NCBI GenBank assembly: GCA_030685235.1 | Contig: MU839229.1 | Coordinates: 1 to 64,000, forward strand | Length of the DNA stretch: 64,000 nt | Direction: 5' to 3' | Origin: Copromyces sp. CBS 386.78 | Taxonomy: Eukaryota; Ascomycota; Sordariomycetes; Sordariales; Sordariaceae | Part shown: piece by piece, positions 1-64,000 of the stretch | Position numbering within the stretch: position 1 is the first letter of the stretch | How the letters are laid out: every line of letters starts with the position of its first letter | Notes under the pieces: generated by a model | Seen by the model: only the letters and a program-made list of their open reading frames with translations | The model's database searches: none | What the model was told of the DNA's origin: nothing | Translations under genes and position numbers: made by a program

Positions 1-124
1 AAAATAAAAATAAAAATAAAAATAAAAATAAAAATAAAAATAAAAATAAAAATAAAAATAAAAATAAAAATAAAAATAAAAATAAAAATAAAAAGTAAAA
101 ATAAAAATAAAAATAAAAATAAAT
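1..124 (+). repeat. (AAAAAT)n hexamer array
   Basis: About twenty near-perfect AAAAAT units with one AAAAG variant near position 94. The same array recurs inside B1 (31106-31192) and, inverted, in B3 (36427-36575), so it is an internal part of the Helentron-like elements and not an independent microsatellite. Confidence 0.9.
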
Positions 125-345
125 AAAAAACTAAATGTAAATATAATGAAAAAATGAAAAGGCAAAAAAAGAAAAATAAAGGAAAAATAAAGAAAAAATA
201 TAAGAAAAATAAAAGAAAAATAAAAGAAAAATAAAAGAAAAATAAAAAGAAAAAGAAAAAGAAAAAGAAAAAGAAAAAGAAAAAGAGAAAGAAAAAGAAA
301 AAGAAATAAAAAAATAAAAAGAAAAGAAATCCAAAAAGCAAATAA
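125..345 (+). repeat. Purine-only low-complexity tract (AAAAAG/AAAAAT)
   Basis: A run of AAAAAG, AAAGAAAA and similar units with almost no pyrimidine but T. The complementary strand gives a spurious Phe/Ser open frame. I see no gene here. Confidence 0.85.
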
Positions 346-445
346 AATAAAAAATATATATATATAAAATCTCCTAGCTTGGGCAGAATGGTGTTTCACT
401 GCCTCCCTCGGGCATATCCAGCTCCGCCCAAGGAAAGACTATTTT

Positions 446-2727
446 ATTTTAGAAGATACTTGAGAAGCCGCGATTTTTGCTAAGGCAATTAATTTTATTG
501 GAAATTTCGAAACCGATGCGTTTGTATGCGAGGAGATTTTCTAATAAATATATTTGGCTAAAGTCGACAAAGAGGATGTAAAGAAATTTTTCGATAAAGT
601 AAACCGGCTGTTAAAGATTAAGGAGGAAATTATTAAGATTTTAAACTGTTTTAAGGGACGGAGGTATATTAGCGAGGTTGTTATTTTCTTACCCTTATTA
701 GCGGAGGAGATTTCCCCATATTACTTATACGATTATAAAATTAAATTGAAGTTAGGAGAGTAGCCCCTTAGCGCCCGCCCGTATTATATAAAATTTATTA
801 AGGCTATTATTGTTAAAAAATAGATTAATAATAATTTAAAGAAGAATTTTATTTGCCTATTATAATTAGTAGCGGTTTCGCTTATCTTTTTAATTAAAAA
901 GCTAGGCGGTGGAGTTCGTATTTACGTAGATTACCGGGGTATTAATAATATAACGTTGAAGGTTTGTTACTTGCTACCCTTAATTAAGGAGACTGTTAAT
1001 ACGATTTGTAAGGTTAAGATTTTTATAAAGTTCGATATTATTATTGCGTTTAATTAGATTTATATTAAGGAACGGTATAAGTAGTTTATCGCCTTTATTG
1101 CCCGTTTTAACTTTTACGAATTTATTGTATACCCGTTCGGTTTATAGGGCGCGTTAGGAATTTTTTAAAATTATATTAACAATATTTTATATAATATTTT
1201 TAATATTTATACTATTACTTATTTCGACGATGTCTTGATTGATTTAAATAACGAGGAGGAGTACAAGGAGTACGTTAGGGAGGTTTTATAATAATAATAA
1301 TAATAGTCTTATTCCCTATGCTACTTATCTATAGCGCCTTATTGGCATGGGGTACTTCTCCTGGTTCTCTAGAGGAAACCGTGCGGCGATAAGCGCCGTC
1401 GGATAAAAACCGCCAGCTCCTGGAGGTTTTATAATAGATAATTAAAGTAGGGCTCTAAATCGATATTAATAAATATAAGTTCTACGTTTAATGAACGAAA
1501 TATTTAGGTTTTATTATTACCCCGGGTAGTTTTAAAATAGATTTAAATAAAGTTTTTATAATTTTATATAGGAGGTTTTAAATCCTAAGTAGTCGCTCTA
1601 GCGTTTCTTAAGCTTTGCAAATTTCTACTACTATTTTATTAAATACTTTTTAATTATTACTAGTCCTTTATATAAATTTACAAAATAGATAATAGTTTAG
1701 GAGTAGGAGGAATAGTATTAATAGTCTTTCGAAGCCCTAGAGAAGGGTTTTACAAGCGGACCTATACTTCCAATTTATAATAATTAAAATAGACCGTTAT
1801 AGAGATAAATACTTCTAATTAGGTATATAAAAGTACGTTATTATAATACGATAATAATAGTATCCTTCGTCTTGTCGCTTATTTTAATTAGCGGCATTCT
1901 TTAGCCGAATATAATTACGATATTTACAATAAAGAATTATTTGTTATTATTAAGGCCTTGGAGGAGTAGCGCCTTAAATTCGAAGGGGGATAATAATTGT
2001 TCGAAGTCTTTATCTTTACGACTAATATGTAATTAATTCCCCGCTATATACGGTAGTTCTAATTCTTATCCCAGTTTAATTTTACGATTAAATACCGACT
2101 AGGTTCGTTGTAAGTACGCCTTAACGCTTTAAGTAGGAAGCTAGAGGATTTACTTAACGACGAGGCTAACGAATAGTTATTAATTAGAAATAAGGTTTTA
2201 TTCGATTATAATATTTTTATTAATAGAGCTTTCGTTCTAGAAAGCGGAGAGGCGGTTGTTAACGTTAGGACGGAGTGTATTTACAATTTAGAGGTAATAG
2301 ATAATAAGTCTACCGACGATTTAATTACAGAGAGTTATAAGAAGTTAGTATTCTTATAGGACTTATTCGCTTACTTATCGGACTTCGGTTGCCGTATATA
2401 GTTTAAGGAGGTAAAGGATTAATTAAAGAAAGTGTTTTTCGTTAAATATAGAGCGATATAGGGACGAGCGTACTTTTAAAGCATCGTTATTATCGACCTT
2501 AATAATACTAAATTTTAATCCTAGCTCTTTTACTATATATACGATTCGTTGTCCGTTGGTTATTTAGGTCGTAAAAAGATTTATTTGTTATTCTTTTAGT
2601 TTTTCTTTTAATTAGGGATATTTGGTACTGTTAGGGCCTATTGTAAGGCTTGTTTATTGTATGCTAAATTTAAATTATTACGTTATTCCTTTTATAGTTT
2701 TTGAAAATTGTTAGCAGTACCCTTTAT
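446..2727 (+). pseudogene. Ty3/gypsy pol remnant G1 (linker, RT, RNase H, integrase zinc finger)
   Basis: Dead pol of a Ty3/gypsy retrotransposon. In order: the pre-RT motif LLAEEISPYYLYDYKIKL (about 700-755; the family norm is LP..HR.YDHKIEL); RT from about 835 with GGGVRIYVDYRGINN; VYPFGL.GALG.F near 1130; catalytic YFDD at 1220-1231; RNase H with KELFVIIKALEE near 1930; and an H2C2-type integrase zinc finger (YCKACLLYAK, about 2640-2680). Internal TAA/TAG stops sit where Gln is expected, typical of RIP. A LINE stub interrupts the frame just after YFDD. It stops abruptly at 2727, before the integrase core, where a 47 bp B-element terminus is joined. The 5' end is cut by A0. The family assignment is secure; inactivity is obvious. 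Confidence 0.85.
1294..1421 (-). mobile_element. 5'-truncated LINE stub (3' tail only)
   Basis: A 128 bp piece identical in layout to the 3' ends of L1 and L2, reading on the minus strand and ending in an (ATT)n tail, seen here as (AAT)n at its left edge. It is flanked by a 15 bp direct repeat, GGAGGTTTTATAATA (1279-1293 and 1422-1436), the duplication expected of target-primed reverse transcription. It lies in G1 pol just after the YFDD motif. Removing it and one TSD restores the gypsy frame. It keeps GC-rich sequence (CGCCGTCGG), so it is little affected by RIP, consistent with its small size. Confidence 0.9.
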
Positions 2728-2774
2728 AACATCGTCTTCCGGCGCGAGGCGGGAAGAATTTACTGAAGCGCAGC
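2728..2774 (-). mobile_element. Orphan 3' terminus of a B-type Helentron-like element
   Basis: 47 bases matching the right-hand end of B1 and B3: AACATCGTCTTCC, a GC-rich hairpin, then the inner inverted repeat ending AAGCGCAGC. Instead of the rest of B, gypsy G2 follows directly. It sits exactly at the G1/G2 junction, so it marks either a deletion between two B insertions or a captured host segment. Confidence 0.8.
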
Positions 2775-5753
2775 ATAGTATTTTTTAAAATTCGTTAATT
2801 TTTATTTGTAGTTTATTAAATACTTTTCTATCCTAGCGGGACTATTATACGAATTAATAAAGAAGACTATTAAAAATTAAAAATAGGAGGATTAATATTA
2901 ATATTTTTTCAACGTATTTAAATGAATTTTTACTAACGGGCTAGTATTATATATTTATAATTAATTTAAATAGATAGTTGTAGAGATAGATACTTTAAAT
3001 TAGGTTTACGGTAGTATTCTCTCTTAATATAATAAGGACGGGGTATTATAACTAGTAGTTTATTTTAATTAATAATATTCGTTAATAGAATATAATTATA
3101 ATATTTATAATAAAGAATTATTCGCTATTATTAAGGCGTTAGAAGAGTGGAAGTTAGAATTAGAGGGAGTATAGTAGTTATTCGAAGTTTTAATAGATTA
3201 TAAAGGATTAAAGTCGTTTACAGTTAATAAGTAATTAATATTATAATATATAAGGTAATTATAATTTCTCTCCTATTTTAATTTTATTATTTAGTACCGA
3301 CCGGGCTTATTATACATCCGCCTTAATACGTTGAATTGTAAATTAGAAGATATTTTAAAATACGAAGGTAATAAATACCTCCTAGTAAAGAATAAAGTTT
3401 TATTAGAAAAGGATATTTTCGTTAATAGTTTTTATATTTTAGAAGATAAAGGGGATTTAGAGGTTTTCGTCGGGATAATATATTTTTACGATTTAGAAGT
3501 TATAGATAAGACGTTAATAGATAATTTAGTAATAGAGACCTATAAGAAATTTACCTTTCTTTAGGACGCGCTCGCCTATTTAATAAATTTAATAAGGAGA
3601 ATATAATTAAAGGAGGTTAAAGGGAGTTTTAAGAAGCTTTCGTTCGCGGAATACCGCATTATATAGGGCCGGATTTATTACCGCAATTCGGTTCTCCTTA
3701 ACCCCGGAGACGTTGAAGTTTACTATTAATTAATCTATTATACTTATAATGCGCTAGGAACGGGGTATTTAAGGAGGGAGAAGATTTATAGCTTTCTCCT
3801 CCAATCTTTTTTTTAGCCGGGCATATACGATGTAATAGAAATTTATTATAAAATTTATTTAATATATATAAAGACGAAGCTATTATAATACGCGCTATAC
3901 GGGTTTTTAAAATTATTACCGGTATTTTTCGTTTTATAAAAGGATATTTTTATCGATTACGTTATATTATTAACGCCCTACGAACGCTACGGATAGGTAT
4001 TCCGATATATTGCGATAGTTGTTGATAAATTAATAAAAATATAATATTTTATCCTTATAGTAAGGTTAATTATAGAGGAATTAGCGGACTATTTTATAGA
4101 GTAGGTCTATAATATCTATAATTTACTTAATATTATTATATCTAATTGGGGTTCTTAATTTATTTCGTAGTTTTAGAGAGTATTATTAATAAGGTTGGAA
4201 ATTAACTTTACGCCCTCCTCCGCTTTTTACCTAATTACGAACGGGTAAATAGAACGTATTAACGTAGAAATAAAAAGATATTTACGAACCTTTATTAATG
4301 AGAAGCTCTATCCGCACGTGGATAAAACCCTATCCGCACGTGGATCCACTTTCCTTTTGAACGATAACTTAGTCAAATTTTGGTATATAAAATCAAAAGC
4401 GTTACCAAATTACTCACTGATTTTCTACGGATTTTTTAAAGTAAGTAACAAATTTATAGCCTTAAGCGGTACCTAAGTCCCAATTTCTTAGGTTTTTAAC
4501 CTTTAATCTTCCTAATTATTTATTTAAAATAGCTTATTTTCCTAGAGGTTTTCCTACGCTACACAATACATACGTTGTTTAAAAAAGTATTGTTGAATAG
4601 AGAAAATATTTACAAAAAATATAATATACTTTTTATTTCCTTTAGACCTCTTGGTGCTTTAAAAAAGATATTGAAATTCTTTTTTTTTTCCACGTGCGGA
4701 TAGAGTTTTATCCACGTGCGGATAGAGTTTCTCTTATTAATTAGGTATAAGATAATTAAATTAATTAATTACTAATAGTAGAGTTTGCCGCTAATAATTT
4801 AATTTTAAAAACGATAGGAATTTCGCTATTTTTTATTAACTACGGATTCTATCCCCGGATAGGGGTCAAGCCCGCTACGCCGTACCCCCTAAAAATATTA
4901 AAGACTTAATAGGATAAGTATTTTAAGGCTACTAAGATCGCTAACCGGGTTAAAACAGTTTTGGACTATATAACAATTAAAGTAAAGGAAGTATAGAGGC
5001 GGTACGAGGATAATACTAACAAAAGAAGATTGGACGTTCCGTAATATAAAGTCGGGGATAAAGTCTTATTAAGTATAAAAAACTTCGAAACCGGAAAATT
5101 CTACGCTAAATTAACTCCGCTCTAAGAAGGGCTATTCGAAGTCTTAAAGGTTAGTAGCTATATAGTTATTCTTCGACTCCCAATTAATATAAAGTATAAT
5201 CTTATATTCTACGTTAATAAGGTAAAATTTTAGGAAGGACGTATTAAAGAGAATGTAAGGGTAAATTAGGGGAAGATTATAAAGCGGACAAATAATAAGA
5301 AAGATTTTATCGAATAAGATTTTAATCGTATAAGCGGTTATAGAAGGAATTTAAAGAATAGATAATAGGAGTACTACGTCTTATAGGTACCGCAGTACGT
5401 ACTAAATTAGTAAAAACGGGCTAACGTTACAATATACTTAGAGGTAATACAGAAATTCTACGAGAACTACTTAAATAAACCGGCGCCGTTAAATTGGATT
5501 ATTGTAAAAAAGCGGTATAAGGTAATAAAAGCGGACCGGTAGTTAATAAAAATAGATTAGCCGCTATTAGCGGAGGTAGGAATAAATTAGCCGGTACTAG
5601 TAGGAAATATAGGGTACGGAGGATTGGGGAAGTCGCTATATAGAATAATAATAGTTATAGAGGCTTTTATAGGGTAAATTAAATAATTAATAGGTATTTC
5701 GATTATGTTATATATTGTTAATTAGTTATATGGCTTCTTTTAGTCCGGGGTAG
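2775..5753 (+). pseudogene. Ty3/gypsy pol remnant G2 (RNase H, integrase)
   Basis: Second gypsy copy, closer to G3 than to G1. It starts in the RT/RNase H connection (ILAGLLYELIKKTIK near 2830) and continues through RNase H (YNIYNKELFAIIKALEEW near 3110). The integrase zinc-finger region is about 3720-3900 and the DDE core about 3930-4290: VDKLIKIQYFI, later NWGS.FIS.F, then SAFY..TNGQIERINVE. MITE M1 interrupts it at 4300-4733. Integrase resumes (VEFAANNL, about 4770) with a GDKVLLS..NFETGKFYAKL C-terminal segment near 5060. It leads into the 3' LTR at 5754. Many TAA/TAG stops; non-functional. Confidence 0.85.
4300..4733. mobile_element. hAT-like MITE M1 (CACGTG-doublet TIR), 434 bp
   Basis: Perfect 8 bp TSD TTATTAAT at 4292-4299 and 4734-4741. 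Each end carries GAGAA followed by two tandem copies of CTATCCGCACGTGGAT, inverted at the other end. No coding capacity. An 8 bp TSD suggests mobilisation by a hAT-class transposase. A second copy lies at 61461-61895. Much less RIP damage than the gypsy around it. Confidence 0.9.
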
Positions 5754-6061
5754 TATTATAGGGTTAGCCTTGTAATAATTTAGAGTATACGGTTAGTAAT
5801 TATCGGAACTAAGGATTAGGCTATAGTTCCGAATATAATATAAGGCTATTACAGCCTTCGTAGAAGGCTACGATAGCCTTATTATCGCTATTATTGTATA
5901 AGTCGTACCAACTCTGCAATACTCATAAAATTATTATAGAACTAATCTCCCAGACTAGCCTCCATAAAGACCAGTCTAGGATCGCACCCTTGAACCTTTC
6001 CTCTTACTCCTTCGTGCAATTACGTATATTCTTACCTACCTTGTGCCTTTGCACCGTGATA
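5754..6061 (+). mobile_element. 3' LTR of gypsy G2
   Basis: Begins TATTATAGGGTTAGCC (from TGTTATAGGG by RIP) directly after a short G-rich tract (TCCGGGGTAG, likely polypurine tract) and ends near CACCGTGATA. Same LTR family as the 266 bp LTR of G6 at 20375-20640, whose 5' and 3' motifs match. Minus-strand gypsy K resumes at 6062, so G2 inserted into K. The matching 5' LTR is outside the window. Confidence 0.75.
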
Positions 6062-6524
6062 ATAGTAGTATATTTATATTAGATAGGCTATTTTTAATTC
6101 TGTAGGCTAATAATTCTTTTCTGCGGCCGATAATTGTTTACTATGGAAAAGGATCGGTTGAATTTTATAGATTAGGATATTTTTCTTATTTTATTCGTTT
6201 CTCTTAATATGGAAAATTATAGCGTTAAAACCCTATTATTTTAATGTATTTATTTTAAAGAAGGTAATACGATTTGGGTAATAATAGAAAACGATTATTT
6301 CCTTTATTAATTGTTTTTATAAGATTGTAAATGCCTCCTTTTCTAGTTCTATCGGGATAAATTTCAATAAATTTATAAATACTTTTTATATTACTATAAA
6401 TTTTTCCGGGTATTTTCCCGTCCTTTTTATTTATTTCGATAAATTTTACTTTATACTCTTCTAATAGTTCAATTTCTTGTGCGAACTATAGAATAAATCG
6501 TTTAAGGAAGTTGGCTATATTTAT
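6062..6524 (-). pseudogene. Gypsy K pol fragment (RNase H part)
   Basis: Minus-strand continuation of K beyond MITE E1. Near its left end it reads FHSKQLSAAEKNY.PTELKIAYLI, the RNase H signature of a distinct fungal gypsy lineage (usual form SRKLSPAEKNY..TELE..A.V). Near 6490 it reads IANFL.RFI, which follows LEYYI from the other side of E1. Cut on the left by the G2 LTR. Confidence 0.7.
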
Positions 6525-7249
6525 AAGAATGTCTTTTCGCACCGTAATAAATGTCTTCATACACTGTAGCCCCACCCACTTACACCCTTCCCGCGCGCTA
6601 ATACATACCAAAAATTTTAAACTAATTAAATCGCTCGCATCCAAATCGCGGTCTACCCTCTACTTCCCTATTATATTCTTTTATAAAACGTTACGTATCT
6701 AGCCCAAATATACGCCCGGCACGGTCGTACATTATATTTAATTGTACTACTCTTAGTACAATAAATTAAATGCGATTAAATACAATTGATTAAGTACGAT
6801 TGATTGAGTACGATTAATAACGATTATTGAAACGCCCATCCTTCTACTGTGGAGGCGCTGAGGTTGGGCTCACCAAAGGTGTTACGAAAGAATACGCACT
6901 AAAGGTCGCGCGGTCCGTGAGCCCACCGAAGCGACGAAATTGGAAGGAGCGGCGGTTCTGTCTATCCGGGTCCAATGTACAGAAAATTCCACGTATCGCC
7001 AAGACTACCCCTATCCTAAAAAGGAAGATTTATAGGTCTTAAAATATAGTTTGAATAGTACGGACAGAAATTTCGACAAATATGCTTTTGGATCAACACT
7101 ATGCCTCAATGAAAGAATGCATCCAAATAAAAAAACAGTCAAAATGTTCGCCTCAATTATGCGGTCATTTTGGCACTTTTTATATCGTGGTACGAGGTTT
7201 GGTGGTTGAGAAAAATTGAAAAGAAGAGTTTTTTTTTGGAATGTGACTG

Positions 7250-7310
7250 TGAATGCGACCGCGGTGAATGCGACCGCGGTGAATGCGACCGCGGTGAATA
7301 CGACCGTGGA
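7250..7310 (+). repeat. GAATGCGACCGCGGT 15-mer tandem array
   Basis: Four or so tandem copies of GAATGCGACCGCGGT inside A1. A3 has an inverted, more diverged version (about 35820-35910). The CCGCGG core is palindromic. It encodes a spurious Ser-His-Pro-Arg repeat on the minus strand. Confidence 0.85.
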
Positions 7311-7644
7311 TAGCCGGGCGGCCGTAGATAAGCCGTGGATAGCCGGGCGACGGTTGATCCTCGAGGTTTAAAATGATTTGAGTTTTTTTTCTTTACTAAT
7401 AACCCTAACCCTGAAAATAAGAAGGATACCAAAATGACCGCCATTTCTTGGCGGTTATTTTGCACCCGGCCAGAGGTCCGTGCGCCCTCTATTTAACGAG
7501 AAATCTTGATTTAAAAAAATCTGACAGATAGTCTTTAAGAAAAAAAATTAAAAAATAAAAAAATAAAAAATAATGATAATAATCATAATAATAATAATAA
7601 TAATAATATATAAATAAAATATATAAAAGATATAAGTTTCTTAA

Positions 7645-7670
7645 TAAAGGCCACGAAAACGTGGCCTTTA
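7645..7670. other. Perfect 11 bp stem-loop in A1
   Basis: TAAAGGCCACG, loop AAAA, CGTGGCCTTTA. The stem is fully complementary. No T-tract follows it on either side, so a bacterial-type terminator reading does not apply. Its role is unknown. Confidence 0.8.
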
Positions 7671-8045
7671 GTAAGGGAATAATTTCAATTCTAAAAGATT
7701 TAATAAATAAGTATCTTAGAAGATGGGCGTTTCACTGCCTCCCTCGGGCATATCCAGCTCCGCCCAAGGGAATACTATTTTTAAATATTAACGACTATTA
7801 ACGGCTATTAGTAATACGTATATTATATAAAGGTAAATAATAGATTGAAATTTGGGAATTTGGCGGGCGCGGTATAGTTTGCTGACGCTAAGAATAGGAG
7901 CGTAGAGATTTAGAATAGATGCGAACGATTTGTTTGGCTCAAAATTTTTAGTATGTATTAGCGTACCTTGGCGCGCGGGAGGGGTGGGGCGGCGGTAGGG
8001 CTACGGTGTCGGAAGACATTTATTACAGTGCGAAAAGACATTCTC

Positions 8046-10212
8046 TTTATATAGTATTCTAGAAATATAAAGTCCGTTAATTGTTAAATATTCTATATAA
8101 TAGTTATTCGGTCCGTTATTATAATTATATTTAATTTGTTTATATAATAGCCTAGTAGGCGTACCGATGGGTATACTACGAAACATTTTTTGGTACAATA
8201 TTTAAATTAATTTCTTTAAATAATTTTAATATAAGTATCGTTAAATACGATTATATTATTAATGTATTTTGCCGCGAATATTTTATACGGGTATAGAGTC
8301 CGATTAATAAAACGTTAAGTATGCGGTAGGGAATTTTTATACCCTATTAGTATAACGTTAGACCTCTCTAGACTTTTAAGATTGATAATAATTATTTTGT
8401 TTCTATATATCGGGTATACTCTTATTTAATAAAAGAAAGTTAATCTATTGAAATAGTTCGCGAATTTTTTACTTTTTATTTTAGCGATAACTGAATTTTA
8501 GGTTAGAAGGGGGTAAGAATCGCTAATTGTAACGTAATTTAATAGTTATAGATTAATAATTACTTTAATTTTATAGACGTTATTTATTGTTTACTATACG
8601 ATAAAATTGGGGTACCCGAACTGTATTATTCTAGTTATTTATTTTAATTTCCTATTTTCGTATATTTAGTCTAGGGTATTATTAAATATTTTTCGGTCTT
8701 TTACTCCTATTTAATATAGCTTCGAAGAGACCTTCTATCGTTACTAGCCTTCGATAAAGTTTACGTAGAATATATCTTCTTCGTTTATTTTAATTATACT
8801 TCTGCTATTATATATATTGTATTTATTTAATAAGGCTTTTACTTGCTAAGCGTACTATAGGTTTTCGTTGTAGATCTTTACGCTATAGATTAATTCGATT
8901 TCGGGGATATTATTGTTTTTTTTGATGCCGAGGGATGGATTCTGTTTTTTAGGTTTCTCGGAAGATCTTTAAAGTATTTTCTTTAGTTAGTTTATAATCG
9001 GGTACGTCCCCGTTATTATTTAGTTTTAATTTATTAGCTTTCGTCAGATTAGGAGTTAGTATAATATGTTCTAAGATTGCTATAAATGTAAATTCCTGAC
9101 CGGGTTTAGCGTTTACGGCCGCGAGTAAAACTTTTATTTATTGGAATAAGATTATTCGATAACCGTTTGTATTGATATTTTTAATAGTCTTTATATATTA
9201 ATTTTAATAAATATATAGCGGTTTATTGGATATATTATTTATGGTTATTAGTTTAAATGTTTTTAGGTTTAGTAGGTGGTTTTATACGTTCGAATACTTT
9301 GCTTCGAAAATATAATCCTTTAGGACACCCGCTAGCGATATTATTGCGATAAAGGTATATTCGATTAGTATTAGACGGTTAGAGTAAGGGAGAATTATTA
9401 TATTATAAGTAACCGTTATTTTCTATTGAACGGGTTTTACGTTGCAATTAGTTTTGACGATTATACAGCCGTAGGTTGGAAGTCGTATTATTTTATTAAT
9501 TAAATCGGTTACGATTTTATTCGGCTAAGTCTATTCTATTCTTAAAAGTAGCCGCGTAGTTAGGCCCTTAGTTACTTATATAATTAATATATATATTTAT
9601 TAAGTCGGTTTATTATTTATTAGGCCCTCGATAAATAGGTCGAACGTTATTCGCCGTATAAATACTATACAACTTCCAATTACGTCGAAGGATTTTATTT
9701 ACCTATTATTATATTAAATATTTAGGTTATTCTTTATTTATTATTCATTAATAAGAATATTAGAATATTCGGTATTTATATAAATTGCGTGCTCCGGCCC
9801 TTTTAATTTTAAATAGATTTATATTCGGAAGTAATTATAGTATAATAGACCTTGAAATGGAGTTATAGGGCTTATATATAGTTCTTCTACTATTCGAAAC
9901 GCTTCCGCTATTTTTTCGCTTTTTATTACGTTTATTACGTAGTTGATAAATAATTTAGGTTTATCTGCCGGTAGCTATAGTAATTTATTAGGTAATTCAC
10001 CCTTCTTTTTGTATAGGCTTAATTTAGGTGCCTTCAGCTATATATACGAATTTATAAAAATATATATGAATATATTAGTCCGAATTATAAAATATTCGCT
10101 ATATTTTATATACATCCAATATAATATATTTTTTAAAGTATTTATATAAATTAAATTAGATTTATTCTCGTTATTAATATTCATATAAGCCTCTTCGGCT
10201 AAATAAACTTCT
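8046..10212 (-). pseudogene. Gypsy K pol (protease-like region and reverse transcriptase)
   Basis: Minus-strand pol of a second gypsy lineage. Around 9200-9500: LPTYGCIIVKTN, then AGVLKDYIFEAKYSNV, fitting the protease-to-RT linker of fungal gypsy elements (D.LFEP). The RT follows down to 8046: LNYVTISDSYPL near 8540, FFYQIRVYP near 8440, RSNVILIGYKNS near 8340, and AAKYINNIIVFNDTY near 8240 (catalytic YVDD now YINN), then YPSVRLLGYYINKLNI near 8130. This RT subtype (SFFYQ...GYKNSP...IDDI) differs from G1-G5. Stops are TAA/TAG. The frame is broken by E1 on one side and F on the other. Confidence 0.8.
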
Positions 10213-10434
10213 TATCACGGGGCGAGGAACTGTTGGGGGTAGGGTAGGATATACGTTGTTGTGCGAAGGAGAGGAAAGGAAGGATGTATACGGAGGACTA
10301 GCTATATAGGCGAGAGCCCTAGAAAGCTAGTCCGTACGCGCATATAACCTTATACGTAACCGTACTATAACTTTAGTCATAGTATATCTAAGGGTCGGTA
10401 TAGGGTAGGTATATTATATGCTAATCCTATGATA
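10213..10434 (-). repeat. 3' LTR of F
   Basis: 222 bp, read on the minus strand as TATCATAGGATTAGC (TG to TA by RIP) to CCCGTGATA. It aligns along its whole length with 17840-18060. Differences are mainly C/T and G/A transitions. Confidence 0.92.
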
Positions 10435-10452
10435 CTATCCCCCCTTAAAAGA
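10435..10452 (-). promoter_or_regulatory. Polypurine tract of F
   Basis: Minus strand TCTTTTAAGGGGGGATAG immediately upstream of the 3' LTR; the plus-strand primer site for second-strand synthesis. The pol reading frame also appears to stop here. Confidence 0.8.
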
Positions 10453-13400
10453 AGTTTTGGTAACTTCAAATAGATATATATATAAAATAATAATTTAATC
10501 GTTTAAATTCATTTCCTCTAATATTTTATTATAATTAATATCCTCTATAAGCAGTATCCTACCTACCTAAATATCTAATAACCTTCGTAGTATCTTCCCG
10601 CACAGTAAGGCTAGAAATTCCTCTACCTTCTTATTTAACGGTTCGGTCGGTTTACGAACGGTCGTAACGCTGTTTAGAAGCGGAGTGGATAGGTCGATTA
10701 CGGTTATAGTTTCTCGTCGTATTAGGCGGGCGGAACGCCGTTTAAAGGGTTTAGGAGCGGATTCGGGGGGTTCGAAAGCAGATTCGGGCTCGGAATCGGA
10801 GTTAAGTACTAGGGTAATATTATTAATAATATATTCGTACTATTACTATACTTCGGGAGGTATTAATTTATTGGCTTTCCTTTGGGGAAACGTAGGATTA
10901 TTTCTTCGTAGTTAATAATATTGGTTTTAGGTTCCTAGGTCGGTTAGTAATCTCTTTTTTATTATACGTAGTAGTATTAGTAAGTATTATTATTTAGTTA
11001 GGCGTAATTAATGAATTTTTCGAAGTTTTATTTAATATATTTCTTTTAATTATTTATATAAATTATAACCCTTCCGTTATTTACTTTAATATTTATTAAA
11101 GTATTTTAGCTAGGGAGGCCTTTACCAATTTAAGATTGAATTATCAAAATATAGAAGACGGAGGCGTACTTTATATTCGTAGGTAAAATAAGGTGAACTA
11201 TATAAAACTTTGCTCGTATAATTTTGAACGGACCTTCCTACCGGAAGTAGAATTTAAACATCGGGCGGCTGTTAGTAAAGTTAATCGTATTAAAGAATAT
11301 TAAATCCCCCTCCTTATATTTAAGCGAATTAATTCGATTACGGTTAGTATTATTTTTATATTATACTTGGAATATATTTTATTTATTAAAAAGCGAAATC
11401 CTAGATCGTTTGGAAACGGTTAACTAATTCGTTAGCCTTATAATACTCTTTTAATTAAGCGGGTAATAAGTTTGGATATAGCGGGGCACAAAGCTTTATA
11501 TTTATTCGAAGGTAAAAGTTATAATTAGTAAAGAAGGGGGAGACGCTTATTAACAAAGAGGTTATATTATTACTAGCAAATTTAGTGAGGGTAAATTATT
11601 TAGTTCAATTAGTTTGTATTTAATTTATATAAAGGCGAAGGAATTATTCTATTTTTACGTTAATACGTTCGGTTTAGGTATTAATTTAGGGGTGGAAAAC
11701 GGAAGTTATCTTGCGGGTAACGGCTAGCTATTTATATAGGGTAATTTAGAAACGTAAAACGAATTACGTATTACAATTAGAAAGGATTATATTAGGTAGG
11801 TTATAAAGGTAGTATACTCGGTCGATAAAGCGGTTAATAAATTCTTCGGTTTCTAATATAATTATTAGGATATAATAATATATTTTAGTTAAATGGTTAA
11901 TAATAACGGCGATATATTTAAAGGTTTGGTTAAGGTGGATATTTAGTAGTAGTACAATAATATAATTAATAGAGATTTCTTTTATAGAGCGAGCGAAATT
12001 TTAGAAGGTTTAAGTAGGCTAGCGGATCTTCGTTTTAAAGACTTTATTTTAACGTAGGGGAGACAACCTTTATAGAAAACTCTAATATTATGAATTATCC
12101 CCTCCTAATAGAAATTGCGCTAAAGGAAGTTATAAATTATATTATAGTTAGGGCATTTTACGTTGGGGGAATTATATTAACCGTTAATAAGGACGAATTG
12201 GAGTTCTTTATTATTAAAGGTCGATAATAATTTTATTATATTATTTGGTAATTTTGTTATTAATTATTCAGTATTTTGCGAATACTTTATAAAAGACTTT
12301 TTTAATATTAGGAATTTATTGTTTGTAAGCGGGATCCGCGAGGTACGAACTACCTTTTGGAGGAATACGGAGGTTTTATAATTATTTAAAATAATATTAT
12401 TAATGGACTTATTATTGTAATTGTTTGTAAGGCGAAGTAAGAAGTCCGAAGGGTCTTCGAAGTATCCGTTTTCGAACTATGCGGAGTTTAAGAGGGCCTG
12501 TTGGCGGGTTATTAAACGATTATTATTAGTATTAGCGGGGTAATTATTAGGTTTGTAGCTTAGGGCGTTAGGGTGAAAGTTTTGTAGATTTAAGGTATAT
12601 TTAATTAAAAAATTAAAGTGTAATAGAAATTAGGACTATTTTATATAGTATTCGGTAAGTTGTTTATTGGTAATAAACGTTTGGAGGTTCTTGTAATCTA
12701 TTAGGATATTAAAAGGTTGTTAGGTTCTTTCGAATTTTTATTTTTATTTTTCTAATACTTTAATAATAGTGAGTAATTCTTTATTATAAATATTATAATT
12801 GTATTTTTAGGCCGTATACTTAGACGAGAAGTAGGCGATTAGGTAGAAAACGCCGTTATTATTATATTAAGAGATAGTGCTACTTACGGCCTAATTAGAA
12901 ATATCGGTTTTAATTACCTTTTTTGGGGACTAATTATATATTTTTAAAATAGGTCCGCTAGTAAAGATTTACTTTCAAGCTTTAAATATAGAATTATATA
13001 TTAAGAACTAGAATTATACGGCGTTTTTCTTTGTAAATTTATATAGTAGTCCCGTTATTATTGAAAAACCTTTAATAAAATAATAGTAGAAGTTCGCGAA
13101 ATTTAAGAAGGACTATAGGGATTTCTTTAAGGGATTATTGAATTTATAACGGCCTTAATTTTATTTAAATTTATTTTTATATTGCCTAGCGTAATAATAA
13201 AGTTTAGGTATTTTGTACGTATAATATAGAATTCGTATTTATTAATATTAATATTGAGATTTATTTTAATTAAGTGATTAAGGATATTATTTATTTTTTA
13301 TTTGTAACTTTTAATGTTATTAGAGTAAATAAAAACGTTATTGAAATAAGTAATTATATAAACGTTGAAAATATTATAAAGAATATTATTAATATAATTT

Positions 13401-15005
13401 TAAAACCCCCGGGGGCGCTTTATAAATTAAATAGAATTATTAACCATTCGAATAGGCTAAATTATATTATGAAAGTCGTAAATTATTCGTACCCTTCCTT
13501 AATATAAATACGGTTAAAAGCGGTAATAATATCGGATTTAATGAAACTTTTAGTATAATAGATTGCGTTAAAGGTTTCTTTAATTAATAATAGCGGATAT
13601 TATAATGTAAAAGTAATATTATTAATTTTATAGTAATTTATATAAATGCGGATTCCGCCTCTTAGTTTCTTTATTAGATGGACTAGAGCGGAAGCTTCTA
13701 ATTATAATAGTCGAATAAATTTCTTCTAAAGTATATTATCGATTTATTTTTTAATAACGCTAAATTCGTTAGGGTTAAAAGCGTATTTGTAAATAGTTAG
13801 TGGTATAATTCCCAGGCGGAGTTCGATTTTAAAATTATAGGAGTAGGATGGGGGTAAAGTTTCGGCCCCTTTTTAATTAAAAGTATTTGTATAATACTAG
13901 TATTGTCGAAGAAGTTTAGATTAGATTTAGGCGTCGGTTTTAAATAATTTATTCATTTTATAGAATTTAGTAACGTTTTTAAAAAATATTTTACGTAGGG
14001 CAATACTGTTAATAGTAAAATATTAATTAATAACCTCTTCGTACTGGGGGAAATCGTTATTTATATTAATAATTATAATGCAATTAGAAACTTTAATTAC
14101 CCTTAAAGTCGCTCTATTACCTTTACCCGTTAAATTATCGATCTAGCGGTAAAAAATATTGCTGAAATTTTTTTAATATTTCTATCCTTTACTTATTAAA
14201 ACTTCTCTAATTATTTTTAGTATAAGCTTATTATTAAGGGCGGACGGGTCTAAAATACTATACTCCTCTATTAATTTATTTTCTTCTAATATATATTTAA
14301 TATCCTCGGTTATATTGGCCCGTATAGTACGGATAACCTAAAGTTTATACTTTTCTATTAATTAATTAAAAGCGGCGGTAGACAATTCTGTAATATCGTT
14401 AGGGTTAATAGGTTTAGTTAAGATATAGAGGTGACGGATATAAATTTAATAGTTTATAGTAGTGGTGCGGAATTTTCTAACTACCTGGTATAATATTAGA
14501 ATTATTTGTAGTAGAGGAGGGGGGATTACGCTATAGAAGATTATATTAAATATAATAATTTAGTTGGGGCCCGTTAGTATTTTGCTAATTGCGGAGGTTT
14601 TTAAGCGGTAAATAATCCGGTTTCGAAAATAGTTAAACCGTTGGCGGGCTATTCGTTTTATAATTGCGGAGATAGAGATACGGTATAGGATATCCGCTTA
14701 TAGTTCGTTAAAATCGGGTTCGCTTTTGTTTAGGATTTCTTTATAAGAGGCTTTTTTAAATATTAACGTTGTTTTTACTGCGTTAAAATAGGTATAACCG
14801 GGTACGAAGACGGGGGCCTTAGTAGGGGCTCCCCTTAGGAGGTAGCTTTGTTCTTCGTAGGCTACGGTGAACTATAGCGAATTATAAGGCTATAAAATGC
14901 TTAGGGAGTGGTCGATTAATTATAGGTGGCTTAGAATAACTGGGTTGTTTTCGGCGAGGTTGTGGATAAGTAAGTCGATGACTTTAGAATGGAGGCTAAT
15001 ATATA
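10453..15005 (-). pseudogene. F pol (RT, RNase H, integrase, acidic/basic tail)
   Basis: Minus-strand pol. RT N-terminal block near 13620-13740: EASALVHLIKKLRGGIRIYI (family form ..PV.FVKK.GGGLR.CVDYR). RT palm near 13390-13500: FSLFEWLIILFNL.SAPGGF (original type FGLFEWLVMPFGL.GAPGTF). RNase H and integrase lie in the remaining 3 kb. The C-terminus (about 10620-10880) has an acidic stretch SDSEPESAFEPPESAP and then a basic KRRSARLIRR. The plus-strand frame over 10685-10915 is only a shadow of this tail. Stops are TAA/TAG at Gln positions. Confidence 0.75.
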
Positions 15006-15576
15006 GAGAAAGTCTTTTCGGACAGTCAAGAAAGTCTTCCTATACAGTCGCCCCGCCCACTTACACCCTTCCCGCGCGCTAATGCACACCAAAATTTTTG
15101 AACCAATCAAATCGCTCGCATCCAAATCGCAGTCCACACTCTACTTTACAATTGTATTCTTTCATAGATTTCACACCAAAAATCTGGGCATTTCAATATT
15201 TCATAAAATACCATAGCCAGTGCCCAGCCCACCCAGATGTGCACCCAGATATGTACCCAGATGTGCACCTAGATGTGTACTTAGATTGGCTCCCACATCG
15301 CTCAATTGAGCGATCAATTGTACTTAATCGTTAACGGCTGTTAGCGACTGTTAGCGATTGTCGCGACTGTGGACAACCGTTAGGGAGTCTACTGGATTGA
15401 AATCTGGGAGCTTGGTGAGGGGAAAAAGCTAAGCGAGGGATGCAAGCGATCTAATTGGTTCAAAAATTTTGGTATGCCTTAGCGTGCCTTAGCGTACGTT
15501 AGCGAGCGGGAAGGGTAGGGAGAGGGCGGGGCGACTCCATAGGAAGACTTTCTTGACTGTCCGAAAAGATTTTCTC
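15006..15576. mobile_element. hAT-like MITE E2, 571 bp
   Basis: Perfect 8 bp TSD AATATATA (14998-15005 and 15577-15584). The long TIR begins GAGAAAGTCTTTTCGGACAG and holds a second half-repeat GTCTTCC..ACAGTCGCC. The interior has a GATGTGCACCCA tandem array (about 15230-15285) and GTTAGCGACT repeats. Inserted into F. Base composition near 45% GC contrasts with its host. Small frames overlapping both TIRs are artefacts. Confidence 0.92.
15228..15288 (+). repeat. GATGTGCACCCA 12-mer tandem repeat
   Basis: About five degenerate units (GATGTGCACCCA, GATATGTACCCA, GATGTGCACCTA, GATGTGTACTTA) inside E2. The differences are C to T and G to A. Confidence 0.85.
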
Positions 15577-17839
15577 AATATATATTGTAAATTTGTGAAA
15601 TGGGTGATATTACTTTTAGCGGGGCTTTTGTCGGCGAGGTATAGGATTTTAAGTATTGTAAGTTTATAGTTAGGGAGTTGATAACGATAGGCGAAACCTT
15701 TGTTAATAAAATTTAGAGCAGTATAGTTGCTATCGACTAGCCTTGAACAATGTATTTTACGCGATCTATCGGATAAATGAATAGAGAGGTTTAATAAATT
15801 AGGGTATTTATAACGGTAATTTATAGAAGATCTATAAATTTCAATTATATTTAACTATATAGTAGTATTACCTTCCTCCCTCTGTCCTATAGATAGTTGC
15901 TTTTAATTGTAATTTAGTTTAGAGGCTGTATATTTCCCTACTAATTAATATAGTTGGTTTCGTTGCCCTAGACGGGGCCGACGAAGTTGGGGACGTATGC
16001 GGGGATTAGGGCTTACTAATACTACGGCGTTGTGGTATTCTTATTGGCCGTTTAGGTGTTTATAGTATTAATTTAATACTATTAACCGTAGCTTTATTAG
16101 CTATAGCTGTATTAGCCCTATTAAGGAGCGGAATTATTATTGCCGCTTCTACTACCGCTTTTACTATTGCTTCTACCGCTACGACCGCTGCGATTACTAC
16201 GGGTAGAAGCGGGGGGTTCTTTATTAAAATTAATACGATTATAGTATATAGCGGAGAAATAATTCTTATAATTATAGCGGGTATAAATTTTAATTTTACA
16301 TAGTATTCGAAGACTTTTTAAGAAATTATATTATATATAGTAACGTTGGTAGCGGATATAAAATTAAAGTTTATGGTATTACCGCTTTAATTAATAGGTT
16401 ATTTTAAAGAAGAAGTATTATTATTATTTGTAGAGGGCGGTTTATAGAATAGGTTAACGAGTTTTTCGCGGTAGGTATTATCTTCGTAGTTTTAGGCTAG
16501 GGAGCGGGTTATTTCGAACTACTTAGCATAGTTATTATTAGCCGGGAGCGGATATTAATAAGTAATAATATTACGGACGGTTTTATTGATTTTATCATAA
16601 AGGTAATGTACTTTTATAGAATTATTTATATTATATTAGTCAATAAAAATAGTAACTTAATTTTCGAAAGCGGCCTAGCGTATATTTTTAGTTCTTTTCT
16701 AATTGTCGAATTTGCGGCGAATAATAATAATAAAGTTAGAATTATTATATTTAATATTGAATTTTTTAAAAAAGTTTATAGTAGTCTTTTATTTCTATTT
16801 AGTATTATTAGTAGAGTATTTAAAGATATTAGTTAATTAAGATTCGATAGTTAAGAAGGGAGGATTTTTAAAATATTTAGCGATATAAGAGAAGCGTTTA
16901 AATTTAGAGGGGAAGAAAGTAGGTTCGTTAATTTAATAAAATTTAATTATTATACGTTAGGAGCGGTATTTTTTAATTTTTTTTAGTAGAATAGTATTTT
17001 TATTATTGAATAAAATAATATACGTATGTAAAATTATACCGACCTATAACTGCTACTATTAATGCCCGTAGATAATATGATAAGCAGTATTTTAATATTT
17101 TAAATTTGTTTAAATTAAACGCGGACTTTATTAATAGTTTTAACGTATTTATCCCTCTATTTTTAGAAGGATTTAAAAATGTTAATTTTAAAGTCGTTAA
17201 AAAATTATTTAAGTTCGTCGATCCCTTATTACAATTTAGTATTTTAAGTATTTAAATAATCGATTTTTTAATAGGATTCGACGAAATCCTCTTTAATTCT
17301 CTAAATACGTATACGGGCTTCGATTGTATTATTATAAATAAAATAGTTTAGGGCGAAGGCGACGTTACGGAATATAAGGACCGAAGTAAGCGCGAGAGCG
17401 TAGTCTATAGTATAAATAGATAGGGAGTAAGTATTAGGATTATTATTAAAGTTTATAAGTACTTTAACGAGGGTATTATAAATTATTTAATTCGTAGGGT
17501 CGATATCGGAAGCTAAAAGAGCTTTAATAGTAGTTACTATAATAAAATTATTAATAATAATTTGTAGCTAGTCTCTTATTAATTATTAAATGAATGCGGA
17601 TATAGTAGTTTCTTTAAACGTACCGTTTCGAATAATAGGTATGAGAGGGAGAAAGAAATAAGCTTAATATTTGTATCGCATTATTTGGTTTAAGTTGTGA
17701 TATTTGCGACCGAGTTTTTATTTGCCCCGTTTGTAGGGGTCGAGTCTTTTAATTGCGGATACGAATTTTTAAGTAGTGGATTAGCTTTTAATTTTATTTC
17801 CTTTAAGTGCGCGTAGTACGATAGTAAGATACAATAAAC
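15577..17839 (-). pseudogene. F gag region and 5' leader
   Basis: Between MITE E2 and the 5' LTR on the minus strand. A basic, low-complexity stretch rich in Ser, Arg, Gly and Asn lies at about 16130-16210 (TRSNRSGRSGRSNSKSGSRS), which suits a nucleic-acid-binding gag C-terminus. I could not find an intact CCHC knuckle. Upstream (16600-17800) the frame is AT-rich and broken by stops. The assignment as gag rests mainly on its position between 5' LTR and pol. Confidence 0.55.
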
Positions 17840-18060
17840 TATTACGGGCGAGGTACTATTGGGGGTAGGGTAGGATATACGTTATTATACGAAGGAGAGG
17901 AAAGGAAGGATGTATACGGAGGATTGGCTATATAAGTGAGAGCTTTGGAAGGTTAGTCCGTGCGCATATATAACCCTATACGTAACCGTGCTATAACTCT
18001 AAGTATAGTATATCTAAGGGTCGGTGTAGGGTGGGCATGTTACAGGCTAATCCTATGACA
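17840..18060 (-). repeat. 5' LTR of F
   Basis: 221 bp, TGTCATAGGATTAGC to CGCCCGTAATA on the minus strand. It keeps the canonical TG start, lost in the other LTR. The leader after it (GTTTATTGTATCTTACTATC) should hold the primer-binding site; I cannot match it to a specific tRNA. Confidence 0.92.
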
Positions 18061-18143
18061 CTTCTTCGTCCTTAGCATTACAATATTTATTTATTTTATT
18101 ATAACTTTTTTATAAATAATATTCTCCTTCCGAATTAGATTTA
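18061..18143 (-). pseudogene. Gypsy K fragment on the far side of F
   Basis: Short AT-rich remnant between F and element C. The F target duplication shows it was contiguous with 10212. It is too short and damaged to assign a domain. Confidence 0.4.
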
Positions 18144-18239
18144 TACTTACCTAACAATATAAGGGTTTAAATTACTATAGTATAATAGTTATACAACGGT
18201 ATAGAGATCTACTACCATTGTAGATTTGGATAGGGTAGT

Positions 18240-18306
18240 GCAACGGTTTAATAAGCTGCAACCGTGTTGCAACCGTTCTGCAACCGTTGTAACATCTGCA
18301 ACCATA
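18240..18306 (+). repeat. GCAACCGT direct repeats in left TIR of C
   Basis: Repeated GCAACCGT/GCAACGGT octamers: CTGCAACCGTG, TTGCAACCGTT, CTGCAACCGTT, ATCTGCAACCAT. The mirror set is at 18889-18950. Spacing of about 12-16 bp suggests protein-binding iterons. Confidence 0.8.
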
Positions 18307-18474
18307 GGATTTTTGCACATATGACGTAATTGCCAAAAACTTTCTTTTACAAGAGGAAATCGCGAGGGTCACAAAGGGAAATCGCGAATCTAGGCTAATA
18401 TTCTTTTTTTCTTTTTTTTTTTTCCTTTTTTTTTCCTTTTTTTTTTTAATTTGAAAAGAACCAAAATTTTTATC

Positions 18475-18543
18475 ACAGCGAGGAATCGAACAAGAGTCTG
18501 AAGATAAAGAACTACTTTATTAACCACTTAGCCACTAGGCCAA
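18475..18543 (-). ncRNA. Degenerate tRNA-like (SINE-like) segment
   Basis: Minus strand contains an A-box-like TAGTGGCTAAGTGGTTAA (18520-18537) and, about 27 bases further, a B-box-like TTGTTCGATTCCTCGC (18478-18493), close to the pol III consensus GGTTCGANTCC. The acceptor and anticodon stems do not pair convincingly, so it is not a working tRNA. It may be a tRNA-derived SINE head or an old tRNA fragment captured by element C. Confidence 0.5.
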
Positions 18544-19025
18544 ATTTCTTAAATAAAGGGCTGGTTTTTCTTTCTTATAAAGGGGAAGTTTTTTTTTTTT
18601 TTTTTTTTTTTTTTTCTTCTAAAGACCCGTTTGGTAAAAGTTTTTAAACTAAGATTTCTCGTTAAATATAGGGCGCACGGACCTTTAGCCGGGTACAAAA
18701 TAACCGCCAAAAAATGGCGCTCATTTTAGTACCCTTTTTATTTTTAGGGTTAGGGTTATTAGTGAAGAAAAAAACTTGGTCGTTTTCGCAAGAAATAACC
18801 CTCGCAACTTCCCTTTATCAATTTTCTTTAAACATTTTCTGGGAAGGTGGGTCCAATTACGTCATGCATGTAAAAATCCTATGGTTGCAGATGTTACAAC
18901 GGTTGCAGAACGGTTGCAACACGGTTGCAGCTGATTAAACCGTTGTACCACCGCTGCAGATATTAAAACCGTTATATTACTATTATACGACTATAAAAGC
19001 ATCCTTATATACCCTTAGCTAAGTA

Positions 19026-20374
19026 CTATAGAAGGATATTTTTGTAAATTATATTACCCTTTTAATACTTTACATATATTAGGGATAAGAGTTTAAATAT
19101 ATAATCGTTATTATTAATTATTTAATTAAAATAAAAACTTTATCTTTACCGTCGGTTTTACAACCGAAGAATTAGCGGGTCGTTTTATTAAACGGGTTTA
19201 TAATATTTACGGCTTGCCGGATTCCATTATATTAAATCGCGGCTCTTAATTTATTTATAATTTTAGAAGGCTTTATCGTCCCGTTTAGAAGTAGTTCTCA
19301 AACCCTCCTCCACATTCTATTTAATTATTAACAGTTAGACCGAACGTATTAATGTAAAGATAGAAAAATACTTTGGTTTCTATATTAATTAAGTATAGGA
19401 CGATTAGGTCGATTAATTACTAACTATAGAATTCGTTAATAATAATTTAATTTCGGAGATAATAAGAATATCCCCTTTCTTTATTAATTATAGTTTTTAC
19501 CTTCGTATAGGTATTGAATTAGCGAAACTATACCCGTTAAATCTATTAGTTTGGTAGTAAGTAGAGTATTTTAAAGTTAATAAAGTGGCCGACTATTTTA
19601 AGAAGGTATTGGAGTACGTTATAGATTAGGTAAAGTAAGTTTAATAATAGTACGAGGTTAATATTAATATTCGAAGGACGGATGCCCTAAAGTATAGAGC
19701 GGGAGATAAGGTTTTGTTTAATACGGAGAATTTCAATATTAGTTACCTATATACGAAATTTACCCCCTTTTATAAGGGTTTATTCGAAATTGTTAAGGCG
19801 GATAATTATAGAATTATACTTAGGCTCCCCGTTAATATAAATTATAGTTTAATATTTTATATTAGTAAGGTTAAATTATAAGCCGAAGTAGGTATTTTGG
19901 GATAGTTGGAGGTATAAGAAAGGGACGTTTATATTAATTACGGCTAGAGTATACGGAGGATTAATAATAAAGAGGATTTGGTAGAATAGGATTTCGTTAA
20001 AATTGACGGTTATTATAAAATAGTTAACGGTCGTTAAGAGTATTTCGTCGTTTAAATACTACTTTATTAGCTTTTATAATAGTTATATACTAATATAGTT
20101 ATATCTTTTAAGGTAATATAGTAATTCTACGAATTATATTTAGAAGTTTTAATATTACTAAACTAGTTAGCGGCGGAACGGAAGCGGAAGAGGACGTTAG
20201 AGGAAATGGAGGAATTGGTTGTAGAAGTAGAGGTTCTGCGAGTAAAGTATAGGAGGAGGTCGCTACGATTAGCGGCTATAGAAGTTTTTTACGGTTGGAC
20301 TGAATGTTTAATAGGGTTATCAATTATTTTGTATAATTTTAGTTAGTTATATAGCTTCTTTTTGTGCGGGGAAG
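19026..20374 (+). pseudogene. Gypsy G6 integrase (pol C-terminus)
   Basis: Plus-strand integrase: DIFVNYIT..L near 19035, TEELAGRFIKRVYNIYGLPD near 19160-19220, then NRGS.FI, SAFH/NY..T..RTERIN-type DDE region (about 19310-19360), EFANNNLI..TGISPFF near 19430, and the C-terminal barrel GDKVLFNTENFN.SYLY.KF.PF near 19700. A Lys/Arg-rich tail (ERKRKRTLEEMEE, about 20180) precedes the LTR. The 5' part is missing, cut at element C. Confidence 0.85.
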
Positions 20375-20640
20375 TATTATAGGGTTAGCTTATGTTATAT
20401 ATGACTACCTTACTACAATTACATGCCTGGTATGCTAGTAATAGTCGCTTTTAAAATAACTATTACTATCTTCTCATTTAATTCGCTAATGGCCTCCCGC
20501 TATGGACCTATTAGGGTTTATGGCTCGAGTCCTATAAAGGCTAGTCTCCTGAGCGTATATCTGCACTTCTCCCTTTCTTCCCTCGTGCAATTACGCATAT
20601 CCTACATCTACACCCAACCTCTCGCCCGCTACCCGTGATA
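20375..20640 (+). mobile_element. 3' LTR of G6
   Basis: 266 bp from TATTATAGGGTTAGC to CCCGTGATA, preceded by the purine-rich GTGCGGGGAAG. Related to the G2 LTR at 5754-6061 (shared 5' block and TTCCCTCGTGCAATTACGCATAT-like segment). The LTR body keeps CA dinucleotides, unlike the pol next to it. It could also serve as the 5' LTR of whatever follows; I cannot show that. Confidence 0.75.
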
Positions 20641-20690
20641 TTATAATTACTTCGAATCGATTAATTAAGGTAATAAATTTTGTATTAATA

Positions 20691-20815
20691 ATAATAATAG
20701 TCTTATTCCCTATGCTACTTATCTATAGCGCCTTATTGGCATAGGGTACTTCTCCTAGTTCTTTAGAGGAAACCGTACGGCGATAAGCGCCGTCGGATGA
20801 AAACCGCCAACTCCT
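20691..20815 (-). other. L1 3' UTR and (ATT)n tail
   Basis: Conserved 3' end in all five LINE copies that reach it or consist of it: a CGGCGCTTATCGCCG hairpin, TCCTCTAGAGAACCAGGAG-like segment and then (ATT)n. ORF2 stops within CCTCTAG. The hairpin next to the repeat tail is a plausible recognition structure for the LINE's own reverse transcriptase. Confidence 0.75.
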
Positions 20816-23063
20816 TTCGGTCGCGAATAAATTACGCCTACTCTATTTCGATTCTATTTATAGCGGTGCTTACCTACTACTTTAGTAAATAAGTTACTTC
20901 CCTTCTACCGTCTTCGATTTAATATTAGAATAATTGAAATACTATTCTTATACGCCGCTCCTTCTTCTTAAACTACTTATGGTAATCGTCCCTTCCCTAT
21001 CGTTTACCCTTATTCCCGTTTCGTTATTATTCCCCAAATTCTTATAACTCTATTAAGGTTTGTATAAGTCTAAAGGCCCCTCCTTTCTTTCTATATAAGA
21101 ATTCCTCTCCGCTACTATTTTTCGAATTTCCTTTTTTTCTTTATTTAATTAACTTTTAAAATAGCGTCCTCTTTTGCTAGCCGTACTCCCGACCGTCTTT
21201 CCGGCCGTACATTTAACTCCTTAAGCTTTATAATTTATATTAATTATAGTGTTATTAAGTATAATATTAACTTCGTTTATATAATGGATTTTCTGTCCTT
21301 TAAGTTCCCCCGTTCCCTTACCCCCCCTTTTTCCCTAGCGCCCGAATTTTAAGCCTTTATCCGGGTATTGATTTCTAATTCCGCTTTTAACCTTCTTCCC
21401 GGCCGGTAAATCCTCTTTATCCTTATATTTACTTCCCCTTTTTTTTACTAATTATATTAATTAGTACCGTCTATTATATTCCTTGCCTTTACTATAGCTT
21501 GAAATTTACTAACTATATTTATAATACTCCGTCCTTTAATATAATTATATTCTATACATTCTTCGCGGAATATATTTACTATATTAATATTAAGAGTAAG
21601 TTTTTTCCCGCGGTTTTCTTTTTGTTTTCTTTTTTAATATTCTTCGAAACGTTGGTAAATAGAACGCTATTTATCTTATTATTAATACGAAATATATATT
21701 GGATATTCCGTTAGGTTATTACAATAAATATAATATTATTTAAATTGCGGTTATTATTTTATCCTATTCTTAAAACGATTTTAATCCTTTAATTTATCGT
21801 CTTTATAGCGCTTATATCGACTTCTTTAAAAACGTATATAAGCATTTAATTACGGACGGTTTTTTATATAACCTTAATATCTTTCTTCGTTACCGGAATA
21901 TAAAGGTCGAAGATTATTAATATAAAGGATATTACGAGATATTTTTAGCCGATTATTTTTCCGCTCCTATTTTCGGTTCTAGTAGAGGAAGTACTAATAT
22001 TAGTTCTCCGATAATAATTAATAGCCTTATTAACCCCCCCCCCTATTAACAAAAATTAGGTTTAGTAGCATTGCGAGGTTATTAAAAATTAAAAATTAAT
22101 ATTCAATATATTTTACGAACTCCTCGTCCACAAAAAACATTAGTTAATTACTTTAATACCGCTTTCGTAACTAGGTAACTACTATAATTAGTATAATTTA
22201 ATTCCTCTTCTTCTTATTTCTCCTATATTCTTTTATTTTAGTATTGGAATTAAATATATTTACGAATATTACATAAATTTATTACGCTATTTTCCCTTTA
22301 ATTCGATTATTAAATAGTATTTATTTAGCTTACTAAACCGTAATACTTATAAAAGGATTCTTTTAGTTCGGGTTCCGTCGTTTAAATGAATTTGGAGCTT
22401 TTTTTTTATTTACGGTTAGTCGGTTACCGTTATCTAGTAGTCGGTTATTTATAAATAGTTTAAGACGATATATATAAAAGTTTCTTTACCTATTTTATAA
22501 GAATAGATTAGTATTATAATATCTGGGACTTTCTTCCGGAAAAGGAAGGATTAGAAGCTTATAATTTCCGTCCTTATTTGGGTAAAAGGGAATTTTTTAT
22601 TTTAAATAATAAATATTATTTATTATTATTTTCTAATTATTAAGTTTTCTTCCTTTTTTATTTTATACTAATTGAATATTATTTTATAGTATTACTATTA
22701 AACTTTGGGTTGAGGTTGGCGATAGTGAATTTATATTATTAATTTAATTTGGTTGCCGCTACCGCTAATTGGTAATAATAGTACGATATTTATTTTTTTA
22801 TTATTATTTTTTTTAATTACCCTTTACAGTCTGTAGCGGTTAGTTTTAATATTTGCGATAGGGGCGGTAGCGCCCCCGTTACTAGGGGCGGACTTATTAC
22901 GATTATTAGAAATTTCTCCGTTAATATTTATTCTTTAACCTATTTCGTTTTGGCGGTATTACTTTCTAGTTTATTAACGGGTAGCCGACTTTTTACTCTC
23001 CTTATTTAAATACGGTTAATTATTTAGGTTATAGTCCTTCGGACGAACCTTACTTAATTTATA

Positions 23064-23477
23064 GAGAAACGCTATTCGCACCGCAGCAAAACGCTATTCG
23101 CACCGCCATCAAAAATGAAAATCCCAAGTTACTCTACGAAATCTGGTCTATATGGCTTAATAATAGTATTGAAATTTTTGTAATTTTTTACTCTATCCAA
23201 TACCACTTTGCCCAATATGCTTGGGCTATCCTACGAAGCTAAAAACACTAGGTGCTCAAAAATGAAACTTTTAATTTACAAAATTAGGGACGTGTTTTTA
23301 AAGGTACTAAACGACATTTGTTAAGAGCCCCACTTGAATTATGAAATGTAGAAAAATTCAAGGAATTCTATATACTTATTTATATCTTAATAGCTTGAGA
23401 GTTGGCGAAGCTATACTTTATTTTATTTTGGATAGCGGTGTATGAAGCGTTTAGTGGCGGTGCGAATAGCGTTTCTC
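23064..23477. mobile_element. hAT-like MITE M23 (CGCACCG doublet), 414 bp
   Basis: Perfect 8 bp TSD AATTTATA (23056-23063, 23478-23485). TIR: GAGAAACGCTATTCGCACCG followed by a second AAACGCTATTCGCACCG. Same size class as M33 and M55 but a diverged TIR. Nested in LINE L1. No coding content. Confidence 0.92.
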
Positions 23478-24255
23478 AATTTATATAGGTAAACTTTTTT
23501 TCGAAAATTTTAATTTATTTATTAAAATAGAGGTCGAACGGCGGATAAAAGGTTTTTATTTTTAAGTTCTTTATTAGCGTAGCTTTATACACCCCGATAA
23601 TAATTTTTAAATATTTAATTTAGTATTTGGTTAACCTAATTACTATCCTTTGTAATTTATTATAAATTTCGGTTGGTTAGTAGAAGGCTAATATTCTATA
23701 TACAATTACGCTCCGAATATATTTAGTATAAATTTCCTTCGTTCGTATAAAAAAATAATTTTAAATTTTCGCCGCTAATTATATTAGTACGTTCGTTTAC
23801 ATAGTTATTTTCTTTTTTATTGCCTCTATATATTTAGTAATTAAATTTCCGATTTAGTTAAATCCTAAGGAATTTAATCGATTCTATTAATTTAAATACG
23901 ATTCCTCCAATTTAGAGAGTTTCCGTTCTTAATTCCTTTATCCGTATAAAATATATAAATTCCGTTTTATTTACTTCGAATTTTATCCTTTTTTTAATTA
24001 TTTAATGCGAATAAATGTCTTATACTACTTAGAGTATTTAATAGTTTTTTTCAGTAGTTTTAAGTATTATAATAATATTAGTATTATTAGCGAAGCCGAC
24101 GGTAATTACATTTTAGATAGTAGCTAATTTATAATATAATAAAGTAATAAAGAAAATAAAAAGGATTAGTAAGAGGGAGGAATTTTATAGTACGCTTATT
24201 ACGATATTATAAGGTTAGGAGGTTTTATTATCGAAGAAAAGAGAACTTTTTCTTT

Positions 24256-24898
24256 GAGAAAGTCTTTTCAGACAGTCGAAAATGTCTTCCCACACAGTCG
24301 CCCCACCCTTCCCGCGCGCCAAGGCACGCTAATGCACCCCAAAATTTTTGAACCAATTAGATCGCTCGCATCCATTCTGAGTCTCCACGCTCCTATTCTT
24401 GGCGTCAGCAACCGTACCGCGCCCGCCAAGCCCCTAGATTACAGCCTATTACACATCCTACCCCTACACACGTATCGCTAACAGCCGTGACAGCCGTAAC
24501 AGCCGTAACAGCCGTGATAGCCGTGACAGTCATTAACAGCTGTGACAATCGCTGACAGCCGTAACAGCTATAACAACCGTAATAGCCGTAACAGCCGTAA
24601 TAGCCGTAACAGCCGTAATAGCCGTAACAATCATTAACAGCTGTGACAATCGCTAACAGCCGTGACAGCTGTGCGATGTGCGACCGTGCCGCTAAGTGCC
24701 CTGTAAAGTGCGCTGCCCAGATTTCTGGTGTGAAATCTATGAAAGAATACCGCTGCCAAGCTGAGTGTGGAGACTCAAATGGATGCGAGCGATCTAATTG
24801 GCTCAAAATTTTTGGGGTGCATTAGCGCGCGGGAAGGGTGTAAGTGGGTGGGGCGACTGTGTGGGAAGACATTTTCGACTGTCCGAAAAGACTTTCTC
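24256..24898. mobile_element. hAT-like MITE E3, 643 bp
   Basis: Perfect 8 bp TSD TTTTCTTT (24248-24255, 24899-24906). The TIR is about 130-150 bp: GAGAAAGTCTTTTC.GACAGTC, AAAATGTCTTCCCACACAGTC, GCCCCACCC, CTTCCCGCGCGC, then ATTTTTGAACCAATTAGATCG. A 9 bp minisatellite fills the core. It is strikingly GC-rich against LINE L1 around it. The long Val-Thr-Ala or Tyr-Gly-Cys frames across it are products of the minisatellite and not genes. Confidence 0.92.
24478..24668 (+). repeat. 9 bp minisatellite (ACAGCCGTA)n
   Basis: About 20 units of ACAGCCGTA/ACAGCCGTG/ATAGCCGTA, with a higher-order segment CATTAACAGCTGTGACAATCG repeated twice. Related ACAGC/TATCAGCGATTGTCACGG units fill MITE M39, and fewer occur in E2. 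Confidence 0.9.
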
Positions 24899-26500
24899 TT
24901 TTCTTTTAGTAACGAAATTATTAATTTATTAGAAGATTTATTTTAAGAATTATATTTCCTATAACGTATATAAGAATTATTTATAGTTAATTCTATTAAA
25001 TACGCCCTTTAAATCTAAAAATATAAAAAGTATTATAATTTTAAATTTTTAAGCCGTATAAATTATATTAGTAACTATTCGGACGGCGAATTCGGTTGAA
25101 CGGCTTATCCAATTGCCTATTTAGCCTTCTAGGAGGAGATTGTATTTTTCCGTTATTTATATTAATTTCTTTACTATAAAGGTTTCAAAGATTTTTCTAA
25201 CGTTATTTAGAAGCGATATAGGCTATTATACCCTAATTAATTTTTATTATTTAGCATTTTTTTTAAGTTTTTTAAAAATAATTATTTTTACGTTTTTAAA
25301 CCGTTGGGGGAAATATCCGAGCCGGAGGCTCGTTGCGGCGAGAATTATTATCGTTTATTTAAATAGTTCTTTATATATTTTTAGAAATTTATTTAAAAAT
25401 TAATCGATACCCGGTACTTTATTAAGTATTATTTTTAAAAGGATTTCCCAAATATCCTCGTCGGTAATTAAGTTATTAATAAGTACCGGGGTATTGCTAT
25501 TTAATAATTGAATTTAATTTAGTAAATAGCCCGTTAGGACCTCTATTTTCGGGAAGAAATAGTTAATAAAAATATTTACTTTACCATTATAATTTTCGAC
25601 TTCGTTCGCCCGCTCGTTTTATTTAAAAGGTAATAATTTTGGCGGATTTATTAAATAATAGCTTTATATTTTAATTTATTTTTTTATTAATTAAAGTTTA
25701 TTCGGGTCTTTTAATACGTTTATAATATAATCGCGCTATTTCGCTCTTTAAATTTTCGTAATAAATTTCTTTTTTTTATTACCGCTTCTATAAATTCTTT
25801 TTAATTTAAAGGCGTCTAATTTTTAAATTAAACTTATTATTTCTATTATACTTCTTTCATTACCGTTTTATACTTTAAATTCTATTAGTCCGCTTATTTT
25901 CTCCGACCTTTCTTTTAATATAAGATAAATTCTTTTATAATATTGACGAATTCGCCATTGAATTTATTAAATCCTAATTCGAACTCTTTTACTATTTCGA
26001 TCCCTTTTAAAATTAATATTCGTTTTTCCGCCGCTTCTTATACCTTTTCCGCGTTTATTAAATTCTAATTAAACCCTTCCTCTATTTCCGCTTTCCTATT
26101 TCTTTTTCCTATTTAGATTTAGATTTTTTAAGGGTAGTAGTCCGAGCCCGTTTACCCGTACTATTGTACTCCTTAATATTCGGCTTGGATACTCTATAAA
26201 ATTTATATATAATCGATTATTCCGTTTTTTTTTTTTTTAATCGCATTTCCGAACCTCGTTAATTCCCCGCGGGGGGTAATAAAATTAAACTTCTATCGCC
26301 GTACTTACGTAAATAACTTTATAGCGTTTAAATTAATTTTATTCTTTAAATTTTAATTAGGGTAATAGAGGTTATAGTCCCCTACGGCTATATATTAGCC
26401 GGCCGGGGGTTTTTCTTTAAAGAGTTCGAGGAAGGGAGACCCCTATTAATATTCTAATATACTTTAAAAGAAAATAGGGGAATAAATAGAGTAAATAATT

Positions 26501-28564
26501 ATTAATTTTCGTAGATTCTTTATTATTATTACGGTTTAATCCTTCTTAATCCGGAAGTTTAAATCTTTTAAATTTTATTTCTTATTTATATAAATTATTA
26601 TTCTACCCTTTTCTAAATAATCGATATTATAATATTTACCGCTTTTCGGCCGGTAAATATCCTTATTTAAATTCTTGCCCGGCTCTTAGATTACTATAAT
26701 ATTATAAGTCTCTTCCTATTCGAATAGCGTTTTCCTTCTTTCGTACGATTTCCCTATATTTTAATAGAATATTTTTAATTAAATTATTAATTCCCTTATA
26801 AGAGGCTTCCTTTTAATCTAACAGCGGGTTAGGGGGGTATTATTTCTTTAGAAGTAACAATAGTAATTAAAAGCGTAATAGTAATAAAATTAATACAGGT
26901 ATAATTATTTACATTTTAGGAGCAAGTATAAACGTTTATTAAATTTATATTTATAAATTTCGGTTGAAAACCGCCTTAAACTTTCTTAGGGCGGCCTCTT
27001 TTTCTTCCTCCTATAAATAATTTTTCTAAAATTATAATTAAATAGGAACTAGGGGGGGTATTAGGGATTACGACGTCTTTTTTTATTTTTATTATCGGCT
27101 TTAATACTAATTTAATTAATCCTTTACAAATAATAAAGCCGCGAAGCCTTTCGGCGTAATTAATTAATATTTTTACGTAGGCCGCTTTTACAAATAAGTA
27201 TTTTTTTTTATTAAAGGCGAAATACCCCGACTTCCTATATAATTTATAAAAAATTAAAGAATTATCTTTATTCGAAGGGTAATTCTTTTTTCCTATATAC
27301 AGCCCTTCGTATTTAATTTTACTATAATAATTATAAGCGTCTTCTTAACGATAAAATTTTATTATATATCCGAAATACTAATATTTAAAATACTATTGGG
27401 CGGAAGCTATAATTTAAAATAGTTCGTATACATATATACCGCCATTTTAAAGGAAATTTTTTTTTTAGAGGAAAATTACGGCCTTCGCGGTTGCGACTTC
27501 TATTAAGAGTATTCTTCTTTCTTCCCCTTTACGTTTTTTTTAAAATTTAACCCAAATAATTTCTATTTCTTTATTCCTCTCCCTTATTTTTTATATAACC
27601 GATTTAGGTTATTTTACGTCGATATTAATTTATAGGACTCCTTAATTAAAACCGCTACGGTATTTAGGAATACGACGGCCTTTTTTCTAAAAACCTTCTT
27701 AATTTAAATTTAATATTTCTAATATTAATTTTTAATTAATTCGTCGAAGATAATTATATAGTTTCCGTTCGTTATTATCTTAATAACCGCGCGGACTACC
27801 TTATATAAATTTTCCTTTAAAGCGTTTTCGACAATTTATTTTATATTATCGTTCGAACGTATAATAAATTTAGTAATAATTTAGGCCCTTTTAATAGTAA
27901 ATTAGCGTTTATAATTAGAGGGGATAAATTTCTTAATAATAATAGTAAGTAAATAGTAGAGGGTAGTATTAACTTTATCCGGCGATTTCCGGATAATATT
28001 AACTTATTTTTTCGGCGCTTCTTAGGCGTCCTTCTTTATTTCTTTCGAAATAAATTTCTTTAAATTTCTAAAATCCTTCCTAATAATAAATTAGGCTTCG
28101 GCGGCCTTATTTGCCTTAAGTATTTTAGACCCACTTTTCTTCGCAAAAGTTTTTACGAATTCGAAAAGGAATTATCGAGCCTAGCGACGGTCGTTAGTCG
28201 TTACGGCGGCGTAGTCCGTAATTTTATTCGCTATAGCGATAAATCTTTTTATAATTTTATTATTTTCTTCTATTTTTTTAAAAATTTTTATAGTAAATAC
28301 GGCGTTAGGGTCGTTATATCTTAAAATACTTCCGAGGGGGTTGTAAACGCTATTTTCGAACCTACTCGCACCTTTATTAATTATTATCGGTAGCGACGGC
28401 TTAATACTATTATTACAGTCGTCGTAGGATATCGCAGAGGGAGTAAATGACCCTCCTAAATCGATTGCCGTTGTCGGTTTTCGTTTTGGAGCACTTCCTG
28501 ACCAGAAATCGGCGTTTCCGGTTTCGGCGTTAAAAAAACAAAAAAAACAAATCTAAAGTACTTT
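26501..28564 (-). pseudogene. L1 ORF1 (gag-like)
   Basis: Minus strand, starting near the 5' end and kept in one frame. Conserved short blocks also found in L2 and L3: GNADFWSGSAPKRKPTTAID, SFTPSAISYDDC, then NPLGSILRYND and KRFIAIANKITDYAAVTT. This is the RNA-binding first ORF of a Tad-like LINE. The Cys-rich knuckles expected near its end (about 26900) cannot be read with certainty because Cys codons are RIP targets. The first ~100 bases keep CA dinucleotides and look less mutated. Confidence 0.75.
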
Positions 28565-28578
28565 ATTTTGTATTAATA

Positions 28579-29949
28579 GTAAATTAATTAATATGAAGAA
28601 AAAGGGTAAAGGTAAACGTAATAATAGTAATACCGGGCAAGAACTTACGGAAGTCCGTTCGGCAAGAACTACCAATATAATTATAACTCTTACGATTAGA
28701 TTAAACCGGCCGCAAGCGGGGAATATTATAATAAACTAGAAAATATTCAGCCTCTACGCTTAATCGCGTATAGAGGCCGAGCCGGGTAATTATATTATAA
28801 AAATAATAGGATCCTTCGACGGATTTAGAGGAAGTATAAATCTCATCGCTAAATAGTATTATTCTAAATTCAATTTTATTATCTAGGTATATAATTACCG
28901 GTACGTATAAAAACTACTATATTTATTAAATGAATATAATAGATAGTCTCCTTATAGTCTGGTATATTTTTAGTTAAATCTTTTATTAAAGTGATAGATT
29001 TAGTAATTATTATTATTTCCTTTTTTATTTTAATTTTATATTTGCTAGCTATATTATTAATAAAGGAATAGAAGGACGGTAGAAGATTGTTTTTATATTT
29101 TTTCCCCCGCCCTTTAATAATATTTTTTATTACTTCGTACGTGAGATTTATTTCTCGGAATTCCGAAATGGCGGCGAATTTCTGGAATTAGGTATAGTTA
29201 AAGTTGAAGGTAGCGGCGTTGAGTTTTTAATATTAGTAGGGTTTTTTTCGTCGCCGATATATTTATTTGTCTGAATATTAGTACGGCGCGTACCTGCTAA
29301 TATATATTTCCCGTTAAATTTAATATATAATTGGTATAGTATATTTTGTTTAATTATTACGAGAATGGCGGCGGTGTTTATAATGCTTTATATTTTTGCG
29401 CCTGCGTAGTATATAATAAAAGTTTGTAATAGAGTTATTAATAGTGCTTTAGCGGGAAAGTTGGAAGTTTGCTCTTTAAATCCTTTATTTTCAAAATGGG
29501 CAAGTTTTAATAAGTTAGTCTTCGATTTTTTTGTAATAGGCTATTTTTTTATAGAAATAGTCTTTAGGGATAGTATAAGGAGGAGAAGAAAGAATTTAGA
29601 ATTATATTAGTGAAGTGCTTTTTTATAAGCGTGGGCGTCTATAACGGAAATAGTGATAGAGAGGGTTTAGGGTATTACTATTTAGTCGTTAAGGAGCCTT
29701 ATTATTAAATAGCGGTTTTTTTAACCCGGGTAATTAAAATATATATTATTTTTCTTATAATTAATACATAATTTGTAGAGTTTTATTTAAGAGAACCTTA
29801 AAATAATTAGGTATTTATTAGAGAGGTTATAAATAAGGAAGGTAACGACCTCTTTATAGTAGTTTATTTGTAACCGTCTTATTATTCCTTCGCTAATTGT
29901 ATTTTTAATAATTCTTATTTGCGAATATTAGTTTTTGAGAACGAAGAAG
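28579..29949 (-). pseudogene. Unassigned degenerate coding-like region
   Basis: No domain recognised. On the minus strand, 29000-29940 is free of frameshifts if TAA/TAG are read as mutated Gln: LLKLAHFENKGFKEQTSNF, AKALLITLLQTFIIYYAGAK, STPLPSTLTIPNSRNSPPF. Plus-strand frames are also open in places, so strand is uncertain. It may be gag of gypsy K, which is minus and lacks a visible gag. It lies between LINE L1 and G3 pol and shows full RIP composition. Confidence 0.35.
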
Positions 29950-30947
29950 GTAAATATAGGGAAGATTATACTTAGTAATGAAAGAATAATCGATAAATAT
30001 AAATATAGAATATTTATTATTAATAAGGGAAAAGTAATAGAGGAAAACGCTTAAAAATTCATCAATAGAGTAAATAAACTTTAAAAGACTAGGGAAAATA
30101 TAAAAAGAATATTAATAGATTATTATTAACTATATATTAATACTTTTCTACCTACATTAACCGATAAATTACCCCCAAACCGGTTTTACAATTATAAAAT
30201 CAAACTTAAAATAAAAGAGCAAGTACTATACGCTAAACTTAAACCGATATCACCTATCAAAACTACTATTATTAAAAAATAAATTAACAAAAACTTTAAA
30301 AAGAAATTCATCCATCCCTTCCGATCCGCCGCTACTTCGCCTATCCTATTAATAAAAAAACCGGGCGGGAGAGTCCGTATTTACATTAACTACTATAATA
30401 TTAATTTAACGTTACTTTAAAAATATAATACTTATTACCGTTAATTAGAGAAACCCTTAATATTATTTATAAAGTGAAAATCTTTATAAAGTTCGCTATT
30501 ATCTTTACGTTCAATAAAATACGGATAAAGGAGGACTATAATTGATTTACCGTATTTATTACTCGCTTTAAACTTTTTAAATCCTTAATATACCCATTTA
30601 AATTATAAGGGGCGCCGGGGACGTTCTAGAATTATATTAACAATATTTTTAAAGCGCAGCTGTTATGGTCAGAGAATGGAGTGTTTACACGAAGTGAGCG
30701 AGCATAGCGGAGCTTCTCTATAATGGGGGCGATACCCATGTAAGTTCTTCGTGCTGTGATTGGTCCGTCGAATATGGATTTCTCAACTGGGATTGGTTAG
30801 AATTTTTCGTAGCCCGTACACGCAACACGTTCCTATCATTAGTCAGAACTTGAACTTTTGCGCCTATAACAGTGGACGCACGGGGGTCCCGGGGGTATCC
30901 CCCGGGTTTACGCACGTGATAGTAGACGTACGAGGGTGTCCCCCGGG

Positions 30948-30971
30948 TAGGGTTATTAGTAAATAACCCTA
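30948..30971. other. Perfect 10 bp palindromic stem with telomere-like arm
   Basis: TAGGGTTATT, loop AGTA, AATAACCCTA, leading straight into a second CCCTAA unit. Confidence 0.8.
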
Positions 30972-31107
30972 ACCCTAAAAATAAAAAGGACACCAAAATA
31001 ATTAGCTGAAGATAGCGGTCATCTTGAACCTAGTTAGAGGTCCGTGCGCCCTCTAATTAAGGAGATACCTTAGTTTAAAAAAATTTGCCGAATGGGTCTT
31101 GGGAAAG

Positions 31108-31138
<31 letters not shown>

Positions 31139-31319
31139 TAAAAATAAAAATAAAGTTAAAAATAAAAATAAAAATAAAAATAAAAATAAAAATTAAATAA
31201 TTTAAAAAAAACGTAAAGATAAAATATCTCGGAGGAATACCTTGAAATAAGATAATTTAAATAACTTAGAAAAAGAATTTCAAATTAAAATACCTTAAGG
31301 GTACTAGAATTCAAATATA

Positions 31320-31645
31320 TAATAACTTATAGTATAAAAAGTAGTAATTTACTATAGAATCCAATTTAGTATTTATATTAGAGTATTAAAATTTTATTAT
31401 TTATTATAGAATCTAGCTTATTATTTACAATAGACTATTAAAATTTTAATATTTATGGTAAATAGAATCCAGTTTATCATTTATAGTAGACCGTTAAAAT
31501 TTTAACGTTTATAATAAGTAGAATCCAACTTATAATTTACAGTTGACCGTCAAAACTTTAACGTTTACAATAAGTAGAATCCAGCTTATTATTTACAGTA
31601 GACCGTCAAAATTTTAACGTTTATAGTAGGTGAAATTTAACTCTA
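31320..31645 (-). repeat. 56 bp satellite array in B1
   Basis: About five to six degenerate units with the landmarks CTGGATTCTA, CTATAAACGTTAAAATTTT and GACGGTCTAC (read on the minus strand). It matches the longer array of B3 at 35090-35490. There are no unique spacers between units, so it is not CRISPR. Confidence 0.88.
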
Positions 31646-31779
31646 GACTTATAACAGCTGCGCTTTAGTAAATTCTTCCCGCCTTGCGCCGGAAGACGAT
31701 GTTATATAATATCTTTAATATGTACACTACTACTTACCTCGACAATATTCTCGTTTATTTAAAGAATAAAAAAAATTAT

Positions 31780-32698
31780 TGAAACGCCCATCCTTCTACT
31801 GTAGAGGCGCTGAGGTTGGGCTCACCAAAGGTATTATAGAAGAACCGCACCAAAGGTCGTAGTCTGTAAGCCTACCGTGGCGCCGAAATTAGAAGGAGCG
31901 GCGGTTCTGTCTATAATAATCCGAATACAGATAATTGCGGAATTTATATTCCCAATCGGGAAATTCTGCAACTCAGCTGAATTCGAAGCCCGTACATCAA
32001 ATTCTCCCGGCAATACCTCTTCTCAACGAAACGATGTATCCAAATAAAATAACCTACAAAATATTCGCCTCAATTAGGCGGTTATTTTGATACCAGTCAT
32101 TCTTTTTTCCAATCTTTAGTTATTGAGAAAAATCGAAAAGAAGGTTTTTTTTCCAGAATGCGACCGTAGTTCAAATAACTAACTGTTTTTTTCTTAACCA
32201 AAAACCCTAACCCTGAGAAACCTTTGGAACCAAATTTTGAAAAAGACCACGTTTTTTTCTTCACTAATAACCCTGACCCTAAAAATTAAAAGGAGACTAA
32301 AATGATAAGAAAGAAATGGCGGTCATTTTGCACCCGGGTAAAGGTCCGTGCGCCCTCTAATTAAGGGTAAATCTTAGTTTAAAAAAACTTAACAAATGGG
32401 TCTTTTTAAGAATAAAAATATTAATAAATACGTCTTTTTAAAAATAAAATATCAAAGGATAATACTAACCCTACAAAAACAATATCGAAATGATCAGAAT
32501 AAAACGGCGGTTATTATACAATCGGCTAGGAGTCTACACACCTTACAATGAAAAAGAAATCTTAATTTAAAATTTAATTTAAATGAATTTTTAAAACAAA
32601 AATAGAATAAAAATATTTCTTCATAAAATATTTGGATTTCTGGGCGTTTCACTGTCTTCCTTAGACATATCCAGCTCCGCCTAAGGAAAGACTATATT
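31780..32698 (+). mobile_element. Helentron-like element A2, 919 bp
   Basis: TGAAACGCCCATCC start; inner inverted copy, here TCTGGGCGTTTCA; hairpin; and GACTATATT end (GACTATGTT type). Joining its flanks (AATTAT plus ATAAAG) restores the gypsy frame K-N-Y-I-K-Y-V seen in G1, with no target duplication. It contains two telomere-like motifs (near 32205 and 32271) and three CAAAATG...CATTTTG-type inverted repeats. No conserved coding frame. Confidence 0.8.
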
Positions 32699-33248
32699 AT
32701 AAAGTACGTTAATAAAGTCCTATAAAGGATAATTAATACGAGCTTATAAATTAATATTAATAAATACGAATTCTATACGAAATAAACTAAATATTTAAAG
32801 CTTATTATCACCCTTAAAAATATCAAAATAAACCTGGAAAAATAATAGCAATTATTTTATAGGAGGCTCTGAATATTAAGAGGGCGCTATAATATTTCTT
32901 AAAATTCGCTAACTTCTATCAATAATTTATTAAATACTTTTCTATCCTAACGGGACCATTATACAAACTAATAAAAAAGACTATTAAAGATTAAAAATAA
33001 GAAGATTAATACTAACGTTCTTTCGACGCGCTTAAAAGAATTTTTACTAGCGGGCTAGTATTAAATATTTACAGTTAATTTAAATAAATAATTATATAAA
33101 TAAACACCATAAATTAAACTTATAGAGGCATTCTCTCTTAATATAACGAAGACAAGGTATTACAACCAATAACTTACTTTAATTAAAAATATTCGTCAGC
33201 GGAATATAATTACAATATCTACAATAAAAAACTATTCGCTATTATTAA

Positions 33249-33661
33249 GAGAATGTCTTTTCGCACCGTAGCAAATGTCTTTTCGCACCGTTATCAAAAA
33301 TACCACCAAGTATAACTTTACCAAACAACAAGTTGTCAGTATGAAGATAATATCAGAATTTTTGTAATTTTCTACTCTATTTTATAGTCCAATTGCTATA
33401 AATACATTTATCTAAAGGAAAGACTCAATTCAAATATTCTAAATCTAAAGTAAATAAATAGTTTTTTCTTCTTTTATTGTATACTAAGGGCTATAGAGGG
33501 CGCCTAAATACGCCCAACACATCATATTATACAAGAAAAATAAATAAAAATTCCGATGTACTTTTTATATGCTACGGCCTTAATTTGGCTAAGTTACCTC
33601 TAAAAGCCTTTTTTAATTACGGTGCGAAAAGACATTTGCTACGGTGCGAAAAGACTTTCTC
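33249..33661. mobile_element. hAT-like MITE M33, 413 bp
   Basis: Perfect 8 bp TSD ATTATTAA (33241-33248, 33662-33669). TIR doublet: GTCTTTTCGCACCGTAGC and GTCTTTTCGCACCGTTATC after GAGAA. Its core is nearly the reverse complement of M55 at 55089-55501. Inserted in G3 RNase H. The small frame at 33477-33677 is not a gene. Confidence 0.93.
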
Positions 33662-33969
33662 ATTATTAAAGCGCTAAAGGAATAAAAGTTAGAATTAGAA
33701 AGAATACAATAACCGTTCGAAATCTTAATAGACTACAAAGTATTAAAATTATTTATAGTTAATAAATAATTAATACCGTAGTATATAAAATAATTACAAT
33801 TTTTCTCCCGTTTTAACTTTATTATCTAATACCGACTAGGTTCGCTATAAGTCGGCCCTAATACACTAAACCGTAAACCGAAGGACGTTCCAAAATACGA
33901 AGGTAATAAACGCTTCCTAATAAAGAATAAAATCTTATAAAAAAAAACATTTTCATTAATAAGTCTTAC

Positions 33970-34201
33970 TGTTATAGGGCTGATGCCCGTGGCTGTGTAC
34001 CTGGCAATCGCCAGGCGAACTGCCGTGCCGGCAACCCCTTACCGTACCGGCAACCCCCATAGCCCGTACACTATACGTCCCTTAAAAAGGACAGCTAGCC
34101 AGCCGCCTACTTTATAGGCCCCCTTCCTCTCTTTCTTTCCTCGTAGAAGCTTATTAATTATTTAAACCAATACCTATACTAATTATATTGCACCCCTTAT
34201 A
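33970..34201 (+). mobile_element. 5' LTR of gypsy G5
   Basis: 232 bp, TGTTATAGGGCTGATGCCCG to GCACCCCTTATA (CA to TA by RIP). It is GC-rich and has a perfect small stem CCTGGC-AATC-GCCAGG near the start. It matches the G4 LTR at 50474-50707 in reverse orientation. It inserts into G3. The leader begins TTAAGTTCTACTTCTACC. Confidence 0.85.
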
Positions 34202-35089
34202 TTAAGTTCTACTTCTACCTATATAAGTAGATAGTAAATTCAATAGCGAACACTAGTAAATTCAAAACGGAGCTAATAGTATCGAGTGCAGCATTTACGG
34301 TATTTATTACTATAGTCGGATTTAGCGAAATAGATTTCGACGATATCGAACAGTAGTTTTATAACCCCTAAGGCGGTAGCGAATAATAACCAATAAAAAA
34401 CACTACTACGAACAATAGCTTCGTAAAAGGCCTTATTAAAGTACTAAACGGGAATACTACCCTAGGCAATCGTATTAAATCCCTTCTCTTTAATACTAAT
34501 CCTAACCTAATCCTTATTCTACATTTAAATTTTAGTCCCGCAGACTAAATTCCTACTAACAGAGCCGCAATTAGTATTTTAACTACTACTACCGGAAACC
34601 CCGCTAATTTAAATAACAACAGTCTTAATACCTCTACCTATAAAAAGAAACCCTTCGAATTCCATAAATAAAATAACTAACCTTATACTTTCTAATTCTA
34701 TTTTAATCAACTTATTCAAATATATAATACTAACATTAAGGCAAGCCTCCGTACCGATTACAATACCGTTTAGTCCGAAATCCTCAATACCCTCCTTAAT
34801 AATAAGTAAATATTATTAGAAGGTTTTTAAACCGGTAAAACGATTTATAGAGAAGAAGACCTAATAGATCTATTTAATTAAATTTAAATTATTTTCGGCT
34901 CCTACTAAAACCAAAACATTGCTCTTAATAAATTAGTTCGTATACATTGAAAGGATAAAGAACCTTTTACTACCTTTTTAGCTACCTTCGACGATAAAAT
35001 ATTAAAAGTAAGTAACTAACATCGTCTTCCGGCGCGAGGCGGGAAGAATTTACTAAAGCGCAGCTATTATAGGTCTAGAATTGAATTCT

Positions 35090-35490
35090 ACCTACTGTAA
35101 ACGTTAAAACTTTGACGGTCTACTATAAATAATAAACTAGATTCTACCTATTATAAAAATTAAAATTTTAACAGTCTACTGTAAATAATAAACTGGATTC
35201 TACCTACTATAAACGTTAAAATTTTGACGGTCTACTATAAATAATAAACTGGATTCTACCTATTATAAACGTTAAAAATTTGACGGTCTACTATAAATAA
35301 TAAGCTGGATTCTACTTACTATAAACATTAAAATTTTAACGGTCTACTATAAATAATAAACTGGATTCTACCTACCGTAAACGTTAAAATTTTAACGGTC
35401 TACTATAAATAATAAACTGGATTCTACTTACTATAAATATTAAGATTTTGACGGTCTACTATAAATAATAAGCTGGATTCTATAATAAAT
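35090..35490 (+). repeat. 56 bp satellite array in B3
   Basis: About seven tandem units: CTGGATTCTA, CC/CT-TACTATAAACGT, TAAAATTTTGACGGTC, TACTATAAATAATAAA. Units differ mainly by transitions. It lies next to the 3' terminal hairpin of B3. Confidence 0.93.
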
Positions 35491-35565
35491 AATAAAATTT
35501 TAAAATTCTAATATAAATACTAAATTGGATTCTATAGTAAATAATTACTTTTTATCCTATAAATT

Positions 35566-36286
35566 AACATAGTCTTTCCTTGGGCGGAGCCGGATATGCC
35601 CCAGGAAGACAGTGAAACGCCCATCTTCTAAAATACTTATTTGTTTAATGTTTTAGAATCGAAATTGCTTCCTTACTAGAGGTCCGTGCGGACCTCTAGC
35701 CGGAAATCTTACACTTTTAATTTAATTTTTTTTTTTGAATTTTTTAATTTTTTAAATTCTTTTTTTTAATTTTTTTTTTTTTTTATCTTTACCGACTATC
35801 CACGGTCACATCCTTCACAGTCGCATTTACCACGGTGAGTCGCATTCACCGCCGTCAGATTCACCGCGGTCGGCCGGGATTCACCGCAATCGCATTCACG
35901 GTCGCATTCTAACAAAAAAACTCTTCTTTTCGATTTTTCTCAACCACCAAGCCTCGTACCACGATGTAAAAAGTACCAAAATGACCGCATAATTGAGGCG
36001 AACATTTTGACGGTTTTTTCATTTGGATGCATCTTTTTATTGAGAAGAGGTGCTGCCGAGAGTTTGATGCAAAGGCCTCCCGAGTTTGGCAACTCGATAG
36101 AATTTCCTAATTGGGAATATAGGCTCCGCAATTATTTGCACTCGGATTACTGTAGATAGAACCGCCGCTCCTTCCAATTTCGGCGCTGAGGTGGGCTCAC
36201 GGACCACGACCTTTGGTGCGGTTCTTTCGTAACACCTTTGGTAAGCCCGACCTCAGCGCCTCCACGGTGGAAGGATGGGCGTTTCA
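35566..36286 (-). mobile_element. Helentron-like element A3, 721 bp, nested in B3
   Basis: Minus orientation, TGAAACGCCCATCC at the right and hairpin plus GACTATGTT at the left. B1 provides the empty site: ATATAATAACTTATAG there, ATATAAT plus AATTTATAG here. So it inserted with no target duplication. It contains the perfect palindrome at 35676-35699 and diverged CCGCGGT repeats. Shortest A copy. Confidence 0.82.
35676..35699. other. Perfect 11 bp inverted repeat (CTAGAGGTCCG)
   Basis: CTAGAGGTCCG, loop TG, CGGACCTCTAG. This is the AGAGGTCCGTGCG block of the shared module; here alone it forms a complete palindrome, whereas in other copies (GCGCCCTCT) the right arm is shorter. Confidence 0.85.
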
Positions 36287-36426
36287 ATTATATATTTAAA
36301 TTCTAGTACCCTTAAAGTATTTTAATTTTAAATTTTTTTTCTAAATTATTTAAATTATTTTATTTCTAAGGTATTCCTCCAAGTTATCTTATTTCTATAT
36401 TATTTTTGTAAATTATTTTTGTAAAT

Positions 36427-36524
36427 TATTTTTATTTTTATTTTTATTTTTATTTTTATTTTTATTTTTATTTTTATTTTTATTTTTATTTTTATTTTTA
36501 TTTTTATTTTTATTTTTATTTTTA

Positions 36525-36555
<31 letters not shown>

Positions 36556-36575
36556 TCATTTTTATTTTTATTTTT
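36427..36575 (-). repeat. (AAAAAT)n hexamer array in B3
   Basis: Twenty-odd perfect TTTTTA units on the plus strand, interrupted once by TTTTATTTCA. Confidence 0.93.
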
Positions 36576-39500
36576 CTTATTATTTTACTAAAAACCCATT
36601 TAGTAAATTTTTTAAACTAAGATATCCCCTTACTTAGAGGGCGCACGGACCTCTAGCCGGGTTCAAAATAACCGCTATCTTTCGCTGAACATTTTGGTAT
36701 CCTTTTTATTTTTAAGGTTAAAGTTATTAGTAAAAGGAAAAACTTATCCGGGGGATACCCCCGGGGACCCCCGTACGTCTACCGTTACGTACGTAAAGAT
36801 TACGTGCGTAAAGATTTTTTATTTTTAGGATTAAAATTATTAATAAGAGAAAAAACTTATCCGGGGGATACGCCCGGGGACGCCCGTACGTCTACCGTTA
36901 CGTATATAAAAATTACATACGTAAAAATCACGTACATAAAGATCACGTGCGCGTAAAGCGAGTACGGGCGCCGGGGTACGAAAGTTCTAATTAATAATAA
37001 GAACGGGCTGTAAAAAGTTCTAACTAATCCTAATTGAGGAATCGAAATTTAATGGACTAATTATAGGGCGAAAAACTTATAGGGATTATTAATAAGGGTC
37101 TCGCCCTATTACAGAGAAGCTCCGCTATGCTCGCTCACTTCGTATAAACACTCCATTCTCTAACCATAACAGCTACGCTTCAATAATTAGGAGAACCTTA
37201 CTAAGTTAATTTACTTTAATTATACCCTCAACCGGAAGTTTTATAATAAATTCTTTATAGTAAATCTTCTAAAAAATTACCGCGCCTATATAATTAAAAT
37301 ATAATACTTTATAACTAAATACGAATAGACTTTTAAATTTAAAAAGGACTATTATAAAACTTTTATTCTTTAAAAAAGCGCTCTTAGAATAGCGGTATTT
37401 ACTTTCTTACTTCAAATATTAATATTTAATAATTTAATACTTCTTATTAATAAATTTATTCCTTTTCTTTTTCGATTAATAATTATCCCTTTAATTACAA
37501 TAGTAATACTATTATAGGATTTATTCGAATCGGTACGTTTAATAGAGGTTATAGTAATTAGGGGCGAGGCGGTTTAAATTCGGCTACTTCTTCTAGACGT
37601 ACTAAATAGGTCTTTAATAAGGAGCGTTAGAAGCGTAGGGATAGTAACTTATATTTCCGTTACGGAACTTCTAATTATCGGGTAAATAATTATCCTTATT
37701 TACTTATAATCCTTCCTAATAATAATAATAACGGGGTTTATATTTAAATAATTACTACCGAAGTCCCTCTACTCTTAAAGGACGATAACAAATAAGATTC
37801 CGCTTTTAAATAAGGAAAAAAAATAGTTCCGGAGCGAAGTCGGGCCCCGGAGTTTAAAAATATATTAAATAAAATAGAAGAATTTAAATTAAATGCGTAA
37901 CTAGAAATAGAATTTACATTAATTCTACTTATTATTAACAACTATAATTTATTCTACGTCTTCGTTAATAAGGGTTACTAATATTATACTACAATTAATA
38001 AAAAGATTATTAAAGACCTTTAAATTCTAGTCGTCCCTATTAAATCTTATTATATAAAAGGGGTTTCCGCGGCTATAGAAGGCGCTACTATTTAAGGTCT
38101 TACTTATTTCCTAATAGAAGTAGACGGTTACGTCTATTTAATTTGTATTTATATTATTTTTCTATTAGAATTCCCAATTATTTTAAGGAAACTATAATTT
38201 AAAACTATACGTACTTATTCCGTTCTTTATAAAAAGCGGATATATATAGGTATTATAAATTATTAAATCCTATATATCGGATGAGAATAGATTTTAGACA
38301 CGGAATTTATTAGAAATATTAAGTCTATTATCTACGTAACGGCTATTACCTTTATAAATTATATCCGAAGGATTAAAAAGGAATTTAAAGGTAGGGTAGT
38401 AGAAGAAGTTATTTATACTATAAGTTTAAAGGACGTTGAAAAGGCTTTACGGCCGAAAAACATTTATACCGAAGAATAATTCCGGAAAATAACCTTAAAA
38501 AATATTATAACTGCCTTCCCTTATAAATAAAGTAGGAAGCCGATAAATTTAACCCTTATCGTCCCGGAATTAATTACAAAATTGAAATTAAGAAAAATAA
38601 AAACGGTAAAAAATTACCAATCCCTTTTAATCTATTTTATAATATAACTTACGAGGAATTCCTAATTTTTAAAAAGACTATTAAGGATTTACTAAATAAG
38701 GGTTTTATCTATACTAATAGTTTAAAAGCGGGAGCCCTAATGCTTTTCGTACGGAAGTCGGGCGGCGGACTTCGTTTTTATTATAATTACTATACCCTTA
38801 ATGCTATTATATAAGCAGACCGTTATTCGTTACTACTTATTAGCGAAACGTTCTACGTTTTAAAAAGGGTTAAATAATATACGAAAATTAATATCATATA
38901 AGCGTTCTATAAAATTCGGATAATTACAAGTAAGGAATAGAAAACGGTATTTCGAATACGATATAAATTATTCGAATAATTAGTTATACCCTTTAAGTTA
39001 ATTAGCGTACTAATAATATTCTAACAGTATATTAATTATATTTTTTATAAATATTTTAATAAATTTTATATAACTTATATAAATAATATATTTATTTATA
39101 CTTTGGGTACTAAAGAGGATTATAAAGCTAAAATCTATTTAATATTAAAGAAGTTCCTTAATGTAAATTTTTATTTAGACCTAGATAAATATGAATTTAC
39201 TATTAAGAAGGTTAAATATTTTAATTTTATTATTTAAGTAAGTATTAGAATATAAACTAACTTTGAAAAGGTTAAAGCTATTTTCGAATAGCTTCCCCCT
39301 AATTCCTAGAAGGGCGTTCGCAATTTCCTTAACTTTATTAATTACTATAAAATATTTATACCCCAATTTTCAAAGGTCCTAGCCCCGTTAATAATACTTA
39401 TTAAGAAGGGAATAGCCTTTAAATAAATTAAAGAGTATAAAAGTATTTTCTAATTATTTAAAATACTATTTACGAAGGCCCCAATCCTTATAGAATTTAA

Positions 39501-39784
39501 CCCTAATAGGAAAACGTTTTTAGAAACGGACTATAATAGCTTTACGTTAGGCGGAATTATTTTATAAGAGGTTAATAAATTTAGTAAACAGGCCGTTATT
39601 AATTATTATTTACGGAAATTGAACATTGTAAAGCGGAATTACCCTATTTACAATAATGAAATATTTACAATTATTAATTATTTAAAATAATAATCGGCCG
39701 AACTATATAGTTATAAATCCTTTACTATCTTTATTAACTATTAGAATCTAAAATATTTTATAAAAACGTAGCGGCTTTCTAAAT

Positions 39785-40383
39785 AAGAAAGTCTAACCGT
39801 ACGGTCACCATTATCTATCCGTACGGTAATCCACTTTTTTCCCCCATACAAACCCCTAACCCTACCGCCTCGTCCCCGTCAACACTAGTCCCGCACGTAC
39901 CGCAACCGCCAAGCTCCCAGATTTCAACCCATTACACATTCTAACCCCTGCACAGCACACGTATCGCTAACAGCTATAACAACCTATCAGCAATTATCAC
40001 GCCTATCAGCGATTGTCACGGCTATCAATAACTGTCACGCCTATCAGCGATTAACTATCAACAATTGTCACAGCTATCAGCGTTTATCACGCCTGTCAAC
40101 GATTATCACAACTATCAGCGATTGTCACGGCTGTCAGCGATTATCACAGCTGTCAGTAACTATCACGCCTATCAACGATTGGCTATCAGCGATTGTCACG
40201 GCTATCAATAACTATCACAGTCTGATGTCATATATAAAAGAATAGTAATAGCCAAATTTCTAAATGAAATTTTCGAAAGAATACATGTGACATCTGTGGC
40301 CGCACGAGGGTTAGGGATATGTGTGAGGGAAAAAGTAGATCACCGTACGGATAGATAATGGTAACCGTACGGTTAGACTTTCT
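39785..40383. mobile_element. hAT-like MITE M39 (CCGTACGG doublet), 599 bp
   Basis: Perfect 8 bp TSD TTCTAAAT (39777-39784, 40384-40391). TIR: (G)AGAAAGTCTAACCGTACGGT then ATCTATCCGTACGG, i.e. two palindromic CCGTACGG sites per end. The core is a minisatellite. Inserted in G5 RNase H. No genes. Confidence 0.93.
39965..40215 (+). repeat. 18-19 bp minisatellite (TATCAGCGATTGTCACGGC)n
   Basis: About 13 degenerate units inside M39, alternating CTATCAGCGATT and GTCACGGC/GTCACGCC. Related to the 9 bp array of E3. Confidence 0.88.
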
Positions 40384-41289
40384 CTTCTAAATAGTAAGCC
40401 CATTAGGCCGAATATTTATTATGATTTAATTTTAATATTAAATATTAATTAGGTAAAGAAGGGGTAGTTCCCGACGCTTTATTCCGCCGAGAATAGGATA
40501 TATTTACTAAATAAGACTTCGAATCTTATAATTTATAAATAATACCGGATTCTGTTCTTAAATTTTATAGCCTACTTTATATTTCCGTTTCCTAAATTGT
40601 TTATACTAGGAAGGAAGGTATAAAAGTATTTGAAAATCCGGATTTACAATACTTTTAAAATTAAACGGCCCTTAAATATTCTTTATACTAATAAATTAAA
40701 ACGGTAATTTAAAATAATAAACAATATTTCGACCCTTCCTTAAAATTTAAAATATAAATTACCAACTATAATATTAACTCCTATAATTAATTCTACTATT
40801 AGGGCCGCCTTTAAATTCTTAGAGCGCCTATTTATACTAAATCCCATTTTATTAACTTTTTAGACTAGTCCTAGCAATTTAATACCTTCCGTACAACTCT
40901 TATTTAAATTACCTATAATTCCTATATTTTCGGTTACTTAAAAAGAAAAAGTACTATAGTAGTACTTATCTAATATCTTTATTAGCCGTTCATAGGGGCT
41001 TATATTTAATAATTCCTTTACAATTATTATATTTATAGTTCTATAAAAATCAGGAAAGAGTAAAAATAGGGTTTCCTACGACTATTATTAATCCTAAAAT
41101 AGTTTAATAGAAAGATTTAAATAGATTTTATTATAAACTTCCTAAATTCGAATAATAATAATAATAATAGTCTTATTCCCTATGCTACTTATCTATAGCG
41201 CCTTATTGGTATGGGGTACTTCTCCTAGTTCTCTAGAGGAAACTGTGCGGCGATAAGCGCCGTCGGATAAAAACCGCCAATTCCTTTCG

Positions 41290-44200
41290 GTCGCGAATAA
41301 ATCGCGCCTACTCTATTTCGATTCTATTTATAGCGGTACTTACCTACCGTTTTAGTAAATAAGCTATTTCCCCTTTACCGCCTTTAATTGAATATTATAA
41401 TAATTAAAATACTATTCTTATACGCCGCTCCTTCTTTTTAAACCGCTTATAATAATCGTCCCTTCCTTATTATTTACTTTTATTTCCGCTTTATTATTAT
41501 CCCTTAAACTTTTATAATTCTATTAAAATTTATATAAATATAAAGGCCACTTCCTTCCTTCTATAAAAATTCTTCTTCGCTACTATTTTTTAAATTTCTC
41601 CTTCTTCTTTATTTAATTAACTTTCAAAATAGCGTCTTCTTCTACTAACCGTATTCCCGACCGTCCTCCTAACTATATATTTAATCCCTTAAGCTTTATA
41701 ATTCGTATTAATTATAATATTATTAAGCGTAATATTAATTTCGTCCGTATAATAGATTCCCTATCCCTTAAACTCCTCCGTTCCCTTACGCCCCCTTCTA
41801 CCCTAACGCCCAAATTCTAATCCCTCGTCCGAATATTAATTTTTAACCCCGTTTTTAACTTTCCTTCCGGCCGGTAAATCCTCTTTATCCTTATATTCGC
41901 CTCCTCTCCTCCCTACTAACTATATTAATTAATACCGTCCGTTATATTTTCTACTTCTATTATAATATAAAATTTGCCGACTATATTTATAATACCCCGT
42001 CCTTTAATATAATTATATTTCGTACGCTCTTCGTAGAATATACTTATTATATTAATACTAAAAGTAAATTTCCTCCTATAATCTTCTTTTCGTTTCCTTC
42101 TCTAATATTCTTCAAAACGCCGGCAAATAGAATACTATTTATCCTATTACTAATACAAAATATATATTAAATATTCGATTAGGTTATTATAATAAATATA
42201 ATACCGTTTAAATTACAGTTATTATTTTATTCCGTTCTTAAAACGATTTTAATCCTTTAATTCATTATTTTTATAACGCTTATATTAATTTCTTTAAAAA
42301 TATATGTAAACGCCTAATAAAAAATAATCTCTTATACGACCCTAATATCTTTCTTCGCTACCGGAATATAAAAGTTAAAAATTATTAGCGTAAAAAATAT
42401 TATGAAATATTTTTAGCCAATTATCTTTCTATTCCCGTTTTCGGCTCTAATAGAGGAAATATTAATACTAATTCCCTAATAGTAATTAATAACCCTATCG
42501 GTCCCCTTCCAACTAACGAAGATTAAATTTATTAGTATTATAAAATTATTAGGAATTAAGAATTAATATTTAATTTATTCCGTAAACTCTTGGCCCGCGA
42601 AGAATATTAATTAATTATTTCGGTACTACCTTCGTAATTAAGTAATTATTATAATTAATATAATTTAATTCCTTTTCTTCCTATTTCTCCCGTACTTTTT
42701 TATTCTAATATTATAATCGAATATATTTATAAATATTATATAAATTTATTATACTACTCTCCCTCTAATTTAATTACTAAATAATATTCGTTTAACTTAC
42801 TAAACTGTAATATTTATAAAAGGATTCTCTTAATTCGGGTTCCGTCGTCTAAATAAATTTAGAATTCTTCTTTCGTCTATAATTAATCGGTCGCTATTAT
42901 CTAATAATCAGCTATCTATAAGTAATTTAGGACGATATACGCAAAAATTTCTTTATTTATTCCGTAAAAGTAAATTAATATTATAATATCCGGAACTTTC
43001 TTCTAGAAGAGGAAAGACCGGAGGCCGATAACTTCCGTCCTTACTTAGGTAAAAAGGGAATTCTTCGCTTTAAATAATAAATATTATTTATTTTCGTTTT
43101 CTAATTATTAGGCTTCCTTTTTTTTTCGCTTCGTACCGATTATATACTATTTTATAGTATTACTATTAAATTTTAAGTTGAAGTTGGCGATAGTAAATTC
43201 GTACTATCGGCCTAATTTAATTGCTACTACCGCTAATTAATAATTATAGCGCAATATTTACTCTCTTATCGTTATTTCTTCCAATTACCTTTTATAATCT
43301 ATAATAATTAATTTTAATACTTGTAACGGGGGTAGTAGCGCTTCTATTTCCGGGGGCGGGCCTATTATAATTATTAGAAATTTCTCCGTTAGTACTTATT
43401 TTTTAATTTATTTAATTTTAATAGTATTACTTTTTAATCTATCGGCGGATAGCCGACCTTTTACTCTCCTTATTTAAATATAGTTAACTACTTAAATTAT
43501 AGTCCTTTAAACGAACCCTACTTAGTTCGTACGGGTAAACTTTTCTTCGAAAATTCTAATTTACTTATTAAAATAGAAGTTAAGTAGCGGATAAAAGGTT
43601 TCTATTTCTAGGTTCTTTATTAGTATAATTTTATACACCCCGGTAATAATTTTTAAATATTTAGTTTAATATTTAGCTAATTTAATCGCTATCCTTCGTA
43701 GTTTATTATAAATTTCGGTCGGTTAATAGAAAATTAATATTTTATATATAATTATATTTTAAATATATTTAATATAAATCTCCTTTATTTATATAAAAGA
43801 ATAACCCTAAATTTTCGCCGCTAATTATATTAATATATTCGTTTACGTAGTTAAATTTTTTTTTACTACTTTTATATATATTTGGTAATTAAATTTCTAA
43901 TGTAGCTAAACCCTAAGGAATTTAATCGATTCCGTTAATTTAAATACGATTTCTTCGATTTAGAAAATTTCCGTTCTTAATTCCTTTATCCGTATAAAAT
44001 ATATAAATTCTGTTTTATTTATTTCGAATTCTATCCCTTTTTCAATTATTTAACCCGAATAAATATCCTATATTATTTAGAACGTCCGATAATTTTCTTC
44101 GGTAATTTTAATTATTATGATAATATTAGTATTATTGGTAAAGCCGATGGTAATTACGTTTTAAATAATAGTTAGCTTATAGAATAATAAAGTAATAAAA

Positions 44201-46100
44201 AGAATAAAAAGGATTAGTAAGAGGGGGGAGCTTTATAGTACGCTTATTATAATATTATAAAGTTAGGAAATTTCGTTATCGAAGAAAAAAGAATATTTTT
44301 TTCCCGGTAATAAAATTATCAATTTATTAAAAGATTTATTGCGGGAATTATATTTTTTATAGCGTATATAAGAGTTATTTATAATTAGTTCTATTAAATA
44401 CGCTCTTTAAATCGAAGAATATAAGAAATATTACGGTTTTAAACTTTTATATTATATAAACCGTATTAATAATTATTCGGACGGTAAATTTAGTTAAACG
44501 GTTTACTTAATTACCTATTTAGCTTTCCGGGAAGAAATTATACTTTTCCGCTACTTATATTAATTTCTTTACTATAAAAGCTTCCAAAATTTTTCTAATA
44601 TTATTTAAAAGCGATATAGGCTTCTATACCCCGGTTAATTTTTATTATTCGGCACTTTTTTTAAGTTTTTTAAAAATAATTATTTTCGTATTCTTAAATT
44701 ATTAGGGGAAATATCCGAACCGGAAGTTCGTTATAGTAAGAATTGCTATCGCCTATTTAAATAATTTCCTATATATTTTTAAAAATTTATTTGAAAATTA
44801 GTCGATACCTGGTACTTTATTTGGCGCTATTTTCGAAAGGATTTCCCGAATATTTTCTTTAATAATTAAATTATTAATAAGTACCGGGGTATCGCCGTTT
44901 AGTAATTAAATCCAATTTAGTAAATAGTTCGTCGGGACTTCTACTTTTAGGAAGAAATAGTCGGTAAGAATATTTATTTTACTATTATAATTTTGAATTT
45001 CGTTCGCCCGTTCATTTTATTTAAAAGGTAGTAATTTTAGCGGATTTATTAAATAATAATTTCGTATTTTAATTTACTTTTTTAATAATTAAAGTTTATT
45101 CAAGTCTTTTAATATATTTATAATATAATTATACTACTTCGCTCTTTAAATTTTCGTAATAAATTTCTTTTTTTTTATTACTACTTCTATAAACTTTCTC
45201 TAATTTAAAGGCGTCTAATTCTTAAACTATATTTACTATTTCTACTATATTTCTTTCGTTACTATTTTATATTTTAAATTTTATTAATCTACTTATTTTC
45301 CTCGACTTCTTTTTCGGTATAGGACGAATTCTTCCGTAATATTAACGAATTTACTATTAAATTTATTAAATTTTAATTCGAATTCTTCTATTATTTTAAT
45401 TTTCTGGTGTTGGATCGAAGGCGGTAGAGGGGAAGTGGCTTGTTTGCTGAGGCGGTGGGTGAGCACCGCTATAGATGGAATTGAGATGGAGTAGGCGCGA
45501 TTTATTCGCGACCGAAAGGAGCTGGCGGTTTTCATCCGACGGCGCTTATCGCCGCACGGTTTCCTCTAGAGAACCAGGAGAAGTACACCATGCCAATAAG
45601 GCCCTATAGATAAGTAGCATAGGGAATAAGACTATTATTTTTATTATTTTAATCCCCTTTAGGACCGATATTCGTTTTTCCGCCTCTTCCTATACCTTTT
45701 CCGCATTTATTAAACTTTAACTAAACTTTTTTTTTATTTCCGCTTTCCTATTACTTTTTTTTTTACTTAAATTTAAATTTCTTAAAGGTAGTAATCCAAA
45801 CCCGTTTGCCCGTACTATTATATTCCTTAATATTCAACTTCAATACCCTATAAAATTTATATATAATTAATTATTCTATTTTTCTCTCCTTTAATTACGT
45901 TCCCGAACTTCATTAATTCCCCGCGGGGGGTAATAAAGCTAAACTTCTATTACTGTACTTACATAAATAATTTTATAATGCCCGGGCTAATTTTATTCTT
46001 TAAATCCTAATTGGGGTAATGGAAGTTATAATCCCCTACGGCTATATATTACCCGGCCGGGGGTTTCTCCTCGAAAAATTTGAGGAAGGGAAATTCTTAT
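41290..46100 (-). pseudogene. L2 ORF2 (endonuclease, RT)
   Basis: See L2 for motif positions. The catalytic RT residues are Asn-Asn where FADD is expected. The frame is split by the nested LINE stub. The endonuclease block is the best preserved of the three LINE copies. The C-terminal region can be read from the stub at 45404-45643. Confidence 0.8.
45404..45643 (+). mobile_element. 5'-truncated LINE stub, little mutated, 240 bp
   Basis: Plus-oriented insertion in L2, flanked by a 13 bp TSD TTATTTTAAT(T/C)(T/C)(T/C). It keeps high GC and gives the clearest view of the LINE ORF2 C-terminus: from 45405 EVACLLRRWVSTAIDGIEME, one TAG (probably CAG), ARFIRDRKELAVFIRRRLSP, ending at a TAG at 45567-45569, followed by the 3' UTR and an interrupted (ATT)n tail. 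Confidence 0.92.
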
Positions 46101-48192
46101 TAATATTTTAACGTACTTTAAAGGAAGATAAGAAAGTAAATAGAGTAAATAATTATTAATTTTCGTAAATTCTTTAATATTGCCGCGGCTTAATCCTTCC
46201 TAACCCTGAAATTTAGGTCCTTTAAATTCTATTTTTTATTACATAAATTATTATTCTACCTTTCTTTAAATAATTAATATTATAATATTTACTACCCTCC
46301 GGCTGGTAAATATCTTTATTTAAATTCTTGCCCGGCTCTTAAATCGCTATAATATTGTAGGTTTCTTCTTATTCAAATAGCATTTTCCCTCTTTCGTACG
46401 ATTTCCCTATATTCTAATAGAATATTTTTAATTAAATTATTAATTACCTTATAAGAAGCTTCTTTCTAATTTAACAATAGGCTAGGGGGATATCGTTTCC
46501 TTAAAAGTAATAATAGTAATTAAAAGCGTAATAGTAATAGAATTAGTACAAGTACGGTCGCCTATATTCTAAGAACAGGTATAAATATTTATCGGGTTTA
46601 TATTTACGGGTTTCGGCTAAGAACCACTTCTAATTATTTTAGAGTAACTTCTTTTTCCTCCTCTTATAAATAGTTTTTCTAAAATTATAATTAAATAGGA
46701 ATTAGAGGGGGCGTTAAGGATTATAATATCTTCCTCCGTTTTTATCGTTAATTCTAATATTAATTTAATTAGTCCTTTACGAATAATAAAGTCGTAAAGC
46801 CTTTTAATATAATCGATTAATACTTTCGTATAAATTATTTTTACGAATAGGTATCGCTTTTTATTAAAGGCGAAATACCCCGACTTCTTATATAATTTAT
46901 AAAAAATTAAGGAATTATTTTTATTCGAAGGGTAATTTTCTTTTCCTATACGCGGCCCTTTATATTTAATTTTATTATAATGGTTATAAACGTCCTCTTA
47001 GCGATAGAATTTCGCTATATATTCGAAATATTAATATTTAAAATATTATTAGGCAAAGGCCGTAATTTAGAATAGTTTATATACGTATACGTTATTATTT
47101 TAATGGAAAAAGTTCTCTTAAAAGAAAATTGCGGTCTTCGCAATCGCGACTTCTACTAAGAATATTCTTCTTTCCTCCCCTTCGTATTTTTTTTAAAGTT
47201 TAGCCCGAATAATCTCCGCCTCCTTATTCTTTTCCTTTATTTCTTATATAACCGATTCTGATTATTTTATATCGATATTAGCCTATAAAATTCCCTTAAT
47301 TAAAACGGCTATAGTATTTAAGGATATAATGGCCTCTTTTCTAAAGACCTTTTTAGCCTATATTTAATACTTCTAATATTAATCCCTAATTAATTTATTG
47401 AAAATAATTACGTAATTTCCGTTTATTACTATTTTAGTAGCCGCGTAGATTATTCTATACGGGTTTTCCTTTAAAGTATTTTTAATGGCCTACTTTATAT
47501 TATCGTTCGAATATATAGTAAATTCGGCGGTAATTTAGGCCCCTTTAATAATAAATTAATATTCGTAGTTAGAAAGAATAAACTTCTTAATAATAATAGT
47601 AAATAAATTGTAGAAGGTAATATTAACCCTATCTAGCGATTTCCGAATAATATTAACCTATTTCTTCGGCGCTTTTTAAGTATCCTTCTTCATTTTTTTC
47701 GAAATAAATTTCTTTAAATTATCGAAATCTTTCTTAGTAATAAATTAGGCCTTAGCAGCCTTATCTACTTTAAATATTTTAGACCTATTTTTCTTCGTAA
47801 AAGTTTTTACGAATTCGAAAAAGAATTTTTAAATTTAGCGACGGTTATCGGTTGTTACCGTAGTATAATCTATAGTTTTATTCGCTATAGCGATAAATCT
47901 CTTTATAGTTTTATTATCTTGCTTTATTTTCTCCGAAGTTTTTATAGTAAGTGCGGCGTCGAGGTCGTTATATTTTAAAATACTTCCGAGGGGGTTGTAA
48001 ACGCTATTTTCGAACCTATTCGCACTTCCGTCAATTATTATTAGTAACGACGGCTTAACGCTATCGCTATAGTCGTCGTAGGATATCGCGGAGGGGGTAA
48101 ATGACCTTTCTGAGTCGATTACCGTTGTCGGTTTTCGTTTTGGAGCACTTCCTGACCAGAAATCGGCGTTTCCGGTTTCGGCGTCGTTTTTC
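46101..48192 (-). pseudogene. L2 ORF1 (gag-like)
   Basis: Minus strand, in frame from the 5' end: SERSFTPSAISYDDYSDSVK near 48090, NPLGSILKYND near 47990, KRFIAIANKTIDYATVTT near 47870. Matches L1 and L3 block for block. No ATG is visible at the extreme 5' end. Function as RNA-binding ORF1p is inferred from position. Confidence 0.72.
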
Positions 48193-48206
48193 CCTAAATT
48201 CGAATA

Positions 48207-49400
48207 GTAATACTTATTTTTAGGTTATTAAAGACCGGTTTAATAAGAATATTATCTTTAAACCGATACTATTTATAAACGCTAAATTTTGTATATAGTA
48301 GTTCTTATAGTACTTCGTTAAATATTATAGTATTTTTAAATTTATTATTAGTAATTATAAATTTAATTAGACGAACTACTTTTAAACGAAGCTTTATAAA
48401 TTCCTTAATATTAAACGGCTTTTTAATATTATTTATTACTTTTAACATAATAATAGCCCTAAATATATAAATTAAGAGATTTACGCCTACCTTTGAGCGG
48501 TCGTTAACTACGTTTAAAATAATTAGAACAAATAGTATCTAATAATTTAATTAACTATTAATAGCCGTATTAATATTTCGATTAATATAAACCTTTTCTT
48601 TACTACTTACGGATTTAATATAGAATTACCGGTTTCTATTATCGAGGAACTTATAAGCGGACCTCCGTTCTTCTCTTCCGAAAAGCGAGCCTATTAATTC
48701 GTTGAGAAATTGTAGTAAATTACAGACTTATATTAAGTTATTATAGTAGTAGCCGTTTAATAGTACAAAAAGTTCGCTAATTAGTATTATTAATTAGTTG
48801 AGCGTTTTGAAATCGGGGATAAGGTTTAATTTAATTTTAAAAATTATAATACCGATTGCTCTAAGAAGAAATTAAATTAGTTATATACGAAATATACGGT
48901 TTCAAAAGTCCTGTTTCTATACGTTATAGAGTTCTTTAACCTTCTTCGAGCTATTTATGACGTATTCTACGTAAATTTTCTACAACGTACCGCCCGAAAT
49001 CCGCTATTAGGATAGAAAGTTACTAATGATTAGCTGCTAGTTATAGAGGTAGAAGGAGAATTTAAATAGTAAATGGAGGAGATTTTTTATATACTTACTA
49101 ATTATAAGCGAGGGTGATTAGTTAAGGAAGTTTTAATTAAGTAGAAGGGGTATTATAATTCTATTTAGGAACTTTTAGAAGAGTTTAAAAAGACGAGGGC
49201 ATTTAATAAGTTCGAAAGTAAATACGGAATAGAAAATATTAATAATAGGCCGGTTAACTGATAGGTTAAAAACTTTCCCTTAAAAAATTTTATAAGTAGA
49301 ATAAAGTTAATTAATTACGGAATTATAGAAAAAGAATCGGTTCGCAGTATTAGAAAAAGTTTAAGATTAATTAGGGCAAAGCCCCGAAAATACTAAATAT
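48207..49400 (+). pseudogene. G5 pol, second part (integrase, chromodomain)
   Basis: Continuation after L2. Integrase region about 48210-48700 (TAYGF-like FTTYGFNIELPV near 48605). C-terminal segment GDKV.FNFKNYNTDCSKKKL near 48820-48880, then IEFFNLLRAIYDVFYVNFL near 48930. A chromodomain follows near 49040-49200: EVEGEFK..MEEIFYILTNY and VKEVLIK.KGYYNSI.ELLE, matching Y-L-V-K-W-K-G-Y..E.TWEP. It then reads NKFESKYG. This puts G5 in the chromovirus clade. Broken by stops. Confidence 0.85.
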
Positions 49401-49499
49401 CTTTTATAATATTATTTCTTAACAAGTCTTTTATAACTTAGTTAATATTAATTTCTATCCTCCTTCCTCTAATTATATTTATATTAGTAATAGTATATA

Positions 49500-50473
49500 G
49501 GTTATACGGGGTAGGGCGAATATTTTCGGTACGGGGTAGGGAGAGTAGGGACGGTAGAGGGTAGATTCTATTAGACGGGCGAATATTAAAGGGTAGATAA
49601 GTAGTATCCTATTGCGAGAACCTACTAGGGCTCGAAGTTTTTTTAAGCCGTTTAGCGGCGGCGCTACTATAAGTGCGCGCTTAGCGCTTAGGAATAGCGG
49701 AAGGCCTAGCGGTATTTTCGGCAACGATAGGGGCGGCGAGAATAGCGGTAGTAGGGGCGGTGGGAGTAGTAGTAGTAGGGGCGGTGGGAGTAGTAGTAGT
49801 AGGGGCGGGGGAAGAGGTAATAGCAGCGGCGGCAGTTCTCTCTTTGCGTTCCTTTTAATCGTTATAAGTATTTATTATATTATTAAAGTTACATTAGACG
49901 GCGATATTAACGACCTATTCAATAAACTTTATACGTTCTTTAAAAGCAGTTATCCTCCCCTTAAATTTAACGAATTCGGTTACCTAATCCTTAAAAATTT
50001 AAACTTCGGCGATTAGGGAAGACAATAAACTTTTGAATCCGGTAGAAAAGGATTATTAGCAGGCCGCGATAAATTCGAATCTAATTTAAATTTAAGAATT
50101 ATTAGTAGAATTAATAAATATAAGGGCGGATTAATAGGAAGGGAAAAATTTACGTAAAGATACCAATATTTTCAATTTCCTTTATAGTTATTAAATAATT
50201 AAACGTTTTAAAAGTGGCGATAAATAATTTGCATTTAGGACTTAACATATATTTTACTATATACTAGGCGGTAAAAAACTTTTAAGCTTATCCCGGCGTC
50301 GGTTTATAGGGCTTTTTAGCGTGCTAGTACGCTAAATACATAGTGGCCGCATTATCGGCTGCGGAGGTAATATAATTATACCTATTAAATAGGTAATATA
50401 TATATTAATTTGCGAGCAGAGTAGCGGCGGCGGCGATAGCGGCGGTAATAGTAGCCTTAGTAGTAGTCTTTCT
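49500..50473 (-). pseudogene. Antisense ORF-X of G5 (unknown)
   Basis: Frame on the strand opposite to pol, between integrase and the (missing) 3' LTR. Read from 50473 down: KTTTKATITAAIAAAA, YNYITSAADNAATMYLAY, KFFTA.YIVKYMLSPKCKLF, a charged probably coiled segment (VKFKGRITAFKERIKFIE), a Pro/Thr repeat (PAPTTTTPTAPTTTT) coded by a 24 bp tandem array, then ARTYSSAAAKRLKKTSSPSR. The same frame with the same order occurs in G4. Gln positions are TAA/TAG. The plus-strand frame at 49612-50016 is its shadow. Function unknown. Confidence 0.6.
49753..49810 (+). repeat. 24 bp tandem repeat in ORF-X
   Basis: AGGGGCGGTGGGAGTAGTAG plus TAGT, two perfect copies and a partial third. Codes for Pro-Thr-rich repeats on the minus strand. 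Length is a multiple of three, so frame is kept. Confidence 0.93.
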
Positions 50474-50707
50474 TGTAAGGGGTGCAGTACAGTTGACAAA
50501 GGTGCTAGCTTAAACGATCGATAAGGTTCTACGAAGAAAGAAAGAGAAGAAGGGTACTTATAGAGTAGGCGGCTAGCTAGCTATCCTTTTTAAGGGATAT
50601 ATAGTGTACAGGCTATAAGGAGGGGTTGCCGGCACGGTAGCGTTGCTAGTACGGCAGTTCGCCTAGCGATTACCAAGTATACAACTACGGGTATTAGCCC
50701 TATAATA
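50474..50707 (-). mobile_element. 3' LTR of gypsy G4
   Basis: 234 bp on the minus strand, TATTATAGGGCTAATACCCG to GCACCCCTTACA. A long polypurine tract lies just upstream on the minus strand, so this is a 3' LTR of an element lying to the right. Same family as the G5 LTR. It truncates ORF-X of G5, so G4 inserted into G5. The 5 bp TSD partner would lie outside the window. Confidence 0.85.
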
Positions 50708-50729
50708 TTAACCCCCCCCTCCTCCTCCA
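50708..50729 (-). promoter_or_regulatory. Polypurine tract of G4
   Basis: Minus strand GGAGGAGGAGGGGGGGTTAA next to the LTR; fixes the minus orientation of G4. Confidence 0.85.
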
Positions 50730-51194
50730 ATTAATAGCTAGATATATAACCGTAATAAGTTATATATATCCTAAATATCAAACGATAAACCTCCTTCCCT
50801 TCTAATTGCGCGGTGTATTTTATTTATTTATAAATTTCTCTCCCTCTTTCCCTCCTCCTTTTCTTTCCTCCTTCAATTATCATTATATTGTATTATAAAT
50901 ATCCCCCCCTATCGTTCAACCTTCTAATATAACTATTGTAATTATTACCCCCCTCCTATTATTTTTTTCTCTTATTTATTCTTATACTCCCGTAATTACT
51001 ACTACGTTGCTTATTAATTTTACCCTACTCTTATATCTACCCGCTAACCGCTTACCCAAATTAATATAATTATTAAAATATCTAGCTTTACCTGTAACCT
51101 TAATATAATATAAGACTTTTTTCTAATAATTTTATCGTATATAATAATAATTGTAATAATTATTTTTATTGTCGCCTATTCCCCCGACCCCGAC
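50730..51194 (-). other. G4 region between ORF-X and polypurine tract
   Basis: Pyrimidine-rich on the plus strand. The ORF-X frame can be followed through its last ~35 bases (LLSPIPPTPT) up to the TRIM insertion. The rest shows no recognisable gene; it may be the 5' leader of ORF-X or the 3' non-coding part of G4. Confidence 0.5.
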
Positions 51195-51417
51195 TGTCAT
51201 GGGGCTAGAGCCCTGGGGTTAGACCTGGTTGATACTAGGTCCGTAAAGCTTGCGAAGGCTCTGGTTCGGCTGCCCCGGCCTTGGCACTGCGGTCCTTAAA
51301 ACCCTTTTCTAGATTGCACCTTCTATGCAGTCTTTCCTTCCTTTTCTTCCTTATTAAATATAGCTTTTCAACCTTACACGACTGCTCGCTGCGCCTTACT
51401 TTTGCAGACCCGTTATA
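51195..51417 (+). repeat. 5' LTR of the TRIM-like element
   Basis: TGTCATGGGGCTAGAGCCC to CAGACCCGTTATA. Includes a perfect stem GACCTGG/CCAGGTC in the other copy (here one arm mutated: ACTAGGTC). Confidence 0.95.
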
Positions 51418-52904
51418 TTATATTTGACCCTTTTTTTAACCCCTATTGTCGCCGCTATTATTCTCTCGCAAGTACGCCCAAAGAGCCTCCCTCTATCGCC
51501 TTGCTTGCGATACCCCGTCGTTTTCGTTACTTAATAATAACCTTTTCGCCGTCGCTCTTATCCCTTAGCGATAGTACCCCTTTCTCTACGTCTCTATTAG
51601 TAAGTTGAAAAAGTCTCTATTACTCTCGCTCCCGCAAATTCTAGCGATACCTCTTTTTCTCGCTTTGCTCGATCTACCTCGTTCGCTTACGATCAAGCCA
51701 GATTTCTGCTGTCCGGACTCCCGTCCTTCTTAATAATAGTACTAAGATCCCGAACGTTCAAGCTCCCCGTAGAAGGATTCGCCTCTTTGCGATATAGGCT
51801 CATCGCCTGCCCTTCGCCGTTGTCCGTTCTTGACGGCAACACCTCGCCTTTAGCGATACGGGTATACCGCCTGCCTTTCGCTCGCTACTACGATATAAGT
51901 TATTCGCCTACCTTTTCGCTTGCTGTCCTTTCCGTTAGATAGTAATACGTTCTTTTGGCCTCTGCCGTCGTAGGTACGCCGCGGTTGACGATGAGGTCCT
52001 TTTGATACTTCGATTACGATTTTGGTAATAAGGAGGAGGAGGAGGAGAGAAGGGAGGTGGTAATAATGCTCTAGTCTACGGAGCATGCTAATTATATAAG
52101 ATGATATTAGTCTATCTCGACCCAGTAGGGGCCCAGACGGTTATAATTTCAAATAATTAAGAGGAGGAGTTTATAGATTGAGTAATTATTGTATCGCTAG
52201 ATGGTAACGCCCTAATAAGACTACGGTGGAGGGAGTGCTAGATTGGGGATTTAAAAGGAGGAGTTTCCGGTAGTTAGGAAGGGCGACGCTATTAAAACGA
52301 CGGAAATGCTGGTTATTTACCGCTTATTAATAGCGTAGTAAGTCCTTATATTGTTTACCCTTTTACATGTAGCCAGTTAGAAGTTGGTGTCTGCTATAAA
52401 ACGCAACCGCAGGAGGGTAGCAAATGTAATATTTCGTAGGTATATTAATTACTAGGGTTATTTTTAGTAAGAAGTTTAGTAGAGTCGCTAATGAAAGATA
52501 GTTCTTATTGGTAGGAGAAGTAGAGCGATACGAAGCATTGGGTGATGGCCGTGATTTAATTATTAATCGGGTATAGATTTACAACGCGGTAGAAGAGGTT
52601 CTTAGATAGGTACGGTCTAAATATGTTCCCTAAGTAAGTTTTGGTGCTTGGGCTATTGGGCGTAGCTTTGTGAGGGTAGGTGCTTGGCGAAGTACTGCTA
52701 ATTTGGGTAGTAAGTAGGTGGTTGTGTAGCGTTTATTTAGGGGTTTAGATAGTGATAATTCTTTTTTGGTGTTGTTGATTCTTCCCCGTACGGTGGGCGT
52801 TTGGTTGGGCGCGGTTGTTGATGGATTTCGTCGTTTTTCGTGTAATTAGCTGTTTGGTGCTTAGTGCGGTGGACCGGTCTCCCTAAGGGGGAGAAGGGGG
52901 GTAA
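51418..52904 (+). other. Interior of the TRIM-like element
   Basis: No recognised domain. Several short frames on both strands (for example minus 51850-52086), none with gypsy motifs. The plus-strand stretch 52400-52850 reads fairly openly (GAWAIGRSFVRVGAWRSTA) and could be a decayed coding relic. The first half is pyrimidine-rich with repeated TAGCGATA. The last 20 bases are the polypurine tract. Confidence 0.5.
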
Positions 52905-53127
52905 TGTTATGGGGTTAGAGCCCTGGGGTTAGACCTGGTTGATACCAGGTCCGTAAAGCCTGCGAAGGCTCTGGTTCGGCTGCCCCGGCCTTGGCACTGC
53001 GGTCCTTAAAACCCTTTTCCAGACTGCACCTTCTGTGCAGTCTTTCCTTCCTTTTCTTCCTTGTCAAATATAGCTTTTCAACCTTACACGACTGCTCGCT
53101 GTGCCTTACTCTTGCAGACCCGTTACA
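52905..53127 (+). repeat. 3' LTR of the TRIM-like element
   Basis: TGTTATGGGGTTAGAGCCC to CAGACCCGTTACA; int act terminal CA. GACCTGG-TTGATA-CCAGGTC stem is perfect here. Confidence 0.95.
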
Positions 53128-53132
53128 CCGAC

Positions 53133-54190
53133 TCCCGCCCCCCGTAAATGTACTATCCTTAAGCCGGTCTAAATCCGGCCGAATACTACTACTACCGGAA
53201 TTAATAGAAAAACTACTACTAAGGCCGCTATTACCGCCGCTACTGGTACCGCCGCCGCTCCGTTCATAAATTAATATATATATTATTTATTTAACGGGTA
53301 TAATTATATTACCTCTGCCGCCGATAATATAATCACTATATATTTAGCGTACTAATATATTAAAAAGCCTTGTAAGCCGACGTTAAGATAGGCCTAGAAA
53401 TTTTTTACCGCTTAATATATAGTAAAATATATTCCGGGTCCTAAATATAAATTATTTATTACCGCTTTTAAAATACTTTGTTATTTAATAATTATAAAAG
53501 AAGCTAAAGGTATTGGTATCCCTATATAAATTTTTCCTTCCTACCCAATCCGTTCCTATATTTATTATTTCTATTAATAGTTTTTAGGCGCGAATTGGCC
53601 TTAAAACGGTCGCCCGCTAACCGTCCCCTTCTATTAAAGTCGAAGGTCCGTTATTTTTTCTAACGGCCGAGGTTCAATCCTTAAAAGATTAAGTAGTCGA
53701 ACTTTTTAAATTTAAGGGGAGGATAGCGGCCCTTAAGGATAATATAGGGTCGGTCGAATAAGTAACCGACGTTACTATTTAACGTAATTTTAATAAATTA
53801 ATAAATATTTATAACGTTTAAAAAAAGAAGGAGTATAAAGAGAAAACTACCGCTACCCCTATTGCCGCCCCCGCTACCCTTACTACTATTATTCCCGTTG
53901 CCCTTATTATAGCCGCCGTTTCTACCTTCGCTAAAAACGTTGCTAGAAATGGGGAAGGGTCTTCTACCGCTCTTAAACGCCGCGTATATACTTATAGTAG
54001 TACTACTACTAAACGGTTTAAATAGACTTTAAGCCCTAGTAAGTTAGTATAATAAGATATAAATTATTTACCTTTCGGTATCCGTCCTTCGGCTAAGATC
54101 CGCCCGCTACTATTCCTATTATCGCTACTATGCTTTAAGAACGTCCGCTTATAAAAGCCTTATAACCTCTATACTTTTACTAATACGAAT
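53133..54190 (+). pseudogene. Antisense ORF-X of G4 (unknown)
   Basis: Opposite strand to G4 pol. It follows the same frame as ORF-X of G5: KTTTKAAITAATGTAAAPF near 53210, YNYITSAADNIITIYLAY, KFFTA.YIVKYIPGPKYKLF near 53400, EVQSLKD.VVELFKFKGRI near 53670, RNFNKLINIYNV.KKKEYKE near 53800, a Thr/Ala/Pro stretch, then RRVYTYSSTTTKRFK near 53985 and LPFGIRPSAKIRP near 54075. Coordinated frame retention with mostly C/T and G/A differences supports real past coding. The TRIM element interrupts its N-terminal part. Function unknown; not gag of G4, which would lie on the minus strand near the 5' LTR. Confidence 0.6.
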
Positions 54191-57100
54191 ATAATTAGAA
54201 AAAGGAAAATTGAGATTAATATTAATTAAGTAATAGAAAATTTATTAAGAAATAACGTTATAAAGGATATTTAGTAAGTTTAAGGCTTTATTCTACTTAA
54301 TTTTAAACTTTTCCTAATATTGTTTATTAATTATTCCCCTTTATTATTTCGTTCTATAATTCCGTAATTAATTAGCTTTATTCCGTTTATAAAATCCTTG
54401 GGAAGAAAATTTTTAACTTATTAAATAATTAGTCCGTTATTAGTATCCGCCGCTCTATATTTACCTTCGAACTTATTAAATACTTTTATTTCTTTAAATT
54501 CTATTAAAGGCTCCTAAGTAGGATTGCGGTACCCCTTTTATTTAACTAAAATTTTATAGATAAGTCCCCCTTTCCTATAGTTAGTAAATACGTAAAGGAT
54601 TTCTTTTATTTATTATTCGAATTCTCTTTCTACTTTTATAATTAGTGGCTAATTATCGGTAAGCCTCTATTCTAGTAGCCGATTTTAAGCTACCTACCGT
54701 AGAAAATTTATATAGAAGACGTTATAGATAGTTCGAAGGAGATTAAAGAATTTTATAACGTATAGAGATAGGACTTTCGAAACTGTGTACTTCGTATATA
54801 ATTAATTTAATTTCTTTTTAAAGTGGTTAATATTATAATTCTTAAGGTTAAACTAGACCTTATCCCCGATTTAGAAACGCTCGGCTAATTAATAATACTA
54901 ATTAGCGAACTTCTTTTACTACTAAACGGCTACCGTTATAATAACTTTTATTATAATTTCTTAACGGATTAGTAGGCTTGCTTTTCGGAAGAGAGGAGCG
55001 GGGGTCCGTTTGTAGGTTTATCGATAATAGAAATTGGTAATTCTACGTCAAATCTGTAAGTAGTAAAGAAGGGGCTTATATTAATTAAGAGAAAGTCTTT
55101 TCGCACCGTCGTAAATGTCTTTTCGCACCGTTATCAAAAAAGGCTTTTAGAGGTAACTTAGCCAAACTAAGGCCGTAGCATATAAAAAGTACATCGAAAT
55201 TTTTATTTATTTTCCTTCTACAATATAATATGTCCGGCGTACCTAGGCGCCCTCTATAGCCCTCAATACACAATAAAAGAAAAAAGAACTATTTATTTAC
55301 TTTAAATTTGGAATATTTATATTGAGTCTTTCCTTTAAGTAGATACGTCTACGGCAACTAGACTATAAAATAGAGTAGAAAATTACAAAAATTCTAGTAC
55401 CATTTTCATACTAACAACTTCTTTTTTAGCAAAGTTATACTTAGTAGTATTTTGGACGACGGTATATAAAGATATTTGCGACGGTGCGAAAAGACTTTCT
55501 CTTAATTAAAGTATTAATACGGTTATTAATAATTAATTGAGCTATTAAATATTATTTATCCTAATTATTTTAAATATAATTAACGACCGTTTAAAAGTAA
55601 GTGTAAATTTCTTAATTTATTTGCTTAGGGCTATTATCGGTTTAAGGGTAATAAATAATATTAAAAAGCCGTTTAATATTAAGGAATTTATAGAACTTCG
55701 CTTAAAAGCGGTTCGTTTAATTAGAATTATAATCGCTAACGATAAATTTAAAAATACTATAATATTTAACGAAGTACTATAAGAACTATTCTATATAAAA
55801 TTCAATATTTATAGACGGTATCGGTTTAAAAATAATGTTTTTACTAAATTAGTCTTTAATAATTTAAAAATAAGTATTACTATTCGAATTTAGGAAGTTT
55901 ATAATAAAATCTATTTAAATAATATTTAATAGGGCGGTATTAACTTTTAGATAGAGAAGCCCCAATCCTTATTTAGGCCCTAATCGGGTTAGGGTTATAC
56001 GTATATATATAATTTTCGAGCGGTTTATTTTAATAAGACCGTTATAATACGCCAACCTTTCGTAAAAGATTGTACTAAACCTAGCTAATTAGTAAATCCC
56101 CTATTTACTAACCTACGTACGTCCCCTATCTTTAGATTTAATTATTTCGAATATGCTTTTTTTATTAACGTAACCTTTATTTAATTAAAATCCTTCTTTA
56201 TAATTAAATTAGTTATAAATACTAGAATAAGCTAGAATTGCTCGTACGTACGTAAATATTAATCGCAAATATTATTCAATTGTAATAATTTATTAACTTT
56301 CTAAAATTCTATAGGATTGCGCGTATCGTATATATTTTAGTTATTTTCATATATATATAATAGTTTCGAAATTACTATATAAATAATAAATTACTACGAA
56401 GTTTTATGTTAAAGCCTATAATATTAGGGCTTAAATAGGGATTAGGGCCTCTCTATCTAAAGGCTAGTACCGCCCTATCAAATACTATTTAAATTTCTCT
56501 ATTAAATTATTCCGAGATTAATAATAATTATAAGAGACCTTATTTTATTTTCTCTAAATTTTTATAAAATTATAAATATAATAATTGTAGAGGAATTATT
56601 AAATATAAACCCTTAGGAACGGCTAATAAAAATATTAAATAAATACTATTATAATACTTTTTCTTTTTAAGTAGCCGAAGATATAAGAATTATAAATAAT
56701 TTAAATAAGAATTATACGGAGGGTATAAATTATTAAAATTAGTCCGAAAAGTTAATAGAATTGGATTTAATATAAATAAGCGTTCTAAAGATTTAAAGGC
56801 GGCCCTAATAATAGAACCGGTTACAGGAATCGATATTATAATCGGCAATTTATATTTTAAATTTTAAAGAAGGGTCGAAGTACTATTTATTATTCTAAAT
56901 TACTATTTTAATTTACTAATATAAAGAGTTTTTAAAGGCCGTTTAATTTTAAAACTATTATAAATCCGGATTTTCAAATACTTTCGCACCCTCCTTCCTA
57001 ATATAAACGATTTAAGAAGTGGAAATATAAAGCGGGCTATAAAATTTATAAACGGAATTTAATATTATTTATAAATCGTAGGATTCGAAATTCTATTGGG

Positions 57101-58339
57101 TAAATATATCCTACTCCTAATTAAATAAAGCGTTAAAAACTACCCCTTCTTTACCCAACCGGTATTTAATATTAAAATTAAACTATAATAAATATTCGGC
57201 CTAATAGGCTTGCCGCTCGGAAAGCTATTGTATTTTTATAAAATATTTTAAATTCCGATAGTTAATAAAGATAATAAAGGACTTACAACTATATAATTCG
57301 GCCGACTACTATTTTAAATAATTAATAATTATAAATATTTCTTTATTATAAATAAGGTAATTCTATTCTATAACGTTTAGCTTCTATAAATAATAATTAA
57401 TAATAGCCCGCTCACTAAATTTATTAACTTTTTATAAAATAATTCCGTCTAATGTAAAGCTATTATAATTTATTTTTAAAAATGTTTTCTTATTGGGATT
57501 AAATTCCGTAAAAATTAAGGCCCTTATAAATAATATTTTAAATAATTAAAAAGTATTCTTATACTTTTTAATCTATTTAAAAGCTACCCCCTTTTTAGTA
57601 AATATTATTAATAAAGTTACAATTTTCGAAAATTAAAATATAAATATCCTATAATAATTAACGAAATTTAAAAAACTATAAACGCCTTTTTAAAAATTAG
57701 GGGGAAGCTATTCGAAGATAGTTTTAACCTTTTAGGGTCGGCTTATATTCCGATACTTATATAAATAATAAAACCGAAATATTTAACCTTCTTAATAATA
57801 AATTCGTACTTATTTAAGTTTAAATAGAAACTTATATTAAAGAACTTCTTTAATATTAAACGGACTTTAATTTTATAATCCTCTTTAATATCCGAAGTAT
57901 AAATAAATATATTATTTATATAAATTATATAAAATTTATTAAAATATTTATAAAGGATATAATTAATATACCGTTAAAACGTTACCGGTATATTAATTAG
58001 CCCGGAAAGTATAATTAACTATTTGAATAACCTATATTATATTTAAAATACTATTTTGTATTCTTCTCTTATAATTATCCGAATTTTATAAAACGCCTAT
58101 ATATTATTAATTTTTATATACTATTTAATTCCCTTCAAAATATAGAACATTTCGCTAATAAACGGTAAGGGGTAATAATTTATTTATATAATAATATTCA
58201 AAATATAATAATTATAATAAAAGCGAAGTCCGCCGCCCGGCTTTTATACGAAAAGAATTAGGGCTCCCGCTTCTAAATTATTAGTACGGATAAAACCTTT
58301 ATTTAATAAATCCTTAAAAGGAATTACTATAGATTAAAA
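54191..58339 (-). pseudogene. Gypsy G4 pol (RT to chromodomain)
   Basis: Minus strand, colinear with G5 pol. From the right: RT beginning near 58330 (cut there by LINE L3), catalytic block near 57900-57930 (TYINN-type as in G5), RNase H near 57300-57400, integrase about 55500-57000 and 54700-55088, and chromodomain plus NKFEGKYRAA tail near 54300-54500. MITE M55 interrupts the integrase. Same clade as G5, independently RIP-mutated. The gag and 5' LTR should lie beyond L3, outside the window. Confidence 0.82.
55089..55501. mobile_element. hAT-like MITE M55, 413 bp
   Basis: Perfect 8 bp TSD TTAATTAA (55081-55088, 55502-55509). TIR doublet GTCTTTTCGCACCGTCG and GTCTTTTCGCACCGTTATC after GAGAAA. 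Close sister of M33, opposite orientation. Internal minus-strand frame has no support as a gene. Confidence 0.93.
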
Positions 58340-58344
58340 GTAAA

Positions 58345-60440
58345 CGACGCCGAAACCGGAAACGCCGATTTCTAATTAAGAAATACTCTAAAACGAAAAC
58401 CGATAATAGTAATCGACTTAAGAAAGTTATTTACCCCTTTCGTAATATCCTATAACAACTATAGTAATAGTATTAAGCCGTCGCTACCGATAATAATTAA
58501 TAGAAGTACGAATAGGCTCGAAAATAGCGTCCACAACCCCTTCGGAAGTATTTTAAAATATAATAATTCCGATGCCGTATTTATTATAAAAATTTTAGAG
58601 AAGACAAAGGAAGATAATAAAATTATAAAGAAATTTATCGCTATAACGAATAAAACTACAGATTACAACGCCGTAACGACCGACGACCGTTATTAAATTC
58701 GAAAATTCCTCTTCAAATTCGCGAAAACTTTTATAAAGAAAAGTAAATTTATAATATTTAAAGTAAATAAGGCCGCCGAAGCCTAATTTATTATTAGGAA
58801 GGACTTCGATAATTTAAAGAAATATATTTTAAAAGAATTAAAAAAAGACGTTTAAGAAGTACCGAAGAAATAGGTTAATATTATTTAAAAATTATTAAAT
58901 AAAATTAATACTACCCTCTATTACTCACCTACCGTTATTATTAAAAAATTATCCCTTCTAATTATAAATGTTAATTTACTATTAAGGGGGTTTAAATTGC
59001 CGCCGAATTTACTATACGTTCGAATAATAATATAAAGTAAGCCGTTAAAAACGCTTTAAAAGAAAGCCTATATAAAATAGTCCGCGCGGCTATTAAAATA
59101 ATAACGAACGGACATTACGTAATTATCTTTAACAAACTAACTAGGGACTAGTACTAAAAGTATTAAATTTAAATTAAAAAAGTCTTTAGAAAAAAGGCCG
59201 TCGTATCTTTAAATATTATAGCCGTTTTAATTAAAAGAGTCCTATAGGCTAATATTAATATAAAATAATTCGAATTAGTTATATAGGAAATAAAGGAGAA
59301 GAATAAGGAGGTAGAAATTATTAAGGCTAAATTTTAGAAGAAATACAAAGGGGAGGAGAGAAGAATATTCTTAATAGAAATTATAATTATAAAGGTTATA
59401 ATCTTCTTCGAAAAAAACCTTTTCTTTTAAAATAGCAGCGTATATATATATAAACCGTTTTAAATTATAACTTCCGCCTAATAATACTTTAAATATTAAT
59501 ATTTCGAATATACAACGAAATTCTATCGTTAAGAAGACGCTTATAATTATTATAGTAAAATTAAGTACGAAGGGTTATATATAGGAGAAGAAAATTACCT
59601 TTCGAATAAGGATAATTCTTTAATTTTTTATAAACTATATAGGAAATCGGGGTATTTCGCCTTTAATAAAAAGCGAGACCCGCTTATAAAAATAGTTTAT
59701 ATAAAAATATTAATCGATTACGCCGAAAAGCCTCATAGCTTCGTTACTTATAAAAGACCGGCTAAATTGGTATTAGAACCGATAATAAAAATAGAAGAGG
59801 ACATCGTAATTCATAACGCCCCCTTTAATTCCCGTTTAATTACGACCTTAGAAAGATCACTTATAAGAGGAAGAAAAAAAGGCCGCTCTAAGAAGATTAG
59901 AAGCGGTTCTTAACCGAAACCTATAAATATAAGCCCGATAAACGTTTATACCCGCTCTTAAAACGTAAACGACTATACCTATATGAACTTTATTACTATT
60001 ACGCCTTTAATTACTACTATTACTTCTAAAGAAATAATACCCCCTTAATTTACTATTAGATTAAAAGGAAGCTTCTTATAAAGTAATTAATAATTTAATT
60101 AAAAATATTCTATTAGAATATAGGGAAATTGTACGAGAGAAGGAAAACGTTATTCGAATAAGAAGAAACCTATAATATTATAATAATTTAAAAGCCAGGC
60201 AAGAATTTGAATAGGGATATTTACCGGCCGAAAAGCGGTAGATATTATAATATTAATTATTTAGAAAAGGGTAGAATAGTAATTTACGTAAATAAGAGGT
60301 AGAATTTAAAACATTTAAATTTCTAAGTTAGGAAAGACTAGGCTATAATAATATTAAAGAATCTACGAAAATTAATAATTATTTACTCTATTTACTCTTT
60401 TATTTTCTTTTAAAGTACGTTAGAATATTAATAGGGGTTT
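58345..60440 (+). pseudogene. L3 ORF1 (gag-like)
   Basis: Plus strand: KPSLPIIINRSTNRLENSV near 58475, NPFGSILKYNNSDAVF near 58535, KKFIAITNKTTDYNAVTTDD near 58630, FKVNKAAEA.FIIRKDFDNL near 58770, LKKYILKELKKDV near 58820. Blocks correspond to L1 and L2. Predicted lysine-rich, partly coiled RNA-binding protein; identity inferred from LINE position. Confidence 0.75.
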
Positions 60441-63400
60441 TCCTTCTTCGAATTCTTCGAAGAGAAACCTCCGGCCGGTTAATATATAGCCGTAAGGGAT
60501 TATATTTCTATTACCCTAATTAAAATTTAGAAAATAAAATTAGTTCGGGCGCTATAAAATTATTTATGTAAGTATAGCGATAGAAATTTAGTTTCGTTAC
60601 CCCCCGCGGGGAATTAATAAAATTCGGAATTACGATTAGAAGAGAGAAAAATAAAATAATCGATTATATATAAATTTTATAAAGTATCGAGGCTAAATAT
60701 TAAGGAATATAATAATATAGGTAAATAGGTTCGGACTACTACCCCTAAGAAATTTAAATTTAAATAGGAAAAAGAAATAAAAAAGCAGAAATAGAAGAAG
60801 GGTTTAATTAGAAGTTAATAAATATAGAAAAGGTGTAGGAAGCGGTAGAAAAATGAATATTAATTTTAAAAGGTATTAAAATAGTAAAAGAATTCGAATT
60901 AGGATTTAATAAATTTGATAGCGAATTCGTCAATATTATAGAAGAATTTGTCCTATACCGAAAGAAAGGTCGGAAGAAATAGGCGAACTAGTAGAATTTA
61001 GAGTATAAAACGGTAATAAAGGAAATATAGCAGAAATAATAAATATAATTTAGAAATTAAACGCCTTTAAATTAAAGAGAAGTTATAAAAGCGGTAATAA
61101 AAAAGAAGAAATTTATTACGAAAATTTAGAAAGCGAAGTAGTATAATTATATTATAAATACGTTAAAAAATCCGAATAAATTTTAATTATCAAAAAAGTA
61201 GGTTAGGATATAAAATTATTACTTAATAAATCCGCTAAAATTATTACCCCTCAAATTAAACGAGCGGGCGAACGAAGTCGAAAACTATAATAGTAAGGTA
61301 AATATCTTTATTAATTATTTCTTCCCGAAAGTAAAAGTCCTAATAAATTATTTACTAAATTAAATTTAATTATTAAATAGTAATACCCTAATACCTATTA
61401 ATAATTTAATTACCGAAGAGGATATTTGGAAAATCCTTTTAAAGATAGCGCTAAATAAAAGAGAAGCTCTATCCGCACGTGGATAAAACTCTATCCGCAC
61501 GTGGATCCACTTTTCCTTTTTAACTATAACTTAGTCAAACCTTAGCGTATGAAGCTGAAAGTAGTACCAAATTACTCGCTGATTTCTGACGGATTTTTCG
61601 AACTAACTACCAATTTTATAGCATTAAGCGTTACTTAAATCCTAATTTCTTAGAATTTTAAGCTTTAATCTTCCTAATTATTTAATTATAATAGCTTACT
61701 TTCCTAGAGGTTTTCCTACGCTACACAATACATACGTTCTTCAAAAAAGTCTTGTTGGATAGAGAGAAAAAACAGCAAAAATATGATATACTTTTTGTTT
61801 TCTTTAGACCTCTTGGTACTTTAAAAAAGATATTGAAGTTTTTTTTTTTTTCCACGTGCGGATAGAGTTTTATCCACGTGCGGATAGAGTTTCTCAAATA
61901 AAATATTAAGTATCGATTAATTTTTAAATAAATTTCTAAAAATATACGGGGAATTATTTAAATAGGTAATAGCGGCTTTCGCTGTAATAAGCTTCCGGTT
62001 CGGGTATTTCCCCTAATAATTTAAAAATGCGAAAGTAATTATTTTTAAAAAATTTAAAAAAAGTATTAAATAATAAAATTTAGCCGGGGTATAAAGGTTT
62101 ATATCGCTTTTAAATAACGTTAGAAATTTTTTGGAAGCTTTTATAGCAAAGAGGTTAATATAGGTAATAGAAGAGTATAATCTCCTTTCGGAAGGCTAAA
62201 TAAGTAATTAAATAAGCTATTTAACCGAATTCGCCGTCTAAATAATTATTAATATAGTTTGTACGGTATAAAAGTTTAAGGCCGTAATGTTTTTATACTC
62301 TTCGATTTAAAGGGCGTATTTAATAGAATTAATTATAAGTAATTTTTATATATATTATAGGAAATGTAATTCCTAGAATAAATCCTTTAATAGGTTAATA
62401 ATTTCGTTACTAAAAAAAAAATTCTCTTTTCTTCGACGACGAAATTTCTTAACCTTATAATATCGTAATAAGTATATTATAAGGCTCCCCCTTTTTATTA
62501 ATCCATTTTATTCTCTTTATTTCTTTATTATATTATAATTTAATTATTATTTAAAATATAATTATTATTGGCTTCGCTAATAATATTAATATTATTATAA
62601 TAATTAAAATTACCGAGGAAAATTATTGGACGCTCTAAATAATATAAGATATTTATTCAGGTTAGGTAATTAAAAGAGGGATAGAATTCGAAGTAAGTAA
62701 AATACAATTTATATATTTTACGTAAACGAAGGAATTAAGAACGGAAACTCTAAATCGGGGGAATTATATTTAAACTAATAAAATCGATTAAATTCCTTAA
62801 GGTTTAATTAAATTAGAAATTTAATTACCGAATATATATAGAGGTAATAAAAAAGAAAATAATAATATAAATGAACGTGCTAATATAATTAATAGTGAAA
62901 ATTTAAAGTTACTTTTTTATACAAATAAAGGAAATTTATACTAAATATATTTAAAGCGTAATCCTATATAGAGTATTAGCCTTCTACTAATTAATTAAAA
63001 TCCACAATAAATTACGAAGGATAGCGATTAGGTTAGCTAAATATTAAATTAAATATATAAAAATTATTACCGGAGCGTATAAGATTATATTAATAAAGAA
63101 TTTAAAAACGGAAACCTTTTGTCCGCTATTCGACTTCTATTTTAATAAACGGGTTAGAACCTTCAAAGAAAGGTTTACCCGTATAAATTAAATAGGGTTT
63201 GTCCAAAAGACTATAATTTAAATAATTAGCCGTATTTAAATAAAGAAAATAAAAAGTCGGCTACTTATTAATAAATTAGAAAACGGTACTACTAAAATTA
63301 AATAAATTAAAGAATAAGTATTGACGGAAAATTTTCTAAGAATTGTAGTAGGTCCGCCCTTAGTAATAGGGGCGCTACCGCCCCTATTATAAATATTAAA

Positions 63401-64000
63401 ATTAATTATTATAGATTATAAAGGGTAATTAGAAGAAATAATAATAAGAGAATAGATATTACGCTATAATTACTAATTAGTAATAATAATAATTAAATTA
63501 GGCCGATAATACAAATTTACTATTATTAACTTTAATCCGAAATTTAATAATAATATTATAAAACGGTATATAATTAGTATAAAGTAAAAAAGGAAGGAAG
63601 TTTAATAATTGGAGAATAACGATAAGTAATATTTATTACCTAAAACGAAAAATTCCCTTCTTACTTAAGTAAGGACAGAAATTATCGGCCTCCGGTCCTT
63701 CCTCTTCCGGAAGGAAGTTCTAGATATTATAATATTAATCTATTCTTACAAAATAAATAAAGAAACTTTTATATATATCGTGTTAAATTATTTATAAATA
63801 GCTAATTACTAAATGATGGCGATTAATTAACTATAAATAAAAGAAGAGTTCTAAATTTATTTAAATAATAAAACCCGAATTAAAAAAATCCTTTCGTAAA
63901 TATTATAATTTAATAGGCTAAACGAATATTATTTAGTAATTGAATTAGAGGGAGAGTAATATAATAAATTCGTATAGTATTTGTAAATATATTCGATTAT
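60441..64000 (+). pseudogene. L3 ORF2 (endonuclease, RT; incomplete)
   Basis: Endonuclease block near 60490-60520 (VRDY...; one base is missing relative to L1, shifting the frame). RT catalytic block GFANNINII at 62570-62593, where GFADDTN is expected, followed by ENYWTL and GIEFEVSKIQFIYFT (62630-62720), typical of the post-catalytic RT region in this clade. MITE M61 splits it. Runs off the right edge. Confidence 0.8.
61461..61895. mobile_element. hAT-like MITE M61 (CACGTG doublet), 435 bp
   Basis: Perfect 8 bp TSD AAATAAAA (61453-61460, 61896-61903). Same family as M1 (434 bp) with the same doubled CTATCCGCACGTGGAT ends. Confidence 0.93.

What the first reader, a model, noticed from the sequence alone, without database searches (positions are those of the whole stretch)
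30650..37182. Two related Helentron/Helitron2-like non-autonomous families (A and B) with exact, TSD-free empty sites
Seen: A starts TGAAACGCCC, B starts TGAAGCGCAG. Both have the inverted copy of that start 40-50 bp inside the right end, followed by a hairpin and a common 3' end GAC(T/G)ATGTT. Empty sites are readable: B1 against G1, A2 against G1, A3 against B1, and B3 by frame restoration in gag. All four join with no duplicated target base. Known: asymmetric inverted repeats, 3' hairpin and no TSD are the hallmarks of Helentron/Helitron2. Inference: A and B are mobilised by one unseen Rep-helicase. Two families this structured, nested in each other, are unusual.
Basis: partly seen in the sequence, partly recalled or inferred. 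Interest (0 to 1): 0.82.

Follow-up and report, generated by a model that had tools for sequence, protein, structure and literature searches.

The report
Fungal rolling-circle transposons with fossil drivers
The window holds two families of short jumping DNA pieces, apparently from a fungus, that look moved by the rolling-circle (Helitron2) route, and large decayed elements carrying the matching movement genes lie elsewhere in the same genome, so the kind is known although the families look new.

Summary
A and B have the stated starts, an inverted copy of the start inside the right end, and insertion without a duplication of two or more bases. B3's joined flanks match 38 other gypsy copies across the joint, 36 with no net length change. 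B1, A3 and two further A copies have clean empty sites; A2's is weak. One target T cannot be assigned, so a 1-bp T duplication stays possible. The target is TNAT in 22 of 26 A copies, as published for FoHeli1/2.

The unseen helicase exists, but in two lineages. All 5 R1 Rep loci have B ends on both sides in the right orientation, against 0 of 13 others. For A, one 20.2-kb R2 element (C191:35417-55577) carries A ends, Rep and PIF1; its 5' end was predicted from another contig and found 1 bp off. All 18 Rep matches are broken by stops.

So: a new member of the known fungal Helitron2 kind. Less expected: A copies look less RIPped than their flanks (26 of 26), and many carry a second, covarying hairpin about 109 bp from the 3' end.

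The parts
30650..31703 (+). B1, non-autonomous B element, 1054 bp, inserted in a gypsy-like retroelement
   Evidence: ends; empty sites
30650..30666 (+). B1 5' asymmetric terminal inverted repeat (17 bp)
   Evidence: pairs with 31651-31667
31651..31667 (-). B1 3' inverted copy of the start, ending 36 bp inside the right end
31674..31696 (+). B1 3' hairpin (weak: z -0.72, 51 of 200 shuffles fold as well)
31780..32698 (+). A2, non-autonomous A element, 919 bp
32641..32651 (-). A2 3' inverted copy of the start (11 bp), ending 47 bp inside the right end
32657..32688 (+). place of the A 3' hairpin (10-bp helix of the family) in A2; not every pair is kept in this copy
35018..37182 (-). B3, B element of 2165 bp including nested A3; holds a 56-bp minisatellite
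   Evidence: empty site in 38 other gypsy copies
35566..36286 (-). A3, A element of 721 bp nested in B3
   Evidence: empty sites in B1 and L017
6828..7781 (+). A1, A element of 954 bp outside the reported interval
2728..2774 (-). B0, a solo B 3' end (about 47 bp) without a B body; gypsy-like sequence follows at 2775
   Evidence: (D12)
1..445 (+). right part of an A element cut by the contig start in an A+T microsatellite

Best explanation
A and B are non-autonomous members of two Helitron2-type (fungal FoHeli-like) rolling-circle families. A Rep-PIF1 helicase of the matching lineage (R1 for B, R2 for A) would nick at the 5' end next to a target T, unwind to the 3' hairpin, and insert the strand after T-N-A-T without cutting a staggered target. 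Shown: the ends, the target, the empty sites, and Rep and helicase between the same ends in decayed copies. Inferred: that those proteins moved these short copies, the single-strand and circular steps, and the role of the hairpins.
For: Ends and counts against controls. Five clean empty sites. Base before the element T in 29 of 29 starts; T at -4 in 26 of 26 A and TNAT in 22 of 26 A, the other 4 TNTT (counted by eye). B: 5 of 5 R1 Rep loci have a B 5' end upstream and a B 3' end downstream on the same strand within 60 kb, 4 of 5 with the 5' end within 5.5 kb; 0 of 13 other Rep loci have both, though 2 of 13 have a B 3' end downstream. Compact spans of 13.2 kb (C151) and 13.8 kb (C4) with PIF1 inside; B 3' end 8.0, 8.3 and 8.2 kb after PIF1 in C4, C151 and C48. 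A: 5' end predicted by offset near C191:35418 from L018:2742 and found at 35417; Rep N at 42002, PIF1 at 52497-52907, A 3' end 55577. Both ends of that element share TGAAACGCCCAC; none of the short A copies read here has that variant, most having TGAAACGCCCATC at both ends. A 3' end 2.67 and 2.68 kb after PIF1 in C191 and C17. 3' A hairpin z -3.26, 0 of 200 shuffles (one copy folded), pairs kept in 91.2% of cells. A Y2-like motif is read in 9 of 18 Rep pieces (the motif is recalled, not from a call).
Against: No intact RepHel element was seen; two PIF1 matches, C14 and C19, lie in long open frames (971 and 786 aa) without a Rep match near them and were not examined, probably host helicases. 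The A-R2 link rests on one element read at both ends: of 6 R2 loci only 3 (C191, C81, C193) have an A 3' end downstream in the places listed (103 found, not all listed), at about 13, 11 and 18 kb, and none has an A 5' end within 20 kb upstream (C193 has one at 20.4 kb). The C191 element is 20.2 kb with a nested A copy and perhaps more. In C114 the B 5' end is 37 kb away, and C151 has two B 5' ends upstream (98709 and about 100900). The 5' hairpin of Helitron2 is not better than shuffles and the B 3' hairpin is weak. In one search two of five measures of the A hairpin are within the shuffles. A protein search with the R1 read-through piece gave nothing, so the Rep was not placed among named Helitron2 proteins.
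Confidence: 0.92

Rival explanations
1. One Rep-helicase lineage moves both A and B, the ends being similar enough for cross-mobilisation.
For: A and B share the end pattern GAC(T/G)ATGTT in part of the copies and an internal block of 163 bp at 72-79% (D9); both insert after T in AT-rich DNA.
Against: Each end type sits around a different Rep lineage; R1 and R2 Reps are 38-39% identical in two blocks.
Confidence: 0.12
2. MITEs of a DDE transposon that happen to have short inverted repeats.
For: Short, without long open frames, many copies, with inverted repeats.
Against: One repeat lies 36-47 bp inside the right end; no duplication of 2 or more bases in five insertions; Rep and PIF1 were found between such ends (no DDE search was run).
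Confidence: 0.02
3. The ends are telomeric or subtelomeric repeats, since many A starts lie about 190 bp from contig ends and A and B hold AACCCTAACCCT-like pieces.
For: Places; motifs seen.
Against: Of 15 contig ends read, 13 stop in AAAAAT- or AAT-like microsatellites, one (L010) inside A and one (L014) elsewhere; none shows a telomere array. Interior copies exist. An assembly effect of this kind is reported for FoHeli (PMC5148889, section 8 read).
Confidence: 0.02
4. The same elements, but ending one base earlier and making a 1-bp T duplication.
For: T on both sides of the copies read and one T in the empty sites of A3, B3 and L019.
Against: Cannot be told apart by sequence; a like ambiguity is described for FoHeli1/2 (PMC5148889, section 6 read).
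Confidence: 0.2

Closest known systems
FoHeli1 and FoHeli2, Helitron2-type elements of the Fusarium oxysporum complex (PMC5148889; abstract and sections 6, 7, 8, 10, 13, 16 read)
   Same: Asymmetric inverted repeats with the 3' copy inside the end, end in TTTT for 14 of 29 A copies, insertion after TNAT, ambiguous T, short non-autonomous forms of which one shares only its ends with the autonomous element, nesting, contig breaks; RIP reported for FoHeli1 in F. solani.
   Different: Start TGAA instead of TCAG; 11 of 29 A end TGTT and 4 TATT, B ends ATGTT; autonomous copies 13-20 kb (with insertions) instead of about 5-6 kb; no clear 5' hairpin; extra covarying hairpin in many A.
Helentron/HINE and DINE-1 (PMC4067079; passages read)
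   Same: Subterminal inverted repeats, 3' palindrome, microsatellites inside some copies, no target modification, short forms derived from RepHel elements.
   Different: TT or T-rich target there; a single T in three of five clean empty sites here; endonuclease not looked for.
Helitron2 of PMC3627910 (passages read)
   Same: Short ATIRs, 3' hairpin after the 3' ATIR, 5' terminal T, no TSD in the plain non-autonomous elements.
   Different: 5' hairpin not demonstrated here; target there between TTTT and T/C.

Membership tests
Helitron2 (ATIR group) | Asymmetric terminal inverted repeats, 3' copy subterminal | tested here: met
Helitron2 (ATIR group) | 3' hairpin between 3' ATIR and end | tested here: met
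   A: (0 of 200 shuffles, one copy); B only weakly: (51 of 200)
Helitron2 (ATIR group) | 5' hairpin involving the 5' ATIR | tested here: inconclusive
   six 5' ends folded, z from -0.95 to 1.53, none beyond shuffles
Helitron2 (ATIR group) | No target site duplication | tested here: met
   five clean sites of 14 copies; 1-bp T ambiguity remains
Helitron2 (ATIR group) | Rep-helicase between the same ends | tested here: met
   B. A: (one element read at both ends)
Helitron2 (ATIR group) | RepHel groups with Helitron2 proteins in a tree | not tested
   homology search with the read-through R1 piece found nothing; no tree made
FoHeli1/2 | Insertion after TNAT | tested here: met
   22 of 26 A, the other 4 TNTT; B 2 of 3
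FoHeli1/2 | Starts TCAG (FoHeli1) or T[c/a]AG (FoHeli2) | tested here: not met
   starts TGAA, or TAAA in some copies
Helentron (strict) | TT target | tested here: not met
   single T at the joint in empty sites of A3, B3 and L019; TT or more in B1 and the C191 copy
Helentron (strict) | Endonuclease domain after the helicase | not tested
   only parts of the autonomous copies were read
Canonical Helitron1 | 5' TC, 3' CTRR, A^T target | tested here: not met
   TG or TA start, TNTT end, T before the element

The most novel reading that the evidence does not exclude
A-type ends and short A copies are spared by RIP while their surroundings, and the interior of their own autonomous element, are RIPped. 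Short length, a terminal GC-rich cap or an unusual DNA structure may exempt them, so that the non-autonomous form outlives its drivers; A copies may thus have kept moving after the visible RepHel copies died.
Probability: 0.25. Interest if true: 0.55.

Novelty: new member of a known kind. Interest (0 to 1): 0.36.

Why it matters
It ties two short families to two separate Rep-helicase lineages in one genome, which corrects the one-driver view, and adds strong empty-site evidence for a TNAT target with its unresolved T. The contrast between little-RIPped short copies and RIPped autonomous copies gives a testable case of how non-autonomous elements survive a genome defence.

Tried and rejected
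Telomere reading of the contig-end copies: rejected after reading 15 contig ends. A2 against G1 as a clean empty site: not reproduced in one alignment. First family grouping compared plus strands of unturned loci; loci of the genome search turned out to be in contig orientation, so it was redone with all oriented, which merged two groups into R2. A first reading of minus-strand loci was on the wrong strand and was discarded. No clear A 5' end in C191:35904-44074 on the + strand led to the search further upstream. Protein search with the R1 piece: nothing at E 0.001. The A 3' end after the C40 Rep locus was set aside because two A 5' ends lie just before it. The extra hairpin of A was not seen in the 131 bp read before the 57-bp right end of the C191 element, where only A+T/G-T-rich arms of 6-8 appear. 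Of 30 local A right ends, one (L038) was left out, and 8 that lack the homologous stretch were left out. The length-RIP correlation (rho -0.72, n 14; A only -0.63, n 12) is post hoc and small.
Full report
What is there. The window is contig C151:1-64000 of a 49.8-Mb, 273-contig assembly. It looks fungal: gypsy-like repeats fill much of it, no complete frame of 150 codons is open, and the DNA has the signature of RIP (TpA/ApT 1.30, CpA index 0.41, GC 0.30). The organism was not identified. B1 (30650-31703), A2 (31780-32698) and B3 (35018-37182) with A3 (35566-36286) nested inside lie in gypsy-like sequence; A1 (6828-7781), a solo B 3' end (2728-2774) and a cut A (1-445) lie outside the reported interval.

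More than chance. Genome-wide there are 103 A 3' ends, 49 A 5' ends, 30 B 3' ends and 22 B 5' ends within the stated mismatches, each with 0 matches of the reversed control; the shorter exact A start has 63 matches against 2 of its control. The 12 distinct complete A copies read here are 706-1922 bp; the two complete B copies are 1054 and 2165 bp. Many A starts sit near contig ends because contigs stop in a microsatellite inside A: 13 of 15 contig ends read.

Insertion. The base before the element is T in 29 of 29 starts (26 A, 3 B); A copies have T at -4 in 26 of 26 and TNAT in 22 of 26 (counted by eye). Among 34 A right-end matches 31 end in TT; the other three are an internal look-alike in L022-L024. 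The best empty site is that of B3: its joined flanks match 38 other gypsy copies across the joint, 36 with no net length change. A3, B1, the C191 copy (against L018, 89%) and the C150 copy (L019, against L032, 74%) are clean too. A2 is supported only by copies 65-70% alike, the C123 copy only by a gapped 69% match, and for the rest of the 14 complete copies there was no usable match in what was held. In A3, B3 and L019 the empty site has one T at the joint, so either the element ends in TT with no duplication or it ends in T with a 1-bp duplication. Chellapan and others describe the TNAT target and a like ambiguity of the terminal T for FoHeli1/2 (PMC5148889, section 6 read).

Drivers. PF14214 has 18 matches, all with stops inside. 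Oriented comparison gives families R1 (C151, C114, C4, C172, C141), R2 (C191, C8, C91, C81, C193, C21), R3 (C39, C189, C16, C40), and C74 with C105, and C97. All 5 R1 loci have a B 5' end upstream and a B 3' end downstream on the same strand within 60 kb; none of the 13 others has both, though C81 and C91 have a B 3' end downstream. Two R1 elements are compact, 13.2 kb in C151 (98709 to 85461) and 13.8 kb in C4, with a PIF1 match inside. In C151 a second B 5' end lies at about 100900; multiple 5' termini are described for FoHeli (section 10 read). In C172, C141 and C114 the spans are about 33, 25 and 50 kb, so insertions or chance neighbours must be allowed for.

For A, homology upstream of the R2 Rep in C191 led to L018, where an A-type start stands at 2742 before R2 sequence. 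By offset the matching place in C191 was expected near 35418; the A-type start is at 35417. The right end is at 55577. Rep N (42002-42574) and PIF1 (52497-52907) lie between, and a short A copy is nested at 37081-37882. Both ends carry TGAAACGCCCAC, a variant that none of the short A copies read here has. The first about 200 bp are 74% identical to A3; at the right the last 57 bases agree at 51-55 of 57 positions with six short A copies and the 73 bases before them at only 16-25. C17 repeats the spacing from PIF1 to an A 3' end (2.68 against 2.67 kb), although no Rep was matched there. R1 and R2 read-through Reps are 39% and 38% identical in two blocks. Hence two lineages rather than one. Two PIF1 matches in long open frames (C14, C19) were not examined.

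Structure. The A 3' hairpin of one copy folds far better than shuffles. Over 26 distinct rows of 29 it keeps 91.2% of pairs with 8 cells changed on both sides, beyond all 500 shuffles, but the numbers of doubly changed pairs and of pair types are within the shuffles (160 and 448 of 500), and one of its ten pairs is unpaired in half the rows. A second, GC-rich hairpin about 109 bp from the 3' end is found in 19 of 30 local A right ends. On the 22 right ends that have the homologous stretch (21 distinct) it keeps 94.8% of pairs with 32 cells changed on both sides against a shuffle mean of 11.3, 0 of 500 shuffles reaching it; the numbers of doubly changed pairs (5) and pair types (13) are reached by 155 and 73 of 500. 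Two pairs flip between G-C and C-G. Palindromes can also be made to match by template switching, so this need not be selection. It was not seen before the right end of the C191 element. The 5' hairpin of Helitron2 was not demonstrated.

RIP. In 26 of 26 A copies the first 400 bp have a lower TpA/ApT and a higher CpA index than the flank; 18 of 26 A stretches and 0 of 26 flanks pass both usual no-RIP limits (limits recalled). Some A copies, such as L047, L049 and A2, do look RIPped. C-to-T changes are only mildly commoner at CpA (15.1% against 6.2-11.4% elsewhere). 25 of 26 have another A copy of 80% or more identity over that stretch, so divergence alone is a poor excuse. B1, B3 and the 18 Rep loci are RIPped. 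The first 200 bp of the C191 autonomous element have GC 0.54 and no RIP sign, against GC 0.26-0.31 inside; in L018 the same stretch has GC 0.53 but is partly RIPped by index (1.0, 0.74). Age can explain the short copies but not easily the cap. Length below the RIP limit is the plain explanation; in 14 complete copies longer ones are more RIPped, but B1 at 1054 bp is RIPped and an A of 1266 bp (L038) is not.

Verdict. A new member of a known kind: fungal Helitron2 of the FoHeli type. The paper library was searched for Helentron/Helitron2, Helitron with Fusarium and circular intermediates, Helitron with RIP, HELIANO/Helitron-like elements, and Helitron with palindromes; these exact ends were not searched for in print, so newness of the families is not proven.

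Noticed in passing
window 2728-2774: A solo B 3' end of about 47 bp with gypsy-like sequence directly after the inverted repeat; by eye the left flank does not look like the same gypsy place.
   Followed up: partly
L070 (C151:85380-85560): Two B 3' ends face each other across 34 bp that contain a telomere-like GGGTTAGGGTT.
   Followed up: no
window 30962-31124, 32266-32428, 7398-7560: A and B share a 163-bp internal block with CCCTAACCCTAAAAAT-like sequence, 72-79% identical (D9).
   Followed up: no
A copies, about 109 bp from the 3' end (e.g. L001:104-146): A 12-bp hairpin with compensating changes, including G-C to C-G flips.
   Followed up: partly
L072 (C191:35417-35620) and L018:2742-2957: GC-rich terminal 200 bp of an otherwise RIPped autonomous element.
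   Followed up: partly
window 33239-33669 and 55081-55511: A 431-bp inverted pair at 86% (I12) inside gypsy sequence, with inverted 'gtgcgaaaagac'-like motifs at both ends: perhaps another short transposon.
   Followed up: no
window 35026-35538: 56-bp minisatellite next to the B 3' end in B3, with a like stretch in B1 (D2, I21, I24).
   Followed up: no
G000:C19:25857-26306 (-): PIF1 match in an open frame of 786 aa without stops; host gene or intact element helicase, not examined.
   Followed up: no
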